A stretch of 64,000 nt of DNA from contig NZ_SCHN01000005.1 in assembly GCF_004120195.1 (NCBI RefSeq), positions 248,001 to 312,000 on the forward strand, read 5' to 3'. Shown piece after piece: positions 1 through 64,000 of the stretch; the first letter of the stretch is position 1; every line of letters begins with the position of its first letter. The notes beneath the pieces were generated by a model, which saw nothing but the letters and a program-made list of their open reading frames with translations, searched no databases and was not told the origin of the DNA. The stretch comes from Enterovibrio baiacu (GTDB lineage: Bacteria; Pseudomonadota; Gammaproteobacteria; Enterobacterales; Vibrionaceae). Position numbers and translations under genes: made by a program.

Positions 1-1444
1 GACCGGGATAATCTTGCACCGTGGTTTGCGTGCCACTTGCCAATACATCAATGGTTGCGGGCTGGTAATCAAATGTAGAAAGGCTTGATGTCAGCACATC
101 GCCGCGATGAACGAAGGGTTCTGCGGATAACTGTGTGAGATACGCCAAGTTGGTTTCAATGCCATACAGTTCTGTGTGGCTTAATAGGTGCGTCATCTGC
201 GATAGCGCTTCGTCTCGGTTATCAGCGTGCACCATCAACTTCGCGATCATAGGGTCAAAGAACGGGCTTACCTCGCAACCCGCTTCTACCCACGTGTCCA
301 CCCGAACGGCATTGCCATTATCAAGCTCACTGATGCCATGACCAGACACCCCTTCAGGGAAAGCCAAATGCGTGATCAAGCCCGTTGAAGGCTGAAACTG
401 TCGATTCGGATCTTCCGCATACAAGCGAAACTGAATCGCATGCCCAGAAGGTGTGGCCGTTGATGCCGCGTTCCAACTCGCTTGATACGTACCCATACCA
501 ATTTCGACCATCAGTTTTACGATATCGACACCAAAGATAAGCTCAGTCACACCGTGCTCAACTTGCAGGCGCGTGTTGACCTCTAAGAAGTAGAATTGCT
601 GGGTCGATTGATCGAGGATGAATTCCACCGTGCCAGCGTTTCGATAGTTCACAGACGCGGCCAAGCGAATGGCGGTGTCACGCAACGCGGCGCGGGTATC
701 GTCCGAGAGGTTTGGCGCTGGCGTTTCTTCCATCACCTTTTGGTTTCGCCGTTGCGCCGAACAATCTCGTTCACCTAGCGCCAACACGCTGCCTTCGCCA
801 TCACCAATGATTTGCACTTCGATGTGACGTGCAGAGGTGATGAACTTCTCCATAAACACCCCGCTGTGGCTGAAGTTGGCTTCGCCCAGTCGTTTGACAG
901 CCTCGAACGCATCGACCAACTGTGCTGCATTCTCACACAATCGCATGCCAATGCCGCCGCCGCCCGCGGTGCTTTTCAGCATCACGGGGAATCCCATGCT
1001 GTCTGCGGCTGCAACAGCATCTTCAATGCCGGAAAGCAGCCCTGTTCCGGGCAATAAAGGAACATTTGCCGATTCCGCGAGTTCACGTGCGGTGTGCTTG
1101 AGTCCGAACTGATTAATTTGTTCTGTTGTCGGGCCAAGAAATGCGATGCCAGCGGCTTCACACGCTGCGACAAAATCGGGGTTTTCGCTTAGAAATCCGT
1201 AGCCAGGATGAATGGCTTGAGCGCCAGAGGAACGCGCAATACCGATGATTTTTTGAATATTTAGGTAAGTATCAGAGGCACTGCCTTCGCCCAAGCTAAA
1301 AGCTTCCGACGCATTGAGTGTATGCAGGCTGCCTGCATCGTCTTCGTGGTAAACCGCCACGCTCGCGATGCCCATTTCATCCAGTGTTCGGATAATGCGG
1401 GTTGCGATAGCGCCACGGTTAGCAATCAATATTTTTGTGAACAT
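1..1444 (-). CDS. Guanidine (urea-type) carboxylase, biotin carboxylase part, cut by window edge
   Basis: The visible 481 residues start MFTKILIANRGAIATR, the classic biotin carboxylase N-terminus. An ATP-grasp domain follows with a GGGGIGMR phosphate loop, EVNTRLQVEH active-site motif and a biotin carboxylase C-terminal domain. The last residues (TVQDYPG) are the first of the KipA-like carboxyltransferase domain, which with the biotinyl domain lies outside the window. The family uses ATP, bicarbonate and biotin to carboxylate urea or guanidine. Domain order identifies the urea carboxylase family. Guanidine is inferred as the real substrate from the guanidine-I riboswitch and DUF1989 pair upstream in the same operon. 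Allophanate hydrolase is expected beyond the edge. The residues that separate the two substrates are not visible. Confidence 0.93.
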   Translation of the reverse strand, partial: MFTKILIANRGAIATRIIRTLDEMGIASVAVYHEDDAGSLHTLNASEAFSLGEGSASDTYLNIQKIIGIARSSGAQAIHPGYGFLSENPDFVAACEAAGIAFLGPTTEQINQFGLKHTARELAESANVPLLPGTGLLSGIEDAVAAADSMGFPVMLKSTAGGGGIGMRLCENAAQLVDAFEAVKRLGEANFSHSGVFMEKFITSARHIEVQIIGDGEGSVLALGERDCSAQRRNQKVMEETPAPNLSDDTRAALRDTAIRLAASVNYRNAGTVEFILDQSTQQFYFLEVNTRLQVEHGVTELIFGVDIVKLMVEIGMGTYQASWNAASTATPSGHAIQFRLYAEDPNRQFQPSTGLITHLAFPEGVSGHGISELDNGNAVRVDTWVEAGCEVSPFFDPMIAKLMVHADNRDEALSQMTHLLSHTELYGIETNLAYLTQLSAEPFVHRGDVLTSSLSTFDYQPATIDVLASGTQTTVQDYPG

Positions 1445-1464
1445 AATGCTGTCTTCGTGTCATC

Positions 1465-1541
1465 GGGTCGTCCCGAATAAAGACGGAGGATGTGCGACAT
1501 CAAAAATCTTCGTTCTTGGCGATGTTGCTCAGGGTCGTCCC
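1465..1541. repeat. Direct repeat GGGTCGTCCC x2 before the carboxylase start
   Basis: GGGTCGTCCC occurs at 1465-1474 and again at 1532-1541, both in the 144-bp gap between the small DUF1989 gene and the carboxylase. Elsewhere genes of this operon overlap or nearly touch, so this leader is unusually long. A regulatory role is possible but unproven; each copy is also close to an inverted repeat of itself. Confidence 0.4.
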
Positions 1542-1588
1542 TTTCCTCTTCAGAAACTGTGTTTACGCTGTGCTTTGTTTAACGCACC

Positions 1589-2233
1589 TTACGCCGCATC
1601 CCAAATCGCGATTTCAATCGGCGTTGGGTTGTAGGCATTGCAGGGATTGTTTAACTGCGGGCAATTAGAGACCAAAACAATCACGTTCATGTTGGCTTCA
1701 AGCTCAACATATTTGCCCGGCGCGCTGATGCCATCAGCAAAAGTCAACCCGCCTTCATCCGTCACAGGAACGTTCATGAAGAAGTTGATGTTGTGGCCGA
1801 TGTCGCGCTTAGAAAGCCCAAACTCAGGGCGTTCTGAAACGGCGAGCAACCATGAATCTCTGCACGCGTGCATGCAGCGTTTCTCTGGGGCGTAACGCAC
1901 CGTGTTGCTCTCTGTCGAGCAGGCACCACCGAGGGTGTCATGGCGGCCACAGGTATCCGCAACAATGCTAAGCATCGGCTGGTTTAAGTTCGACAGCAGC
2001 ACAGATCCTGCCGTCAAATAGGCATTGCCCTGTTCACGCAACGTATCCATCGCGCTGTATCGCTCTTCGGGGTTATCCGCATTAAAGAACAAAGTATCTG
2101 CGGCTTGATTGCCTTCGAGGTCGGTGATCCGCACACGTTCGCCTTTTTTGACGACGTAAATGTAGTAATCCCCCGCCGCAACAATGTCTCTTTGCTTGGC
2201 GGTGTCGATGGAAAGTTCACTGTTTCTAATCAT
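1589..2233 (-). CDS. DUF1989 protein, carboxyguanidine deiminase subunit (smaller of pair)
   Basis: A 214-residue DUF1989 protein of the kind long called urea carboxylase-associated protein. Landmarks are the [19 protein letters not shown] segment near residue 35 and a Cys/His-rich stretch around residues 95-125 ([14 protein letters not shown], then CMHACRDSW), which probably binds metal. Established work on the family shows that the two tandem DUF1989 proteins form carboxyguanidine deiminase (CgdAB), which turns carboxyguanidine into allophanate and ammonia. It follows its larger paralogue by 11 bp and precedes the carboxylase, the usual order. I cannot tell which subunit letter applies. Confidence 0.9.
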
Positions 2234-2244
2234 GACTGTCCTCC

Positions 2245-3015
2245 TTAACGCAGCGATGAGTCGCTGCTTTCAACGACGGATAGAACGGCTCTTCCCGCCG
2301 ACGTGGGTTGATATTGACGGGTATTGATAAAGCCACGTCGGTTTTCATCACAGTGGTTTAAGCAAGGATCGTTTGCTTTCATAGGCTCCGATTTGAACAT
2401 ATCAATGTCCACCGGATTGCGCGGGTAGGCTTCGGCATCGTTCATGGGATGAGGGCACGTAGAAAACACCACTGTGGTGTCCATTTCAAAACGCAGTTCA
2501 ATCACATCGCCCGCGTTGCTGTTGCCTCGAATAAAGCTCAATGCACCTTCATCCGTGGTGTGCACTTTTGAAAACAGATTGAGCGGCGCAGACATATCAC
2601 GAAGGCCTAAGCCATATTTGGCCATTTCAACCAAGATGGCGTCATGGCCGTTTTGCAGCCAATCGTTTCGGTCGCGTTGATAATCTCGCTTGCCCCATTT
2701 CTTTGTGACGTGTGAAGCGGTGCTCAACCCGCCAACGCTGTCGATCCAGCCGGTATCGTCACGCACGATCGAGCAAAAAATCCGCCCCATGTCGGAGTAC
2801 ACACAGTTATTCGCCGTGAGCTTAAAGGTGTGCTGACACTTAAGCGTGTCTGGCAGATTAATGCGCTCTAGCAGGTTGCGCGGATTGAACATCAAGACAC
2901 TGACATTCGCGCCACCGGACACGTCTCGAAACCGCAGACTAAACCCCGCAGGCACATCAATTGACCCATGCTGCCCGCCCGAATATCTGTGGTTAAACAG
3001 ATCATGCAATTCCAT
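2245..3015 (-). CDS. DUF1989 protein, carboxyguanidine deiminase subunit (larger of pair)
   Basis: A 256-residue DUF1989 paralogue of the next gene. The start [14 protein letters not shown] at 3015 is chosen because GAGGAGGG lies just upstream; a longer reading to 3108 has no such site. The start overlaps the end of the ABC ATPase gene by 14 bp, showing tight translational coupling. This copy lacks the dense Cys/His cluster of the smaller subunit (it has [11 protein letters not shown] and [11 protein letters not shown] at the equivalent place), so catalysis may rest mainly on the partner. Role inferred from the family: heteromeric carboxyguanidine deiminase. Confidence 0.88.
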
Positions 3016-3847
3016 AAAATCCCTCCTCTTTTTTGATTTTCTCTTGCTGTTCCTCTTGATGCTGCTTGGCTTGCAACGTCGCAAACACTGAATCATGCCC
3101 CGGTGCATTCAAACCAATATCAAACGTCACTTGTGACCCATAACGTTCTGGTTCTTGCGGATCGGTTCGAGGCTTATCAAACACCCACAAGCGCGAGCCC
3201 AATTTGAAGCCTTCATGCAGGTCGTGCGTGATCATGAAAATGGTGAGTTTCTGCTCGATCCAAATTTCATTGATCAGTTCATGCATGTCTTTTCGAATGC
3301 CCGGGTCCAATGCGCCAAACGGCTCATCAAGCAGCAAAATGCGCGGCTTTTTCATCAAGGCTTGTGCAATCGCGAGGCGCTGCTGCATACCGCCCGACAT
3401 TTCAGCGGGATAACGGTTTGCGGCGTGTGATAAGCCCAAGCGTTCCAATTGCGCTTTGGCTTTGTCTTCCAGTGCTTTTCTGTCGCTTCCCCATACCTTT
3501 CCCCAAAGGCGTGACATCTCAAACTCATCAGCGATCATCACGTTTTCAAGGGCGGTTAAATGAGGAAAAACAGAGTACTTTTGGAAAACGATGCCGCGCT
3601 CAGGCCCCGGTTCTGAACTCAATGGTTTGCCATCAAGAAGCAGTTCACCGCGTGAAGGCGACTGGGTGCCGAGAAGCATGTTCAAGAAGGTTGATTTACC
3701 GCAACCTGACGTTCCCAAAATACTGATGAATTCGCCGGGCATCACCTTGATGCTGAGGCGCTCCAACACCACGTGGTCGCCGTATTCCTTCCACAGGTTT
3801 TTCGCTTCGATAATGGGCGTTTCTGGAGACTGACTCGATTCATTCAT
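3002..3847 (-). CDS. ABC transporter ATPase (guanidine/urea-carboxylase-linked)
   Basis: A 281-residue ATPase of the taurine/nitrate (SsuB/TauB) type. Walker A is GTSGCGKST near residue 49, the signature is MSGGMQQR, and Walker B with its glutamate is ILLLDEPFGALD. The H-loop is ITHDLHEG. The C-terminus carries a tail (VTFDIGLNAPGHDS) of the sort seen in urea carboxylase-related transporters. It overlaps the permease gene by 4 bp (ATGA). It should power import of guanidine or a related cation; substrate is inferred from the operon. Confidence 0.93.
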   Translation of the reverse strand: MNESSQSPETPIIEAKNLWKEYGDHVVLERLSIKVMPGEFISILGTSGCGKSTFLNMLLGTQSPSRGELLLDGKPLSSEPGPERGIVFQKYSVFPHLTALENVMIADEFEMSRLWGKVWGSDRKALEDKAKAQLERLGLSHAANRYPAEMSGGMQQRLAIAQALMKKPRILLLDEPFGALDPGIRKDMHELINEIWIEQKLTIFMITHDLHEGFKLGSRLWVFDKPRTDPQEPERYGSQVTFDIGLNAPGHDSVFATLQAKQHQEEQQEKIKKEEGFYGIA

Positions 3848-4671
3848 GATTTAGCTCCCTGCATCGCGTGAAACCATGGGTAGCGAGACGCGGAGATCTT
3901 CTGCAATGCCCAATCCATTAAAAAGGCCAAGATCGTAATCCACACCACGTAAGGCAGAATCACGTCCATGGCGAGATAGCGTCGAATTAAAAAAATGCGA
4001 TACCCCAAGCCTTCAGTTGACGCGATCGCTTCTGCCGCAATAAGGAAAAGCCACGCGCTGCCCAACGTTAAGCGCACCGCTTCAATCAAACGCGGCATCA
4101 CTTGTGGCAACACAACACGCACCAACAGCGTCCATGAGTTTGCCCCTAAGGTTTGTGCTTTTATGATTTGCTCTTCCGGCAGGCTTTCTGTGCGAAGTTG
4201 GAGATCGCGAATCATCATGGGTGTGATACCGATAATGATCAGCATGACTTTGGACAATTCCCCCAAGCCCAATGCAATGAAAAGAATGGGGAGGATCGCC
4301 ATCGGCGGAATCAGCGAGAGCGCACGAACTACGGGTGATAACGGCGCACGAACGTAGGGAATCATCCCGTTTGCAACGCCGATCATCAGCGCCAACAACG
4401 CACTGATGCCGACCCCAAGGCAGAGCCTCTCTAGGCTCGCGAGCGTATCAACCCACAGAAGGTACTCCCCTGTGCGTCGACTCGGCTCGAAAGCCATCCT
4501 GTCAATGCCATCGGCAATGCTCGAAAAGGACGGAAGCAGCTTGTCATTTGGGTTCACTGCCAAGCGCGCATCTGATGCCACCATGTAGGCGGCAATCAGT
4601 AACACAAAGGGCAAACACGCTAACGCGATTCGCCCAAATTTGGACGGTGTTCGGTTGATAATTCGGGTCAT
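3844..4671 (-). CDS. ABC transporter permease (guanidine/urea-carboxylase-linked)
   Basis: A 275-residue inner-membrane permease of the SsuC/TauC class with about six hydrophobic segments. The first spans residues 14-30. A BPD-type cytoplasmic loop follows (EEQIIKAQTLGANSWTLL), where the EAA-type motif contacts the ATPase. It lies 9 bp after the binding-protein gene and overlaps the ATPase gene, so the three form one importer. The family usually moves small nitrogen or sulfur compounds; guanidine is inferred here. Confidence 0.92.
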   Translation of the reverse strand: MTRIINRTPSKFGRIALACLPFVLLIAAYMVASDARLAVNPNDKLLPSFSSIADGIDRMAFEPSRRTGEYLLWVDTLASLERLCLGVGISALLALMIGVANGMIPYVRAPLSPVVRALSLIPPMAILPILFIALGLGELSKVMLIIIGITPMMIRDLQLRTESLPEEQIIKAQTLGANSWTLLVRVVLPQVMPRLIEAVRLTLGSAWLFLIAAEAIASTEGLGYRIFLIRRYLAMDVILPYVVWITILAFLMDWALQKISASRYPWFHAMQGAKS

Positions 4672-4680
4672 CAGATCACC

Positions 4681-5763
4681 TTACAATTCGCCATCCGCCG
4701 CCATTTGCATAAACGACGCGTCAAATCTCAGCGTGATGTTGCTTTCATCACCGTAAACACCGGCTGGCGTTTCAATGCCAATAAAGCCTGCATCCGGTGC
4801 GCCTTCGCCAAGCAGTCCGTGTTTAAAGGAAAACTCCGCCACTTTCGCCATGGTGTCTTTTAGTGTTGCTGACTCCGTGAAGGCCACCGCTTCTGAAGGC
4901 TGGTAGAACATTTTGGTAGAGGCTAATTGGTCTTTGTAACCGGCCAGATCTGTGCCTGCCGACGCCGCCATGAAGTTCAATGCTTTCAGCCCCACTTCAT
5001 CGTCTTGCAGCATTTGCCCCATGATCTCATACCATGCGCCCGTGAGTGCTTTACCCAGTTCAGGGAACTGCGACAGGATTTCGCTGTTCACGACCAATAA
5101 ATCGATGATTTCGCCGGGGATTTGGGAAGAGTCAAACACCACATTGCTGTTCGGCATTTTGTTGATTTCTGCAAGCAGCGGGTTCCATGTGGTCACCGCC
5201 GTGACATCGTCAGTGACGAACGCTGACACCATGTCAGCATCTGCAGTATTCACCACGGTCACATCACGTTCAGTCATGTCAACGGTTTCTAAACCACGAG
5301 CAAGGAGGTAATGAGAGACACTCAATTCGACAAGGTTAACGCGTTGCCCTTTGATGTCCGCTAACGCACTGGCGTTTTTCAGCACCACACCGTCGTTACC
5401 GTTAGAAAAGTCACCCACGATAAGCGCGGTAGAATCGACACCACTGGCTGCAGGAATGGTCAGTGCGTCCATGTTTGTCATCACGACGGCGTCAAACGAG
5501 CCTGCTGTGTATTGGTTGATGGATTCGATGTAGTCATTGACTTGAACAACGTCGATTTCAATGCCGTATTTGTCCGCCCATTTATCAATGATGCCCGCGT
5601 TGTTGCCATAATCCCATGGCACCCAACCGACATAGATTGACCAAGCAAGACGAAAAGAAGGTTTCTCTGCCGCCCAGGTAGGCGCTGAAACGACAGAGAA
5701 ACAAACAACAGCAAGGAGTAAACGTTTTGTTATATTACGGAGTGATGATGAGAATATTTTCAT
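4681..5763 (-). CDS. Periplasmic substrate-binding protein of the guanidine-linked ABC importer
   Basis: A 360-residue NMT1/TauA-like binding protein. The start MKIFSSSLRN at 5763 is preferred: it has GAGGTAG upstream and gives a clean Sec signal peptide ending near AWA at residue 32. A longer frame to 5814 lacks a ribosome site. The mature part begins KPSFRLAWSIYVGWVPWDYG, typical of urea-carboxylase-associated binding proteins. Its leader, about 90 bp, follows a guanidine-I riboswitch, so this is the first gene of the operon and guanidine is the probable ligand. Confidence 0.92.
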   Translation of the reverse strand: MKIFSSSLRNITKRLLLAVVCFSVVSAPTWAAEKPSFRLAWSIYVGWVPWDYGNNAGIIDKWADKYGIEIDVVQVNDYIESINQYTAGSFDAVVMTNMDALTIPAASGVDSTALIVGDFSNGNDGVVLKNASALADIKGQRVNLVELSVSHYLLARGLETVDMTERDVTVVNTADADMVSAFVTDDVTAVTTWNPLLAEINKMPNSNVVFDSSQIPGEIIDLLVVNSEILSQFPELGKALTGAWYEIMGQMLQDDEVGLKALNFMAASAGTDLAGYKDQLASTKMFYQPSEAVAFTESATLKDTMAKVAEFSFKHGLLGEGAPDAGFIGIETPAGVYGDESNITLRFDASFMQMAADGEL

Positions 5764-5854
5764 AGCTACCTCTACCTTGAGATTCACGCTATGCACCAAT
5801 GTCATTGTGGGCATAAGCTTCGGATTTAAGACGCGGCCAAAGAGATATCAGTAA

Positions 5855-5987
5855 GACTCTCCCGGGCTTTTGTCCCTCCGTGTGACCTCTCACGAGGTTG
5901 ATAACTCTCGGACCAGCCGCGAAATGCAAATTTGAAGTGTCATCCTTAACTCAACAAATTTAGGCAAACGCCGGAACCCTAGTTATC
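5855..5987 (-). promoter_or_regulatory. Guanidine-I riboswitch (ykkC/yxkD class)
   Basis: Read on the minus strand the segment starts ACTAGGGTTCCGGCGTTTGCC, continues through a variable arm to GGCTGGTCCGAGAG, and ends ACACGGAGGGACAAAAGCCCGGGAGA. These blocks, in this order and spacing, are the conserved core of the ykkC subtype 1 aptamer, which binds guanidinium and switches genes on. It sits 92 bp upstream of the transporter start. I see no U-tract terminator between aptamer and gene, so control may act on translation or through a less obvious structure. The match is by eye. Confidence 0.93.
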
Positions 5988-6197
5988 CATTGTCAAATTG
6001 TCTGTAGGTGTGGCGAGAATCCGCCACTTACCGATACATCTTTGGCACGCTACTGGATTACTTGCAGCAAACTCCTTGCCAGTTTTTCATGATGCTGATT
6101 TTATTGATAAATACACCAATAAAGAGATATTTCTCGCAATGTTTGCGCAATGGAGGTGCATGATTTGCACTGAAATGAAGAGATGAAGCAGATCTAA

Positions 6198-6224
6198 AAA
6201 CGGCGCTGTCATACAGCGCCGTTT
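6198..6224 (-). terminator. Rho-independent terminator after TRAP operon
   Basis: A perfect 11-bp stem (AAACGGCGCTG / CAGCGCCGTTT) with loop TCATA. On the minus strand it is followed by TTTTTAG, so it ends the TRAP transcript whose last gene stops at 6255. It also insulates the downstream riboswitch. Confidence 0.88.
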
Positions 6225-6254
6225 GTATTTTAATGATGCCAACAATGAGCCTGT

Positions 6255-7544
6255 TTACCCCACCGCTGAGAACTGCACCAGATACGTGGAGAGTGGCGGC
6301 CAGAAGGCAATGATCATCCACGCGACCATGAGTGCAAACAGATACGGCAGTACATACTTCACAATGGTGAAATACGGTATTCCCGTTATTCCGCTGGCAA
6401 CGTACAGGTTCAAACCATAAGGCGGCGTGATAAAGCCAATCGCATCACCGACCAAGAAGATCACCGCAAAGTGGATAGGATCGACCCCTACGCTGTAAGC
6501 AATCGGCGCAAGGATGGGCGCAAGAATGATGGTATTTGGCAGGCTTTCTAACACCGTTCCCGCCAACAGCACCAGCATCATGCAGGCGATGAGCACAAAG
6601 GTAGGATCACCGATGGCAGACATCCAGCCACGCACAACTTCCCCTGCCCCTAACAGGGAAAGCAATTGCTGCATCACAACAGACACCGCAATCAAAGGCG
6701 CTAACATGCCCGTGATTTGCCCAGAGCGCAGTAAGATGTTTGGCAATTCACGGAGCTTGATTTGGCGGGTGATAAGTACACCGGCTATCAAACAAAACCC
6801 AACCGTTACGCCTGCAGCTTCTGTAGGAGAAAACGCGCCAGAGTATATTCCGTATATCACGATACCGATGGCGATTAAGCCAAGATAGGCTTTCAAACCG
6901 GTTTTCAGGATACGTTTTGGCTCTAACTTGATGAGGTTTCCCCATCCGTTTTTCTTACAAACGATGTAACACGCCAGCTGCATGGCGATCACCATGAGTA
7001 AGCCTGGCAACATGCCACCAACGAACAGGTCACTGATAGAGAGATCGAGCAAAAAGCCGTAAACGATAAAGATGATGCTCGGCGGAATGATGATCCCCAC
7101 CGTGCCCCCTGCCGCAGCGGTGGCAGCAGCGAAACGTTCATCGTAATTGTTCTTTGCCATTTCAGGCTGCATGATGGAACCGATCGTCGCTGTTGTACCC
7201 GCATTCGAACCAGAAATGGCCGCGAACATGCCACATGCACCGATGGTCGCCATGCCCAAGCCGCCTCTCACCCATCCCAATATGGAATACGCGAAATCCG
7301 ACATGCGTTTGGCAATGCCCGCTGCATTGATCAAATCCCCCGTCATGATGAACAACGGGAGTGCTAGTAAGCCGAAGAAATTTAAGCCTTCAAATAAGGT
7401 CACGCCAATGTTGGCGAGGGTAAAATCGATGACGAGGCTGCAACCCACAACCCAAAAGCCAATCACAAGAAAAATGGGTACGCCGACAATAAAAAGCAGT
7501 GTTACCCCGAGAGATATCAGCGTGATAAGTGTGCCGTCTTCCAT
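6255..7544 (-). CDS. TRAP transporter large permease (DctM type)
   Basis: A 429-residue, very hydrophobic protein with about 12 membrane spans, the length and pattern of DctM/SiaM large subunits. Family blocks include GACGMFAAISGSNAGTTATIG and GIIIPPSIIFIVYG around residues 105-160, and EAAGVTVGF near residue 245. It carries out sodium-driven solute uptake with the small subunit and periplasmic binding protein encoded just upstream. It is the last gene of a three-gene operon ended by a strong terminator. The solute is unknown. Confidence 0.95.
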   Translation of the reverse strand: MEDGTLITLISLGVTLLFIVGVPIFLVIGFWVVGCSLVIDFTLANIGVTLFEGLNFFGLLALPLFIMTGDLINAAGIAKRMSDFAYSILGWVRGGLGMATIGACGMFAAISGSNAGTTATIGSIMQPEMAKNNYDERFAAATAAAGGTVGIIIPPSIIFIVYGFLLDLSISDLFVGGMLPGLLMVIAMQLACYIVCKKNGWGNLIKLEPKRILKTGLKAYLGLIAIGIVIYGIYSGAFSPTEAAGVTVGFCLIAGVLITRQIKLRELPNILLRSGQITGMLAPLIAVSVVMQQLLSLLGAGEVVRGWMSAIGDPTFVLIACMMLVLLAGTVLESLPNTIILAPILAPIAYSVGVDPIHFAVIFLVGDAIGFITPPYGLNLYVASGITGIPYFTIVKYVLPYLFALMVAWMIIAFWPPLSTYLVQFSAVG

Positions 7545-7553
7545 ATTCTGCTC

Positions 7554-8081
7554 CTAATCCAGTAATGACGCTTGAAGCACAAACGGCTCTTTACGCTGAT
7601 ATTGCTTAATGTCTTTGGCCAAATTTTGCAGCACGCGGATCACGATCAACACCCATGCAAGCGGTGTGGCAAGATAGAACCACCACTCCATCACATCATC
7701 GGTTCCCCCGACTATCGCGAAGTTGTCATAAGCGATATACGTTTGGTTGGTCGCGTGATAAATCACGATGCCCGCGAAGGCGATCCAAAGCACGGCATCT
7801 AACACCAAGCAATAGAATTGAAGACGATACGAGAGTCGCGCACGGATCTCAGTTAACGCCAAATGTGTGCGCTTTTTGATGTTGTACGAAGCGCCAAACC
7901 ACGTCACCCAGAGGAAAAGTAGGACGGGGACGGTCGTGCTCCATGGCACTTGTTGGTTGAACAAAAACCGCCGAACAACCTCTACGAAAATAATGCCAGC
8001 CATACTTGAATAGGTGATCAAGATGATGACCTTTTCCGTGTTTTCATCTAACCATTTGAGCAAGGTTTGTAGCGGTTTCAT
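7554..8081 (-). CDS. TRAP transporter small permease (DctQ type)
   Basis: A 175-residue protein with four predicted membrane spans and the DctQ signature region FVEVVRRFLFNQQVPWSTT near residue 30, followed by FLWVTWFGASYNIKKRTH. It partners the large permease that starts 9 bp downstream. C-terminal residues after about 150 are cytosolic and charged (KDIKQYQRKEPF). Substrate is set by the binding protein, not by this subunit. Confidence 0.93.
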   Translation of the reverse strand: MKPLQTLLKWLDENTEKVIILITYSSMAGIIFVEVVRRFLFNQQVPWSTTVPVLLFLWVTWFGASYNIKKRTHLALTEIRARLSYRLQFYCLVLDAVLWIAFAGIVIYHATNQTYIAYDNFAIVGGTDDVMEWWFYLATPLAWVLIVIRVLQNLAKDIKQYQRKEPFVLQASLLD

Positions 8082-8171
8082 GCTGACCTCACAGATCGTT
8101 GAGTAAAGACACGCACAGGTCTGTTTGCAGATGTGTTTTCACATCAGCAAACAGACGCTGCGCGACCATTT

Positions 8172-9398
8172 TTAGCTCGTCCACCAGCGTTGCGGTGGCA
8201 CATTGACAGCGGAAGTATCGCGAGGGATCTCTCGTGCAATGTCGTAGATTTCTTGGTAGGTATCATGACCACCCGACCACTTGTTCAAGCGATCGCGCCA
8301 TTGCTGCCAAGGTTCAGGGTTAAACTCTGGCGAACACATTTCCTCGGCTTTACGCAACTCAGCGTCAGACAATGTGGCAACACGGGTGTTGTTTTCTGCG
8401 AAAATGGTGTCCGGTCGTGGTGGGTTTGTTGCGCCGACAATGTCGGTAAGCGCCGCTTCATTCATGCCTTGCGTAAAGATTTGCGCGACATAGGCAGATT
8501 CCATCACGTCGTCTTGGAGATCAGATCCCAGCTTATCGAACACTGGCAAGCTCATTGCCGTATGCTCAGTACCCGAGAAGAATTTGAGATCAACACACTG
8601 AGAAACAACAGGTGACATACCGGCATAAGCCACCGCACCCATCCACGTTTCAGCGCCGTCGATCAAGCCCTGCTTCAGGCCATCTAAGGTTTCTTCCCAC
8701 GCAATCGGCACAGGGTTCAGGTTCATCAGTTGCATGGCAATTCGCCCCAACTGTGTGCCCGTGACACGGTTTTTCGTTCCCGCCAATTGATCGATAGAGG
8801 TGACGAGTGGCTTGTCTTGCCACTTAAGCCCTAGCTGAATGCCGCGCAGTTCACAGTGGGTAAACAAAAATTGCAGTTTATGACGCTGACGCAGTGGCTC
8901 TCTAAACAGGGCTTCGCTTTTCTTGCTGTAGAAAAAGTGAAACTGCGATGCGCGGGATGGGAACATGTAGGCGTAATCCAACACATTAAGATACGGCGCG
9001 CCCCCTGCGGAGTTTTGTGTTGATGCCGAATACATGTCGACAATGCCTTGCTGCGTCTTTTTCACACAGTTGGTTTGACCACAGATTTGGTTACTACCAA
9101 TAAACTCAACGCGGATCGCGCCGTTTGTCCGTTGTTCAAGGTCTCTGGCGAAAAAAAGCTGTGCCGATTTTTGAATATCGAGGTTTTTCTCGTTAAAACC
9201 TGATGCCCCAAACTTGAGTTGGAACTTAGGCGGTGCTGAATAACGTTCCTTTTGCGTATTTTCGGCGGCTCTCGCCAGCGTGGATACGGTGGCTCCTGCT
9301 CCCAATGTCCCCGCGGCGATCAGGGTCGATGTCATCCCAAAATGGGCGGACACCTTCATAAAATCCCTTCTCGTGAGTATCTCCCGATTTTTGCTCAT
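8172..9398 (-). CDS. TRAP transporter solute-binding protein (DctP type) with Tat signal
   Basis: A 408-residue DctP-family binding protein. The N-terminus ILTRRDFMKVSAHFG is a twin-arginine signal, so it should be exported folded, as in some TRAP binding proteins. The mature region contains the family segments EFIGSNQICG and the binding-pocket stretch KNRVTGTQLGRIAMQLMNLNPVPI near residue 225, whose Arg normally clamps a carboxylate. It is longer than usual (about 330). First gene of the TRAP operon and divergent from a GMC oxidoreductase. The ligand probably has a carboxylate; identity is unknown. Confidence 0.92.
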   Translation of the reverse strand: MSKNREILTRRDFMKVSAHFGMTSTLIAAGTLGAGATVSTLARAAENTQKERYSAPPKFQLKFGASGFNEKNLDIQKSAQLFFARDLEQRTNGAIRVEFIGSNQICGQTNCVKKTQQGIVDMYSASTQNSAGGAPYLNVLDYAYMFPSRASQFHFFYSKKSEALFREPLRQRHKLQFLFTHCELRGIQLGLKWQDKPLVTSIDQLAGTKNRVTGTQLGRIAMQLMNLNPVPIAWEETLDGLKQGLIDGAETWMGAVAYAGMSPVVSQCVDLKFFSGTEHTAMSLPVFDKLGSDLQDDVMESAYVAQIFTQGMNEAALTDIVGATNPPRPDTIFAENNTRVATLSDAELRKAEEMCSPEFNPEPWQQWRDRLNKWSGGHDTYQEIYDIAREIPRDTSAVNVPPQRWWTS

Positions 9399-9765
9399 GC
9401 TCGCACTCCTTTGTGTTGGCTTTCGCTCAAACGTTTACGCTGGCATGCCGACATTTGCGATTTCAAACAGGGCGCTATGTGTTCACTCACTGCACTCTGA
9501 AATCCAAGCAATCCAACGTTCAGTCGATAAAATTGTTCCTTTTTCCTACTCACTCCCCCGCCATCAAAATGTTAATGATTGGTTAATTTTCGAACCAGAA
9601 CATTCCATTTATGGCATAGAAAAACCAAAATTCAAGCCTTGACTATAAAAATCGAGATCATTAGTCTCATATTTCAATGTTTGAGATTTTGTGATTTCAG
9701 ATGGTATTGAGCAAATTCCGCCTGCTTTTTACGGCATGGATAGACAGTGAGGGAGAGTGAAAAAG
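9399..9765. promoter_or_regulatory. Divergent promoter region between TRAP operon and GMC gene
   Basis: A 367-bp AT-rich gap without a convincing gene. It holds ATTCCATTTAT at 9602-9612, shared with the IclR gene's own upstream region, and a plausible plus-strand promoter near 9638: TTGACT, 17 bp, then TAGTCT. This fits coordinated control of the TRAP importer and the oxidoreductase by the nearby IclR protein, which is inference. Confidence 0.45.
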
Positions 9766-11373
9766 ATGGGACTATCTTCAAATCATTACGATTTTATTGT
9801 TGTGGGTGCGGGCTCTGCGGGGTGTGTGCTTGCCAATCGTTTGTCCGAAAATCCTTCCATTCGCGTGTTATTGATCGAAGCAGGCGGCAAGGACAACAAT
9901 CCCTGGTTGCATATTCCCGTCGGGTATTTCAAGACGATGCATAACCCAAAAACAGATTGGTGTTATGTCACTGAGCCTGATCCCGGTATTAATTCACGCC
10001 AACTTCAATGGCCACGAGGGAAAGTGCTCGGCGGATCAAGTGCGCTCAATGGTTTGTTGTATGTGCGCGGACAAGCGGAAGATTACGACCACTGGGCAGC
10101 ATTGGGGAATCAAGGCTGGTCGTACAAAGAAATCCTGCCCTACTTCAAAAAATCAGAAGACCAAGAACGCGGATCAGATGATTTTCACGGGGTAGACGGC
10201 CCGCAAAAAGTCAGTGATTTACGCCTACGTCGCCCTATCGCAGACCATTTTATCAACGCTGCGATCAAGCTAGGTATCCCTTACAACCCTGATTGCAACG
10301 GTGAGGTTCAAGAGGGCGTTGGGTACTTCCAGCAAACGGCGCATAAAGGGTTTCGTTGGAGTACAGCAAAGTCTTTCTTACGCCCCGCTAAACATCGAGA
10401 AAACCTCGATATTCTCACCCAACACCATGTGTCGAAAGTGCTGTTTGATAACGACACTGCCATCGGTGTGGAAGTGCTCAAAGACAACAAAAAACAGAAG
10501 ATCATGGCACATCGCGAAGTGATTTTAAGCGCGGGTGCCATTGGTTCGCCGCAGTTGCTTCAACTCTCAGGGATTGGCCCTGCTTCTCTGCTCAATGAGC
10601 TCAATATCCCTGTTTTACATGACCTGCCGGGCGTGGGTGAAAACTTGCAAGATCACCTGCAAGTAAGATTGGTGTTTAAAACCAGTGAACGTACGCTTAA
10701 TGATGAATTAAACAGCCTTGTAAAACGCGCCATGGTGGGACTGCAATATCTCTTTACGCGCACTGGCCCTCTGACATTGGCCGCAAGCCAAGTGACTATT
10801 TTCACCCAATCTTCTTCCCATTTGACGCGGCCAGATATTCAATTTCATATGCAACCCCTTAGTGCCGATAAGCCCGGAGATGGCGTGCACCCTTTTTCTG
10901 CGTTTACTTCGTCCGTGTGTCAACTTCGCCCTTACAGCCGAGGAAACGTGAAAATCACGTCAACAGATCCACTCGCTCACCCCTCGATACAGCCTTGTTA
11001 TCTTTCTGATGAACGCGACCAAGCCGTGATCATCAATGCCATAAAAGTGGCACGAAATATCGCGAATACACCGCCCCTTTCGGAGCACATACTCAGCGAA
11101 TATGTACCGGGAGAAAAATACCAAACCGACGAAGAATTACTGGTGGCGGCGAGAGAGTACAGCCAAACCATTTACCACCCCACGAGCACGTGCAAAATGG
11201 GCATTGATGACATGTCGGTCGTGAACCCAAGACTGCAGGTTTATGGCGTGAAGAATTTACGTGTTGTGGATGCGTCGATCATGCCAGTGATTGCCTCAGG
11301 CAACACCAATGCACCCACCATTATGATCGCCGAAAAAGCATCAGAAATGATTTTGGAAGATAACCCTGTGTAA
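9766..11373 (+). CDS. GMC-family FAD-dependent alcohol/choline dehydrogenase-like oxidoreductase
   Basis: About 535 residues, normal for GMC enzymes. The FAD dinucleotide motif VVGAGSAGCVLANRL is at the N-terminus, GKVLGGSSALNGLLYVRGQ near residue 88 is the first GMC signature, and GAIGSPQLLQLSGIGP the second. The C-terminal active site has HPTSTCKMG (His) and SGNTNAPTIM (Asn). The ATG at 9766 has GGGAG 10 bp upstream; a GTG 9 bp earlier is too close to it. The family oxidises primary alcohols to aldehydes. Divergence from a TRAP operon suggests it acts on the imported compound, which is not identifiable from sequence. Confidence 0.94.
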   Translation: MGLSSNHYDFIVVGAGSAGCVLANRLSENPSIRVLLIEAGGKDNNPWLHIPVGYFKTMHNPKTDWCYVTEPDPGINSRQLQWPRGKVLGGSSALNGLLYVRGQAEDYDHWAALGNQGWSYKEILPYFKKSEDQERGSDDFHGVDGPQKVSDLRLRRPIADHFINAAIKLGIPYNPDCNGEVQEGVGYFQQTAHKGFRWSTAKSFLRPAKHRENLDILTQHHVSKVLFDNDTAIGVEVLKDNKKQKIMAHREVILSAGAIGSPQLLQLSGIGPASLLNELNIPVLHDLPGVGENLQDHLQVRLVFKTSERTLNDELNSLVKRAMVGLQYLFTRTGPLTLAASQVTIFTQSSSHLTRPDIQFHMQPLSADKPGDGVHPFSAFTSSVCQLRPYSRGNVKITSTDPLAHPSIQPCYLSDERDQAVIINAIKVARNIANTPPLSEHILSEYVPGEKYQTDEELLVAAREYSQTIYHPTSTCKMGIDDMSVVNPRLQVYGVKNLRVVDASIMPVIASGNTNAPTIMIAEKASEMILEDNPV

Positions 11374-11473
11374 TCTGAAGATTCGGACGCCTCTCACTCG
11401 CGGGAGGGAAACGGACTAAGCGTGCAATCGGCGATGCGAGCAAAAGAAATTGACCCAACATCGCCGTCGCCGT

Positions 11474-12241
11474 TTACTCGTCGATGATTCCAAACTCAGC
11501 CACTGCCAACCGCTGCGCAGCACGGCGCATGAGTGGCAAGTACTGCCTTAGTTCCTCTGTCGTTTTGCGGGCAGAAGGGGCATGCACGGCCACCGTAAAT
11601 GCAACTCGGTTATCGTTGTTGATCACAGGCACAGCCAAGGCGACCATGTCATCAAGAAACTCACCAGTGTCCATGCCGACACCATCTTCGGCGATCTTCG
11701 CTAAATGGGTTTCCAATTGATCGATATCCGTGATGGTTTGTGCAGTTTCACGGGTGAGGTTCATGCTTTTGAGCAGACGTTTACGCGCTGACGCTTTCAT
11801 GTCCGCAAGGAACAACTTGCCCGATGCGGTGCAATGCAACGGATAGTGCGCACCGACAGGCAAGTGAATGCGATACGGCCAGTTGGTCTCGACACGTTCT
11901 AAATACAGAATTTCATACCCATCCAGAATAGTCAGGTTACAGGTTTCCCCTATCTCATCTGAAAGCTCTTTAAGAATGGTGTAACGGTGCGCATTGATGG
12001 AGGAGTTCTTTAACGTGTCTCGAGCAAGACTGCGTAATCGTGGGCCGGCGGTAAAACGTTTCCCATCAAGCTCCCGTTGCAATAGCCCTTCCTCTTCAAG
12101 CTGCTGAGCGATGCGATGCACGGTTTGTTTTGGTAAATCTAGCTCTTCAGCCAGATAAACACTGGAGAGCGGTTTGTCGGCCTTCACTATTTTTTCTAGG
12201 ATATGAAAGCCACGAATAAGCGTTGATTGTGTTTCCTTCAT
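11474..12241 (-). CDS. IclR-family transcriptional regulator
   Basis: A 255-residue IclR protein. The start MKETQSTLIRG at 12241 follows AAGGGTAG; an in-frame extension lacks a ribosome site. Residues 1-65 form the winged helix (SVYLAEELDLPKQTVHRIAQQLEEEG). The rest is the ligand-binding domain, with YPLHCTASGKLFLAD and GVGMDTGEFLDDMVALAVPV as family landmarks. It is tail-to-tail with the GMC gene. The shared ATTCCATTTAT motif upstream of both suggests autoregulation plus control of the TRAP/GMC locus. Confidence 0.93.
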   Translation of the reverse strand: MKETQSTLIRGFHILEKIVKADKPLSSVYLAEELDLPKQTVHRIAQQLEEEGLLQRELDGKRFTAGPRLRSLARDTLKNSSINAHRYTILKELSDEIGETCNLTILDGYEILYLERVETNWPYRIHLPVGAHYPLHCTASGKLFLADMKASARKRLLKSMNLTRETAQTITDIDQLETHLAKIAEDGVGMDTGEFLDDMVALAVPVINNDNRVAFTVAVHAPSARKTTEELRQYLPLMRRAAQRLAVAEFGIIDE

Positions 12242-12340
12242 TCTACCCTTCCGTTTGTCGTTTGTTCTTTGTAGGAACGTGGAAAATGAAACATCAAAGT
12301 ATCTTGATTTTATTAAGTACGAATCAAAACCGCCAACCAA

Positions 12341-12360
12341 ATTCCATTTATTGAGACATT
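12341..12360. promoter_or_regulatory. Candidate IclR operator (ATTCCATTTATTGAGACATT)
   Basis: Lies about 100 bp upstream of the IclR start. The first 11 bases, ATTCCATTTAT, recur exactly at 9602-9612 between the TRAP operon and GMC gene. Two copies at the two promoters of one locus suggest a shared binding site. Only two copies are seen, so the call is tentative. Confidence 0.4.
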
Positions 12361-12401
12361 GAGTCCTGAATAGTCTTAATATTTATGTTTCGAAGCGGAC
12401 A

Positions 12402-13808
12402 TTACGCATCAATCAAGTTCTTCATCCACTTTCGAGAGCGGAGGCGATAGGTACAAGATCCCCATTTAAACACGGCTTCAAGGAAGAACATGGCAAATAC
12501 CCATTGCGGTGGGAAGCCCAACCAAATCGCCCCAATGGCCGCGAGTGGTATGCCAAAGAACCATTGCGTGAACATGTCTTGATACAGGCAGAACTTCACG
12601 TCACCGCCCGCTCTGAGCACACCCACCACGAGCACGGTAGGCAATGATCTCAGCATATTGCCCACGCAGAGAATGCCAAAAAAGGTCTCGGTCAGCGCAC
12701 GGGTTTCGCCTTCCAACGCAGTGAACAAATTTAGAATGGGAACACTGAATGTATATAAAACAATGGATGTCGTCATGGTCACGACAATCGCCACCACCAC
12801 CAAGGTAATGGCTTGGTAATACACGGCATCAAACCGCTTAGCACCAAGTTGATTGCCAACGAGCACCCCCGACGCATTGGCGATGCCCACCAATAAACTT
12901 AATGAAATGGATTCAATCGGTGTCATCACAGACAGTGCAACCAAGCCCGCTTCTCCGGTTTGGCCCATGATTGCGGTATATGCGAACAACCCGCCCGCCC
13001 AAGCCAAGAAATTGAACGTGGTCGGCATCGAAAGAGAGAGGAAATGTCGAACACGGTCTTTGGTCATCACACTGACAACATCTGACATCTTGAAGGACAA
13101 GAGATGCGCTTTGAATCGCAGGTAAATACATAGTGCTAACGCTTCAATAATGCTCGCGGTAAGCGTACCAATAGCAGCACCTTGAATCCCCAAAGCAGGA
13201 AATCCCCAGTGACCAAAGATCAGTATCCAGTTAAACAGCACATTCAACACAATACCTAGCGCGCTGAACACAGTGCTCACCATGGGTTCATGCACCGATC
13301 GTAAACCTGCCGCCACGCTGCTGATGTATGCCAAGGACAACATACTGAAAGAAGTGATCATCAAGTAATCACTGCCCTGTGCGATAACCTGCTTCGAATC
13401 ACTGGCCAGCATCATGATGTACTCAGGGAAAAGGGTAAACGTCGTGATAATTAAAAGTGCTGCAACAAGCGCGGTAGCCCAAGCCAACGCCACACTTTCG
13501 CGTACGCCCTTTTTGTTTCCCGCTCCCCAGTATTGCGCGGTAAGCAAAGCACCACCGGTGGTCACCCCGCCAATCAGAATCGTCACCACAAACAATGCAC
13601 GGCTTGAAACACCGATGGCTGCAATGTCCGTTTCACTCAATTGTCCCATCATCATCACATCCACCAGCCCTTTACTGGCAAACAAAATACTTTGAAGCGT
13701 AATGGGTAGCGCTATGGTGAAGAGCTTTCGGAGGAAATCCCCCTTAGAATGCTGATAAATTTGAGAAAGTACCGTCAAGCGACCCCCGACATTAGAACAA
13801 TTAGTCAT
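12402..13808 (-). CDS. MATE-family multidrug/metabolite exporter
   Basis: A 468-residue protein with 12 predicted membrane helices in two repeats, the MATE architecture. Landmarks are ALPITLQSILFASKGLVDVMMMGQL near residue 35, QYWGAGNKKGVRES, and the second-half NQLGAKRFDAVY. These proteins exchange sodium or protons for cationic drugs or metabolites. The ATG used has no clear ribosome site, so a start a few codons inside is possible. It stands alone between the IclR gene and an orphan. Confidence 0.92.
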   Translation of the reverse strand: MTNCSNVGGRLTVLSQIYQHSKGDFLRKLFTIALPITLQSILFASKGLVDVMMMGQLSETDIAAIGVSSRALFVVTILIGGVTTGGALLTAQYWGAGNKKGVRESVALAWATALVAALLIITTFTLFPEYIMMLASDSKQVIAQGSDYLMITSFSMLSLAYISSVAAGLRSVHEPMVSTVFSALGIVLNVLFNWILIFGHWGFPALGIQGAAIGTLTASIIEALALCIYLRFKAHLLSFKMSDVVSVMTKDRVRHFLSLSMPTTFNFLAWAGGLFAYTAIMGQTGEAGLVALSVMTPIESISLSLLVGIANASGVLVGNQLGAKRFDAVYYQAITLVVVAIVVTMTTSIVLYTFSVPILNLFTALEGETRALTETFFGILCVGNMLRSLPTVLVVGVLRAGGDVKFCLYQDMFTQWFFGIPLAAIGAIWLGFPPQWVFAMFFLEAVFKWGSCTYRLRSRKWMKNLIDA

Positions 13809-14003
13809 CCAATATTGCGCAGACGTTCAATACACAGCGCACAGTTGTCCCTGCCAAACAAAGAGGTTTGCTGGCGAATAAATGCGTTTTAGATAGGAAC
13901 GATATCAGACGAGTGATGGTCGCCCGTCTTGTATGAATGTGTTACGAGCACCACGCGGTATGTGAGACGACCAAACTCCGCGCGTAAAAGGAGAAAGGCA
14001 TCG

Positions 14004-14288
14004 TTACTTCACTCGGAGTATGCAGTGCTCGGCATTCCCGACAGTAAAATTAATAGATTGAGAGAGCTTGAGTTGGTTGAGTTCATCGATCATGTACTCA
14101 GAGTAGTTTTGGCGTCTCATCCATTGCATGGGTTCAGAAAAGCTGTCTTCGCTGACAACAAAGGCTTCATTTTTTAACGTGCTTTCTCGCACATTTACAA
14201 TCCACATTCTCTCTCTAAACTCGCTGGATTGTTTCAATTTTCCAGCCAATTTCTGATTCATGGATCGGAAGAAGTGTCTTACCGTCAT
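14004..14288 (-). CDS. Hypothetical 94-residue protein
   Basis: I do not recognise this protein. Support for a real gene is TAGGAGAG placed 6 bp before the ATG and sensible soluble composition. The N-terminus is basic (MTVRHFFRSMNQKLAGKLKQ), the middle holds VNVRESTLKNEAFVVSEDSF, and the C-terminus is short beta-like (INFTVGNAEHCILRVK). No signal peptide or membrane segment. Neighbours are a MATE exporter and a DUF2339 gene, neither of which explains it. Confidence 0.6.
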   Translation of the reverse strand: MTVRHFFRSMNQKLAGKLKQSSEFRERMWIVNVRESTLKNEAFVVSEDSFSEPMQWMRRQNYSEYMIDELNQLKLSQSINFTVGNAEHCILRVK

Positions 14289-14529
14289 GCGTCTCTCCTA
14301 AGAATGAACTTACTCATGATGCTCAATGCCATGCAACATTTATCTTGGCATTTTCATCAACACTTCTACAGAATAAATACCCTGCATTTTGTTTCAAACA
14401 GTAAATTTTGGAGACGAGATATGGACACATCAATGGCGACATTTCGACCGCTCAATCTCATCAATAGACGCTATGGAAGCCCCATGGTTGGTCACATTTC
14501 GTACACAGCGTTTGCGACTGCTCTATACA

Positions 14530-17454
14530 TTAGGTTGTCGGCTTTTCAGAGACCGATTTGTTTAATTTTTGGAAAAGCCAGCCCAACCCAATCAACGAGG
14601 CCCCTAAACCAAGGAAACTGATCGCGCGCCAGAAACCGTCCAAAGAACTGACATCCCACAAGAACACTTTCACCGCGACGAGCGCAAGTAACACAAGACC
14701 CACACGCTGTGCATGCAATGCTTGACGTGTAACGCCGACCCACGTCAGAGAGCCACCCACCACGAGACCCGCAACTGAATAACTGAACAGCTCCGCCATA
14801 CTGGTGGAATTGAAGATAGTCATGGACGATGGTTGCCAGAAATGGCGTATCGACATGCCCAACCAAATCCCTGCCAAGGCGAGCCCTGCCCCTGCGTAAA
14901 TGCGCACAGGGATCCGTAACGCACTCAAGCGGTAAAAATACGCACCAAACAACACAGCAGCAGGCATTAACCAACCCAACGTCAGCATGTTAAATACTGG
15001 CCATTCACTGGCTGATACGTGATCATGAATCAATGGTGATTCCAGCGTGTTGAGTAGCACTTCAAACGCGACGAACGCCATTAACAGTAAGTAGCCATAC
15101 CCGCGATACACCAGCGAGAGCTTATCGGCAAATTGGCTGCGATAGCCATAAACCAAGGCCATCACGAGTGCTTGGTTGGCGTACACAATGGAAGACGTAA
15201 AATCGATGTCGGTGACATACCCGTAACTGCCTGTCAGCCAATAGTTGGTTTGGGTGAACAAGGCCACAAGAAACACATGCAAGAATGCCCCTTCAAACCA
15301 GCTAGCAATGTCTGATTGTGTATTGCGCAGTACGACCCTTGCGTATGCCAACAGCGCTAACGACGGCAAGTAGCTGAGAAGCACCCAGCTCCAATCGCCC
15401 CCATCTTGTGGCTGCCAATCTGGAATGAATGGCAAGAGTGTAAGGCGCACCACCAGCAAGCTCATTGCGACTTTTATGGCCCAATAGGCAGGACGGAAAA
15501 GGCCATATTGCGCTTGTAACGCCATCACCGCCACTTGCGCGGAAATCGCAAACGTCAATGTCGCATCATCAAACCAAACGAACGACAGCGCCAAGACCAT
15601 GCCATGAACACAGGCTGACACATCAGCCGTTAACGCGGATAGTCTCAGGCCGATTTGCACATACAGACCTGCGACCAAAGCGGTGAACATGCTCCAGAAG
15701 ACCAATTGTTCTGGCATATACACATCCACATACCCCAGCGTGAGTACAGTCATGGCAGGTGCAAGAACAATCAATAGAATGCGCGATGGAAGAGAACGAT
15801 CACCGCCTAAATACTGAGCTGCTGTGCGTAAGGCAACCAGCACGGTACTGACCCCTAGGCACATCAAAATCTCTCGAGCAGACAACCACCATTCAAACAC
15901 CTTCATGCCAAAAGACAGCATCAACAATGACACCGCGACGACCACAGACACACCTTGAAAGACCCTTGGTGCAATGCCTTTTCTAAGTGCTGGAAGCCAC
16001 AGCGTAACGATGAGAAATCCATAGAGATAAAGCATCTCAATGCCAGACATGGCATCAAATTGCTCTGTTGACCAAAACAGCAACAACACCATCGCTATCG
16101 ACATGACAACAGGATGATGGGTTAGTGCGGTTTGGCCATGGCGATAACGGACATCAAGCAACCAACCCAAACGCGGCACGGCAAACAACACATAAAGCGT
16201 GAAGGTCAGGAAGACGGACAGCCACACAAACAGCTGTGTTTGCGGCACGGCTTCAATCAATATCACCATCCAAAGCACATGCGGCACAGCAATACTGAGG
16301 GCTAACCACGCATGCTTTACGCGTTGCATCAATACGGTTCCCGCCAGCGTAATCGCCGCGATATAGCCGCCCAGTAGGAAGTAATTCGGATCGGTACCGC
16401 CAATCCAAAACGGCGCGGAATAACCCCCAACCAGCCCTAGCACGGCCATTAAAGGGCCTTGACGTAATGATAAAGCAAGGCTCGAAAACGCTGCGGTGGC
16501 GAGGATCACTAAGGAGGTGGTGGGGGCGAGCATTTGATAAACGACAAATGCGAAGATCACGGTGCAATAGATGCCCGTTAACCCAGTGCCTGTAATGGCA
16601 GCAGGCACATAAGAAAAACCTGACGACCGCTTACTTCGGGTTGCGTCTTTCTGCTCTCTGCGGTGAAACCATTCCCCCAAGGCGACAGTCAATGCGGAAA
16701 GCGCAAAGGCGATAGCGACACGCATAATGGGTGAAAACTCGATGCGGCTACCGATGACTTGAACCAAGTATCCACCGCCGATGAGCATCGCAATCGCACC
16801 CACCCAGACCAGCCAGTTCTCTTTAAAACTCGAGACCAGTTTTCTCAGCCCACGGTCAAAGACAGTATCAAGATCATCATTGGTACGTGTGGGTGTTCGA
16901 CCGTGTGAACTTTTAGCAGCATCAGAAGCGGGAGAATGAGTTTCAGATTGTGCAGAAGGTGTAGCGACGGATGGCTGAACCACAGGCGTTGCATTGATTG
17001 TCGCGCTTTTAACGGCGAGATAATGGGAAGGCGTCGTATGTCTTACTGGCGTGGTCGTTGATGAATCAACTTGCTCGTCGTTTAACGATTCATCGGTCGC
17101 CTTATCACTCCTTTCCGCGATAGCAGATTCAGGGTTGGTGGCACTCGAAGGCTGTAAATTTGAATGAGAAGCGCTTGTTTGCGTTGCGCTTGGGCGGACG
17201 GTTGCTGATTGATGCTCTCTTGGTTGAGAAGCGCTGACAGGCGCATACCCAGATTCAGATAAAGTAGCATCGTGTAGCGCCGCTTTAAGATCTGACAGTT
17301 CCTTTTCCAGTCTAAACGTACGGTTTGACGCCTTTATCGCGACAAATATGGCAACGGCTGCCAAGACAAACGAAACAAACGTTAACAACGACCTTCTCCC
17401 TAAAGCACCTTCCCTTGCAAACAGGCGATATGCTATCGCAAAAGGAGGCGGCAT
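14530..17454 (-). CDS. DUF2339 large polytopic membrane protein
   Basis: A 974-residue DUF2339 protein. An N-terminal membrane helix is followed by a short coil (RLEKELSDLKAALHDA) and a low-complexity Ser/Thr/Ala linker to about residue 185. Then come roughly 25 hydrophobic helices. The first, ENWLVWVGAIAMLIGGGYLVQ, is characteristic of the family, as are the motif RYHGQTALTHHP and the late LFLWDVSSLDGFWRAISFLGLG-like segment. Function is unknown; envelope or surface roles have been proposed for relatives. The first ATG lacks a good ribosome site, and an internal TTG near 17390 is possible. Confidence 0.87.
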   Translation of the reverse strand: MPPPFAIAYRLFAREGALGRRSLLTFVSFVLAAVAIFVAIKASNRTFRLEKELSDLKAALHDATLSESGYAPVSASQPREHQSATVRPSATQTSASHSNLQPSSATNPESAIAERSDKATDESLNDEQVDSSTTTPVRHTTPSHYLAVKSATINATPVVQPSVATPSAQSETHSPASDAAKSSHGRTPTRTNDDLDTVFDRGLRKLVSSFKENWLVWVGAIAMLIGGGYLVQVIGSRIEFSPIMRVAIAFALSALTVALGEWFHRREQKDATRSKRSSGFSYVPAAITGTGLTGIYCTVIFAFVVYQMLAPTTSLVILATAAFSSLALSLRQGPLMAVLGLVGGYSAPFWIGGTDPNYFLLGGYIAAITLAGTVLMQRVKHAWLALSIAVPHVLWMVILIEAVPQTQLFVWLSVFLTFTLYVLFAVPRLGWLLDVRYRHGQTALTHHPVVMSIAMVLLLFWSTEQFDAMSGIEMLYLYGFLIVTLWLPALRKGIAPRVFQGVSVVVAVSLLMLSFGMKVFEWWLSAREILMCLGVSTVLVALRTAAQYLGGDRSLPSRILLIVLAPAMTVLTLGYVDVYMPEQLVFWSMFTALVAGLYVQIGLRLSALTADVSACVHGMVLALSFVWFDDATLTFAISAQVAVMALQAQYGLFRPAYWAIKVAMSLLVVRLTLLPFIPDWQPQDGGDWSWVLLSYLPSLALLAYARVVLRNTQSDIASWFEGAFLHVFLVALFTQTNYWLTGSYGYVTDIDFTSSIVYANQALVMALVYGYRSQFADKLSLVYRGYGYLLLMAFVAFEVLLNTLESPLIHDHVSASEWPVFNMLTLGWLMPAAVLFGAYFYRLSALRIPVRIYAGAGLALAGIWLGMSIRHFWQPSSMTIFNSTSMAELFSYSVAGLVVGGSLTWVGVTRQALHAQRVGLVLLALVAVKVFLWDVSSLDGFWRAISFLGLGASLIGLGWLFQKLNKSVSEKPTT

Positions 17455-17564
17455 TTCCGAAACAGCAGAAGGCTTTTTCTATCAGTATCAATAAGTTTAC
17501 AAACCTGAGGGACATTCCGCAGTTTTCTGCAAACTTTCCAGCCACACCGTCATTGTGATACGCC

Positions 17565-17999
17565 TTAAGCGCGCCCTACCTGCTTGCTCATTCGAAAATA
17601 CGGAATCTCACCTTTATAGAACCGCTCGCCTTCCGCTTGCATGCCAAACCTATGATAGAGACCCATGGCCGTTTCTCTCGCGTCACACCAAAAGGTGCTG
17701 ACGCCTTCCTGTTTCATGTCAGCCAGTATTCTTTTCAACATGGCCGAACCAATTCCCTTCCCTTGATGCGCGTTTGAGGTGGCGAACTTTCTCAGGCGTG
17801 CTGTCCTCTCGTGAGCGTGGTTGGGTTCAGAAGAAAAATGTATCGACGCCACACAAACGATCTCGCCTTCTAGAAATGCGCCGTAGTGCAAAGCGTCTTC
17901 ATCGCCTTCCACTTTCGAAAATGCAGGCGGTTCATTCGGCCAAAGCACGTGATGGCGTAAAGGAAGTGTTTCTTGCCAACGGATTGGTTTGATTTCCAT
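17565..17999 (-). CDS. GNAT-family N-acetyltransferase
   Basis: A 144-residue GNAT protein starting MEIKPIRWQETLPLRHHVLWP at 17999 with GGGG upstream. The acetyl-CoA loop is NAHQGKGIGSAMLKRIL near residue 90 (Q-x-x-G-x-G/A type), preceded by RTARLRKFATS. C-terminal WCDARETAMGLYHRFGMQAEG is the usual GNAT end. The substrate is unknown. No operon partner. Confidence 0.88.
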   Translation of the reverse strand: MEIKPIRWQETLPLRHHVLWPNEPPAFSKVEGDEDALHYGAFLEGEIVCVASIHFSSEPNHAHERTARLRKFATSNAHQGKGIGSAMLKRILADMKQEGVSTFWCDARETAMGLYHRFGMQAEGERFYKGEIPYFRMSKQVGRA

Positions 18000-18290
18000 G
18001 TCTGATTTACCCCAGCAATCCCTCATAGTGTGATCAATATGGCTGAAATATGTAATGGAAACAACACCATATTGACCATGCCGTCAATACGTCTTTTCCC
18101 AAACAGTCGTTCACCGCAAAAATATGAACATACACACTTATGGCGCATGTTATTTCGCTGGATTTCAGAAAGTTAGGTGATAATCTCGCTGCATCAAACA
18201 CGCTGTCGGGCGTACCCTACAACTGGTGCCGATACCACCAAATGCCCGACAGCACCCCTCTCCAAATTGCCCAATCTTATCGAGGCCACC

Positions 18291-18707
18291 ATGGACGTTA
18301 AGTTTTTCGAAGACAACGCTGATCGCTCTCATGTACTTGATGTACTCACTCAGCTTCGCCCACACTTTTCGCAAGACGCACTCGCCGCACAAATCACAAG
18401 ACAACAGAAAAGTGGCTATCAACTCGCCTACGTGAAGTCAGACAACATTGTACTGGCAGTTGTGGGTTTTGAAATGCGTGAAAATCTTGCCTGGGGCAAG
18501 CATATTTATATCGATGATTTGGTGACAAACGAAAACCATCGCTCGCAAGGGGTGGGAAAAGCATTGATGGAATGGTTGAAAAACCACGCAGCAGAACACG
18601 ACTGCAAACAAATTCACGTTGATTCAGAAATCCAACGCTTCAAAGCACACATTTTCTATCAGCGAGAAGATTTTAAAACCATCGCGCACCATTTTGTGTT
18701 TGCGTGA
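18291..18707 (+). CDS. GNAT-family N-acetyltransferase
   Basis: A 138-residue GNAT. Start MDVKFFEDNADRS at 18291 has GAGG 8 bp upstream; the longer reading from 18177 has no such site and an unlikely N-terminus. The signature IDDLVTNENHRSQGVGKALMEWL contains the acetyl-CoA pyrophosphate loop, and HVDSEIQRFKAHIFYQRE closes the fold. It ends HHFVFA. The substrate is unknown. Divergent from the other GNAT gene, with no clear relation in sequence beyond the fold. Confidence 0.88.
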   Translation: MDVKFFEDNADRSHVLDVLTQLRPHFSQDALAAQITRQQKSGYQLAYVKSDNIVLAVVGFEMRENLAWGKHIYIDDLVTNENHRSQGVGKALMEWLKNHAAEHDCKQIHVDSEIQRFKAHIFYQREDFKTIAHHFVFA

Positions 18708-18760
18708 GAAGCGGGAAAAGCAAGAGAGCTTGATGAGTTTGCGAGGTAGCGGCGAGACGC

Positions 18761-18952
18761 TTAAACAAACTCATCAATGCTGCGAAGATGACGACGATCT
18801 GCCGATGCTCGGCGATCATAACCCGCATATTTACGGCGTTGCTTGCGTCGTTCAGACGGACGGCGTCGCTCCATGACGTAAACGCCATCGATGACTTTTG
18901 TCTCCAATACTGCATCTGCGTTGTCATTCGGACGATAACGTTTCAGCTTCAT
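18761..18952 (-). CDS. Small Arg-rich basic protein (63 aa)
   Basis: Unrecognised, but supported by GAAGGG upstream of the ATG. The N-terminus has ETKVIDGVYVMERRRPSERR and the rest is crowded with arginine (YDRRASADRRHLRSIDEFV). The charge suggests binding to RNA, DNA or ribosomes, but no family is seen. An imperfect terminator lies just upstream, so it has its own promoter. Small Arg-rich proteins of this look occur in vibrios. Confidence 0.6.
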   Translation of the reverse strand: MKLKRYRPNDNADAVLETKVIDGVYVMERRRPSERRKQRRKYAGYDRRASADRRHLRSIDEFV

Positions 18953-19007
18953 GGTCTGCCCTTCGATTCTCCAATATTTCTACATTCAATTCGTGCATCA
19001 ACCACCA

Positions 19008-19031
19008 CCAAAAAACCATGATGGTTTTTGG
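19008..19031 (-). terminator. Hairpin terminator between the MscS-type gene and the Arg-rich gene
   Basis: CCAAAAACCAT-type inverted repeat (stem about 11 bp around the centre at 19019) with A/T-rich arms. On the minus strand it ends transcription from the channel gene, which stops at 19164. Confidence 0.6.
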
Positions 19032-19163
19032 GGTTCTTCTGCCATTACGTATTAGAACGGCAGCATCAGAGAATATTTACAGCCTCTTTGCGCTTTTCGC
19101 CACGTTCAACACGATTAATGCGCAAAACTCTCATTTATGTGACAGTTTGTGGTTAAGAAACCC

Positions 19164-20426
19164 TCAGTGACCCAAACCAATCTTACTCGCATCACTGCCT
19201 CCAAACGCCTGAAAGGGGCGCAAGCCAAATAGCGGCATGATGGAGTAAATGTGGTCAAAAATATCTGCTTGCACCCCTTCGTAAAACACCCAATCTGTGC
19301 TGTTCGTAAACGCATAAATTTGTAGAGGCAGCCCCTCAGCCGTCGGCGCCAGTTGGCGAACCATAAACAGCATGTAAGGATGAATGTCTTTGTGGGAACG
19401 AAGGTATGTCGTCAAATAGGCGCGAAAAACACCGATATTGGTCATGTGGCGAGTGTTAGCAACGTGCGGAATGTCATCGATGTTTTCGTTAAATTCATTG
19501 ATCTCTTTGGTTCGCTCGAAAAGGTATTCCCGAAGAATGCGGATCTCTTTCAGCGATTCAATCTCTGCATCTTCCATAAAGCGAATCGAGGTTTGATCGA
19601 TGTTTATCGCGCGCATGATCCGACGCCCACCCGAGTCAGACATGCCCTGCCAATTGATGAACGCGTTTTGCACCAAGGCATAAGCCGGCAACATCGACAC
19701 AGTATTGTCAAAGTTACGCACCTTAACGGTTGTGAGCGAGATTTCTTCTACCGAGCCATTCGCGCCAAAGTCATCCATCTCAATCCAGTCGTTCAAACTC
19801 ACCATGCGGTTTGCTGACAGCTGGATCCCTGCCACAAACCCTAAAATAGTGTCCTTGAACACCAACATCACCAAACCCGTGGCCACACCTAAACCACTCA
19901 AGAAGATGATGGGCGATTCATCAGCCAATATGGAGATAGACACCACTATCCCAACAAAAAACAGGAACAGTTTAATTAACTGCACAAAGCTCTTTATGGG
20001 CATTCTTCGCGTGATGCCTTTGGCTGTGGCGATGTCATTGAGTGCATCTAGCAGCGCAAAAATCGTCCAAATGAACATCACTAACACCATCACACTTAAA
20101 ATACGGTCAACGACAGTTGCCACCAGCGGATGCTGACTAATGATGGGGGGAACGAGGAGCTCTAAAATCATGAGCGGCACGAGGAGCGCGATTTTCTCCA
20201 GCACCTCATGCTTTGCTAAGTTTGAGCCCCAAATTTCGTTGGTTCGGCTCAGCACAATGTTCACAGAACGCACGATCACGCGATGCACAACCAAATAGCT
20301 GATGAGCGCAACGCCAATTGCAGCGACGATAAAAATCAATGTCGGCTCATTGCCATAGGGATCACTGTTTAAACCCATTGCAGCCAGTTTTTCAGCCACA
20401 TACTCTCGAACAGAATGATCTAGCAT
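19164..20426 (-). CDS. MscS-family mechanosensitive channel, YbdG-like
   Basis: A 420-residue protein matching YbdG/MscM-type channels in length and pattern. About five membrane helices lie in residues 28-190. The pore-lining helix and beta domain follow: SGLGVATGLVMLVFKDTILGF, then LNDWIEMDDFGANGSVEEISL and TVKVRNFDNTVSMLPAYALV. The C-terminal cytosolic part is longer than in MscS. It should open under membrane tension and help against hypo-osmotic shock. Solitary gene divergent from the multicopper oxidase. Confidence 0.93.
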   Translation of the reverse strand: MLDHSVREYVAEKLAAMGLNSDPYGNEPTLIFIVAAIGVALISYLVVHRVIVRSVNIVLSRTNEIWGSNLAKHEVLEKIALLVPLMILELLVPPIISQHPLVATVVDRILSVMVLVMFIWTIFALLDALNDIATAKGITRRMPIKSFVQLIKLFLFFVGIVVSISILADESPIIFLSGLGVATGLVMLVFKDTILGFVAGIQLSANRMVSLNDWIEMDDFGANGSVEEISLTTVKVRNFDNTVSMLPAYALVQNAFINWQGMSDSGGRRIMRAINIDQTSIRFMEDAEIESLKEIRILREYLFERTKEINEFNENIDDIPHVANTRHMTNIGVFRAYLTTYLRSHKDIHPYMLFMVRQLAPTAEGLPLQIYAFTNSTDWVFYEGVQADIFDHIYSIMPLFGLRPFQAFGGSDASKIGLGH

Positions 20427-20617
20427 TATTGCGCTCCCTCACGGCATACCCCACAAAGCCTACTAGGCTTCACCGCGACGCAATGAGGCAATATTGATAC
20501 AGTGACGCACCCTCTCTAATATCGTAAATAGTTCTCATTTGTTTTAATGCTTCAACAAAATCAATCGCCTTTCTGTGATAGCGTGGGAAACAGATTAAGG
20601 ACATAAGGAAAATGAGC

Positions 20618-22003
20618 ATGGATTTTCGCCGTCGTAGGCTATTGCAAGCCGGTGCCGCGGTTTCTTCTTACTTTGCGCTGCCGACACTTTCGATCGCGAA
20701 CGCACGCAAAAATGACAAAGAAGGTTGGATTTATGAACTGACGGCGGAAGAAACAACGGCAGAAGTCGTAGAGGGTTTCCAAACCGATGTTCTGGGGTTT
20801 GATGGCCAAATCCCTGCGCCAACGCTACGTTGCCGACAGAGCGAGCCTGTCACCATCATTTTCACTAACAAGCTCAAAGAACCCACCACTATCCATTGGC
20901 ATGGCCTGCGCATTCCCTTCGAGATGGACGGTGTGCCGTTTCTCAGCCAGCCCCCCATCATGCCGGGTGAAACCTTTGTGTATAGTTTTACCCCGCCAGA
21001 TGCGGGCACTTTTTGGTATCACCCTCACGTTAATAGCGTGGTGCAACTGGGCAAAGGATTGGTAGGCGCAATCATCGTGGAAGAAGCCGAGCCTGTGGTG
21101 TTCGAAGAAGAACATACGCTCATTCTCAAACACTGGCACCTCGACCAGCAAGGCCAATGGAAACAACTTATGATCCCGCGTTATAGCGCGAGAATGGGTA
21201 CGCCCGGTGAATGGGGAACCGTTAACGGCAAGCACGAACCTGTCTATTCATTGAAAGAAAATGCCACAACCCGATTGCGCATTGCCAACGTGGATAACAC
21301 GCTTACGTATCCCATCGCCGTAAAAGGTGCAGAAGCCTGGGTGGTGGCCATTGATGGTAATCCAATCAAAACACCTTACCCTCTTGAGCAACATAAAATC
21401 AGCCCGGGAATGCGCGTAGATCTTGCCTTACACGCGCCAAAGCAAGGCGAAAAAGTCTACGTGCAATACATGAAAGGCCGCTTTCCCTTCCCACTGTGCA
21501 CGTTTGAATCTGTCGCTTCCGAGATTTCCTCCCCTGCACCACTGCCAGCTCTGCCCTTGAATCCTTTGCCTGATCTAGATTTAAAGAACGCGACAGAAAT
21601 TGATTTCGTGTTTGAGTGGGAAGGTGCGATTTCGCCGACCAAGAAAAACGGCAAGGTCGATACCAAGTTTTGGCTGATGAACAAACGCGCATGGGAAGGC
21701 ATGAGCAAAGCGTCCATTCCCGCGCCACTTGCGACGTTGGAGCTAGGAAAGACGTACATTTTCGATTTGAAAAACGTCACGCAATATCACCACCCTATCC
21801 ACCTTCACGGCCATACCTTTACCGTGTTGGAACTCGACAGCAAAAAACTGGATGAGCCGTTCCATACTGATACTGTGTTACTGGGAAAGAATGGCAGCGC
21901 GAAAGCGGCATTTGTTGCGGACAATCCTGGAAAGTGGATGTATCACTGCCACGTGATTGAACACATGAAAACCGGACTTATGGGGTACATAGACGTTGTC
22001 TAA
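20618..22003 (+). CDS. Multicopper oxidase with Tat signal
   Basis: About 461 residues. The ATG at 20618 is 7 bp after AAGGAA; an ATG two codons earlier is only 1 bp from it. FRRRRLLQAGAAVSS is a twin-arginine signal, so the enzyme is exported folded with copper. All four copper motifs are present: TIHWHGL, FWYHPHVNS, HHPIHLHGHTF and MYHCHVIEHMKTGLM, the last giving Cys, two His and an axial Met for type 1 copper. No Met-rich CueO insert is obvious. Likely a periplasmic laccase-like or metal oxidase. Confidence 0.94.
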   Translation: MDFRRRRLLQAGAAVSSYFALPTLSIANARKNDKEGWIYELTAEETTAEVVEGFQTDVLGFDGQIPAPTLRCRQSEPVTIIFTNKLKEPTTIHWHGLRIPFEMDGVPFLSQPPIMPGETFVYSFTPPDAGTFWYHPHVNSVVQLGKGLVGAIIVEEAEPVVFEEEHTLILKHWHLDQQGQWKQLMIPRYSARMGTPGEWGTVNGKHEPVYSLKENATTRLRIANVDNTLTYPIAVKGAEAWVVAIDGNPIKTPYPLEQHKISPGMRVDLALHAPKQGEKVYVQYMKGRFPFPLCTFESVASEISSPAPLPALPLNPLPDLDLKNATEIDFVFEWEGAISPTKKNGKVDTKFWLMNKRAWEGMSKASIPAPLATLELGKTYIFDLKNVTQYHHPIHLHGHTFTVLELDSKKLDEPFHTDTVLLGKNGSAKAAFVADNPGKWMYHCHVIEHMKTGLMGYIDVV

Positions 22004-22042
22004 CGCAATGGCACAGATAGCGAAACGCATAGAGAGTTTGAT

Positions 22043-22531
22043 GTGAAAAACGTCGGCATTTTACTCTGTCTGATTTTTGCCGCCATGCTCGGTGCCTTCT
22101 GGCTGTTAGGCTCCAAGCTTTCATCGCCAGCAAATCAAACGGTGCATCTCCCAGCGGATGCGCCAACGGCGGAAAACGTCACGATTGAAACCATCAGCGC
22201 GTGGTATTTTCCTGTAGAGGCCCGTAAAGCCTGCGTGTTGCTTTTACACGGGAATCGCGGTTCAAAGCGTGACATGGTAGAACGCGCCAAGGCTGTAAAG
22301 CACCTCAATGCGCCAGTGCTCTTCATACAAGGTGACAAGGACAAAAGAACTTTCTTATACGAAGCCCTTATGCTTTTTGACAATGCGCCCGAACCGAAAT
22401 ACCTCAATGTGATGGAAGGTGCTGCACATGTCGATTTACATAGTTTCAATACCGATCAATACGAAACCACTGTGCTGTCATTTCTTGCTGAGCACCTCGA
22501 CCCGCCCCCGCAAAAAAGGAGTTCGCTGTGA
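22043..22531 (+). pseudogene. Alpha/beta hydrolase with its catalytic core deleted in frame
   Basis: The N-terminus is a membrane anchor followed by ISAWYFPVEARKACVLLLHGNRGSKRDMVERA, the oxyanion region of a membrane-anchored alpha/beta hydrolase. It passes directly into AVKHLNAPVLFIQGDKDKRT and EGAAHVDLHSF, the acid and His region. Relatives have about 100 residues between these, including the G-x-S-x-G nucleophile, which is absent. The junction stays in frame, so a 162-residue protein can be made (GTG start), but it cannot be a normal hydrolase. It overlaps the next gene by 4 bp. Confidence 0.75.
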
Positions 22532-22836
22532 TTAAAAAGTACGGTTTTATCGTAAAAGGTGAAAACTACACGCCAGATACCCACCACAGCACATTGGATT
22601 CGGGCTTTTTCTTTACCAAGGTTGTGGGCGTTTCAACAGATGAAGAAGCCATTGCCGCAGTGCGTGATTTTGTCGAATCTGGCATAGAGGTGATCGAACT
22701 GTGTGGCGGGTTTGGAAAAGAAAGTGCAGAACGCCTGATCGCAACGATAAACACACATGTGCCGATTGGCTATGTCATCTTTAACGATACAGAACAACAA
22801 AAGCTGACATCGTTTCTCTCATCCCCCTCTGCTTAA
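22528..22836 (+). CDS. DUF6506 family protein
   Basis: A 102-residue protein starting with GTG, 6 bp after AAAGGAG and overlapping the hydrolase remnant by 4 bp. It has the family pattern: KYGFIVKGENYTPDTHHS at the N-terminus, then VSTDEEAIAAVRDFVESGIEVIELCGGFGKESAERL. Soluble, no signal. Function is unknown. The overlap suggests the hydrolase and this gene were once co-translated. Confidence 0.8.
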   Translation: MIKKYGFIVKGENYTPDTHHSTLDSGFFFTKVVGVSTDEEAIAAVRDFVESGIEVIELCGGFGKESAERLIATINTHVPIGYVIFNDTEQQKLTSFLSSPSA

Positions 22837-23012
22837 CCTCTAACCCATTGTCATTTGGTGAAAAAACACCCTAACCCACCAGATAATTAGTCATGCCTTA
22901 AGAGCAATATCCAAATTGACAAAACGCTGACAAAAGTGATGAATCTTCGGGGATTTCGTTGTGATAGATTCCCGCCGCTCATTAAGCAGCATCACTTTTT
23001 AAGGCTTATAAA

Positions 23013-24182
23013 ATGAAACGATATGCTTTTCTTTCAATGGTAACTTTTGCCTTGTTTGGCTGTGGTGGCAGCGATGGCGGAAGTGATTCATCAGCACAAG
23101 CTGCGCCTTCTGCGATTGAAGGAACCATTGATAGCGTGTCTAAAACGACAGTGACCGTCAATGGCTACGAATACCAAGCGACGTCTGCCTCTTTTCAGGG
23201 CCAAACGTTTGCTCAAGACATGCTGACACTCGAACCCAACATGATGGTAAAAGTCAGTAATCAATCTCGCGCAACCAACGGCAGTGTGGAGCTTGAACCA
23301 ACCTTTATTGGTCAAATTGAAAACATTAACCGTTTAAACAGTACCTTCTCGGTTGCTGGCGTTAGCCTCAAGTTCCCACGTCTTTCGACTCACATCGTCA
23401 ACGGCGACTGGGTAATGGTTTCGTCGATGCCAACCGCTAACGCGGGTTACAAAGTGTTGTCTGTGGTGAAATTTGCACAAGACCCGAGCATTGGTGGAAC
23501 AATTGTTGAAGGCTATGTTTCTTCGATAGCTGAAAATTCGTCATTCAAAATCGGAAAATCACTGACAGTTTGGTTTGACCCTCGCATCGTTTCAGGTGAG
23601 AAAAGCCTAGAAAACGGAATGTGGGTAGAAGTGTTGGGTCAATACAATGAGTTTGAAGGGTCGATAACTGCAGAAAATATCACTATCGAAACCTACGATG
23701 ACTTCCCAAATGACGGCGAGATCGAAGGTATCGTGACTTGGGTTGCTAACGATAAACGCGAATTCGAACTGAACTATCGTGGTCGTATTGCTGTACGCTC
23801 AACCACTGAGTTTGATGATGGCAACAAAAACAACCTTGTAGCAGGTGCGTTGGTCGAAGTAGAGATCGGCAAACAAGGCAACGCGGTGTACGCCAAAGAA
23901 ATCGAATTTGAAGACGATTTTGATTTTGATTTTGATTTTGATTTTGATATCGATTGGGATCAATTCGAGTTTGAAGAACAAGGCTTCGTTACTGACATTG
24001 ATAGCGACACCCTTTCGTTTACCATCAATGGCAAAGCCATCGTGACTGATGCTAATACCGAATACGAAGACCGCATTGATTTCGATAATTTAAGCGGTGA
24101 ATGTGTCGAAGTTGAAGGCATCATCATCGACGGTAAACACATCGCTCGCGAGATCTCACTAGAAGATGACTGCGACGATTAA
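23013..24182 (+). CDS. DUF5666 lipoprotein with acidic FD repeat
   Basis: A 389-residue outer-membrane lipoprotein candidate: signal peptide ending ALFGCGG gives a lipobox cysteine at about residue 17. The body consists of four to five small beta domains of the DUF5666 (OB-like) type, with recurring segments such as IEGTIDSVSKTTVTVNGYEY and VEGYVSSIAENSSFKIG. Near residue 305 comes a run of alternating Phe-Asp encoded by a GATTTT repeat. The C-terminus is acidic. Function unknown. A clear terminator follows. Confidence 0.88.
   Translation: MKRYAFLSMVTFALFGCGGSDGGSDSSAQAAPSAIEGTIDSVSKTTVTVNGYEYQATSASFQGQTFAQDMLTLEPNMMVKVSNQSRATNGSVELEPTFIGQIENINRLNSTFSVAGVSLKFPRLSTHIVNGDWVMVSSMPTANAGYKVLSVVKFAQDPSIGGTIVEGYVSSIAENSSFKIGKSLTVWFDPRIVSGEKSLENGMWVEVLGQYNEFEGSITAENITIETYDDFPNDGEIEGIVTWVANDKREFELNYRGRIAVRSTTEFDDGNKNNLVAGALVEVEIGKQGNAVYAKEIEFEDDFDFDFDFDFDIDWDQFEFEEQGFVTDIDSDTLSFTINGKAIVTDANTEYEDRIDFDNLSGECVEVEGIIIDGKHIAREISLEDDCDD
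23912..23949 (+). repeat. GATTTT hexamer repeat encoding Phe-Asp dipeptides
   Basis: About six tandem GATTTT units inside the DUF5666 lipoprotein gene. Because the unit is 6 bp, gain or loss of copies leaves the frame intact and only changes the length of an acidic, aromatic stretch. Confidence 0.85.
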
Positions 24183-24208
24183 TTTACCTTACGTATCTGC
24201 GTAGATAA

Positions 24209-24237
24209 AAATAACCCGCCTTTATGGCGGGTTATTT
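24209..24237. terminator. Bidirectional terminator, copy 1
   Basis: AATAACCCGCC, loop TTTAT, GGCGGGTTATT then TGTTT. It serves the DUF5666 gene on the plus strand and the lipoprotein gene stopping at 24246 on the minus strand. A copy with one base changed lies at 25844-25870. Confidence 0.9.
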
Positions 24238-24245
24238 GTTTCAAC

Positions 24246-24818
24246 TTACTGATTTTCTACTTCTTTCGTTAACGCAGAAAGCAATATAGGGTCATTGAGG
24301 AAGTTTCTAAGAAGTTTCTTAACCGCCTCTTGGTAGCCTAGCTGCGAATTTGTAATAGCAATCGCTCCCATGAAGGAGGAATCCCACTCGTGATGAATAG
24401 AATGTATCCTATCATAGATTTTCTCACCTTGAGCGTTAACCTCGAAATTGGCAGAGAGATCTGCAGTTCCAATATTAATACCTGATGCGTCTACATCATT
24501 TTCCAATAGAACAGCGCTCACGACCACATCACTGTTTTCGTTCCAAAGAGATGCGATTTTCAATTCTTCTTCCAGCCCTTTTCTCAGATACTCGGAGAAC
24601 GAATTTTTATAGGGTGAGACCAAATTTGAAGCTCTTAGACTGATTTTATTCAAAGAAGGCTTTACCATCGTAAAATGGCCAGTTTTCATATCTACATTTT
24701 CTGCTCCTCTAATATCATTACCGGCAAGAAGACCAGCCTGATACGGTGGCGCCATTACAGAACAGCCAGAAACTGAAGCAACAATAAAAAGTAGGGTAAA
24801 AAATCGTTTAATATTCAT
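24246..24818 (-). CDS. Hypothetical lipoprotein (190 aa)
   Basis: Signal peptide with lipobox VSGCS gives an acylated cysteine near residue 19. The mature region has KISLRASNLVSPYKNSFSEYLRKGLEEELKIA and a beta-rich middle (VVSAVLLENDVDASG), then a helical end LGYQEAVKKLLRNFLNDP. I cannot name the family; the layout resembles small envelope lipoproteins that assemble into larger complexes. The DNA is more AT-rich than the neighbouring genes. It follows a second lipoprotein gene by 11 bp, so both are one operon. Confidence 0.8.
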   Translation of the reverse strand: MNIKRFFTLLFIVASVSGCSVMAPPYQAGLLAGNDIRGAENVDMKTGHFTMVKPSLNKISLRASNLVSPYKNSFSEYLRKGLEEELKIASLWNENSDVVVSAVLLENDVDASGINIGTADLSANFEVNAQGEKIYDRIHSIHHEWDSSFMGAIAITNSQLGYQEAVKKLLRNFLNDPILLSALTKEVENQ

Positions 24819-24829
24819 TTAACTCTCCA

Positions 24830-25423
24830 TTACTGCTTAAATTGAGGAGATGCTGCAATTTCCATCAGCATTTTCTTGTACGCATCTTCTGTCGCTCGAC
24901 GGGCAGATAAAGAAAAATCATGTTTGAATTCATCAAATTCTGCATTCCCAACCGATTTAACCGTTTTACTCCATACATTTGCACCAGAAGCATCAACAGC
25001 GGTACAGGTTAGCTCGTAGGTAAAACTGGTCGGTGGCCATGTAAATGGACTGCTTGAAGAAGAATCCGTTTTCATATCAGTCTTAAATATATAACTGATA
25101 CCATTGTCAGCGATATAAGCTTTATCATTGATATCTTTTAGTGAATACACTTTTTTAAACACTTTCGATAGCATGACATTTAGTGCAACTTCAGTATCAG
25201 CATAAGGCTTGTATGATACCTTGTCGCCGCCACCTCCAGGGGTTGTGACCTTCTTATTTTTGTCTTCGCTAGAAATATAATACGCGACATTTTTATCTAC
25301 TTTTTCGCCAACATCTACGGAATTCATACTTGTCACTGGGGGTGTAATATTTATCGCGTGAGAACACCCTCCTAGAAACGAGAAAATCACGAGAGTGCCA
25401 ACTAATTTCAAGTATCCTTTCAT
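24830..25423 (-). CDS. Hypothetical lipoprotein (197 aa)
   Basis: Start MKGYLKLVGTLV at 25423 has GGAG upstream and yields a lipoprotein signal with lipobox LGGCS. A longer frame to 25519 is rejected. The mature part has a Gly-rich turn (TPGGGGDKVSYKPYADTEVAL), a hydrophobic/aromatic strand (SPFTWPPTSFTYELTC) and a helical C-terminus with SARRATEDAYKKMLMEIAAS. Unrecognised. AT-rich relative to its surroundings; with its partner it forms a two-gene unit flanked by duplicated terminators. Confidence 0.8.
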   Translation of the reverse strand: MKGYLKLVGTLVIFSFLGGCSHAINITPPVTSMNSVDVGEKVDKNVAYYISSEDKNKKVTTPGGGGDKVSYKPYADTEVALNVMLSKVFKKVYSLKDINDKAYIADNGISYIFKTDMKTDSSSSSPFTWPPTSFTYELTCTAVDASGANVWSKTVKSVGNAEFDEFKHDFSLSARRATEDAYKKMLMEIAASPQFKQ

Positions 25424-25890
25424 GATACTTACTCCTTCATTTGAATAGTTACCTTTTATATTTTTATTATTAGCAACACCAAAATTGGAAACCTTCCTAA
25501 AAAAGGATTCCCAACCCAATAGCAGGTGATGCTAAACAGTAACTCACCTCACGGTATGAATGAGCATTCATAACAATAAAAGTGTCATTACCAACTTTTA
25601 AGCTAACCCTTTGAAGCGTCATAAAATGATTCGTTTATGGGACATGTAAAGAATACAGCCAGCATAGATCAAATAATTGAATAAAACCCTCGCACATTAA
25701 GTGCACCTAGGGAGGGGCGTATTAATCACACCAATCACAAAAGGTAGCGATAAGTATTATTCAAAGATAGAAACATCATCATCCAACACAAATTTTTCAA
25801 TCACAAAAGAGACTGATCTTTTTTATTTTGGAATGTCTTAAATAATAACCCGCCTCTATGGCGGGTTATTTGTTTATAGCGGTTGATACC
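25424..25890. other. AT-rich intergenic region
   Basis: About 470 bp upstream of the lipoprotein pair, without a convincing gene. It presumably holds the promoter of that pair. Apart from the terminator at 25844-25870 I see only scattered A/T runs. Confidence 0.6.
25844..25870. terminator. Bidirectional terminator, copy 2
   Basis: AATAACCCGCC, loop TCTAT, GGCGGGTTATT followed by TGTTT. Nearly identical over more than 30 bp to the terminator at 24209-24237. On the minus strand it ends the TfoX-like gene. Confidence 0.88.
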
Positions 25891-26253
25891 CTAACAATCT
25901 GACTTTCGTTTTTTGGGTACTTTTGGCGGGAGCGAAAGGACAAAGGTGGCGCAGGTTTCTACCCACACTTGCAATTCGTGATCTTCTCCGGTGCCTTCAG
26001 GGGCGACATACACCATGCCTTTTAGGGCTTTACCCGTAAAATCCATTTCACTGGCAAAGGGCTTTTCCAAACAGGCTTGATAATTATCTGGCCCGACACG
26101 CCCCATGAAGGTTTCACCGACGATTCCACAGCACATGTGATTATTCAGCATGAAACAGAGCCCGCCGAACATTTTCTTTTCCTCAACGTTCTCTCGGTTT
26201 TGAAAACACTCACGTATTCTCTCCGCTAACCCTTCGTCATATGCCATGGGCAT
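25891..26253 (-). CDS. TfoX/Sxy N-terminal domain protein
   Basis: A 120-residue protein with the TfoX N-terminal domain only: YDEGLAERIRECF, then the family motif EEKKMFGGLCFMLNNHMCCGI and GRVGPDNYQACL. Full TfoX has a second C-terminal domain, absent here. Stand-alone versions are common and their role is unknown; a link to competence is not implied. The C-terminus is basic (PPKVPKKRKSDC). Confidence 0.85.
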   Translation of the reverse strand: MPMAYDEGLAERIRECFQNRENVEEKKMFGGLCFMLNNHMCCGIVGETFMGRVGPDNYQACLEKPFASEMDFTGKALKGMVYVAPEGTGEDHELQVWVETCATFVLSLPPKVPKKRKSDC

Positions 26254-26282
26254 CCCCGCTTACCGTCATGAAAGTCACGTGC

Positions 26283-27056
26283 TTAGAATTTACCGCTGTT
26301 CGCCAATTCTTCTGCAGCGGGAACGGGTTCTGAGGCATCCCAATGTTCCGCTATCTTGCCATTTTCCAGACGGAACAAATCCGTTTGGGCGTATTCTTGG
26401 CCATCCACCGCAGTGCGGCTTAGCGTTGCCACAAAGTCACCGCAGCCAATCAACAACACGATCTCTTGATACCAAAGTGCACGCTCAGACGATGTCAGCA
26501 TGCCTACTAGCGCATCACGACCATCAGCGATATCCACGCTGTGTTGGATATAATCCTGAGCGATATACTCGTCAGCTTTACCAAGGTTGCCATTTGGCAT
26601 CAGCAAATCTTCAATCATCGCACGCACCAGCGCTTTGTTTGTCGCCGTGTCGTCGGTGTCAGTAATCTCCGTTGCACCGTCAACCTGAGTGCGCCCTGAT
26701 GCAGTTTCACCCACGTATTCTGCAATCACATCCCAATGCTCAATGATCTTGTCTTTCTCGTCGGTATCAAAGAAATCCATCGTCACCCATTGTGACTCGC
26801 CGTGATTCAGACTTTGATAAACATGCACAAACGCGTACTGCCCATCTTCAAATCCACGAACAACCTCAATGTGTCGAATGGGATTTCGTTCAAGGAAAGG
26901 TTCAAAGAATTCGATAAAACCCGCGGTACCATCTTTCACACCTGTTGAGTGCTGGGTATAGCGATCACCGGTATATTTTTCAACGGCCTGACGCGCATGA
27001 CCGTCCCTGATCCCTTCCATGTAGAGCGCTTTTGCATTTTCGAGTTTCTGGTTCAT
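26283..27056 (-). CDS. Tandem SnoaL/NTF2-like domain protein
   Basis: A 257-residue soluble protein made of two NTF2-like folds. Each has the cone-shaped pattern: a helix, then YTQHSTGVKDGTAGF or YIQHSVDIADGRDAL, then a beta-sheet ending in KIIEHWDVI or KIAEHWDAS. Such proteins resemble polyketide cyclases or hydratases of small molecules, but the substrate is unknown. It is 85 bp upstream of a VOC-family gene on the same strand, so the two may be one transcript. Confidence 0.85.
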   Translation of the reverse strand: MNQKLENAKALYMEGIRDGHARQAVEKYTGDRYTQHSTGVKDGTAGFIEFFEPFLERNPIRHIEVVRGFEDGQYAFVHVYQSLNHGESQWVTMDFFDTDEKDKIIEHWDVIAEYVGETASGRTQVDGATEITDTDDTATNKALVRAMIEDLLMPNGNLGKADEYIAQDYIQHSVDIADGRDALVGMLTSSERALWYQEIVLLIGCGDFVATLSRTAVDGQEYAQTDLFRLENGKIAEHWDASEPVPAAEELANSGKF

Positions 27057-27141
27057 TCAACACATCCTGAGGTTTTATTGTCTGTAGATGTTTACATAGC
27101 GCTAAGCACCAGCGTGTCCGCCCCTAAAAGGGCATAGACAA

Positions 27142-27540
27142 CTACGGCGCAGGTTTGTGAAATTCAATCACGTTGCCGTCAGGATCTCGTATAAAGAAGA
27201 ATTCTGTACCATCAGGTAAATTGATGGTTTCAGTGATTGGAATATTGTGGTCGGCCAGCGTGTTTTTCACACCTTCTACATCGGTAATTTCTAATGCAAA
27301 GTGGGTAAACCCAGTGTGTTTGACTGGCATATCCGAAAGGATATTTTTTTCAGACGCATCGTCAGACGCATTGAGAATGAAGTTGATGTTAATTCCAGCG
27401 GGGTGCTCCATCACAGCGACGGGCTCAGGTCCAATAGGCCCGACGATAAAAACAAACCCCAGCTTTTCATAAAACTCACGCGTGATACCCAGATCACGAA
27501 CGCGCAGCCCTGCATGGTTTATGCGTGTTATTTCTTTCAT
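27142..27540 (-). CDS. VOC-family (glyoxalase/dioxygenase fold) protein
   Basis: A 132-residue single-unit VOC protein. Start MKEITRINHAGLRVRDLGITREFYEKLGF gives the first beta-alpha unit with a His ligand. FTHFALEITDVEGV and the C-terminal FFIRDPDGNVIEFHKP supply the second metal side (His, Glu). Metal-binding residues at the usual places suggest a lyase, isomerase or dioxygenase on a small substrate. Not assignable further. Confidence 0.88.
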   Translation of the reverse strand: MKEITRINHAGLRVRDLGITREFYEKLGFVFIVGPIGPEPVAVMEHPAGININFILNASDDASEKNILSDMPVKHTGFTHFALEITDVEGVKNTLADHNIPITETINLPDGTEFFFIRDPDGNVIEFHKPAP

Positions 27541-27674
27541 GTTATCTCCGCACTTCTTTCACAATGAATGCCCCTGCTACAACTCGCGAAGCAGGCATCA
27601 TTATCTATTAGCGATCGCTAACTTTCTGTTTAGTCTGTGAGAGTAAACCGTTAAAAAGGGAAATAAACAAAAAC

Positions 27675-27688
27675 GCACCGAAACGGTG
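27675..27688 (-). terminator. Terminator after TetR gene
   Basis: Short stem CACCG-AAA-CGGTG extended by GC pairs; on the minus strand a GTTTTTG tract follows. It ends the TetR transcript (gene end 27725). Confidence 0.65.
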
Positions 27689-27724
27689 TGCTTGAAAAAG
27701 AGAAATGATGTCTACTCAGTGTGT

Positions 27725-28333
27725 TCAACGAAACACTGACAACGAGGTCTCCAAAATACGTTTTACATTGGTGCTATCTTCCCCTCTTGCTAGTTGTGCA
27801 AGAGCGCTCGTCAATTGCGCATCAATATACTCAGCGGCAAACGCAGGTGACATTTCAGAACGGAAACTTCCGTTATCTTTACAACCTTGAATCCACCTTT
27901 CATACATTCCCAGAATCTCTTTATGGGATTTCACTATCTGTGACTGGGTCTCTTGCCCTAGCGACATCCTAGATTCACGCATCTTTACCATCAAACACCC
28001 TTTAGGAACCTGTTGTTCAGATGGATCTTCCGCAATGAACGTCACCAATTCATCCAATACCTGATGAAATGGGCGTTCACTTTGAAGTATTTCCAACAGT
28101 GGTATGAGCACGCCCTGTAGATAGGCAAGGAGCACCGCTGTCATCAAGCCATCTTCGTTACCAAACTCACGGTATAAACCAGGTTTAGACACATTGGCTT
28201 GCCGACAGATTTCGTTTATCGACACATCACGCGTGCCGCTTTGCCAATAAGCAAGCATCGCAATCTCAAGGATATGATTCCTATTTAACGTTTTTGGTCG
28301 GCCTCTCGGCGCTTTAACTGAATCTAGACTCAT
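27725..28333 (-). CDS. TetR/AcrR-family regulator
   Basis: A 202-residue repressor. The start MSLDSVKAPRGRPKTLNR at 28333 is preferred over an ATG 33 bp earlier, which would put coding sequence over the operator; neither has a good ribosome site. Residues 20-60 are the helix-turn-helix (SINEICRQANVSKPGLYREFGNEDGL). The C-terminal domain is helical with a CLMVKMRES segment of the type in TetR regulators of reductases. Divergent from an SDR reductase gene with palindromes between them, so it very likely represses both. Confidence 0.9.
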   Translation of the reverse strand: MSLDSVKAPRGRPKTLNRNHILEIAMLAYWQSGTRDVSINEICRQANVSKPGLYREFGNEDGLMTAVLLAYLQGVLIPLLEILQSERPFHQVLDELVTFIAEDPSEQQVPKGCLMVKMRESRMSLGQETQSQIVKSHKEILGMYERWIQGCKDNGSFRSEMSPAFAAEYIDAQLTSALAQLARGEDSTNVKRILETSLSVFR

Positions 28334-28337
28334 TAAT

Positions 28338-28400
28338 AAGTACCAACTGGTATTTAATGTTGACATGACGTTTTTGATTACTTAATGTACCGCATGGTAC
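28338..28400. promoter_or_regulatory. Promoter and twin palindromic operators of the TetR/reductase pair
   Basis: Two related palindromes: AAGTACC-AAC-TGGTATTT near 28339-28354 and TAATGTACC-GCAT-GGTACTTA near 28384-28403. Core is GTACC-N3/4-GGTAC. A forward promoter TTGACA at 28360 with TAATGT 17 bp later has the second palindrome over its -10 region, so bound repressor would block it. The first lies directly at the TetR start. Confidence 0.75.
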
Positions 28401-28430
28401 TTAAATAAACAATCAATGAGGAAGCGTAAC

Positions 28431-29459
28431 ATGTCGCACAACACAAGAGAGAGAGTTTTAGTCACGGGGATATCAGGTTTTATCGGATTGCATTGCGCCA
28501 AAGAACTTTTAAATCAGGGGTTTGAGGTACGTGGGTCAATTCGTGACATGAAGAAAGCTGACGAAGTGCTGATTACACTTGCGGCAGCCTCCGTTGATAC
28601 TCGACACCTTACGTTTGTGCAACTCGACCTCACATCAGACAAAGGCTGGAACGAGGCTGCTGAAGGGTGTGATTACATCATGCATATTGCGTCGCCCTTC
28701 ACCATCGCGAACCCAAAAACAGAAGAAGAAATGATCACACCCGCCGTTGAAGGATCCCTACGCGCGCTGCGTGCAGGTGAACACGCGGGCGTAAAACGCA
28801 TCGTTTTGACGAGTTCAATCGTGGCAATGATGGGCAGCATGAAAACAGGCACATTCGGCCCAGGTGACTGGACGGACGCTAACTCAAGTCAAATCAGTAC
28901 CTACACAAAAAGCAAAACCCTTGCAGAACGCGCGGCGTGGGAATTCATAAACAACCTACCTGATTCCAATACAATGGAATTTGTCACCGTGAACCCAGGG
29001 GGGGTTTTTGGTCCTCCATTGGGCACAAACATCACGGGTCAAACAATGGCCATTGTTGATCAAATGTTGAACGGCAAGCTCCCTCTTGTACCAAATATCG
29101 CTTTTCCAATGGTGGATGTTCGTGATCTCGCCGTGCTCCATGTTCAAGCCATGCTCACCCCCAAGGCTAACGGCAAGCGCATTTTAGCGGCAGGCTCAGC
29201 GCCAAGTAGTTTTGCGGAAATGGCGCAAATATTAAAAGACGAAGGTTATAAAGGACCGAGCACGCGCATCGCGCCAAATTTCTTCCTTCGGTTTATGTCA
29301 TTGTTCGATCGAGAAGCAAAGGGCATGTTGGGAATGCTAGGCATGAACTTAAGTGCAGATAATGCAGCAACGCGTTCGCTGTTTGATTGGACGCCTCGTT
29401 CAGTAAAACAATCCATCCAAGATACCGCTAAAACCGTATCGTTAATTCAAAGCGAATAA
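28431..29459 (+). CDS. NAD(P)-dependent epimerase/reductase (extended SDR, dihydroflavonol reductase-like)
   Basis: A 342-residue extended short-chain dehydrogenase. The start at 28431 has GAGGAAG 8 bp upstream. The Rossmann motif is VLVTGISGFIGLHCAKELL. The catalytic Tyr-x-x-x-Lys is YTKSKTLAE near residue 160, after the Ser region TSSIVAMMGS. Such enzymes reduce aldehydes or ketones such as methylglyoxal-type compounds. Probably induced by the compound that releases the divergent TetR protein. Confidence 0.92.
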   Translation: MSHNTRERVLVTGISGFIGLHCAKELLNQGFEVRGSIRDMKKADEVLITLAAASVDTRHLTFVQLDLTSDKGWNEAAEGCDYIMHIASPFTIANPKTEEEMITPAVEGSLRALRAGEHAGVKRIVLTSSIVAMMGSMKTGTFGPGDWTDANSSQISTYTKSKTLAERAAWEFINNLPDSNTMEFVTVNPGGVFGPPLGTNITGQTMAIVDQMLNGKLPLVPNIAFPMVDVRDLAVLHVQAMLTPKANGKRILAAGSAPSSFAEMAQILKDEGYKGPSTRIAPNFFLRFMSLFDREAKGMLGMLGMNLSADNAATRSLFDWTPRSVKQSIQDTAKTVSLIQSE

Positions 29460-29868
29460 ACACCGTATTCTCTTCGATGTTAGCGCACTAACAAGGCGGA
29501 GCATTTGCCAACAAGCAGGTGCGCTCGCCTTTTAATGTGCATGCATTTAGAGATGATCACGTCAGCTGCATAGAGACAATACATCGTCTGTGTAAGTATC
29601 TCAATCCAGCACCACTACCTCGTTATCTCCCCCAACTTTAACGTATTTTGCCTGTCTAGATTAAAGCCACATGACCATCATTTTAGACATGGTTAATTTT
29701 TGACAACAATTTTACCGCACATTTGAGAAGACATAATAAACATACTGTTATTAAGTGTATTAGTGTCAGCATACCAATTGTATTGTCCATTTTTTCTGTC
29801 ATATTCTGTCTGCCTTTGGAGCTGTAGGGTGCGAAAAACATCAATTCTGTGAACTAAAGGAAAATCAA
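29460..29868. other. Intergenic region with one likely terminator
   Basis: About 410 bp. AAGGCG (29493) and CGCCTT (29526) with inner pairing GAGC/GCTC form a plausible terminator of the reductase gene followed by TTTT. The remainder is AT-rich leader for the RTX gene with no gene I can support. Confidence 0.5.
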
Positions 29869-30573
29869 ATGACGATAAAACATGGAACATCTTGCGACGA
29901 CACCATCATCAGTGATTGCAACGTAGATTGGCTGTATGGAAAAGGTGGTGATGACTATATTGTTGCATATGGCAATGAATGCCTCATTGATGGTGGTTCT
30001 GGTAACGATAAGATTATCGGAAGCAATGATGGTGATCTGATCAAAGGTGGTAACGGTTGTGACTACATAGACGGTGGTTGTGGCGACGACAAACTTTATG
30101 GCGGCAATGATAATGACATCATCAAAGGCGGCCAAGGTAACGATCACCTCTATGGCGGCTGGGGTAATGACAAGCTTTACGGCGGTAACGGCAATGACAA
30201 ACTTTATGGCGAATGCGGCGATGACATTTTAGTTGGCGGTTGTGGTAAGGATAAGCTCGACGGTGGATGGGGCAACGACGTATTGCATGGCGGTCAAGGC
30301 AATGACGTACTCACCGGCGGCCTAGGCAAAGATGTTTTCTTCTTCGATAAGAATGATGGCTGCGACGTCATCACTGACTTCAATGGTTGGTGCGGTGATA
30401 AGATCCAAATTGACGACTCCCTTGCAACTTCTATGAGCCAAATTTCGGTCAGCCAATCATGGGGATGTGTCACGCTAGATTTCTGCGATGGTACCTCTAT
30501 TCAGCTCCAAAACCAGTGGGGCCATTTTAACACGTGTAACATCGATTTCGTTACGGGTTGCGAGCTCGTTTAA
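29869..30573 (+). CDS. Small RTX (hemolysin-type calcium-binding) repeat protein with many cysteines
   Basis: A 234-residue protein consisting almost only of RTX nonapeptides of the form GGxGNDxLY, about ten between residues 25 and 155 (for example GGWGNDKLYGGNGNDKLYG). These bind calcium and fold into a beta-roll outside the cell. AAAGGAA precedes the ATG and no signal peptide is present, consistent with type I secretion, but no exporter is in the window. Odd features: 13 cysteines, several replacing repeat positions (GGCGDD, GECGDD, GGCGKD), whereas RTX proteins normally have none, and no effector domain. Confidence 0.88.
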   Translation: MTIKHGTSCDDTIISDCNVDWLYGKGGDDYIVAYGNECLIDGGSGNDKIIGSNDGDLIKGGNGCDYIDGGCGDDKLYGGNDNDIIKGGQGNDHLYGGWGNDKLYGGNGNDKLYGECGDDILVGGCGKDKLDGGWGNDVLHGGQGNDVLTGGLGKDVFFFDKNDGCDVITDFNGWCGDKIQIDDSLATSMSQISVSQSWGCVTLDFCDGTSIQLQNQWGHFNTCNIDFVTGCELV

Positions 30574-30616
30574 TCACACTATGCGAGGGCTGTAATCCAT
30601 CGCTTTCATGAATAAA

Positions 30617-30640
30617 GGAGCGCCAACTGCGCTCCTTTTT
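30617..30640 (+). terminator. Terminator after RTX gene
   Basis: GGAGCGC, loop CAACT, GCGCTCC, then TTTTT. Strong intrinsic terminator for the plus-strand RTX gene. Confidence 0.9.
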
Positions 30641-30683
30641 CGTGTATTCATTGCCCGTTTTCATAGCAATTAACAGGCTTTTT

Positions 30684-31397
30684 TCAACAGCGGTATGTCG
30701 AATAGTAGATGTCGGCATTAACCGTATGCAGTAATCCAATCGCATCTAACTTCTTCACTAAAGGTTCAAAAGGCGAGTCGCTCTTAAACATTGTCGTGAA
30801 AACATCATAGCGTTTTGTTGATGAAAGAAGGACATGAGCCAGTTGCTCAGAATCCATTTCTAACCCCAGGGTGTCTTTAACCACTTTTTCTTCTTCTAAC
30901 TCGGGGCTGCCGCTGAAATTGATCGCGTGATCATACGCGCTGGTTTTTACATCAACTTGGCTTCCCAGCAAAAGTAAGGTTTCTTCAAGACATACGTCAA
31001 AATCATACGCGATGATACGAGCCTTCGGCGCACAAACACGAACTAGCTCGCCCACCAGCGTCTCCGTTTTTGCATAAGATAAAGAACCGGCGAACGTCAC
31101 CACATCAACCGTATTATCCGCCAACGGAATGGCTTCTCCTGACCCCAATTGATACGTGATACCCTGTGCTTCAACCGCCTGTGCAATCATGGCTTCACTA
31201 GGATCAATACCCAACACAGATGTGCAATATGGCGCCAATGCAATGCTAGAAACGCCAGTACCGCAACCAATATCCAGACCGACATCTACCTTGTCTGATT
31301 GCTTGAAGATCCGTGCCAAAATCATAGCATGAAGCGGTGGTCTGTAAGTTGCGTAATGTTTTGAAATTGCAAAATTATATTCGTCGCTCACACTCAA
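30684..31397 (-). CDS. SAM-dependent methyltransferase (class I)
   Basis: A 237-residue Methyltransf_11-type enzyme. Motif I is VGLDIGCGTGVSSIAL near residue 40, the acidic SAM-ribose site is LGIDPSEAMI, and motif IV is VDVVTFAGSLSYA. A family typical of small-molecule methyltransfer. The substrate is unknown; the gene stands alone between the RTX and AraC genes. Confidence 0.9.
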   Translation of the reverse strand: MSVSDEYNFAISKHYATYRPPLHAMILARIFKQSDKVDVGLDIGCGTGVSSIALAPYCTSVLGIDPSEAMIAQAVEAQGITYQLGSGEAIPLADNTVDVVTFAGSLSYAKTETLVGELVRVCAPKARIIAYDFDVCLEETLLLLGSQVDVKTSAYDHAINFSGSPELEEEKVVKDTLGLEMDSEQLAHVLLSSTKRYDVFTTMFKSDSPFEPLVKKLDAIGLLHTVNADIYYSTYRC

Positions 31398-31592
31398 TCC
31401 TCATCCTTGTTTCTGAGCCAATACTCAGTCTTCAACATTCGATTCAGGTGGAATTTTCACACGAGAATCCACTGACCGCTTTGATCTAGACCTTTGCTTT
31501 GGCTTAGATAATCACGCCAAACGCAATCTAATTCAGGAAGCAAGAATCATGCACAGGTTCATGGGAATCAGTCCTTCCTAAAGATCCATCCA

Positions 31593-32468
31593 TCACTTCT
31601 GCCTCAATCCCATTCGGCACAGTTGGCGAAAATCTTTCGGGCTCACCTCTGTGTGGCGCTTGAAGAACTTGGTCATGTTTGTGGCTTCATTGAAACCAAG
31701 CTGAGCGGCGATATCTGCGATGGAATATTGGCTGAACGCCAGTAAACGTTTTGCTTCAAGGAGCACGCGTCCGTCTACGAGTTCTTTAACGCTCTCCCCT
31801 GCATGAGATTTGGCGAGTTTGTCGAGTTGCTTGATACTTTTGCCAAGCGCCAAAGCGATGTCCGATGAGGAGGGTCTGTCGTTGAAGTGGCGATCAACAT
31901 ACTGCTTTAAGCGATAAAACTCGCTACTACTGACCGTCGGCGGCGCGGCTTCATATTGTGCCTTAAAAGCAGGCACAACCGATTTCAACATGATGCAACG
32001 CAGTAAACTACGGATGATTTCAACGTTGAATTCAGAGGTTGACGTAAATGCTTCCGCTAGGGTGTTGAACAAGCTATCGATATCATCGCTTGCGTTAGGC
32101 AGGCAGTTGATATGGCTTAACGCTGCAATCATCACATCAAAATACGGGTCGTTGGATGCAGATGAGAGAAAGGTGCAATTGAACGGCAATACGTACCCGT
32201 CAACGCTGCGATCTTTCGCAAAGCTGTGGATTTGGTTTCTGCCAAGGGTGAGCAGTGTGCCCGCACGAATCACGTACCTTTGATGATCGATATAATGAAC
32301 GCCCTCTCCTTCAGTAATGTATATCAATGCACTGAAGTTCAAACGGTGTGGACGAGACACATCGTGGATCCCTCGAGAGTCATACAAAGAAGAAATACGA
32401 AGGATATGGAGCTCGGCTAAAGCCAATTCTGAACGCATACGTTCAACGGGAATGCATTTTTCGCTCAT
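31593..32468 (-). CDS. AraC-family transcriptional regulator
   Basis: A 291-residue regulator: N-terminal cupin-like sensor (YITEGEGVHYIDHQRYVIRAGTLL) and C-terminal AraC helix-turn-helix pair (SIADIAAQLGFNEATNMTKFFKRHTEVSPKDFRQ). It lies 116 bp downstream of the reductive dehalogenase operon on the same strand. It may sense an organohalide or another ligand, but a link is only positional. Confidence 0.92.
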   Translation of the reverse strand: MSEKCIPVERMRSELALAELHILRISSLYDSRGIHDVSRPHRLNFSALIYITEGEGVHYIDHQRYVIRAGTLLTLGRNQIHSFAKDRSVDGYVLPFNCTFLSSASNDPYFDVMIAALSHINCLPNASDDIDSLFNTLAEAFTSTSEFNVEIIRSLLRCIMLKSVVPAFKAQYEAAPPTVSSSEFYRLKQYVDRHFNDRPSSSDIALALGKSIKQLDKLAKSHAGESVKELVDGRVLLEAKRLLAFSQYSIADIAAQLGFNEATNMTKFFKRHTEVSPKDFRQLCRMGLRQK

Positions 32469-32583
32469 GTTTAACCCAAAAATGGCGCTTAGAGGGAAAG
32501 TCTTTCACTCCCCCCTAAGTGCCAGTACTATTTTAAGAATTCTGTGTTCTTATCACTTAAGCTTGTACAGACACTTGCAGGTA

Positions 32584-32802
32584 TCAGTACTTTTCTTGTT
32601 CCATCTCTTGCGCCATTTTTTTGAAATCAATGTGCGGTGTCGGCGCTTCCATCACTGGCGCTTTCTCAATGGTGCGAGTGATGACATGTAAGATCTGATG
32701 TTGACGCTGATCTTGGGTTAATTCCATGAGGCTGAACAGCAATTGCAGCAAAATCAGCACCGTCGCGAGACAAAAGAACACCAATGACAAATGTTTTCTC
32801 AT
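32584..32802 (-). CDS. Small single-span membrane protein (72 aa), last gene of dehalogenase operon
   Basis: N-terminal membrane helix (LSLVFFCLATVLILLQLLFSLM) followed by a charged tail (APTPHIDFKKMAQEMEQEKY). The start overlaps the preceding gene by 4 bp, so translation is coupled to the RdhC-like protein. It could be a small accessory subunit or anchor. No family recognised. Confidence 0.75.
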   Translation of the reverse strand: MRKHLSLVFFCLATVLILLQLLFSLMELTQDQRQHQILHVITRTIEKAPVMEAPTPHIDFKKMAQEMEQEKY

Positions 32803-34055
32803 TCCTCAGTCTCCTTTCTTCCAGTCTGACGAGTTCGGCGCGTATCCCCTGCTCGTTCACTCACACTTGAAGCCCGCTTTTTCTTCGCAGATTGGGTTCT
32901 CACTTGTTTGAACCAGTTTTTATTGAATACCACGAAATCGGTCATCGCATTGATTGGACAAAGGCTTTGACACCAAGGACGACGAACCACTAAAGAGGTG
33001 AGTAAAATCAGTATCGTCAGTACAAACAAATACATGCCGCCGATCATACCGAAAGCGATACCAAACGGCTCATACACAAACCCAGCTGGATTGCGAAAAT
33101 ATGCCCCAAGACAAAGCGTCGCTAGCAAGATCACGCGCGGTAACCAGACAAAGAATTGATGTCGAACAGGTGACGATTTGGCATTTCCCACCTTTGCCAA
33201 GCATTGCTGAACGGCCCCGAAAGGACACAAGCTCTGGCAATACACATTGCGGTTGTAATAGACAATGTAACCAAGGCTCAAGGCTAACAAAATGAACGGC
33301 GTATAGTTCGCGACACCTGTGAGCCATGAGCCAAAAATGAGCCCGCCCATGGTCGATGCGGAATACAACGACGCGGAGTAAAAACCAAAAACCAAGGTCG
33401 ATGCGAACAAGATCGCGCCGTTCATTTTCGCTTTATGCGGCGAACGCGTTTTGTTCACCCAAACCGCCACACCAAAGAACAAAACGGCCGCCAGATCCAA
33501 CCATTTCAGGTATTCCCAAAGAGCAGGTGTATCAGATAATTGGTAATTAAATTCAATCGCTCGCACCGGATCTGCCGCCTGGTTTAACGCATGGGTATAG
33601 GCAGCAGAGGTAAGCGTCGCACCTGAAACAGCATCTATGGACAAGGTGCGTACAATGTTCTGTTCGAGCAGCCCGTCAGGCAGCTTTTCATCCACCACTT
33701 TGTCGAAGTAAGACGCGGTTTCTTTGGACGACAATAAGGCGATCGTTTCAACTTGGCCATCAGACAGGAACACACCACCCACCGTCAACTCACCACCGTA
33801 ACCAACACCCGCACCGATACCAATCCATTTCAACGGTTCAGCATCACGTTGTCCGTCAGGCACAACTTTGAACAAACGCGGTGAAACCTCAACAGCCTGT
33901 TCACCGCTTGCGAGCACCTGTTTAAAAAACTGAGATTGCGAATTGTCAGTGCGCAATCCGCCTAAAGACCATGCGGCAATCAACAGGATCACAGAGACAA
34001 TGCTGAACACCTTCTCAACGGTTTTATTTCGATTCGTGGATTTCTGTTTTGTCAT
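32799..34055 (-). CDS. rdhC: RdhC/NosR-like FMN-binding membrane protein with Cys motifs
   Basis: A 418-residue membrane protein. A periplasmic FMN-binding domain has SGATLTS near residues 144-150, the site where FMN is covalently bound to Thr. Several helices follow. Two cytosolic CxxxCP-type motifs (YCQSLCPFGAV and WCQSLCPINAM) replace the full ferredoxin clusters of NosR. RdhC proteins accompany RdhA and are proposed to pass electrons or assist maturation. The C-terminus is very basic. It is downstream of RdhA in the same operon. Confidence 0.87.
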   Translation of the reverse strand: MTKQKSTNRNKTVEKVFSIVSVILLIAAWSLGGLRTDNSQSQFFKQVLASGEQAVEVSPRLFKVVPDGQRDAEPLKWIGIGAGVGYGGELTVGGVFLSDGQVETIALLSSKETASYFDKVVDEKLPDGLLEQNIVRTLSIDAVSGATLTSAAYTHALNQAADPVRAIEFNYQLSDTPALWEYLKWLDLAAVLFFGVAVWVNKTRSPHKAKMNGAILFASTLVFGFYSASLYSASTMGGLIFGSWLTGVANYTPFILLALSLGYIVYYNRNVYCQSLCPFGAVQQCLAKVGNAKSSPVRHQFFVWLPRVILLATLCLGAYFRNPAGFVYEPFGIAFGMIGGMYLFVLTILILLTSLVVRRPWCQSLCPINAMTDFVVFNKNWFKQVRTQSAKKKRASSVSERAGDTRRTRQTGRKETEE

Positions 34056-34149
34056 CGTTATTGCAAACCGAATGCGTGCTCCCGCTATTCATGGCGAAAG
34101 CACGCCTAAAGGCTCGCTCCTTTTATTCAATAGACATGGACAATGAAAA

Positions 34150-34461
34150 CTACTGCTTAGCTTTTGGCTTCAACACAATTAGCACCCTAAGGATCACTGC
34201 GCCCGCAATGATCAATGCTGTGCCAACAAAACCAAGGAAGTACCAACCCGCTAGGCCTTCGTTTTCACCAAGTAAGGTGAATGCACCCGCGATAGTCAGT
34301 ACGAGAGATGCCCACCAGCCGCCAACGATTGACCATTTCCACCCATTCATGCCAAGCGCATATTGCTTCGCCCACTGATTCGCACCCGCAAACACCAACA
34401 CTTGCAATGCACCAAACGCCATCCAAAACAGTGGATCAAGTACCGTAGATTGAGGAAACAT
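34150..34461 (-). CDS. Small RdhB-like membrane anchor
   Basis: A 103-residue protein with three hydrophobic helices (PLFWMAFGALQVLVFAGANQWA; SIVGGWWASLVLTIAGAF; WYFLGFVGTALIIAGAVILRVLIVL). Its start overlaps the RdhA stop by 1 bp, the same place that rdhB occupies in dehalogenase operons, where it anchors RdhA to the outer face of the inner membrane. Match is by position and shape; rdhB is very divergent, so assignment is moderate. Confidence 0.8.
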   Translation of the reverse strand: MFPQSTVLDPLFWMAFGALQVLVFAGANQWAKQYALGMNGWKWSIVGGWWASLVLTIAGAFTLLGENEGLAGWYFLGFVGTALIIAGAVILRVLIVLKPKAKQ

Positions 34462-35975
34462 TAAAATCCCTCCCAGTTGCCGTCATATTCCCAAGTTTTC
34501 TCTACCTTGAGGTAGTTCTCACTGCGCATCCATTCTGGCGGTTGGTGATAGCCAGCAAAGCGGCCGCCATTCCAATCACCGTGATACGCTTCTGCTTCTG
34601 GGTAGTAGAAGAAGTTGTGCTGCATCGCGAGCAAGGTTTTACGGGTCAGTCCCGTTGGGTCGCGAGGGTCTGCTTCTTTCACCAGCGCATGAATCCAGTT
34701 GTTCTTGCGGGTATAAGGGCACACGGCGATACAGACACGGCAACCCATCGCGGTTTCTGTTGGGCCTTGTCGCCACATAGTCCAGCAGCTGTCTTGGTTG
34801 AATTCAAACTTGCGGTAACCACGCACAATCGCATCGGGTTTATCCGCCTTGCTGATCGACCCACTTGGGCAAGAATCCGCACAGATTTTGCACTCTTCAC
34901 AGAAGTGCTTCACCTTCGTATCGATAGGTTTGTCAGCTTCGAGATCCAATTCAGTGATCACGGCTGCCAGACGAATGTTTGGCCCCAGTTCCGGCGTTAA
35001 CAAGATGCCGTTACGCGCGGCTTCACCCATGCCCGCTTGAATCGCCAAGGGCGGAACAACCACTTCATAATCTGAACCCGGCCACTGTGGACGCGCTGCG
35101 TAGCCCAGTTCGCCAAGGAACGCGGCCATCAAGCCCGATGCATTCTTCGCTCGGAAATAGCCGTCGTATGACGTGGAGTAACCTATCGCTGCATACATAG
35201 GATCCCAGTTCATTGGGGTGCCGAAAATGATCACGTTCTTCCAGTGCTTCGGAATGCTCTCGTCCCAGTCAGGCATGCCACGCATGGTGTTTTTAAACAC
35301 GAAATTCGGGTCAAGCTTGGTGATACCCACCACGCTCATGCCGAACTTAAACGCCATCTTCTTGATCAGATCAGACGCATGTTTCGGGGATTTGAATTCT
35401 TGCTTTTGACGCTTCACCCATTGGAAGTCCACCTCATCCGGGTGACCTTGTGGTTTTGGTGGGAAATCACTGTATACACCGCGCATGTAGGCGGCGGAAT
35501 ATGCCCAACCTAATGCAAAACGGGAACGGTGCTTTTCGAAGTTCGCCGCATGTTCTGCTTTTTCTTCGAACGATGCGTACATGTCAGCCCAACGCTCAGG
35601 GTAGCGAGAATAGTATTCACGCACGCGCTCGTTAGGAATTTCACGCCAATCTTTGGTAGGGATCCAGCCCGCCTTCATATCGGCGCTTAACACGCGCGTC
35701 CGGTGGAACAGAAAGTCACTCCACTCAGGGCGAATAAGTTCCCCCGCCACTTCCATGGTCGGTGCAACGTCTACGCGGAAGGGTTCGCGGTTAAAGAACA
35801 TGTCTTTACCCGCTTCCGTTCGGCCATAGCCCACATTGGCATCCGGATCGCGACCCAAAACAAAACCTGCGCCTGCTGCTGCGCCAACCGTTACAGTTGC
35901 TGCAGCCACGCCGCCAAGTTTGAGGAAGTCACGGCGCGAATTGCTTTCAACGCGTTGATGAGATTGCGTTTTCAC
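34461..35975 (-). CDS. rdhA: Reductive dehalogenase catalytic subunit (RdhA) with Tat signal
   Basis: About 504 residues from a GTG at 35975 with GGAG 8 bp upstream; a longer frame to 36137 is rejected. SRRDFLKLGGVAAA is a twin-arginine signal, so this is the exported respiratory type. Two Fe-S motifs typify the family: CxxCxxCxxxCP at Cys 359/362/365/369 and C-x14-CxxCxxxCP at 397/412/415/419. The large N-terminal part should bind corrinoid. Such enzymes use cobalamin and two Fe-S clusters to remove chlorine or bromine from organohalides. Cys spacing is as in known RdhA; the substrate is unknown. Confidence 0.93.
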   Translation of the reverse strand: MKTQSHQRVESNSRRDFLKLGGVAAATVTVGAAAGAGFVLGRDPDANVGYGRTEAGKDMFFNREPFRVDVAPTMEVAGELIRPEWSDFLFHRTRVLSADMKAGWIPTKDWREIPNERVREYYSRYPERWADMYASFEEKAEHAANFEKHRSRFALGWAYSAAYMRGVYSDFPPKPQGHPDEVDFQWVKRQKQEFKSPKHASDLIKKMAFKFGMSVVGITKLDPNFVFKNTMRGMPDWDESIPKHWKNVIIFGTPMNWDPMYAAIGYSTSYDGYFRAKNASGLMAAFLGELGYAARPQWPGSDYEVVVPPLAIQAGMGEAARNGILLTPELGPNIRLAAVITELDLEADKPIDTKVKHFCEECKICADSCPSGSISKADKPDAIVRGYRKFEFNQDSCWTMWRQGPTETAMGCRVCIAVCPYTRKNNWIHALVKEADPRDPTGLTRKTLLAMQHNFFYYPEAEAYHGDWNGGRFAGYHQPPEWMRSENYLKVEKTWEYDGNWEGF

Positions 35976-35989
35976 AGTAGCTCCAGTAT

Positions 35990-37111
35990 TTACGATAAGT
36001 CGATGAGATCGAGGCTCAATTTTTTGTTGATGGTATTGAGTTGTTCTCGATAGGTGATTTTGTAGCGCGCAGCCAACTTGTTGAGCTGCACCATCACGGC
36101 TTGCGCATCTGCCCACTGTTCGTTGTGGTAGTAGCAAAGGAATAAGTGTTCAAGCGACCATTCATCATGCGGCTCAAACACCAAAAGCTGTTTCAAATCG
36201 GCTTCTAAATCGCCAAAGTGACCAAGTTCTGCTTTGACATGCGCACGAATGTTCAGCACATCAAAGCTGTTCGGATTGTGGGAAAGGTAATGATCCAACG
36301 CCTCAAGCGCCTCTTCACAGCGACCGTTTTGATGCGCCGAAATGCCTGCAAGTCGCACCAACTCCATCGACGTAACGTTGTGCTCAAACGCACGATTAAT
36401 CCACGCTTCCGCGTTAGCTTTATCGCCAAGCGCGAGGTAACTGCTGATGGCAGTGATGTAGGTTGAAACAAGCGAGGTGCACTTAGAGAATGCACGCTCT
36501 GCAAATTCAGCCGCCTGCGCAAAATCACCGTCTTGGTAGTACACACCAGCAAGGTTTTGATAGCCGCCCACGAATTCAGGCCCTACCTCAATGCTGTATT
36601 TGAAGCATTCGATGGCCAGCTCTGTGTGGCCTTGGTAGAGGAAGTTAAAACCGAGGTGACAATGGGTCATCGGGTTTGCATCGTTTAATGCAATGGCCTC
36701 TTCGAATGTGGCTTTCGCTAAGTCATAGTCGCCCAATTGCTGATACACCAAACCACATTTGGATTTGAAATCGTCTTCTGCTAGCAATGGCTTGTGTTCA
36801 TTGATGGTCGCCATCGCCAATTGGCAAAGCTGCGCGGCCATCAAGGTTTCGAATAAAAAAGACAGTTGAGCCGACGTCAGTTTTACCGTCGGAATGATGT
36901 CACTGAACACCAACGTAAAGGCTTCATTTTCTAACCAGTCCTTTTGCTTGGTGCTTGGCTGTTTCCCCTTTTCTAAAAACTGGGCGCTGATGAACATCAG
37001 CTTGTCATTCAATTGTTCAAGAAAAAGGCGTTCTGCTGGAAGCGTATCGACTTGGGTATTGATATAGCGATATAGCTCGAGCCACTTAGTACTGATCATT
37101 GGTATATCCAC
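35990..37111 (-). CDS. Tetratricopeptide-repeat protein heading the dehalogenase operon
   Basis: A 373-residue, all-helical protein with several TPR units (for example LGFNFLYQGHTELAIECFKYSIEVGPE and LAGVYYQDGDFAQAAEFAERAF). No signal peptide, so cytosolic. It starts 463 bp from the divergent peptide cluster and its stop is 14 bp before the RdhA start, so it is the first gene. TPR proteins bind partner proteins; it may be a chaperone for the Tat-exported RdhA or a regulator. Not in standard rdh operons. Confidence 0.87.
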   Translation of the reverse strand: MDIPMISTKWLELYRYINTQVDTLPAERLFLEQLNDKLMFISAQFLEKGKQPSTKQKDWLENEAFTLVFSDIIPTVKLTSAQLSFLFETLMAAQLCQLAMATINEHKPLLAEDDFKSKCGLVYQQLGDYDLAKATFEEAIALNDANPMTHCHLGFNFLYQGHTELAIECFKYSIEVGPEFVGGYQNLAGVYYQDGDFAQAAEFAERAFSKCTSLVSTYITAISSYLALGDKANAEAWINRAFEHNVTSMELVRLAGISAHQNGRCEEALEALDHYLSHNPNSFDVLNIRAHVKAELGHFGDLEADLKQLLVFEPHDEWSLEHLFLCYYHNEQWADAQAVMVQLNKLAARYKITYREQLNTINKKLSLDLIDLS

Positions 37112-37574
37112 GCATGAGGGTCAGCGTGAATGTCCATTATTAACAAAGTGGTCAAAAGGTAGAAAAACCCCTAAAAAAGGTAAAAACTCGCCCTTTGAAC
37201 GGAAAGATGATTTTGATCAACGGAATTGAGAACAGGAAGCGCGTTAGCGAGCTAGACGCAAATGGAGGAAATGTTAGCTAGTTTGTTAATAATAAAAGGA
37301 ATGTTATGCGCTTTACGCATATACAGCACGTCACCCCCTAAATCGACACTTCTTCTACAGGCCACGTATTACAAGGGCTTCAGCGTCTAATAAATTTTCT
37401 ATGCCATAATTTTTTGCCTGATTTTGCAGACAAAAAGGTCTGAAGTAAGATCACAATATTCGTCTGTCTAAATTGTTATTAACAACAAACTCAGCAAAGT
37501 TCTTTACCACTTGGTCAAGTAACGCGCATCTGCGCATTCCTCAAAGCTCTATATCCATCAATAAGGAAAGAACG
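37112..37574. promoter_or_regulatory. Divergent promoter region (dehalogenase operon / peptide cluster)
   Basis: AT-rich, 463 bp, no gene. It must hold promoters in both directions. Seen by eye: a small palindrome TTGTT-ATT-AACAA at 37473-37485 and a hairpin CAGAC/GTCTG at about 37428-37442 in the peptide leader. I see no convincing FNR site. Confidence 0.5.
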
Positions 37575-37703
37575 ATGAAGATAAATACTCAGGTCAATGT
37601 GAAGCAACCAAGTGCGTTCACCATTCGCAACCACTCTTTCAACAAAGCCGCACCGAGTGCTTTCACCATTAGAAACCACTCTTTCAGCAAAGAGAAAAAG
37701 TAA
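37575..37703 (+). CDS. 42-residue repeat peptide, candidate precursor of a modified peptide
   Basis: AAGGAAAG lies 5 bp before the ATG. The sequence starts MKINTQVNVKQ and then holds two copies of PSAFTIRNHSF (residues 12-22 and 27-37) joined by NKAA, ending SKEKK. The repeat length is 45 nt, and several codons differ between copies (CCA/CCG, GCG/GCT, CGC/AGA), so the amino acids are conserved by selection, not by a very recent duplication. The short leader, repeated core and downstream terminator followed by two oxygenases and exporters are what a ribosomally made, modified peptide looks like. A new family to me. Confidence 0.78.
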   Translation: MKINTQVNVKQPSAFTIRNHSFNKAAPSAFTIRNHSFSKEKK

Positions 37704-37730
37704 GTCTCTACTACTTAATTGACTGACTCA

Positions 37731-37755
37731 GGCAGCAGGGCCCGCTGCCTTTTTT
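37731..37755 (+). terminator. Partial terminator between peptide and enzyme genes
   Basis: GGCAGC, loop AGGGCCC, GCTGCC, then TTTTTT. Placed 28 bp after the peptide stop and about 45 bp before the diiron enzyme start. It would give many copies of the short peptide message and some readthrough to the enzymes, as in many peptide-modification operons. Confidence 0.85.
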
Positions 37756-37798
37756 CGTGTTGATCCTGCCGACTGATTGACAAGAAAGGGAAACGATT

Positions 37799-38569
37799 AT
37801 GGCTCGTTCATCTAACCTTGCATCTAATGTTCTCGGTGAACTCAAGCATGTTCAGGCGAGACAATACCCGCTCTACAACGCGATCCTAAAGCACGCATTT
37901 GATACCCATCAGCCTGTTTTCGCCAAATCAATTTTCGCAAAGCGTTATGCGGAACTTTCAGACGATGGCGAATGGTTCGCGAATCAGCTTGTCGCCAATT
38001 CTTGCCTTGAAGGGTATGGCGCACAACAAATCTGGAACTTTTCCAACCAACTCGATAATGACGAATACGCCCGCCGCGTAAGACAACATGCGCTGGATGA
38101 ATCGCGGCATTCCACCATGTTTATTTCAATGCTTAATTTGGTGTACCCCGGTCTCGATTTGGATCAGGACACTTTATCCAAAATTGAAGACATGCAGCCA
38201 AAATTCACACCGACGCAGCACCCTGACATCGCCAAAGTCCCTGAGGAGGAACGACTCTTTGAATTGGCGTCCATCAATGAACTGGTGCAAGTGCATATAA
38301 CAGAAATTCGGGCATTGGTACTGCAATATATGGTACGAGATGCATTACTGAAACACGCCCCCGAAGAAAGCCACGCTAGACTGAAGAAATTCTCTGATTC
38401 CCTCATCCGAGATGAAGCCAAACACATCAATTATTCCGCTGAGATTTTTGAAGATTACGCGTCGCGTGGAAACAATAAGGATTTCTTCTACCAGATGTTC
38501 GAAGACCGCCTTTGTGATTTCAATGAATTAACTAAAATCGAACTAGAAAGAGAAGACATTGAACTTTAA
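37799..38569 (+). CDS. Ferritin-like diiron enzyme (putative peptide-modifying oxygenase)
   Basis: A 256-residue helical protein. Six candidate iron ligands follow the classical E...ExxH...E...ExxH pattern: Glu71 (EGYG), Glu101 and His104 (DESRH), Glu169 (ITEIRA), Glu206 and His209 (RDEAKH). This is the ferritin/heme-oxygenase-like diiron fold, which activates oxygen. I do not recognise the exact family. The gene follows the peptide terminator and overlaps the JmjC gene by 11 bp. Because that partner carries rubredoxin, I infer that rubredoxin reduces this diiron centre. Confidence 0.83.
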
Positions 38570-39911
38570 GTGCACCCATTCTAATGTTCTTGGTATCCCG
38601 TTGGTGGAGGTGTTTTATCAGCAATATTTCGATAAACACCCTTACGTGTTCCGCACCGCCAATCCTTTGCTAATAAGCACCTTAATTAACGGGTTCTCGC
38701 TGGATCATCTTATTCAAACCTATCTGCACGAGTGGGGAGATATCCGCATTGCCAAAAAAGACAATGCCGACCCCACTCTGTCGCAACAACCGCCGTCTGA
38801 TGCCATGCTGCTTGATGCTTTCAAAGGCGGCTACACCATCGTGCTGAACGATTTACAGCAAAAGCTACCTGCGGTTGCCAATATTTGCCGATTGCTCAGC
38901 CAACAATTTTTGTGCCCCACCAACTGCAATGCCTATTGGACGCCTGCACAGGGTGAAGCATTAGATCTGCACTACGACGATCAAGATGTGTACATCGTCC
39001 AACTTGAAGGCAGCAAACATTGGATGGTGGAGTCACGCAGCGCCTATCGCCCCTATGAAGGGGAAACCTATCGTCCGAGTACGTTGCTAACAGAATGTGA
39101 CCACTTAACCGATTGCATCTTAGAGCCGGGAAACGTGCTTTATATTCCTCGTGGGACAGGCCACAAAGCCGTCGCATTGGACGACAATTCACTTCACTTT
39201 ACGTTCTCCACCCTCAATCTGCGTAACCGTGACTTGTTCGTTACCTTTTCTGAAACACTCCACCCCTACACCGAACAGTTGCGACAAGCCGTCAATTGCC
39301 ACGACACCGAGTTTAGCGAGCATATCTCTAAGGTAATCGCCAACTCGCTAGAAAACATCGCCCAAGCGTTTCGTGATGATCCTAGCCTTGCAGAATCCCT
39401 GTTTGAACAACATGTCATCCCTTTCATCCAAGAGCAGCCGCCTGCGCCCATTAGCCTTGAACAGTCACTGAGAAACTCGCCCGATGAGGTGTCTTACACC
39501 ACGCGCCTTGAAGTTGGCAGAAATCAGTTTTTGATGCTGGACACCGAAAACCTGCGCGTTTTCTTCGCCAGTGGCAGCATAGACATCGACCCCGAGCATC
39601 AATGGGTGTTGGCATTACTGAATCGAATGGATTCTTTCTCGCTGGCAGAGCTAGAAGAAGAGGTAGAAGCGGACGGATACATTTTCGATGTAGAAGCCAT
39701 TCACGCATTGATGGACCATCAACTTGTCATCATCAAGAAGGAAAAAGACATGATTCATGAATGTTCAGTATGTGGTTATCAATACGATGATTCAGATCAT
39801 GCCCTGCCTTTCACCGATTTACCTGACGATTGGGTATGCCCAGAATGTATGGTCGATAAAGGTCATTTCGCGATTGCCGAGGACAAAATGACACATTTAA
39901 AGCAAGGATAA
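38559..39911 (+). CDS. JmjC/cupin 2-oxoglutarate oxygenase fused to C-terminal rubredoxin
   Basis: 450 residues, TTG start, 11-bp overlap with the diiron gene. Residues 110-215 form a JmjC/cupin-4 fold like ribosomal oxygenases: His138-x-Asp140 (LHYDDQ), His202 (GTGHKA) and a Lys/Arg set for 2-oxoglutarate. A helical part and an acidic region follow. Residues 398-450 are a full rubredoxin (Cys402, 405, 427, 430; [10 protein letters not shown]...WVCPECMV). An internal ATG at residue 398 has AAGGAAA upstream, so a separate rubredoxin could also be made. Likely role: hydroxylate residues of the neighbouring peptide. Confidence 0.87.
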
Positions 39912-39919
39912 ACACACAC

Positions 39920-40600
39920 ATGGATGGGTCTAACAGTTTACTTTTCGCCATGGTCGTCGGCTTAATGGTGGTTTCCCCTGGTCCAAACGGCTTGCTGATC
40001 ATCAAGAATGTGCCAAGCTTTGGGCGCATTTCTGGCTATTACAATGTCGCGGGCATCGCCACCGCTTTTTACGTGCATGGCACACTTACCGTCTTTGGTT
40101 TGTCCCTGCTTATTATGCAATCGCCCCTCTTGTACGGCTGGATCAAAATTGCAGGTGGAAGTTATTTGATTTTTCTTGGCGTGAAATGCCTGAAGAAACT
40201 TTTCGAAAAACAAACTGCGAGCGCAGAAAATAACGAAACGGATTCCATTCAACGGCCTGAACACACACCCATTTCTCACCCTTCTTTTTCGCTCAAACAG
40301 AAAGCAACCTGGTATATAGAAGGCCTTGTCACCAATGCCTTTAACCCAAAAGTTTCCCTGTTTTACATCGCTGCGTTTCCGCAATTTATTGATGCGGGCA
40401 ACGTATCATTTGTTGCGGCGTATTCGCTGGTGACCATTCATGCATTGATCGCCATTTGCTGGTTCTCTTTCCTGACGGTGATGGTCTCTGTGTCTTTAGA
40501 AAAATTCAGTCAGAACCGCCGACTCATGAACGGGATTAATGCCATTTCAGGCACCTTGCTAGGCGGCTTGGGGATCAATGTTTTATTGTCATCGCGCTGA
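39920..40600 (+). CDS. LysE/RhtB-family exporter
   Basis: A 226-residue protein with six membrane helices, the LysE superfamily. The N-terminal signature is MVVGLMVVSPGPNGLLIIKNV, with AKVTNAFNPKVSLFYIAAFP-like residues (NAFNPKVSLFYI) in the second half. It starts 8 bp after the JmjC gene. The family exports amino acids and small derivatives. In this operon it would move a modified small product or amino acid, an inference. Confidence 0.88.
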   Translation: MDGSNSLLFAMVVGLMVVSPGPNGLLIIKNVPSFGRISGYYNVAGIATAFYVHGTLTVFGLSLLIMQSPLLYGWIKIAGGSYLIFLGVKCLKKLFEKQTASAENNETDSIQRPEHTPISHPSFSLKQKATWYIEGLVTNAFNPKVSLFYIAAFPQFIDAGNVSFVAAYSLVTIHALIAICWFSFLTVMVSVSLEKFSQNRRLMNGINAISGTLLGGLGINVLLSSR

Positions 40601-40628
40601 GATGGCAAACGCCCTCTCCTAAGCCGAC

Positions 40629-41876
40629 ATGAAGAAAAACGCTTCAGGTTTTCTACATCACTTTCAACCCTATCTGGCGCTTGATCCTGCCATTTGGATG
40701 ATCGCAGTAGCACGATTCATCATTGCTGGCGGCACCTTTGTGCTGCCCGTCTATGCACTGATTTTGACACAGAAACTCTCCCTCTCCCCGGCCGATGCGG
40801 GAATGACGGTTTTCATCGTGTCCATCGGAGGCATGCTGGGCAGCGTGCTAGGGGGATATCTCGCCGATACCTTCAACCGCCTAACCTTGATGGCGATAAG
40901 CGAAGCCTTTTCTGCCGCCAGTGTCATCGCAGCTGGGCTGTTCGCATACGACACTCTCTCCATCGTCTTTATCGCGCTCTCCAGCGTGGCGCTCGGCGTG
41001 ATGCGACCTGCCATGCGTGCTGCATTATTATCATTGTGCTCGACAAACCGCGAATCTAAACGCTACGCCCTGTCGCTGTCTTATCTCGCGTTTAACGTGG
41101 GGCACGCCATTGGGCCTTTAATCGCTGGATTTCTTTTGCTCGACTATTACCAATGGCTCTATTGGGGTGATGCAGCCACTACCCTCATTGCCGCCTTTCT
41201 GCTCGCCTCGCTCATCAAGAAAACCACGGGGAAAAAACCCAAACCAGACAAAGCGTCATCCCAAGAATCGCGTGAGAATGGCGCGACAGAAAACACGCTC
41301 AAGCCGGATAAAATACAAATCGCCTTCTTCTTGGCCGTCAATGTCTGTGTCAGTTTTTGCTATGCCCAAATCACCTTTACTTTGCCCTTACAAATGGCTG
41401 AAAGCTTTGCTGATGATGGCGCACGGTATTACGGACTGATTTTGATGATCAACGCACTGGCGGTACTTGGTTTCACCACGATATTGACCTCGCTCACCGC
41501 CAAAACGCACCCCATCAACAACCTCATGATCGCCATATCCGGATACGGTTTGGGCTATATGATGATTGGGCTTATGCCGACGTTATTAATGATGGGGTTC
41601 GCAATAATGATCATCACAGCCAGTGAGATCCTCGAAGTCACCAATGGTGACGCTTACCTTTCCGAGTTGGTGCCAGAGACTCACCTCGGGCGGTATGTGT
41701 CTCTCTCTGTTATTGCGAACAACGCAGGGATTGCGCTGTGTCCATTGCTGATGGGGTTTGCGATTGAAATCTTCGGATTATCATGGGCATGGTATTTGGT
41801 GGGCCTCGTCACTTTGTTCACGCTGTTTTGTCTTTGGGTCATGTTCAAACGTGACAAAAAAATATCCTCACAGTGA
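40629..41876 (+). CDS. MFS-family exporter
   Basis: A 415-residue transporter with 12 predicted helices. The loop 2-3 motif is GSVLGGYLADTFNRLTL near residue 78, and the second half is preceded by a charged loop (KKPKPDKASSQESREN). It is 28 bp after the LysE gene and is followed by a terminator, so it closes the operon. Drug/metabolite efflux type; probably exports or gives immunity to the product of the upstream enzymes. Confidence 0.9.
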   Translation: MKKNASGFLHHFQPYLALDPAIWMIAVARFIIAGGTFVLPVYALILTQKLSLSPADAGMTVFIVSIGGMLGSVLGGYLADTFNRLTLMAISEAFSAASVIAAGLFAYDTLSIVFIALSSVALGVMRPAMRAALLSLCSTNRESKRYALSLSYLAFNVGHAIGPLIAGFLLLDYYQWLYWGDAATTLIAAFLLASLIKKTTGKKPKPDKASSQESRENGATENTLKPDKIQIAFFLAVNVCVSFCYAQITFTLPLQMAESFADDGARYYGLILMINALAVLGFTTILTSLTAKTHPINNLMIAISGYGLGYMMIGLMPTLLMMGFAIMIITASEILEVTNGDAYLSELVPETHLGRYVSLSVIANNAGIALCPLLMGFAIEIFGLSWAWYLVGLVTLFTLFCLWVMFKRDKKISSQ

Positions 41877-41917
41877 TGCGTACTTATTGAGGCAATCGTC
41901 TTATATCGAAGCAAGTT

Positions 41918-41939
41918 ATTGCCCAATAAGGCAATTTTT
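41918..41939 (+). terminator. Terminator closing the peptide-modification operon
   Basis: ATTGCC, loop CAATAA, GGCAAT then TTTT. 42 bp after the MFS stop. Confidence 0.8.
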
Positions 41940-42128
41940 CGCCAGCATTTAAGCAACATTTCACCTGCCTAAAAGTCTACTGAGTAAATACTCCCTATTG
42001 TTCAACGTGTTAACTACTTTCCTATTTGGTGCAGTTATTGCTCATTTAGCAGTCTGCTTTTCTTGGCTGAAACATCAGCCCATAAAAAGCAAAAGGGAAA
42101 ATAACTAAACACAATGGATTACTAGAAT

Positions 42129-42461
42129 ATGAACATGTTTTTACGCGTACTTTTGGGATTGGGCGGCGTACTCACGGTACTCTCTGGCATACTGTTTATT
42201 GGCGGAGGGGAATTATTCAACAGCGTTTTTGCATCAGAAGGCATTAATGCAGGGGGCGCACTCTTCTCAGCGTTTGGTATAGCAGGCTTAGTCATTGGAG
42301 GATTGGGATGTTGGGGCGCATTTGGTGATAAGAAGCTGCCAGCGGGCATTTTCTGCGCCATCACCTTGTTGTTCTGGCCGATCGGTACGGTTTACGCTGT
42401 TGTCTGTATTACGCTCATGTTTGTCGGAAATAAGGGTGCTGCAGATACTGTTGAATCATAG
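42129..42461 (+). CDS. Small membrane protein (110 aa)
   Basis: Three hydrophobic segments: VLLGLGGVLTVLSGILFIGGG, SAFGIAGLVIGGLGCWGAFG, and AITLLFWPIGTVYAVVCITLMFV. Short charged tail. No family recognised and only a weak ribosome site. Solitary gene between the MFS terminator and a convergent DUF5329 gene. Confidence 0.7.
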   Translation: MNMFLRVLLGLGGVLTVLSGILFIGGGELFNSVFASEGINAGGALFSAFGIAGLVIGGLGCWGAFGDKKLPAGIFCAITLLFWPIGTVYAVVCITLMFVGNKGAADTVES

Positions 42462-42582
42462 TTCGTGAGTCTTTGGGAACATGGAAGCGTACTAGCGAAA
42501 TGCGCATGCTTTTATGTTCCCACCGCAGGTGATTAGCGCCACGCTGACCAACTGTCCATAAGTCGTATACTCAGTCGTTGAA

Positions 42583-42972
42583 TCAATGCTGTTCTGCGGG
42601 TGTTTTCTCAGCCAGTTTCTTCGTTAACCACACCTTGCTAGTGACCTCTTCACCGCCGCATTTTACCTTGTACGCCTTTCCCGTGAACCAACTTTTTGAT
42701 GCGACCTCATCAATGAACATGGTTGTCGATTCAACGTCATCCTTGGCGTAATCCCATTTATTCCGAAGATGCTCTGCGGCCTCAAGATTGGTATACGTTT
42801 TACCGTTTCGCACAAAGGTGCAATCCGCCTGTTCCATCTGGCTTATCAGGTACATCACGTCATGTTCAATGCGTTCTGTTGTTGTCGCGGCAAAAGCGCT
42901 TTGCGCAAAACCCACAACCACGAAAGACAGGGCAATGCATCCCTTTTTCACGCCTGCAATACTCATCCTCAT
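42583..42972 (-). CDS. DUF5329 family secreted protein
   Basis: About 129 residues from the ATG at 42972 (42966 or a GTG at 42999 are also possible). A signal peptide ends AQSAFA. The mature part has the DUF5329 features: RIEHDVMYLISQMEQADCTFVRNGKTY with a Cys, EAAEHLRNKW, and a second Cys in VKCGGEE, which may form a disulfide. Periplasmic, function unknown. Gap to the upstream MBL gene is small, so they may be one transcript. Confidence 0.82.
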   Translation of the reverse strand: MRMSIAGVKKGCIALSFVVVGFAQSAFAATTTERIEHDVMYLISQMEQADCTFVRNGKTYTNLEAAEHLRNKWDYAKDDVESTTMFIDEVASKSWFTGKAYKVKCGGEEVTSKVWLTKKLAEKTPAEQH

Positions 42973-43006
42973 CGCTCCACCGATACTGCTCCACCACACC
43001 CATGAA

Positions 43007-44113
43007 TTAGTCTGCCAAGGGGTTATTCCACCAGTTCACAACCGGCAGCACTTCACCCACTTCTAGACGCTGACCAATTTCAGGACTCACCAATGTCACG
43101 CCTCGCTCGTTGGCAATGCGCAGTGATTTCTCCAACGGCTCATCCCAATCGTGCATCGACAAATCAAACGTACTGTTGTGAATGGGCATCATCACTTTTC
43201 CGTTAAGGTCAATGTGTGCCTGTACGCTTTGTTCAGGGAACATATGGATATGCGACCACAAGGTATTGTACGCGCCGGTTTCAATCATGGTCAGATCAAA
43301 CGGACCGAAGCGCTCACCAATCTCTTTAAAGCCTTCAAAGTATCCAGAATCACCACTGAAATAGACCTTTTTCTCAGAAGATTCAATGACCCAACTCCCC
43401 CATAGCGTCGAGTCGCGATCCGTTAAACCGCGACCGGAAAAGTGCTGCGTCGGCGTCAATGTATAAGCAATGCCATTGACCGTTTTGGATTCCCACCAAT
43501 CTAGCTCGGTGATTTTATCGGCTGACACGCCCCATTCGCGCAGAGTTTGACCCACTTTCAGTGGCACCAAGAACATGCCGACTTTGCTTTCCAAGGTTTT
43601 CACAGAATGCTTATCAAGGTGATCGTAATGGTCATGACTGATCACCACCACATCTATATCAGGCAGCGCTTCTAGCGAAATAGGCGTTTCGTGAAAGCGC
43701 TTCGGCCCAAAAAACTGCACGGGTGATGCACGCTCACTGAACACAGGGTCGGCCATCACAAGCTTTCCATCCAGTTTCATAAGCACACTGGAGTGACCCA
43801 AGCGATAAACCACATCACTTTCTTCATTCAATAATTGCTCTGCAGTGATGCTGCGTACAGGCAATGCAAACGTCGGCGTTGGATTTTTACGTTCTGCCGT
43901 AAAATACGCTTTGATGATTTCGAATACGTTTTCAGGCGCATTCAAAGTCGGATCACTGTTTACAAACTTGTCGGGATAACGCGGGGTTTCTTGTTCTTGT
44001 GTTGAACATGACGTCAATGAACAGCTCATTGTGATGGCTCCTACTACGGTTAACAAACGGGCGGCAAAAAGCGATTTCTTAACAACTTGGCGTTCTAAAA
44101 CTGGATTCTGCAT
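43007..44113 (-). CDS. MBL-fold metallohydrolase lipoprotein (NAPE-PLD/UlaG-like)
   Basis: About 368 residues. The signal peptide ends LTSCS, a lipobox. The metal motif is HDHYDH (ISHDHYDHLDKHS) near residue 165, with later YFSGDSGYFEGF and HNSTFDLSMHDWDEP supplying His and Asp ligands. This matches periplasmic MBL hydrolases of the phospholipase D-like type with unknown substrates. It is divergent from a TetR gene with a perfect palindrome between them, so it is probably under that repressor. Confidence 0.88.
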   Translation of the reverse strand: MQNPVLERQVVKKSLFAARLLTVVGAITMSCSLTSCSTQEQETPRYPDKFVNSDPTLNAPENVFEIIKAYFTAERKNPTPTFALPVRSITAEQLLNEESDVVYRLGHSSVLMKLDGKLVMADPVFSERASPVQFFGPKRFHETPISLEALPDIDVVVISHDHYDHLDKHSVKTLESKVGMFLVPLKVGQTLREWGVSADKITELDWWESKTVNGIAYTLTPTQHFSGRGLTDRDSTLWGSWVIESSEKKVYFSGDSGYFEGFKEIGERFGPFDLTMIETGAYNTLWSHIHMFPEQSVQAHIDLNGKVMMPIHNSTFDLSMHDWDEPLEKSLRIANERGVTLVSPEIGQRLEVGEVLPVVNWWNNPLAD

Positions 44114-44182
44114 ACCGTCCACGCTGGTTTAAAAAGTGAGTGAAGCTCGTCATTACAACAACAAAAAATGATGGAGCATTAT

Positions 44183-44205
44183 GTAAACTACTCGGTGTAG
44201 TTTAC
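44183..44205. promoter_or_regulatory. Palindromic operator between MBL and TetR genes
   Basis: GTAAACTAC-N5-GTAGTTTAC, a perfect 9-bp inverted repeat with spacer TCGGT. A looser copy, GTAAAC near 44223 with TAGTGTAAA, follows. Very likely the site of the adjacent TetR protein. Confidence 0.8.
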
Positions 44206-44277
44206 AATTATCGAATGAAAAGTAAACCGGTTAGTGTAAAATAGATTTGGTTAATTTGGGTGTTGGCGACTAACGTG

Positions 44278-44889
44278 ATGATAGAAAAGAAAAAAACACG
44301 CAGTGAATTAAAACGCGAAGCAATCCTTTGTGCAGCAAGGCAGGCCTTTCATGAGTACGGGGTGCAAAACACCAGCATGGATAAGCTCGCTGCGCTGGCA
44401 AATGTCTCCAAGCGCACCGTGTACAATCACTTCGCGTCGAAAGAAGCACTTGTGATGGAGTTGCTGTCAGTGCTTTGGAAGAGCGCCATCACCGCCGATA
44501 CCCTCGAACAACTTGTTGAACTGCCCCTTGAAGAACAGCTCACCACTTTGCTCTATCAAGAGATCCTTGTCTTCTCTAAACCCGCGTATTTAGATATGGC
44601 GAAAGTGGGTATCGGCCACTTCCTCTTCCAACCCGACGCGCTGCAAGAACAGATGAAAAACATGTCGAAAGAAGACACGGCATTGCATACCTGGTTAGTG
44701 GCACAACAAGAAAAAAAAACGCTCGCGATGGATAACATCGAACAAGCGCGCTCTCAGCTTCATAACCTGATTAAAGGCAGTGCATTTTGGCCGCAACTCA
44801 TTGGCGCATGTCAGCCAATCAGCGAAGAAAAAGGACGGGTGTTGGCCCAAGAGACCGCGTCGTTTTTCTTAAGCCATTACCGGAAATAA
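44278..44889 (+). CDS. TetR/AcrR-family regulator
   Basis: About 203 residues from ATG 44278 (GTG at 44260 or 44275 possible). Residues 8-55 are the DNA-binding domain: LKREAILCAARQAFHEYGVQNTSMDKLAALANVSKRTVYNHFASKEALV. The rest is the ligand domain. Divergent from the MBL lipoprotein with a palindrome between, so the likely role is self and MBL repression. Confidence 0.92.
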   Translation: MIEKKKTRSELKREAILCAARQAFHEYGVQNTSMDKLAALANVSKRTVYNHFASKEALVMELLSVLWKSAITADTLEQLVELPLEEQLTTLLYQEILVFSKPAYLDMAKVGIGHFLFQPDALQEQMKNMSKEDTALHTWLVAQQEKKTLAMDNIEQARSQLHNLIKGSAFWPQLIGACQPISEEKGRVLAQETASFFLSHYRK

Positions 44890-44912
44890 TGCGCGGATAT
44901 GCATCCGCGGCG

Positions 44913-45626
44913 CTACCCTTTCACCCTCTCCACCACATGCTCGGCCAATATTTGCGCGGCATCAAACACAGGTAATGACGTTTCTAGGTGGTTGGATACC
45001 ACAGACAATTCCGTGCAGGCAATCAAGATGCAATCCGCTCCCTGATCGCGAAGGGATTCAGCGGCAATATTAAGCACACTGCACATGGAGCTGGTGCCTG
45101 AATTGGCTTTAACAGCGCGAATCAACGACATCACACCGTCCTGCCAAACAGGTTCGGGGAACAGCACCTCTAGCCCTTGTTCGTGACAGGCGGGCGCATA
45201 CAAATCGGTGATTTTTACCGCCGTGGATGCCAATAAGCCAATGCAGGTAGCCTCAGGCAATGTGCGCTTTACGTGCGCGGCGGCGATATCTAAAAGATTC
45301 ACCACAGGCACCTCCACCGCGTTAACCACATCATCAAAATACTTGTGGGCAGTATTGCAGGGAATGATGAGAAAATTGGCGCCAGAGGCTTCAAGCCCCT
45401 GCGCCATTTTTGCCATGTAGGGCCCAGGCGATTCACCCGTTTTCTCGATCAGCGCTTTAATCCGCGATGGCACTTTGGGGTCGTTATCCACCAGCAATCG
45501 GATATGGTCAGCATCATCTTTCGCGGGGGTGGCGTTGATGATGCGTTGCATCAGATCAACGGTGGCATCAGGCCCCATGCCACCGAGAATACCAACGGTT
45601 TGTTCAGTTTTTTCCACGGTTTCCAT
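44913..45626 (-). CDS. Aspartate/glutamate racemase-family protein
   Basis: A 237-residue racemase. Both catalytic Cys are present: IPCNTAHKYF and IACTELS, about residues 88 and 200. The start QTVGILGGMGPDATVDLMQRI is typical of aspartate racemases. It inverts an amino acid alpha-carbon without a cofactor. As last gene of an operon ending in a cysteate sulfo-lyase, it could convert D- to L-cysteate; that is inference. Fits L-Asp-like substrates since cysteate is an aspartate analogue. Confidence 0.9.
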   Translation of the reverse strand: METVEKTEQTVGILGGMGPDATVDLMQRIINATPAKDDADHIRLLVDNDPKVPSRIKALIEKTGESPGPYMAKMAQGLEASGANFLIIPCNTAHKYFDDVVNAVEVPVVNLLDIAAAHVKRTLPEATCIGLLASTAVKITDLYAPACHEQGLEVLFPEPVWQDGVMSLIRAVKANSGTSSMCSVLNIAAESLRDQGADCILIACTELSVVSNHLETSLPVFDAAQILAEHVVERVKG

Positions 45627-45672
45627 TCCTCTCTATGCCATTAGATTGCACTGTTTGCCGCCTCAACATTCG

Positions 45673-46953
45673 CTAATACCCCATCAAGCTGGGCAGCCAA
45701 AGCACGGTATCGGGGAAGTAACTCATTAAGAACACCACGAGTATTTCGACAAAGACGAATGGCAGTGCTTTCACCGATATCTCCTCTATCGTTACCTTGG
45801 CAATACTGGAGCTGATAAACATGTTTTCGCCGAGCGGTGGCGTCGAAAAACCAATTTCACAGCAACACACCAAGACCACGCCAAAGTGAATCGGATCAAC
45901 CCCCAGTTGCACCATCACAGGCAGCAACACAGGCGTGACAATCATGATGGTCGCCAAGGTTTCCATGAACATGCCGATCAAAATCAGAAACAGAATCACC
46001 ACCAGCCAAATCAACGCCAAGCTGTCTGTCAGTGCCAACAAGGAACTGGCGATAGCCGCCGGCGTATCGTTCTCCACCAGAATGCGTCCAAATGCCGTGG
46101 CTGCAAACATGATGATCAACACGCGGCCTGTCAGCCATGTGGTCGAACTCAGCGATTCTTTTAGCCCGTCCAAGGTCAGTTCACGGTGAATGAATTTGCC
46201 GACGAACAAGGTGTAGAAAACGGACACGACGGCAGCTTCCGTTGGCGTGAATAAACCAGAGTAAATACCGCCAAGAATGACCAAAGGCGCGAGGATCGAC
46301 CAAATGCCGTCTTTGCAGGCTTTACCCAGTTCACCGGGTTGTGTTTCTGACGCGCCGACATAACCGTTTTTCTTGCTGATCATGTAGTTTGCAATCATCA
46401 AACCACCCGCCAGCATCACGCCGGGGATCACCCCTGCGATGAACAGCTTCCCGATAGACTCACTGGCGGTCACGCCGTAAATCACCATGGGAATACTCGG
46501 CGGAATCACCACCCCTAGCCCGCCTGATGAAGCGGTCAACGCAGCGGCATAGCCTTTGTTGTACCCCTTATCCGCTAACGCAGGGATCATCAACATACCC
46601 ACGGCGGCTGTGGTTGCAGGGCCAGAGCCTGAAATCGCACCAAAGAACATACTTGCTAAGATCGCTGAAAAGCCTAAGCCCCCCGCCATTGGCCCCGCCA
46701 AGAGTTCAGCAATATGCACCAATCGACGAGAGATGCCCGACGCTTGCATGAGTGCGCCAGACAAAATGAATGCAGGCAATGCCATGATCGGAAAGGAATC
46801 AACGGCGTTCCATGCAGTTTGTACCAGCGAGATGTAATCTTCACCGGAGAGGAGATACACCAGCATGGCTGAGCCACCCAGTGCGATGACAATGGGCGCG
46901 CCGATCAGCAGAAGCCCAAAGAAAGAACTAAAAAGTACAACAGAAGCTGCCAT
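45673..46953 (-). CDS. TRAP transporter large permease (organosulfonate-type operon)
   Basis: A 426-residue DctM protein with about 12 helices. Landmarks are SGSGPATTAAVGMLMIPALADKGYNKGYAAALTASSGGLGVVIPPSIPMVIYG around residues 108-160 in pieces (SGSGPATTAAVG; GVVIPPSIPMVIYG) and PTEAAVVSVFYTL. Imports the solute recognised by the binding protein encoded upstream. The gap to the small permease gene is 109 bp. Confidence 0.94.
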   Translation of the reverse strand: MAASVVLFSSFFGLLLIGAPIVIALGGSAMLVYLLSGEDYISLVQTAWNAVDSFPIMALPAFILSGALMQASGISRRLVHIAELLAGPMAGGLGFSAILASMFFGAISGSGPATTAAVGMLMIPALADKGYNKGYAAALTASSGGLGVVIPPSIPMVIYGVTASESIGKLFIAGVIPGVMLAGGLMIANYMISKKNGYVGASETQPGELGKACKDGIWSILAPLVILGGIYSGLFTPTEAAVVSVFYTLFVGKFIHRELTLDGLKESLSSTTWLTGRVLIIMFAATAFGRILVENDTPAAIASSLLALTDSLALIWLVVILFLILIGMFMETLATIMIVTPVLLPVMVQLGVDPIHFGVVLVCCCEIGFSTPPLGENMFISSSIAKVTIEEISVKALPFVFVEILVVFLMSYFPDTVLWLPSLMGY

Positions 46954-47062
46954 GAATGGCTCCTTTCATATTGATGGCAATACAGGCTGATCCCTGTGGG
47001 AATAGGGACACGCGAATTCTCCCCACCAAGGCCTGATTGCGGCGCTCAATGTGTGAGCCTGT

Positions 47063-47569
47063 TTAATCGACTTTCACGTCATCCACATCGTGGAATTCCA
47101 CCCCCATCACCAACTTCATGTAGTTCACCTGAATGATCCGAATGGACGTCAAGGTGAAAGAAATCGGGAAGATGAAATACAAGAAGGCCATTGACCATTC
47201 GAGTGCAGGTGAAAGGAAGGTAAATTCCATCAAGCTTTCAATGACTTCGATGCTTTTAATCGTCATCAAGGTGTTGAAGACAATCCACAGCATATCGGCG
47301 AGTAATTCCACGCTAACGCGGACACGATGCGGAAACCATTTTAGGTGGAAGGTGACGCGGTTGTGGGCGGAGAGCCTTGCTGCGTAAGATGCGCCGAGAA
47401 ACACAAACCACACAAAGGCAAATCGGGAAAGTTCTTCACTCCAAGGAATGCCGTAGTTGAACACCACACGCAGAATCACCTGAATGAACAAAAGCGTGAC
47501 GAACAAACACAGTAAGGCTTGGCACGCATAGCTTTCGAACTTATCCAACTTCTTGAAAAATGAGAGCAT
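47063..47569 (-). CDS. TRAP transporter small permease (organosulfonate-type operon)
   Basis: 168 residues, four helices, with the DctQ segments LFIQVILRVVFNYGIPWSEELSRFAFVWFVFLGASYAA and an acidic C-terminus (EFHDVDDVKVD). Belongs with the large permease and binding protein on either side. No sign of fusion, as seen in some TRAP systems. Confidence 0.92.
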   Translation of the reverse strand: MLSFFKKLDKFESYACQALLCLFVTLLFIQVILRVVFNYGIPWSEELSRFAFVWFVFLGASYAARLSAHNRVTFHLKWFPHRVRVSVELLADMLWIVFNTLMTIKSIEVIESLMEFTFLSPALEWSMAFLYFIFPISFTLTSIRIIQVNYMKLVMGVEFHDVDDVKVD

Positions 47570-47653
47570 AAGCCAGTCCTATTCAGGGACGTTACCGCCC
47601 CTGTTGTTTCTGAATTGTCGCTAGGGTCTGTTACTGCGAGTTAAGCTGCCAAC

Positions 47654-48637
47654 TTACTGCATTTTCTCTAGCACATTGTCGAAGCTGGCTTTGCCGCCAA
47701 TATCGTCATAGAACTCAGGCCACACTTGCTCTTTAGCAGCTTTAATCCACTTATCTTCATCTTCCAAGGTGAACACTTCAACGCCATTGGCAATCATGTT
47801 TTGCTTGGCGTTTTCCGCTTCTGTCATTTGGAAAACAAGGGCGTATTGCTGCGCTTCAAGACCGGCTTTCAATAGGATTTCTTGTTGCTCAGGTTTTAAC
47901 TTCCCAAACGTACGCGCCCCCATGACCAAAGGTTGAAGAGAGTACTGGTGGTGCACTTCGGTGAGATAAGGCTGAACTTCATAGAATTTCATGGTGTTGT
48001 TTACGATGTAGGGGTTGTCTTGCCCATCAACCACTTTCTGTTGCAGTGCGGTGAAGGTTTCTGTCCACGCCATCGCAATAGGGTTCGCGCCAAACACTTC
48101 CCATGATTTCAGCATGATGCTGTTTTGAGGTACGCGTATTTTCAGCCCTTTTACGTCTTCCATGTTCTTAACAGGACGTTTGGAATTCGTCAGGTGGCGG
48201 AAATTGGAGTAAGTCCAACCCAGAATATCGACACCCGCTTCTTTCTTTGCCAATTCCGCCCAATATGCACCGAGTTCACCCGTGGTGATCTTCACCGCAT
48301 CGGATGAGTTGGTGATCAGGTATGGCATGGTTAACGCACCGAGTTTTTTCGAAAACGGCGTTAAGTTACCAATGCCAATCAGCGCCATGTCGAGCGAACC
48401 GAGGCGCGTGTTTTGCACCATTTCAGTTTCGCTGCCTAGCGCGCCGTTTGGATAGAGTTTTACTTTGATATCGCCACCTGAATAAAACTCCACCAACTCT
48501 TTAAAGCGCGTAGCATACGCACCTTGGTCTGAGTTGATAGGGTCGCCCATGCCGACCTTCATGGTTTTGGCGCTGACAAGCACTGGAAGAGCAAGACAGG
48601 AAATAGCAAGATACTTGGTCCATTTTTTAAGCGTCAT
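47654..48637 (-). CDS. TRAP solute-binding protein (organosulfonate-type operon)
   Basis: 327 residues; start MTLKKWTKYLAIS at 48637 has AAAGG upstream and a Sec signal ending VSAK. DctP family: VKLYPNGALGSETEMVQNTRLGSLDMA, then the ligand Arg region GLKIRVPQNSIMLKSW and the FTALQQKVVDGQDNPYIV block. Similar to binding proteins of small carboxylates or sulfonates. Genes downstream suggest a C3 sulfonate or an amino-sulfonate. Confidence 0.93.
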   Translation of the reverse strand: MTLKKWTKYLAISCLALPVLVSAKTMKVGMGDPINSDQGAYATRFKELVEFYSGGDIKVKLYPNGALGSETEMVQNTRLGSLDMALIGIGNLTPFSKKLGALTMPYLITNSSDAVKITTGELGAYWAELAKKEAGVDILGWTYSNFRHLTNSKRPVKNMEDVKGLKIRVPQNSIMLKSWEVFGANPIAMAWTETFTALQQKVVDGQDNPYIVNNTMKFYEVQPYLTEVHHQYSLQPLVMGARTFGKLKPEQQEILLKAGLEAQQYALVFQMTEAENAKQNMIANGVEVFTLEDEDKWIKAAKEQVWPEFYDDIGGKASFDNVLEKMQ

Positions 48638-48744
48638 ATCCTTTACCTCTTTTCGTGAAAAACATCCGTGAATGAATGGCATCCCTGCACATCGCGGCGC
48701 TGCACCGCGTGTGTAGCTGATTGGCTGTATAGCCTTGGTTCGGT

Positions 48745-49935
48745 TTACTGTATTTCTTTCAGAACATCGGACATGATTTGAGCGATAACTTCCGCATCGC
48801 TTTCTTCAAATGTCAGTGGAATGCGCATATCGATTAAGGTTGAGAGCACCTTTTCGGTTTGCGGCAACGGTGTGGGCGGCGATAAATATTGCCAGTGATT
48901 GAACTTACTGCTGTAACCCGAAGGCTCAGGTGCACCCACCCATTTCAGGGTCACCCCGTGTTTTTGACAGCCTCTGACAAAGGCGGGAAAACATTCTGTG
49001 GGCAAATCAGGAAATGAAAATTGAATGGAACTGCCGACGAATGCTTCGTCATCAGAACGCTTGGGCAATACCACGCCTGGGAGCCAAGAAAGGGCTTCAG
49101 CCATCGCGGCATAGAGGGAATTCCAACGCTTGCACTGTCGGTCTAATCGCGCCAATTGCGGGCGAAGTATAGCGGCACGCAGGTTGTCCATTCGCCCGCT
49201 GTAGTTGGGTGTTGAACACGCCACTTCATCAAACCGTTCTTTAGGCGGCAGCGTGGGGTGCTGATCGAACAACATGTATGAGCCTGAGTAGATGATGGCT
49301 TTCGCCATCACACCATCATCATTCGTGACGAGAAAGCCCCCCTCACCGGCGTTGATGTGCTTATAAGTCTGCGCGCTAAAGCACGCCACTTTGCCAAACG
49401 TACCGCTCGCTTTCCCGCGCCATTTTGCGCCCATGGTATGTGCACAATCTTCAATTAACGTGACGCCGTAACTATCACAAATGTCCATGATGGCATTCAT
49501 GTCCGCTACATGCCCACGCATATGGGAAAGCAATAAATACCGCACGTCAGGCTGAGAGGCTTTGCGTGCTAAGTCATTCAGGTCGATGGTTAACTCTGCG
49601 GTGGTTTCCACCAACACAGGTTCACCCCCCGCATTGGTGATGGCACCGGGGACAGGCGCCAAGGTGAAGGCATTACACAACACCTTTTCACCCGCTTTCA
49701 CGCCCACACACAGCAGGGCGATGTAGATGGCATACCCGCCAGATGCGCAGCTCAAGCAGTACTTCACGCCTAAATAGTCAGCAAATTGCTTTTCGAGCAA
49801 ATCCGTTTCGCTTAACTCGCCATCCAGCGTGTTATATCGATGAAGACGGCCTGTACGCATCACTTCTACCGCACTCGCAATCGCCCCTTCGGGGATCGGC
49901 ATTTGCTGCGTAAAGGATTTCTTAAACATCAACAT
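48745..49935 (-). CDS. DegT/DnrJ/EryC1-family PLP aminotransferase
   Basis: 396 residues, ATG with GGAGG 8 bp upstream. PLP-binding Lys is in SAQTYKHINAGEGGFL near residue 190, after LIEDCAHTMGAKWRGKASGTFG. This family mostly aminates keto-sugars, but the gene is inside an amino acid/sulfonate operon and no sugar genes are near. It could move an amino group onto or off a C3 sulfonate ketone. Role inferred. Confidence 0.9.
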   Translation of the reverse strand: MLMFKKSFTQQMPIPEGAIASAVEVMRTGRLHRYNTLDGELSETDLLEKQFADYLGVKYCLSCASGGYAIYIALLCVGVKAGEKVLCNAFTLAPVPGAITNAGGEPVLVETTAELTIDLNDLARKASQPDVRYLLLSHMRGHVADMNAIMDICDSYGVTLIEDCAHTMGAKWRGKASGTFGKVACFSAQTYKHINAGEGGFLVTNDDGVMAKAIIYSGSYMLFDQHPTLPPKERFDEVACSTPNYSGRMDNLRAAILRPQLARLDRQCKRWNSLYAAMAEALSWLPGVVLPKRSDDEAFVGSSIQFSFPDLPTECFPAFVRGCQKHGVTLKWVGAPEPSGYSSKFNHWQYLSPPTPLPQTEKVLSTLIDMRIPLTFEESDAEVIAQIMSDVLKEIQ

Positions 49936-49978
49936 TCACCTGCCTCCAGCCATGACCGTTCGGTCCGTCCTTGAATCA

Positions 49979-51292
49979 TTAGTCGTATCGCGCTTGCTGA
50001 TACACATCGAAATCCCATTCGGTATCTGGGAAATACTTAGTTAAGCGCCAATCACAAGCACGTGCGTGCCCTTCCATGCCTTCGGTGCGAGAAATCCGCG
50101 AACCTGCGGTGCTGAACGTCATGTTCGCATCGGCACTGAGTTCTTGGGTGGTGAGAATTTTGAGGAATTTCTGAACGTTCAAGCCGCCGCTGTAACGCGC
50201 CGCTTTTTTTGTCGGCAAAATATGATTGGTGCCCGCGCATTTGTCGCCATGGGTCACCGTGCTGCCCTCGCCAAGGAACAGCGAACCGTAGTTACGCAGT
50301 CGTCCTTTCCACCAAGGAAGATCCGCCGCTTGAACCTGCACGTGCTCACATGCCCATTCATCGCTGACCTTCGCCATTTCTTCACGATCATCACACAAGA
50401 TAACGACACCATGATCGCGCCACGCGGCTTCACACACATCCGCATTTGGCATGTCGGCAATCACGCTTGGGATGATCTCGATGACCTTTTCACCAACCTC
50501 ACGGCTTGTGGTGAATAGCCATACCGGGGAGTTCGGACCATGTTCGGCTTGAGACACCAAATCGACGGCGATGGTCATAGGGTCGGCGGTCTCATCCGCA
50601 ATCACGGCGGATTCCGTTGGGCCCGCAAACACGTCGATACCGACTTCACCGAACAATAATCGCTTGGCTTCAGCGACGTATGCGTTCCCCGGCCCCACTA
50701 ATATGTCGGCAGATTGCCCGGTATACAGACCAAACGCCATGGTTGCGATGGCGTGCACCCCGCCCATTTCTAGAATGATGTCTGCGCCTGCCACATCCAT
50801 GGCGTAAACCACCGCAGCATTGATGCTGTCGCCACGGGGCGGTGAACAGGCAATCACCGTCGGCACACCCGCGGCTTTTGCTGTCGCGACGCTCATAATG
50901 GCAGATGCTGCATGGGCGTAGCGCCCGCCCGGCACATAACAACCTGCACAATCAACAGGGATGACACGCTGACTTAGCTCCACCCCGTTTTCACTCTGAA
51001 TGTCAAATTCGGTCAAACTGGCGCGTTGCGCTTCGGCAAAGCGGCGCACCTGACGGTGGGCAAAATCAATGTCGTCTTTCACGCGCTGAGGTACTGAGGC
51101 TATCAACGCGGCTCTTTTTTCATCAGACAGAACGAAATCGCCCTGCCAGTTATCAAATTGTTTGGCATATTGCTCAACGGCACTCGTGCCTTCGCGACGG
51201 ATTTTGGCGAGGATTTCTTTCACGACATGTTGAATGCGCTCGTCATCAGTTTGCACTTCCGCTTCGCGCTCTGCGCGTTTTAGCATTTCCAT
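49979..51292 (-). CDS. Histidinol dehydrogenase-family sulfopropanediol dehydrogenase (HpsN-like)
   Basis: 437 residues; ATG 51292 has AAAGG 7 bp upstream. It has the HisD fold blocks VGPGNAYVAEAKRLLFGEVGIDVFAGPTESAVIADE, QAEHGPNSP and GTNHILPTKKAARYSGGL, with the zinc and active-site residues of the family. No other histidine genes are near. HpsN, a homologue, oxidises DHPS to sulfolactate with NAD. True HisD oxidises an amino alcohol to an amino acid, so an amino alcohol such as cysteinolate is also thinkable. Substrate must be tested. Confidence 0.85.
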   Translation of the reverse strand: MEMLKRAEREAEVQTDDERIQHVVKEILAKIRREGTSAVEQYAKQFDNWQGDFVLSDEKRAALIASVPQRVKDDIDFAHRQVRRFAEAQRASLTEFDIQSENGVELSQRVIPVDCAGCYVPGGRYAHAASAIMSVATAKAAGVPTVIACSPPRGDSINAAVVYAMDVAGADIILEMGGVHAIATMAFGLYTGQSADILVGPGNAYVAEAKRLLFGEVGIDVFAGPTESAVIADETADPMTIAVDLVSQAEHGPNSPVWLFTTSREVGEKVIEIIPSVIADMPNADVCEAAWRDHGVVILCDDREEMAKVSDEWACEHVQVQAADLPWWKGRLRNYGSLFLGEGSTVTHGDKCAGTNHILPTKKAARYSGGLNVQKFLKILTTQELSADANMTFSTAGSRISRTEGMEGHARACDWRLTKYFPDTEWDFDVYQQARYD

Positions 51293-51481
51293 GGCTGTAC
51301 CTTTCTTCACTCTAACAACGTTGGCTGGGTATCCGTTCCAACGAAGATAATCAGAGTCAGTGACGATGCATGAATGTCGACAATCACCGACTCTTTTGGG
51401 TTACATATCGCTTGTTTGGGTAGTGATCTTTGTTTTGAACATCTTTAGCGACATGTCTCTTTTCCGTTGTGTGACATGCGT

Positions 51482-51501
51482 TTCTGGTGGCATCACCAGA
51501 A
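51482..51501. other. Hairpin in the cuyA-hpsN gap
   Basis: TTCTGGTG-GCAT-CACCAGAA, a perfect 8-bp stem in a 219-bp gap inside the operon. No T-run on either side, so a poor terminator; it may stabilise or process the message. Confidence 0.5.
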
Positions 51502-51511
51502 TCAAAGCGGG

Positions 51512-52522
51512 TTAGCAGTAGCTATCAAACCCAAAGGCATCACGGTATCCCGGCAGTGCTTGACCGCCGCCTGTGTGAAGGAACACGACGTTTTCGCCTT
51601 TCTTGAAGGTGCCGTTGCGGATCAAATCAATCAGGCCAGCGCCGCCTTTGCCCGAGTAAACAGGGTCAAGCAAGATGCCTTCGTATTTGGCGAACATGGA
51701 GATCGCTTCAATCGTGCTTTCCGCAGGAATGCCGTAGCCTTCGCCCACGTAGTTACAGTTTGCGCGCACATTTTCACGCTTAACCGTGCCGGAAATGCCC
51801 AACAAGTCGCAGGTACGTTCTGCCAACGCGAACACGTTCGCTTCTTGCTGTTCTTGCGGCACACGCACACCAATACCCAGCAGAGGGATTTGGCTGTTGC
51901 TGGCTACCAAGCCTGTGACCAAGCCCGCTTGTGTGCCCGCAGAGCCTGTCGCGTGCACCAAGTGATCAATGCGTAGTGCCATGTCATTGGCTTGGGTAAG
52001 AAGCTCTAATGCACAATTGACATAACCCAGCGCACCAATCGGGTTCGAGCCACCACCGGGGATGATGTATGGCGTTTTTCCTTCGGCGCGCAGTGTCGCA
52101 GCAACGTCTTCCATCGCCGCATTCATGTCGGTGCCACCGGGGTATTTCGCTAACGTTGCACCGAAGAGTTGATTAAGCATCACGTTGCCATTTAGCACGT
52201 AGTCGGGGTCTTCCGAGCTGGTGCGATCTTCCAGCAGAATGTGACAATCCATGCCGCACTTGGTCGCAATGGCCGCGGTTTGGCGAGCATGGTTAGATTG
52301 CGTCGCGCCTTGGGTGATAATGGTGTCAGCCCCGGCCGCAATGGCATCTGCCATCAAAAATTCCAACTTACGTGTTTTGTTACCGCCACCAGCAAGGCCG
52401 GTACAGTCATCACGTTTAATCCAAAGCGTTGGACCACCAAGCGCTTCAGATAAGCGCGTCATTGGCTCGAGCGGCGTTGCAAGGTGAGCAAATTGCAGTC
52501 GAGGAAAGCGAGATAAATGCAT
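51512..52522 (-). CDS. cuyA: PLP-dependent L-cysteate sulfo-lyase-like (CuyA; annotated D-cysteine desulfhydrase)
   Basis: 336 residues of the ACC deaminase/D-cysteine desulfhydrase fold. PLP Lys in [45 protein letters not shown] and [15 protein letters not shown] are the substrate and PLP phosphate loops. This form closely resembles marine CuyA, the L-cysteate sulfo-lyase that gives pyruvate, sulfite and ammonia, which is often annotated as D-cysteine desulfhydrase. The neighbouring HpsN-like enzyme and TRAP transporter support cysteate. First gene of the operon, divergent from a LysR gene. Confidence 0.8.
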
Positions 52523-52676
52523 AGTCTTTTGTCCCTAAATTGAGTAAACGAGCAGGAAACATATTTGCAACAATAATCCTGTGGGACGGACGCAAACCTC
52601 GCCAATACACATATTGAACAAGCGGCAGTTACTTTTTTGCATATCTCAACGAGCAGGACGCTAACAGGTTGGTTTA

Positions 52677-53579
52677 ATGGAATTAAAATGGTTACTCGAT
52701 TTCATCGCACTGTCTGAACACGGCAGTTTTTCAAAAGCAGCAGAAGCACGCTATGTGACACAACCAGCATTTAGCCGGCGCATTCGTTCACTTGAGAATT
52801 GGTTAGGGGTGGCGTTGGTGAACCGGGATACACTTCCAACCCGCTTTACCGAGGCAGGCGAAAGCTTCACTGAAAGCGCCAAACGGATCGTCAATGACAT
52901 TCATGGTGTGCGCGACCAACTTCATGAGCAGAAAAACGCCCGCTCTTTGGTCTTTTTATCTCAACATTCCACCGCGATTTCGTTCTTCCCAAGCTGGATT
53001 CAAACCCTGAGCCCCCTCATCGACAATGCGATGGTGAAATTGGTGCCGGGCAACCTTCATGCCCTCAATGAAACCTTCATGGCCGGTTCTGGGGATTTCT
53101 TGCTGACGTTTTCTTCCAACACCCTCAACACGCCACAACACAAAAAGAGTCAACTCTGCATTCAGGTCGGACGGGATACCTTAGTGGCCGTATCTGCTCC
53201 CAATGAGCAAGGCGACCCCATGCACCGACTCGATGTAAATGAACCCTGCCGTTTGTTGGCGTTTCCTGATGACACTTACCTCGGCGAACTCGTCAAGGAG
53301 CAAGCGCTCAGCGTGCTGCCCTCACACTATCGATATCAGGTGGTGTGTGAGAATGAAATGGCAGAAGGATTGAAAGCGATGGCTGTGCAAGGATTTGGCG
53401 CGACATGGCTACCTTCTAGCTTGATCACGCAAGAACTCGAAGACGGAAAATTAGTGCTGATTGATGACAAGCTCCCCCCTGTCGAACTGAGGATTTTGCT
53501 CTATCGAAACAGGCACAATGTGAAGCCAGAAGTAAAACGTTTTTGGTTCTATCTGGCGGAGCTTTATGGCCAACAATAA
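52677..53579 (+). CDS. LysR-family regulator, HypT-like
   Basis: 300 residues. The N-terminal winged helix is MELKWLLDFIALSEHGSFSKAAEARYVTQPAFSRRIRSLENWLG; the effector domain follows. The VTQPAFSRRIR-type helix is shared with E. coli YjiE/HypT. Divergent from cuyA, so it probably controls that operon. It is paralogous to the LysR at 58991-59923. Confidence 0.93.
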   Translation: MELKWLLDFIALSEHGSFSKAAEARYVTQPAFSRRIRSLENWLGVALVNRDTLPTRFTEAGESFTESAKRIVNDIHGVRDQLHEQKNARSLVFLSQHSTAISFFPSWIQTLSPLIDNAMVKLVPGNLHALNETFMAGSGDFLLTFSSNTLNTPQHKKSQLCIQVGRDTLVAVSAPNEQGDPMHRLDVNEPCRLLAFPDDTYLGELVKEQALSVLPSHYRYQVVCENEMAEGLKAMAVQGFGATWLPSSLITQELEDGKLVLIDDKLPPVELRILLYRNRHNVKPEVKRFWFYLAELYGQQ

Positions 53580-53748
53580 ATCTGCTTTATCTTAGCCGTT
53601 TCACAAGGTAATCTTGCTCGAAAAATGGGCTGCAAGAAATGTAATGCCCCGATTCCGATTCGATACAGCCAGACCCTATAAATCATAAAAATCAGAATGA
53701 TAAGTGAAAGGCCATTCGAGCACCGTGTGACGTAAAAGGATGTAAGTG

Positions 53749-54648
53749 ATGTTTGTTCTATTGGATGGCGGCATGGGCCGAGAGTTGCAGCGAATTGGTG
53801 CGCCATTTTCTCAACCACTTTGGAGCGCACAAGCGCTGATTGAAGCGCCAGAGTTTGTGTCTCAAGCACACAAGAATTTCATTGAAGCGGGATGCGATGT
53901 CATCACGGTCAATAGCTACGCCTGCGTACCTTTCCATTTGGGTGATGAACTGTACCAATCGCAAGGTGCAGCGTTGGCAGAAAAAGCCGCCAAAATCGCC
54001 CGCGCAGCTGTGCAAGAGAGTGCGTCTCAGCAAGAGGGCATTGGCGCGGTAAAAGTCGCGGGTTGCATTCCCCCTGTTCTGGGCTCTTATCGTCCTGATC
54101 TGTTCGATGCAGAAAAAGCCACGCCTATCTTGAATACCCTTATCGACGCACAAGCACCACATGTCGATTTCTGGATCGCGGAAACCATCGGTTCGATTGC
54201 GGAATTCAACACCATGTTTTCTGTCCTTGAGCGTTCCGATAAGCCAGCCTTTTTCGCATTTTCAGTGCTAGAAACCGACACAGATATTCCACGCTTGCGT
54301 TCGGGTGAGCCTGTTGAAGAAGCAGTACAGAGTGCCTGCGAGTGCAATGTCGATGGTATCCTGTTTAACTGCTCTCAACCTGAAGTGATGCTCGGCGCCA
54401 TCGACGTTGCGAAGCACAACATCGACGCACTGGGCGCGAATATCTCCCTTGGCGCCTACGCTAACGGGTTTACCGTGATCAAAGACGCGCATGAAGCCAA
54501 TAACACCCTGACTACAGTGCGCGATCTGTCTTCAGAAGAATACGCCGAGTTCGTGCAAACCTGGTTGGATGCAGGTTCAAACGTCGTCGGCGGCTGTTGC
54601 GCGATTTTCCCAGAGCACATTAAACGTTTAGATGGATTGAGGAAGTAA
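53749..54648 (+). CDS. Homocysteine S-methyltransferase-family protein
   Basis: 299 residues. Start MFVLLDGGMGRELQRIG follows AAGGA; GTG 3 bp earlier is also possible. A TIM barrel with three zinc Cys: NCSQP near residue 205 and GGCCAIFPEH near 285. The family moves methyl groups from S-methylmethionine, betaine or dimethylsulfonio compounds to thiols. No cobalamin or folate domain, so the donor is a small sulfonium or betaine compound. Tail-to-tail with the alpha/beta hydrolase; a regulatory link to LysR is unproven. Confidence 0.9.
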   Translation: MFVLLDGGMGRELQRIGAPFSQPLWSAQALIEAPEFVSQAHKNFIEAGCDVITVNSYACVPFHLGDELYQSQGAALAEKAAKIARAAVQESASQQEGIGAVKVAGCIPPVLGSYRPDLFDAEKATPILNTLIDAQAPHVDFWIAETIGSIAEFNTMFSVLERSDKPAFFAFSVLETDTDIPRLRSGEPVEEAVQSACECNVDGILFNCSQPEVMLGAIDVAKHNIDALGANISLGAYANGFTVIKDAHEANNTLTTVRDLSSEEYAEFVQTWLDAGSNVVGGCCAIFPEHIKRLDGLRK

Positions 54649-54657
54649 GTCTTAGAT

Positions 54658-54724
54658 CGCGAGAAGCGAGAAGCGAGAAGCGAGAAGCGAGAAGCGAGAA
54701 GCGAGAAGCGAGAAGCGAGAAAAA
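54658..54724. repeat. GAGAAGC heptamer array (about 8.6 copies)
   Basis: Perfect tandem GAGAAGC units between the methyltransferase stop and a hairpin. Similar arrays occur in vibrio intergenic regions. Not coding. Confidence 0.95.
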
Positions 54725-54754
54725 GATAGCGTGACTACCCTTCATCACGCTATC
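54725..54754. terminator. Bidirectional terminator between heptamer arrays
   Basis: GATAGCGTGA, loop of 10, TCACGCTATC: a perfect 10-bp stem with A-rich sequence on the left. Lies between convergent genes. Confidence 0.75.
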
Positions 54755-54774
54755 ACCCTCTGCCCTTTCTCTAC

Positions 54775-54886
54775 TCTCGAAACCCTACTCTCAAAACCCT
54801 AGTCTCGAATCTCTAATCTCTAATCTCTAATCTCTAATCTCTAATCTCGATTCTCTACTCTCGAAACTCTACTCTCAAATCTCAGT
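54775..54886. repeat. TCTCTAA/TCTCGAA heptamer array
   Basis: Degenerate 7-bp units (TCTCTAA five times, then TCTCGAA, TCTCAAA variants). Same period as the array on the other side of the terminator but on the complementary strand in composition (GAGA versus TCTC), so together they form a large imperfect inverted repeat. Confidence 0.9.
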
Positions 54887-54889
54887 CCT

Positions 54890-55678
54890 CTAAAACGCCT
54901 TCACCAACGCCTTCTGCCTTAGTTTCACTTTTTCACTCTTTAGAAAGTCCACCACCAGCATATTAAAGATATGCGTCTTCTCTAGGTGTGTGTTGTGGGC
55001 GGCTTGAGGCACAACAGCCAAGTTTGCGTCTGCGATGCCTTGCCATAGTGATTCAGGTTGCGGCCATAAATAGGACCGATCACTGTCAGGCCAAAGTACC
55101 AAGGTTTTCGCTTCAATTTGCTCGAGTCTTTCCAAGGCACGCCAGCCTGCCATGGCTAACAGGCCATTCACATAGGTCTGGGTTTGCACCATACTCGCCA
55201 GCTCAATCCCTTCTTTAAACTCAGGATCGTCTTCGCCATCTGAGAACCACGTTCTCACTGTGTCATACGCCACTTGCTGTGTGCCTTCAGTTTGTGCGCG
55301 TTCGATACTTTGCTCGATAGATTCAAATCGCCCCGGCAAGCTGCCAACAGGCCCTGTAGCATAAAGCACCAAGCCGACAACGCGCTCAGGTGCCATGATC
55401 GCCACTTCTTGCGCAATCATGCCGCCCATGGAATGCCCCATGAGGTGAAACTTCTCAATGCCCATCGCATCTAATCGGCTCAACACATAACGCGCAAACT
55501 CTTCGACGCTGTCTAAGCCAACTTCGTCGGCTTTTCCGTTGTAGCCAGGTAAGTCCATTGCCACCACGTCAAACGACGATGAAAATAACTCAATCTGTTT
55601 TTCCCAATACGCTAATCCACTCAAAAAGCCATGGACCAACACCAGTGTTGGGCCAGAGCCAACTCGTAAGCAATTCAT
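54890..55678 (-). CDS. Alpha/beta-fold hydrolase
   Basis: 262 residues. Oxyanion motif LVHGFLSG near residue 15, nucleophile Ser83 in GHSMGG, acid near WPDSDRS, His in AAHNTH. It is 5 bp after the TRAP permease gene, so part of that operon; it probably hydrolyses an ester or lactone in or from the imported substrate. Not a lipase. Confidence 0.92.
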   Translation of the reverse strand: MNCLRVGSGPTLVLVHGFLSGLAYWEKQIELFSSSFDVVAMDLPGYNGKADEVGLDSVEEFARYVLSRLDAMGIEKFHLMGHSMGGMIAQEVAIMAPERVVGLVLYATGPVGSLPGRFESIEQSIERAQTEGTQQVAYDTVRTWFSDGEDDPEFKEGIELASMVQTQTYVNGLLAMAGWRALERLEQIEAKTLVLWPDSDRSYLWPQPESLWQGIADANLAVVPQAAHNTHLEKTHIFNMLVVDFLKSEKVKLRQKALVKAF

Positions 55679-55683
55679 AGTTT

Positions 55684-56988
55684 TTATTCCATCAATTCAG
55701 GCAGCCAAAGTGCGGTATCAGGTAAACCTACCAGCACGGCTAACAAGATAAGGAGCGCAGCAATAAACGGTAAGCAGCCAATAATGACGTCACCAATGGT
55801 CACCTCGTCACGGGCGAGGTTTTGTATTACAAAGAGGTTTAACCCCACGGGGGGCGTGAGCACCGCAATTTCCATGGTGATGGTGTAAACCACCCCAAAC
55901 CAAATCAGATCAAACCCTGCGGCAGACACCAACGGATATAAGGTTGGTAAGGTAATGAAGGTCATGGAAACGGGCTCGAGAAACATGCCGAGAATAACGT
56001 AGAACACCACGATCAACGCGAGCACGGCATACGGGGAAAGGTTCATTTCAACGAAAAGCTGAGTGAACTGTTGAGGGATTTGGTGATACGTCATCACAAA
56101 GCCAAACAGCACACCGGACGAGAGCAGTAACCCCAGATAACCCATGGTTTGCATGGTCGAGCGCAATGCATGGAGTAAACCGGGTAGGCGCAATCCACCA
56201 AAGAAATAGGCAAGCACCAAGGTGAACATGGCTGAAACGCCCGCCGCCTCCGTCGGTGTTGCGATCCCCGCATAGATGGAAACGGTGATCACTAAGCCAA
56301 TCACCATGACAGGCAAGATGGCAGACAGCGCCAACAACCAAGGAATTGGCGTCACGTTTTCTTGGCCCGGAATATCGATGGGGCGCACTTTCCCCCAAAT
56401 CAGGATGATCACAAAGAACATGCTCACCAGCAGCAGTCCGGGCAAGACACCGGCAATGAACAAGGCACCGATGGATTGGTCAGTCACAATGCCATAAAAC
56501 AGCAAAATCAAACTGGGTGGCAATAACACACTTAATGTACCGCCCGCCGCCAACACACCGCTCGATAAGCGTTTTCCATATCCGAGTTTCAGCATTTCAG
56601 GCAATGCAACACCGCCAATGGTGAGCGCACCCACCATGCTTGACCCACACACTGCGCCAAAGCCAGCACACGCGCCGATACTGCCGTAAGCCGCTGCACC
56701 ACGAATGGGCAATTTACTGTGCATGAACCAGTAAAGATTGGGGCCAATGCTGGATCGCCCTATCAGCTCACCGAGGAAAACAAACAGCGGCACCGCCAAT
56801 AATATGTAGTCAAACCACACCCCCCACAGCTTGAGCTCTGCGGTAACCAAGGTGGATTTGAAGCTTAAAATATCGAGTAAAAACGGGATTGAAGCGGCGG
56901 CCAATGCAAAGGGAATCGGCAACCCTATCAGGATAAAACCCATCAACAATCCGAGCATTCCTAGCCCTACGACGTACCATTCCATCAT
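55684..56988 (-). CDS. TRAP transporter large permease
   Basis: 434 residues, about 12 helices. Landmarks: GACAGFGAVCGSSMVGALTIGG, LPPSLILLFYGIVTDQSIGALF and TPTEAAGVSAMFTLVLAYF. Overlaps the small permease gene by 4 bp (ATGA). Part of the third TRAP system here, with the hydrolase; solute unknown. Confidence 0.94.
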   Translation of the reverse strand: MMEWYVVGLGMLGLLMGFILIGLPIPFALAAASIPFLLDILSFKSTLVTAELKLWGVWFDYILLAVPLFVFLGELIGRSSIGPNLYWFMHSKLPIRGAAAYGSIGACAGFGAVCGSSMVGALTIGGVALPEMLKLGYGKRLSSGVLAAGGTLSVLLPPSLILLFYGIVTDQSIGALFIAGVLPGLLLVSMFFVIILIWGKVRPIDIPGQENVTPIPWLLALSAILPVMVIGLVITVSIYAGIATPTEAAGVSAMFTLVLAYFFGGLRLPGLLHALRSTMQTMGYLGLLLSSGVLFGFVMTYHQIPQQFTQLFVEMNLSPYAVLALIVVFYVILGMFLEPVSMTFITLPTLYPLVSAAGFDLIWFGVVYTITMEIAVLTPPVGLNLFVIQNLARDEVTIGDVIIGCLPFIAALLILLAVLVGLPDTALWLPELME

Positions 56989-57536
56989 GCGTCCTTTTCG
57001 TGTTTCTCTACAGCTTCTATCGAATTCGTATCACCGCCGTTTGAAGGCGATGTGTCTGGATCAGAACGGCCAGCCACCAAAAGGCAAAATGCCGTAATGG
57101 AAAAGCTCAGCAGCGCAATCACCACAGGGATCCAGAAGTAGAAGCGAGGCCAGAGGAGAATTTCAGAGGCCGCGCCAGAATCGAAAGATTTGAACATGGC
57201 TTTCCCAGAGGCCGCCAAGAAGAACAGGCCAATGATCAGCATCACCAACATATTGAACTTATCGACCCAGAACTGAATGTTCACAGGCAATTTGTCGCGT
57301 ACCAAGGTGACCTTGGGGTAAGAATCATTCAGCAAGGCAAAAGAAACACCCATGAATGCAACGGGCACCAAAAGCAGCGCTGTTGCTTCTGTCACCATGC
57401 CATCGGGTGAATTGAAGACGTACCGGACGATAACGCCGTAACTGATCCAAGCCGCCTGCACCAAAATCACGGCTGCTCCGGCATAGAGCAGCACCAGTGA
57501 CATGTGGCGGAGTGTGTCGAACAGTTTTTTGTTCAT
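56985..57536 (-). CDS. TRAP transporter small permease
   Basis: 183 residues, four helices with DctQ region WISYGVIVRYVFNSPDGMVTEATALLLVPVAFMGVSFAL. C-terminus is acidic and low complexity (DPDTSPSNGGDTNSIEAVEKHEKDA). Last codons overlap the large permease start, coupling the two. Confidence 0.92.
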   Translation of the reverse strand: MNKKLFDTLRHMSLVLLYAGAAVILVQAAWISYGVIVRYVFNSPDGMVTEATALLLVPVAFMGVSFALLNDSYPKVTLVRDKLPVNIQFWVDKFNMLVMLIIGLFFLAASGKAMFKSFDSGAASEILLWPRFYFWIPVVIALLSFSITAFCLLVAGRSDPDTSPSNGGDTNSIEAVEKHEKDA

Positions 57537-57566
57537 ACAAACGCTCCCTGTTTATCCTTCACGCTG

Positions 57567-58571
57567 TTATTCAGAGTGTTTTGCAAACAGGCTGCGAATG
57601 TTGTCGGCAAGTGGAACACCACATGCGTTGTTCACTTCCGGTGTCCATTTCGCGACGATGCCTTCGAGCAATTCGCCCGTGCGATCTTCTGACATCGATA
57701 CCGCGGAACCGCCGTTCGCCATCACTGCGTTACCGACACGCTCATCCACCCAGCCTTCATAGCGAGGCTTGAGCCAAGCTTCAGCTTCGGTGGCGGCTTC
57801 TTTGAGCGCTTTTTGATTGGCAGGACTCAAGTCATCAAACTTGTCCTTGTTCATCATGTAGATGATGTTGCCGTAGAACATATTGGCGTTCACCATGTGA
57901 GGCATCACCGACCAAAGTTTCCACGAACTGTAGGTCGCAACGCCCATGTTGATGCCGTCAACCACACCACGTTCCGCCGATTGGAACACCTCTTTAGGTG
58001 CCACAAACACAGGCTTACCGCCCCATGTTTCAATCATCATGCTGACGAGAGGGCCTATCGACCGCACCAATTTTCCGTCAAGTTTTCCGATATCAGATAC
58101 TGCGTCTTCAAACCACCACTCTTGGTCATAGGAGTAGTTAGAATTAATCAAAGGGATGAGATCGGCTTTAGCCGCTTCGGCTTCAATGAGCGAGGCATAG
58201 TTATCGTCCAGCTCAATCTGTTTTTCCAAATCGATCGCAACAGGGTACAAAGACGTGACACGGTAACATGGCAAGCGTTTATCGGCGGGAATCCAGCTGA
58301 TGTCAGAGACACCACCTTGCACCGCATCCACGCCTTCGCTCCATCCGTGCAAAGTACCTGATGGGAAAATCTGCACTTTCAAGTCACCGTTACTTTTTGC
58401 CGCAGCAAGTTCGGCGAATTTCTTGAAGCCTTCATAGCGAATATCAGATTCGTTCACGTAGGTGGAAAGGCGAATGGTTTCGGCGGCACTGACCGCCATC
58501 GGCAAGGCACTCATGAGTGCGAAAGTCATTACGGAAAGCTTTAATGCGTTGGTCTTGATAGGGGATTTCAT
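57567..58571 (-). CDS. TRAP solute-binding protein
   Basis: 334 residues. Start MKSPIKTNALKLSV at 58571 with AAGGAG 7 bp upstream; a longer frame to 58685 is rejected. Signal ends VSAAE. DctP features: VQIFPSGTLHGWSEGVDAV, a WW region (YDQEWWFED), GKLVRSIGP, then a GVVDGINMG motif. First gene of this operon; divergent from a LysR gene. Confidence 0.93.
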   Translation of the reverse strand: MKSPIKTNALKLSVMTFALMSALPMAVSAAETIRLSTYVNESDIRYEGFKKFAELAAAKSNGDLKVQIFPSGTLHGWSEGVDAVQGGVSDISWIPADKRLPCYRVTSLYPVAIDLEKQIELDDNYASLIEAEAAKADLIPLINSNYSYDQEWWFEDAVSDIGKLDGKLVRSIGPLVSMMIETWGGKPVFVAPKEVFQSAERGVVDGINMGVATYSSWKLWSVMPHMVNANMFYGNIIYMMNKDKFDDLSPANQKALKEAATEAEAWLKPRYEGWVDERVGNAVMANGGSAVSMSEDRTGELLEGIVAKWTPEVNNACGVPLADNIRSLFAKHSE

Positions 58572-58990
58572 ACAACTGCTCCTTGTCACGCTTTCTTGTT
58601 TTGCCACGTTGCTGTTTAGGGTTAGGGAAGCAACGAAGCAAGGCGTTTTAACGTCTTCATGTGCGAGTGTTTGGGGAAAACACAATCAACAAAAACGTCA
58701 TATTAAGCATGGTCAGGATCCCTCTTTGTGCGTCATGCCGATTCGATTGGCTGACATTCCGTTTTTTAATTTCTGCATTTTTAACGCGCAATATGAATGG
58801 GTTAAAAAACATCTCCGTTTAAAAAGAACAGAAAATTTCAATGATTGTCGTTTTTCTTATTCATAAGCCCATGCCGTTTTATTCACTTTGATAGTTTTAA
58901 AGGAGGGAGATATGAAAACGCTTTCAACACGGATTGGTTGAATGCGTGCCCTACTCGGCAATTTGGATGCATACAATTTGGAGAAGACGC

Positions 58991-59923
58991 TTGGATTTTA
59001 AGCTCTTAGAAGATTTCGTTTGCCTTGCGCAATCCAGCAGTTTCACGTCTGCTGCGCGAGAGCGATTTGTTACCCAACCCGCGTTTAGCCGGCGTATCAG
59101 GGCGCTTGAACAGTGGGTTGGCACGGATTTGGTAAACAGAGAATCGCAACAACTTGAACTCACAGAACAAGGCCGCGCCTTTGTCACTGACGCAGAAGAA
59201 ATATTGAATCGCCTTTACATGGCGAGAGAGTCTGCCCGCTCATTGAAGAAAACAGCCAGCAATGAGATTTCCGTTGCGGCGCAAAATTCCATCGTACAAA
59301 CCCTGTTCATGACATGGATGAAGAACGTCGAAAAAGCCGTTGGGCCTGTGTACGTTCGTCTGTCGTCCGACCGACTGGCAGACTGCATTGATCTGTTTGC
59401 GCAAGGCAGCGTGGACTACCTACTCTGCTATACCCACGAGCAACTCGGATTGTCTATCGATCCAGACAAATTCAGCAGCACCATCATTGGTATGGAAACC
59501 TTGGTTCCCGTCGCAGCCTCCATCAATGGCGCGCCGAAATATACCTTACCCGGCAGTGAAAACGACCCCATTCCGCTTGTGGCTTACACCCACCAATCTT
59601 TGTTTGGGAAAGCGCTCGATCAACTCCTTGCTAAAGAAGTGGGATACCTCAATCGTCGATACGAAAACCCGTTTGCTCACACACTAAAATCCATGGTTCT
59701 TGGCGGATATGGCGTCGCATGGCTTCCCTACTCGTTTGTAAAAGATGAACTTCAACGAGATGAATTGCAAATAGCAGGAGAGCAGCGCTGGCACATTCCG
59801 TTTCAAATTCGCTTGTATTACCGCGAACCGGAAAATGCAGTGGCAAAATCTATTGTGAGAATTTCGAAGTTGATGGGTGATGTGGATAGCGATCTTAACA
59901 TTCAATCCCAAGGATCCCGCTAA
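58991..59923 (+). CDS. LysR-family regulator, HypT-like
   Basis: 310 residues from TTG 58991 with GGAG 8 bp upstream. This gives MDFKLLEDFVCLAQSSSFTSAARERFVTQPAFSRRIRALEQWVG, aligned with the other LysR start; ATG 58967 would add eight residues. Effector domain follows, with GLSIDPDKFSSTIIGMETLVPVA and GGYGVAWLPYSFVKDEL. Divergent from the TRAP operon, which it probably controls. Confidence 0.9.
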   Translation: MDFKLLEDFVCLAQSSSFTSAARERFVTQPAFSRRIRALEQWVGTDLVNRESQQLELTEQGRAFVTDAEEILNRLYMARESARSLKKTASNEISVAAQNSIVQTLFMTWMKNVEKAVGPVYVRLSSDRLADCIDLFAQGSVDYLLCYTHEQLGLSIDPDKFSSTIIGMETLVPVAASINGAPKYTLPGSENDPIPLVAYTHQSLFGKALDQLLAKEVGYLNRRYENPFAHTLKSMVLGGYGVAWLPYSFVKDELQRDELQIAGEQRWHIPFQIRLYYREPENAVAKSIVRISKLMGDVDSDLNIQSQGSR

Positions 59924-59999
59924 ATCCAAATAAAACCGCACGCTATGCCGAATCGGAATAATGACCAAAAAACTTGGCATTGGTTGAAGGGCAAATAAG

Positions 60000-60185
60000 T
60001 GTCTAGGTTTAAGGGGAAAGCAACTGGTCTTGCTTCCACCCAGTGATCGTCAACGCTGTTTAGGTTGTTAGCTCCTCCTAAACATGACTGGTGTTGAACT
60101 TACTATCCCTTAGCCTAACGATAAGGTGACGCTGCATAACCTTACTCTATTTCGGCAATCAGAGGGCACCCCGCCCTCTTTTTCT
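60000..60185 (+). ncRNA. Candidate structured small RNA with intrinsic terminator
   Basis: Successive stems by eye: ACTGG/CCAGT (60023-60044), GTTTAGG/CCTAAAC (60058-60083), CCTTA/TAAGG (60108-60126), and terminator AGAGGGC/GCCCTCT with T-run (60161-60184). All on the plus strand, without coding potential. It follows the LysR gene by about 80 bp, so it may be a 3' leader or an independent sRNA. No match to a known RNA that I recognise. Confidence 0.4.
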
Positions 60186-60209
60186 TTCTTAGGTATCCCG
60201 CTTCTTTGC

Positions 60210-60785
60210 TCATCCATACCTTTGCCAATAACGTTCAATGGCGACATTCAACTCATCAAAGGGAAAATTTTCGCCATGCGCATCGCGAAACGCCTCGATG
60301 TACTTGAGCACCGCCTCGCCTTCCTCTTGCGTTAACGTCCCAAAACGGTGCAAAAACAAGGTGTCAGGCCAACCCGAGTCATACCATTCGTGGATACAGG
60401 TTTTCAGCGATACGGTAAACGCCGCTTCATCTTTTCCTTCAAAGCGCGCAATGACAGCGTCTGCGTCTCCCACTTCAGGGCGAATCAAGGCATCAACCAC
60501 CTCGTTAGCAAACATGCTCAAGGAACCAAAGTGGTTCAGCGTGGCGGAAAGAAGCGCCGGCAAGTAATAGTGAAACGCTTTTGGCGAGAACATCCATAGG
60601 TTCGTGCCAATCACATCGCGAATTTCCAACGGTGTTAATGACCAAGGCTCACGCTCAATCAGCAAAGCACTAAATTCTTGGGCTTCATACTCACTGACAT
60701 CAGACGCGACCATTTCCGTGTTTGAAGGGCGTGGGCGCGCCTGAAATGCGTGCTTTAGTTGTTCCGCAATGTGTTCATGCTTCAT
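60210..60785 (-). CDS. DUF6714 family protein
   Basis: 191 residues, cytosolic. Family features are the N-terminal FSALLIEREPWSLTPLEIRDVIGTNLWMFSPKAFHYYLPALL and C-terminal RFGTLTQEEGEAVLKYIEAFRDAHGENFPFDELNVAIERYW. ATG has GGAG upstream. Function unknown; typical neighbours of such proteins are effector or immunity-type genes, and the next gene is a DUF4157 protein. Confidence 0.85.
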   Translation of the reverse strand: MKHEHIAEQLKHAFQARPRPSNTEMVASDVSEYEAQEFSALLIEREPWSLTPLEIRDVIGTNLWMFSPKAFHYYLPALLSATLNHFGSLSMFANEVVDALIRPEVGDADAVIARFEGKDEAAFTVSLKTCIHEWYDSGWPDTLFLHRFGTLTQEEGEAVLKYIEAFRDAHGENFPFDELNVAIERYWQRYG

Positions 60786-60834
60786 TCAGAATTGCTCTCC
60801 GTTTCAATCACTGTGGTGATACTCCTTTCGCAGA

Positions 60835-62193
60835 TTACGCACCATCATCATCGTCTGATCCTAAGCTTTCTTGCAATGTATTTAACATCAGTAAGATGGC
60901 TGCAGCGGCCGCCGTCAATGTTGCAGCTTCCGCAGCGGTTATCGCCGCCGCGGCGATCGCAGCGGCAATCACTTTAATCAGCGCAATGATCGCAACAATC
61001 ACGGCCACAATAAGTGCTATCACGACGGCGACGGCAAGTGCAGCCGCTGTTGCCTCAATGGCCGTCGTGACTGCAGCAACCACCGTTGCCATTGCCCCCA
61101 CAAGCTCAGGGGAACAATTTGAGTTACCGAAGAAACGAAAACAACGCATCATGGCATTTACTTTGTCACACACCTGAATGCGATGCCCGCGATCCCCGCC
61201 ACGAAAACACGTCGTATCTAGCGCTAAGCGAGCAGCGATTTCCGCTGACATCGCAGCGATTTTTAATGCTAAAGACACACAACTTTCAGTGACGGTACAC
61301 CCCCCAAGCTGATTCGTCAGTGTCTTCGCTGAAAGCACCGATGCTCTCAAAGGTATGTAGTCAGACCAACCGCAATCTCCAGGTGGTGTCAGTCCTGTCC
61401 CCGGAAACGGGCCCGGCCCGACAGTGCAAGTGCGTGCAATTAAACTGCGCTGGAATGTCGGCGGAACGTGTTCGCTCACAGTAGGCACCATGCTGCGATG
61501 CACATGCTGTGATGCACCACCTTGTTGAATAACGTGCGTCAATTCGTGCGCAAGCAGCTTTTTGCCTTGAAATGAATGTGGGTCGTAATCCCCTTTACGG
61601 AATACGATATCAGCGCCACGGGTATAGGCTTTAGCCTGAATCGACCGCGCAGCGGTATCTGCGCGACTGTCGGTGTGAATACGCACTTGGCTAAAATCCG
61701 CGCCAAAGCGAGATTCAAAGAATTGCCGCTCGGTCGAGGGCAACGGATCGCCGCCAGAAACTGACTGAATATGCGCTGCGGCGCTATCAGAAATTTGCTG
61801 CGTCGGTGACGATGAAGACGCATCTCGCATCAACTCTTCTTCTTCGCAGGCTTTGCATGCCCTTTGTGCCACCATTTCTGACTCAGGCACACGGGAAATC
61901 GCCTCTGGACCGCCCGTGATAGGCGCAGATTCAGAGGAAGTCGGCGCGTTTCCCATCACCACATCAGCGACGCGATCAGCTTCTCGCTCATACTTGTCAC
62001 CCGGATCGCTCAAACTCAACTTTGTTTGAACAAATGGCAGCGCATTCGGCGCAACATCCTTTGTCTGTCTCGACGAAAACATGCTCGTCGGTGTAGATAA
62101 CACCTGACTTCGCTGACCAAACGTGCGCGTTTGATGTTCATCGCCGCTTAACGAAACCTGTTTTCCCGCATCACGCGGAGCATGTGTCCACAT
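60835..62193 (-). CDS. DUF4157 (eCIS-core) protein with Cys-rich and Ala-rich membrane C-terminus
   Basis: 452 residues, AGGAGG 8 bp before the ATG. Residues 55-225 are the DUF4157 domain: KYEREADRVADVVM, FFESRFGADFSQVRIHTD and LLAHELTHVIQQ (His216-Glu217...His220, a zinc peptidase-like site). Residues 256-360 are Cys-rich with CFRGGDRGH, a pattern seen in small toxin-like modules. Residues 365-440 are very Ala/Val/Ile-rich, likely two or three membrane helices, then an acidic tail SDDDDGA. Proteins with this N-terminus are cargo or core partners of extracellular contractile injection systems. Exact activity unknown. Confidence 0.85.
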   Translation of the reverse strand: MWTHAPRDAGKQVSLSGDEHQTRTFGQRSQVLSTPTSMFSSRQTKDVAPNALPFVQTKLSLSDPGDKYEREADRVADVVMGNAPTSSESAPITGGPEAISRVPESEMVAQRACKACEEEELMRDASSSSPTQQISDSAAAHIQSVSGGDPLPSTERQFFESRFGADFSQVRIHTDSRADTAARSIQAKAYTRGADIVFRKGDYDPHSFQGKKLLAHELTHVIQQGGASQHVHRSMVPTVSEHVPPTFQRSLIARTCTVGPGPFPGTGLTPPGDCGWSDYIPLRASVLSAKTLTNQLGGCTVTESCVSLALKIAAMSAEIAARLALDTTCFRGGDRGHRIQVCDKVNAMMRCFRFFGNSNCSPELVGAMATVVAAVTTAIEATAAALAVAVVIALIVAVIVAIIALIKVIAAAIAAAAITAAEAATLTAAAAAILLMLNTLQESLGSDDDDGA

Positions 62194-62256
62194 TGCCCCG
62201 TCCTCCTAAATGTATCTTCACGGATATCGCCAATGCCGAGGGATGGATTACGCCCC

Positions 62257-62676
62257 CTAAGCCTTGGGTGGCGTACGCTTCTTCGCCGCTGCACGCGTGG
62301 TTGTTTTACGTGCGGGGGTGACTTTTTTGGTCGCGGCTTTTACTGATGCTTTCGCTCTTGGTTTCGGCGCGGGTTTCGGTGCTGGCTTAGGTTTGTCTTG
62401 CTCTTTGTTCTGCTGGGGTTCAGACACCATGTCTTCAAACTTACGAATCTCATCCAGCTGTTCTTGCTCACGCTTGATGGATTCATCAATACTGCGGTTG
62501 AACACCTCCCGCTGCTTTTCTAGCTCTGCGATTCGGCGCTCTAAGCGGCTTCGTTGCATTTCAGCATTGGCCTTGGTGCGCCCGATGGGGTTTTTCTCCC
62601 CTAACGGGCGACTCACTTTCTGCAGGTCAGACACCAAAGAGAAGTGCTTCTTTAAAAGATCTTGTGCTTTTGCCAT
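62257..62676 (-). CDS. Coiled-coil protein with basic Lys/Ala/Pro tail
   Basis: 139 residues from ATG 62676 with GGAG upstream. Residues 40-95 are a strong coiled coil (RSRLERRIAELEKQREVFNRSIDESIKREQEQL); the C-terminus is PKPAPKPAPKPRAKASVKAATKKV and very basic, like histone H1 tails. No family recognised. Between the DUF4157 and beta-helix genes; it could be a structural or loading factor. Not enough to say more. Confidence 0.72.
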   Translation of the reverse strand: MAKAQDLLKKHFSLVSDLQKVSRPLGEKNPIGRTKANAEMQRSRLERRIAELEKQREVFNRSIDESIKREQEQLDEIRKFEDMVSEPQQNKEQDKPKPAPKPAPKPRAKASVKAATKKVTPARKTTTRAAAKKRTPPKA

Positions 62677-62690
62677 GGGAAACTCCTTAC

Positions 62691-64000
62691 TCAAACCTGC
62701 TGATTAAATGCGTTTTCTGGCACAGGGAATTCGTTGTGCCCTTCGACACGGCCTGTCGTAATATTGCCGATGAAAGGCCCTTGCATGTTGTTGAAGTCAA
62801 AAGACGGAAGGAACCGAGTTTGGGCCTTCACTTGATTGCTCATGACGGAGGCGCGGAAGCCAGAAAGCACCACTGTGGCATGCTGCCCAACTTCGTCTTT
62901 CACGAAACCCACGTGCTCGACATAGTTGTTGCTGAAGAACACCCGTTCAAAGCGAATATTGAGGTTGTCGATAATGCCGCGAGACAAGATCTCAACGACC
63001 GTATCGCTGCCGCGGCCGAGGAATTTGTTGTTGTTGATCTGTGCCGAATACCCGATGCGAAGCGCACTGTCACCAAAGAAGAACGCCCATTCCACCAGCC
63101 CTTGCATCAACAAAGCGCGATCATCTTCGATGCGTTCTCGCGTCAGCAAATCTGAATAAGACACCAGATTGCCATCGACCCTGGCTTCCAACACAAACAC
63201 AGCACCAATACCGACTGTGCGTTCCGTATTCACGTCGCCGTCTTTGTTCACGCCCGTGTTCAATACTTCATTGGATTCAATGTGGCTTTCACCAAGGTGA
63301 AACACGCACGCAATCGACGATGCGAACATGCCATCGCCCTTCACCCCCACATAATTCAAACGGTTACCAATAATGGCGGCACGCATCACACAGAGCACCA
63401 CCACGATGCCGCCGTGGCTGCAATTGCTGATTTGGTTATTGAGCACATCCAAACGGACGCAGCGCTCGCACATGATCGCCGCGCCCCCATCGGTGATGTG
63501 GTTGGTTTGCACTTGAATGTCTTCACATTGGCTGCCAAACACCGAAATACTGCATTGGGTAAAGGTGTTACCTTCGATGTTTACCCCCGTACATTCAGAG
63601 GCTGTCACGCCCACTTCATCGCCCGCCTTCCCCGCAAAAATGTTGTTCAAAATGCGCAGGGCAGAGACTTGGTCGGCAGTGACACCGCCAATGAATCCCT
63701 GTATCCAGTTTTGCGTGATGGTGACACCGCCCGTAAAGGTTTCTTCGTCATCGCCGACTTTGATCGCCAGCAATGCCGCGCCATCTGTTGAACCCGCATG
63801 GGTCAACGCACGGCCAGACAAGCCTTGAAGACGGTTGCGCTCTATCAAGCAACCGAGCCCTGTCACTGAAATGCCGACACCATTTCCCGCCCCGATGTTG
63901 ATTTCATTGCGCGACACCACACCAAACGCGCAAGCCAATTCAATCGCGATAGATTCATCGTCTTCAAGGTGATGCTCGATGGTGATGCGATTGTCAGTAA
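62691..64000 (-). CDS. Right-handed parallel beta-helix protein, cut by window edge
   Basis: At least 435 residues of short irregular repeats typical of pectate-lyase-type helices (NNIFAGKAGDEVGV, NTFTQCSISVFGSQC, NHITDGGAAIMCE, NNQISNCSHGGIVV). The frame runs past 64000 without a start. Ends ENAFNQQV 14 bp before the next gene. Surface-located proteins of this fold bind or cut polysaccharides, but the catalytic part is not seen. Linked by position to the DUF4157 locus. Confidence 0.85.
   Translation of the reverse strand, partial: TDNRITIEHHLEDDESIAIELACAFGVVSRNEINIGAGNGVGISVTGLGCLIERNRLQGLSGRALTHAGSTDGAALLAIKVGDDEETFTGGVTITQNWIQGFIGGVTADQVSALRILNNIFAGKAGDEVGVTASECTGVNIEGNTFTQCSISVFGSQCEDIQVQTNHITDGGAAIMCERCVRLDVLNNQISNCSHGGIVVVLCVMRAAIIGNRLNYVGVKGDGMFASSIACVFHLGESHIESNEVLNTGVNKDGDVNTERTVGIGAVFVLEARVDGNLVSYSDLLTRERIEDDRALLMQGLVEWAFFFGDSALRIGYSAQINNNKFLGRGSDTVVEILSRGIIDNLNIRFERVFFSNNYVEHVGFVKDEVGQHATVVLSGFRASVMSNQVKAQTRFLPSFDFNNMQGPFIGNITTGRVEGHNEFPVPENAFNQQV

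Follow-up and report, generated by a model that had tools for sequence, protein, structure and literature searches.

A candidate RiPP gene cluster in Enterovibrio baiacu joins a repeat-bearing peptide to a ferritin-like diiron protein and a NO66-like JmjC protein

A 64,000-nucleotide stretch of the Enterovibrio baiacu genome (contig NZ_SCHN01000005.1, positions 248,001 to 312,000; hereafter the window) holds what is probably a RiPP gene cluster, in which a diiron enzyme would oxidise the core of a short peptide, a JmjC protein would beta-hydroxylate its His and the product would be exported. This reading starts from gene order, conservation, co-occurrence, ligand sets and NO66-like pocket residues, all directly observed, from which we infer peptide modification, the modified atoms and export. 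The 42-residue product would be the precursor, in which a brief leader-like stretch at the N-terminus precedes two PSAFTIRNHSF cores. The diiron enzyme would act as the constant maturase on the common F-x-[I/A]-x-N-x-x-F part of the cores, with the invariant Asn or a Phe as its likeliest target, and in Enterovibrio a fused rubredoxin could pass electrons to the diiron centre. Like NO66 on its Asn-His motif, the JmjC protein would then beta-hydroxylate the His that directly follows the invariant Asn; a general peptidase would remove the leader, and LysE and/or MFS proteins would export the product.

All features lie on the forward strand. An RBS-like AAGGAAAG (37563–37570), read from the sequence, precedes an ORF of 42 aa (37575–37703) with relatives in loci L012, L013, L015 and L006; it comprises a leader-like MKINTQVNVKQ part and two PSAFTIRNHSF repeats (37608–37640 and 37653–37685), recognised by sequence and motif count. 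Between peptide and enzyme genes, a terminator scan called an intrinsic-terminator-like hairpin of seven pairs followed by a T-run (37730–37750). The ferritin-like diiron protein (256 aa; 37799–38569), the putative core-oxidising enzyme, is followed by a predicted 2OG/Fe oxygenase (450 aa; 38559–39911) whose gene starts within the final 11 bases of the diiron gene. This protein matches Pfam JmjC_2 (NO66/MINA53-like; 3.5e-26) and Rubredoxin (1.5e-07) and has a winged-helix-like C-terminal part. A predicted LysE/RhtB-type amino-acid exporter (39920–40600; PF01810) and a predicted MFS exporter (40629–41876; PF07690) come next. The first-pass annotation had described this same order, from repeat peptide and hairpin to the overlapping JmjC-rubredoxin gene and the two exporters. 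It had also placed a terminator after the MFS gene; the scan called none there, although inspection by eye shows a short hairpin at 41918–41939 (ATTGCC-CAATAA-GGCAAT, then TTTT) that may be a weak terminator.

Relative to E. norvegicus, the peptide ORF carries five synonymous and no non-synonymous codon changes, and by this synonymous-only change the small ORF behaves as a gene. The pattern F.IRN[HY] occurs in the window in the two repeats only, and its eight occurrences among 402,276 six-frame residues from 16 loci all (8/8) fall in the ORF directly 5' of the diiron gene. A regulatory leader peptide would be another use for such an ORF: it would serve with the hairpin at 37730–37750 as an attenuator, and the enzymes would have a free metabolite or a protein as their substrate. 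The position of the terminator-like hairpin fits this, as do the LysE-type exporters, whose usual cargo is amino acids. The hairpin is identical in E. norvegicus, and the whole region around it is no more stably folded than shuffled sequence (z -0.81). We nevertheless regard attenuation as very unlikely, since the amino-acid motif is kept despite synonymous change and recurs in one to four copies per peptide across 15 of 17 loci, and since the peptides of L008, L019, L020 and L021 reach about 70 aa or more with similar N-terminal parts. RiPP operons, moreover, also commonly have a hairpin separating the precursor gene from the enzyme genes.

The window peptide has no over-cutoff match in Pfam or NCBIfam (a DivIVA row in NCBIfam stayed below cutoff, 0.098), and no such match assigned it or six relatives (L006, L013, L018–L021) to a known RiPP precursor family. 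Also below cutoff, NCBIfam gave a lanthipeptide leader for the Dolichospermum (L006) peptide (0.0048) and a hypothetical family for the L020 peptide (0.022).

The arrangement typical of RiPP clusters, in which a small gene for a precursor with a conserved core lies beside modifying enzymes, recurs across genomes: among 17 loci with readable upstream DNA, those same 15 have a peptide of the form F-x-[I/A]-x-N-x-x-[F/L] directly 5' of the diiron gene, while the near-identical Shewanella loci L016 and L017 have no peptide beside it. These 17 loci are not independent, as they include the near-copies L008/L009, L016/L017, window/L011 and L007/L021; L014, with its upstream DNA cut off, lies outside the count, and L005/L010 and L039 also have a peptide and are uncounted, being probably the same genomes as L011 and L007. 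The six motif loci with a JmjC gene, including one cyanobacterial plasmid, read F-x-I-R-N-[H/Y], and the nine others read F-x-A-x-N-x-x-F. R-N-H cores and JmjC coincide on one of the two branches of the diiron tree, so that their link represents one split, kept over long distances. (L022, which has a split diiron frame, was left out of the diiron alignments and tree, L009 and L017 were left out as near-copies, and L040 was left out of the tree.) Because the peptide is present in 15 of the 17 loci and JmjC in only six of those, peptide and diiron enzyme together form the constant unit, with JmjC confined to one of the two branches.

The diiron-peptide family spans Pseudomonadota, a cyanobacterial plasmid (Dolichospermum, L006) and an actinobacterial MAG. 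The system is rare among the genomes drawn, with 2/197, 1/369, 1/399, 2/246, 1/61 and 3/394 genomes positive per draw, the centre genome included. The first-pass annotation had proposed the peptide as substrate of both oxygenases and suggested looking for its homologues next to these enzymes in other genomes. Such homologues exist, and their co-occurrence across genera and phyla strongly supports the peptide as the predicted substrate of the two oxygenases, although JmjC is not a constant partner.

In the diiron protein alignment, all 11 rows keep E71, E101, H104, E169, E206 and H209, which bears out the full ligand set read initially. A model (pLDDT 86.4) places them on helices 57–82, 88–115, 155–186 and 189–222. 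Sequence and model thus agree on E, ExxH, E and ExxH on four helices, a ligand set that we take to be the ferritin-like one. AurF and rubrerythrin Pfam rows stayed below cutoff and NCBIfam gave none. The model had no Foldseek match at E below 0.001, which leaves no close relative from which to deduce the reaction; the ferritin-like diiron oxygenases MiaE and aldehyde-deformylating oxygenase are among the closest known systems. Identity as an MNIO (DUF692) was rejected on the Pfam and NCBIfam searches, which gave no match to that family. The HDOs AetD, UndA and HrmI are, according to an excerpt of PMC13108848, structurally distinct from ferritin-like diiron oxygenases, in contrast to the ferritin-like ligand set here.

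By sequence profile and structural model, the JmjC protein comes nearest to NO66 and MINA53, the ribosomal histidyl hydroxylases, with a profile match over nearly its whole length; YcfD is more distant. Its alignment has H, D, H and K at NO66 columns 340, 342, 405 and 355; in JmjC_2 proteins, HxD...H provides the metal ligands and the Lys binds 2OG. The NO66 residues that hold the target His, Tyr328 and Ser421, correspond to Y126 and S217 in the window protein and are kept in L012, L013 and L015; L006 has Gly at the Ser421 position, and L014 keeps the Tyr and ends before the Ser421 column. NO66 and MINA53 (PDB 4ccn, 4bxf, 4y3o) thus share with this protein the JmjC_2 domain, the metal and 2OG residues, the Tyr/Ser pocket and, in its predicted substrate, Asn-His, but they act on ribosomal proteins, whereas here the likely substrate is the 42-aa peptide encoded next door. 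Two further features of NO66 have no counterpart. Arg297 and Asn376, which bind Asn215, are Val and Leu in the window protein, and we therefore class it not as a NO66 orthologue but only as working like one. In addition, NO66 recognises NHXH in its substrate and lost binding when the second His of this motif (His218) was changed, whereas the JmjC-type cores read N-H-S-F, N-H-A-F or N-H-T-L where His is present, with Phe or Leu at the second-His place.

A serious, if rather unlikely, rival is that the cluster is a RiPP cluster in which JmjC hydroxylates Arg, as the JmjC_2 Arg hydroxylase YcfD does on ribosomal protein L16. The missing second His favours Arg, which is kept in 8/8 JmjC-type core copies while Tyr replaces His in 2/8. 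In Noviherbaspirillum (L013), Tyr stands for His in two of three cores, and together with the constant Arg this keeps Arg hydroxylation in play. The greater nearness to NO66/MINA53 than to YcfD in sequence and structure, and the kept His-holding Tyr and Ser, argue for His. Of Arg, Asn, His and Phe, the residues proposed in the first-pass annotation, the JmjC target would be narrowed to His, or else Arg.

The model of the JmjC protein is of low overall quality (pLDDT 55.7). In this low-confidence model the C-terminal region (39531–39743) has the strand-strand-strand-helix-helix-helix order of a winged helix and is a possible leader-binding domain. Pfam gave no match for this segment in the window and a weak RIOX1_C_WH row (0.086) in L012. 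Many RiPP classes, though not all, have a leader-binding domain (RRE) or an equivalent. RREs fused to PF08007 proteins have been described (PMC12710340, in excerpt).

The rubredoxin domain (residues 400–437; 39756–39869; PF00301) has its pattern in the two Enterovibrio loci only, the window and L011, among 14 loci scanned. Of seven JmjC loci, five have LysE (window, L011, L012, L014, L015); three have an MFS gene related to that of the window (window, L011, L014). Rubredoxin, LysE and MFS are thus not constant parts of the system; within the gene set first proposed as a unit, peptide and diiron enzyme hold together and these three vary. The LysE genes beside five clusters would also suit a scheme in which the peptide is a scaffold and LysE exports, as a small molecule, a modified residue or a short piece excised from it. 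3-Thiaglutamate, for instance, is built on a peptide, and among the partner enzymes in the sister group are synthetases of the IucA/IucC type (L019, L022), whose known members use small carboxylates. We judge a scaffold unlikely: tblastn found no LysE relative in the DNA analysed around the Noviherbaspirillum and Dolichospermum clusters, and the cluster has no recognisable peptidase. Against the preferred RiPP reading, too, counts that neither a peptidase nor a dedicated peptide exporter was recognised among its genes.

Within the preferred RiPP reading, a broader and more tentative proposal, possible though short of probable, combines a new RiPP class, marked by a ferritin-like diiron peptide oxygenase and F-x-[I/A]-x-N-x-x-F cores, with a ribosomal metallophore in Enterovibrio. 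There, an oxidised Asn adjacent to beta-hydroxy-His would bind metal, and the metallophore would be made by a relative of eukaryotic ribosomal histidyl hydroxylases. As a detail of the same tentative proposal, second enzymes may be branch-specific, namely a NO66-like JmjC, an IucA/IucC-type synthetase, a methyltransferase and a nucleotidyltransferase-like protein. If the RiPP reading is true, ferritin-like diiron oxygenases would join the RiPP-modifying enzymes, an F-x-[I/A]-x-N-x-x-F core upstream of a diiron enzyme would become a search rule, and bacterial NO66-like enzymes would gain a non-ribosomal peptide substrate, with a bearing on the origin of ribosomal histidyl hydroxylases and their winged-helix domain. 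With two enzymes and one peptide of 42 residues, the system is small and can thus be tested directly in E. coli.

The biphenomycin/pbs clusters, known here from excerpts of PMC12707348 and PMC12257519, encode a RiPP whose core is oxidised by an iron enzyme and hydroxylated on a side chain by a JmjC enzyme (MNIO plus BipG, an Orn gamma-hydroxylase), the scheme proposed here. They differ in their F-R-F core and in having an MNIO (DUF692) as first oxidase in place of the ferritin-like diiron protein of the Enterovibrio cluster; they are also set apart by B12-rSAM and Arg-to-Orn steps, and these excerpts describe no F-x-[I/A]-x-N-x-x-F core. In line with the first-pass annotation, which knew of no described peptide family with this gene set, we found no description of the peptide and enzymes in the open-licence literature searched, part of it in excerpt.

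Phage or viral cargo was rejected: no diiron homologue appeared in phage records and none was confirmed in IMG/VR, where the sole motif match (L032) reads FTISNHSF and was taken as chance. A defence system was likewise rejected, with no PADLOC match for three proteins. PHROGs gave no match for the diiron protein or the peptide; the JmjC protein matches three families of unknown function. The empty-site comparison for the cluster boundary rested on the right-flank gene in 18 genomes of the genus and yielded no empty site: only two genomes have this gene, and both also contain the cluster.

The gene set proposed by the first-pass annotation was recovered from ORFs and Pfam: a peptide gene with two PSAFTIRNHSF repeats (37575–37703), a diiron protein gene (37799–38569) separated from it by a terminator-like hairpin, a JmjC-rubredoxin gene (38559–39911), LysE (39920–40600) and MFS (40629–41876), all on the + strand. 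E. norvegicus DSM 15893 has the same locus, with a diiron protein 98% identical to the window's and a peptide gene whose five codon differences are all synonymous (5/5). The window peptide had no Pfam match. The pattern F.IRN[HY] matched eight times among 402,276 six-frame residues from 16 fetched loci, always (8/8) in the ORF directly upstream of the diiron gene; in the window (127,996 six-frame residues), it matched the two repeats and no other site.

A diiron-alignment scan of 84,980 species genomes yielded 12 loci, PLSDB contributed four plasmids, and a genome draw added a further, more divergent locus, L040. Upstream DNA was readable at 17 loci (window, L006–L009, L011–L013, L015–L022 and L040); Xenorhabdus L014, with upstream DNA cut off, falls outside these. 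A small ORF bearing the core F-x-[I/A]-x-N-x-x-[F/L] lay directly upstream of the diiron gene in 15/17, and the near-identical Shewanella loci L016 and L017 had no such ORF there. L005/L010 and L039 also carry a core ORF; these probably represent the same genomes as L011 and L007 and were left out of the count. Peptide homologues thus occur beside the enzymes, as the earlier proposal required, and from these comparisons the reading of the window as a RiPP cluster gains much; its modification sites, product and function we infer. Core positions 1, 3 and 5 were preset by the search pattern, so their constancy is not independent evidence; position 8, which was free, is F in 16/17 copies and L in one (11 peptides tabulated). 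The L040 core agrees with the motif, and that locus was discovered only once the motif had been defined.

Six of the core-bearing loci have a JmjC gene and nine do not. The former carry FTIRNHSF in two copies (window and its near-copy L011), FTIRNHAF (L012, L015), FMIRNHSF/FTIRNYSF/FTIRNYQF (Noviherbaspirillum L013) or, preceded by Gly-Gly, FAIRNHTL (Dolichospermum plasmid L006). Cores at the latter are FVAMNSPF (L007–L009), FVALNSPF (L021), FIAFNSPF (L020), FVAVNAPF (L019), FVALNAPF (L022), FIACNAPF/FVACNAPF/FTACNAAF/FTACNAPF (L018) and FLACNMAF/FMACNSPF (L040). By tblastn within fetched DNA, L005, L006 and L010–L015 had a JmjC relative, and L007–L009, L016–L022 and L039–L041 had none. When 14 diiron proteins were placed in a tree (omitting L009, L017, L022 and L040), one branch (support 100/99) parted seven JmjC-linked proteins from seven others, so the link between JmjC and R-N-H represents a single split; it is maintained over diiron proteins with only 35% identity.

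Partners differ within the other branch. One is a nucleotidyltransferase-like protein, for which L020 and L021 gave Pfam rows below cut-off and L008 gave none, with assignment elsewhere by ORF resemblance. The partner is a methyltransferase in L018 and an IucA/IucC-type synthetase downstream of the diiron gene in Chromobacterium sphagni L019 (7716–9431, with FhuF) and the actinobacterial MAG L022 (2466–3632). Among four ORFs scanned around L040/L041, one was ProQ-like, one was an eCIS-core protein and no modifying enzyme was recognised. Since partners vary in this JmjC-less branch, the constant unit of the system is the peptide plus the diiron protein. L019 and L022 pair a synthetase of a siderophore-enzyme family with a ribosomal peptide of core FVA[VL]NAPF. 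On Rhizobium leguminosarum plasmids L008/L009, phosphonate genes (PEP mutase, phosphonopyruvate decarboxylase), asnB and a cytidylyltransferase adjoin the diiron/peptide pair, and Shewanella L016, where no peptide turned up, has a B12-radical SAM gene upstream.

The remaining components of the annotated set did not recur in the same way. Rubredoxin was confined to the window and L011 (CxxCG...CPxC pattern scan, 14 loci). LysE was found in the window, L012, L014 and L015 (Pfam) and L011 (tblastn), with no tblastn match in L006 or L013, and an MFS relative in the window, L011 and L014; the MFS gene of L013 is of sugar-transporter type, farther away and on the opposite strand. Judged by these searches, rubredoxin, LysE and MFS are not constant components.

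The diiron protein gave only sub-cutoff AurF and rubrerythrin rows in Pfam. The full ligand set claimed for it held up: across 11 aligned rows there is no variation at E71, E101, H104, E169, E206 or H209, and these residues, which form the ferritin-like ligand set, fall on four long helices of a model (mean pLDDT 86.4). Structural searches, none giving a close match, favoured O2-activating diiron enzymes of the ferritin-like (MiaE, aldehyde-deformylating oxygenase) and HDO (AetD, UndA, HrmI) types. The enzyme would most likely target the Phe and Asn common to the cores.

By profile and structure, NO66 and MINA53, both histidyl hydroxylases, are the closest relatives of the window JmjC protein, followed by YxbC and YcfD. 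NO66 is described as hydroxylating the beta-carbon of His216 within an NHXH motif, gripping it through Tyr328 and Ser421 (PMC4556315). The equivalents in the window protein, Y126 and S217, are conserved in L012, L013 and L015; in the Dolichospermum protein the Tyr is retained and Gly replaces the Ser, and the YcfD-like protein encoded in the window's own genome has Cys and Gly. The histidyl-hydroxylase analogy is weakened, as the NO66 Asn-binding residues Arg297 and Asn376 are not conserved and the second His of NHXH is missing from the cores. The JmjC target may instead be the core Arg, which is constant, whereas Tyr replaces His in two of the three Noviherbaspirillum cores. The Xenorhabdus JmjC gene carries a frameshift.

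In a weak model, the elements at the JmjC C-terminus run b-b-b-a-a-a. Ribosomal oxygenases carry a C-terminal winged helix, its role described as unclear (PMC6182338), and RiPP recognition elements are reported fused to PF08007 proteins (PMC12710340); on these grounds, we offer as a lead, not a result, that this region may bind the leader peptide. Related JmjC proteins also occur in other clusters that look like RiPP clusters: one in Rhizobium etli (L024, 1242–5167) includes radical SAM/SPASM and a small ORF, and on a Pseudanabaena plasmid (L023, 1–5152) the relative lies close to a LanM lanthipeptide synthetase. A cupin/JmjC-type protein distantly related to that of the window is encoded by a mobilizable E. 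coli plasmid of 7.9 kb (L025, 615–1508) and by several other E. coli plasmids of similar size.

The nearest described systems found were biphenomycin-type clusters, reported to have a JmjC protein that hydroxylates a core Orn and, as first oxidase, an MNIO in place of the diiron protein seen here (PMC12707348).

Elsewhere in the window (32799–36137, −), a reductive dehalogenase (TIGR02486, 162.7 bits, narrowly above the cut-off of 160.35) is accompanied by a short ORF and by a protein carrying FMN-bind and 4Fe-4S domains, possibly a respiratory-type dehalogenase operon in Vibrionaceae.
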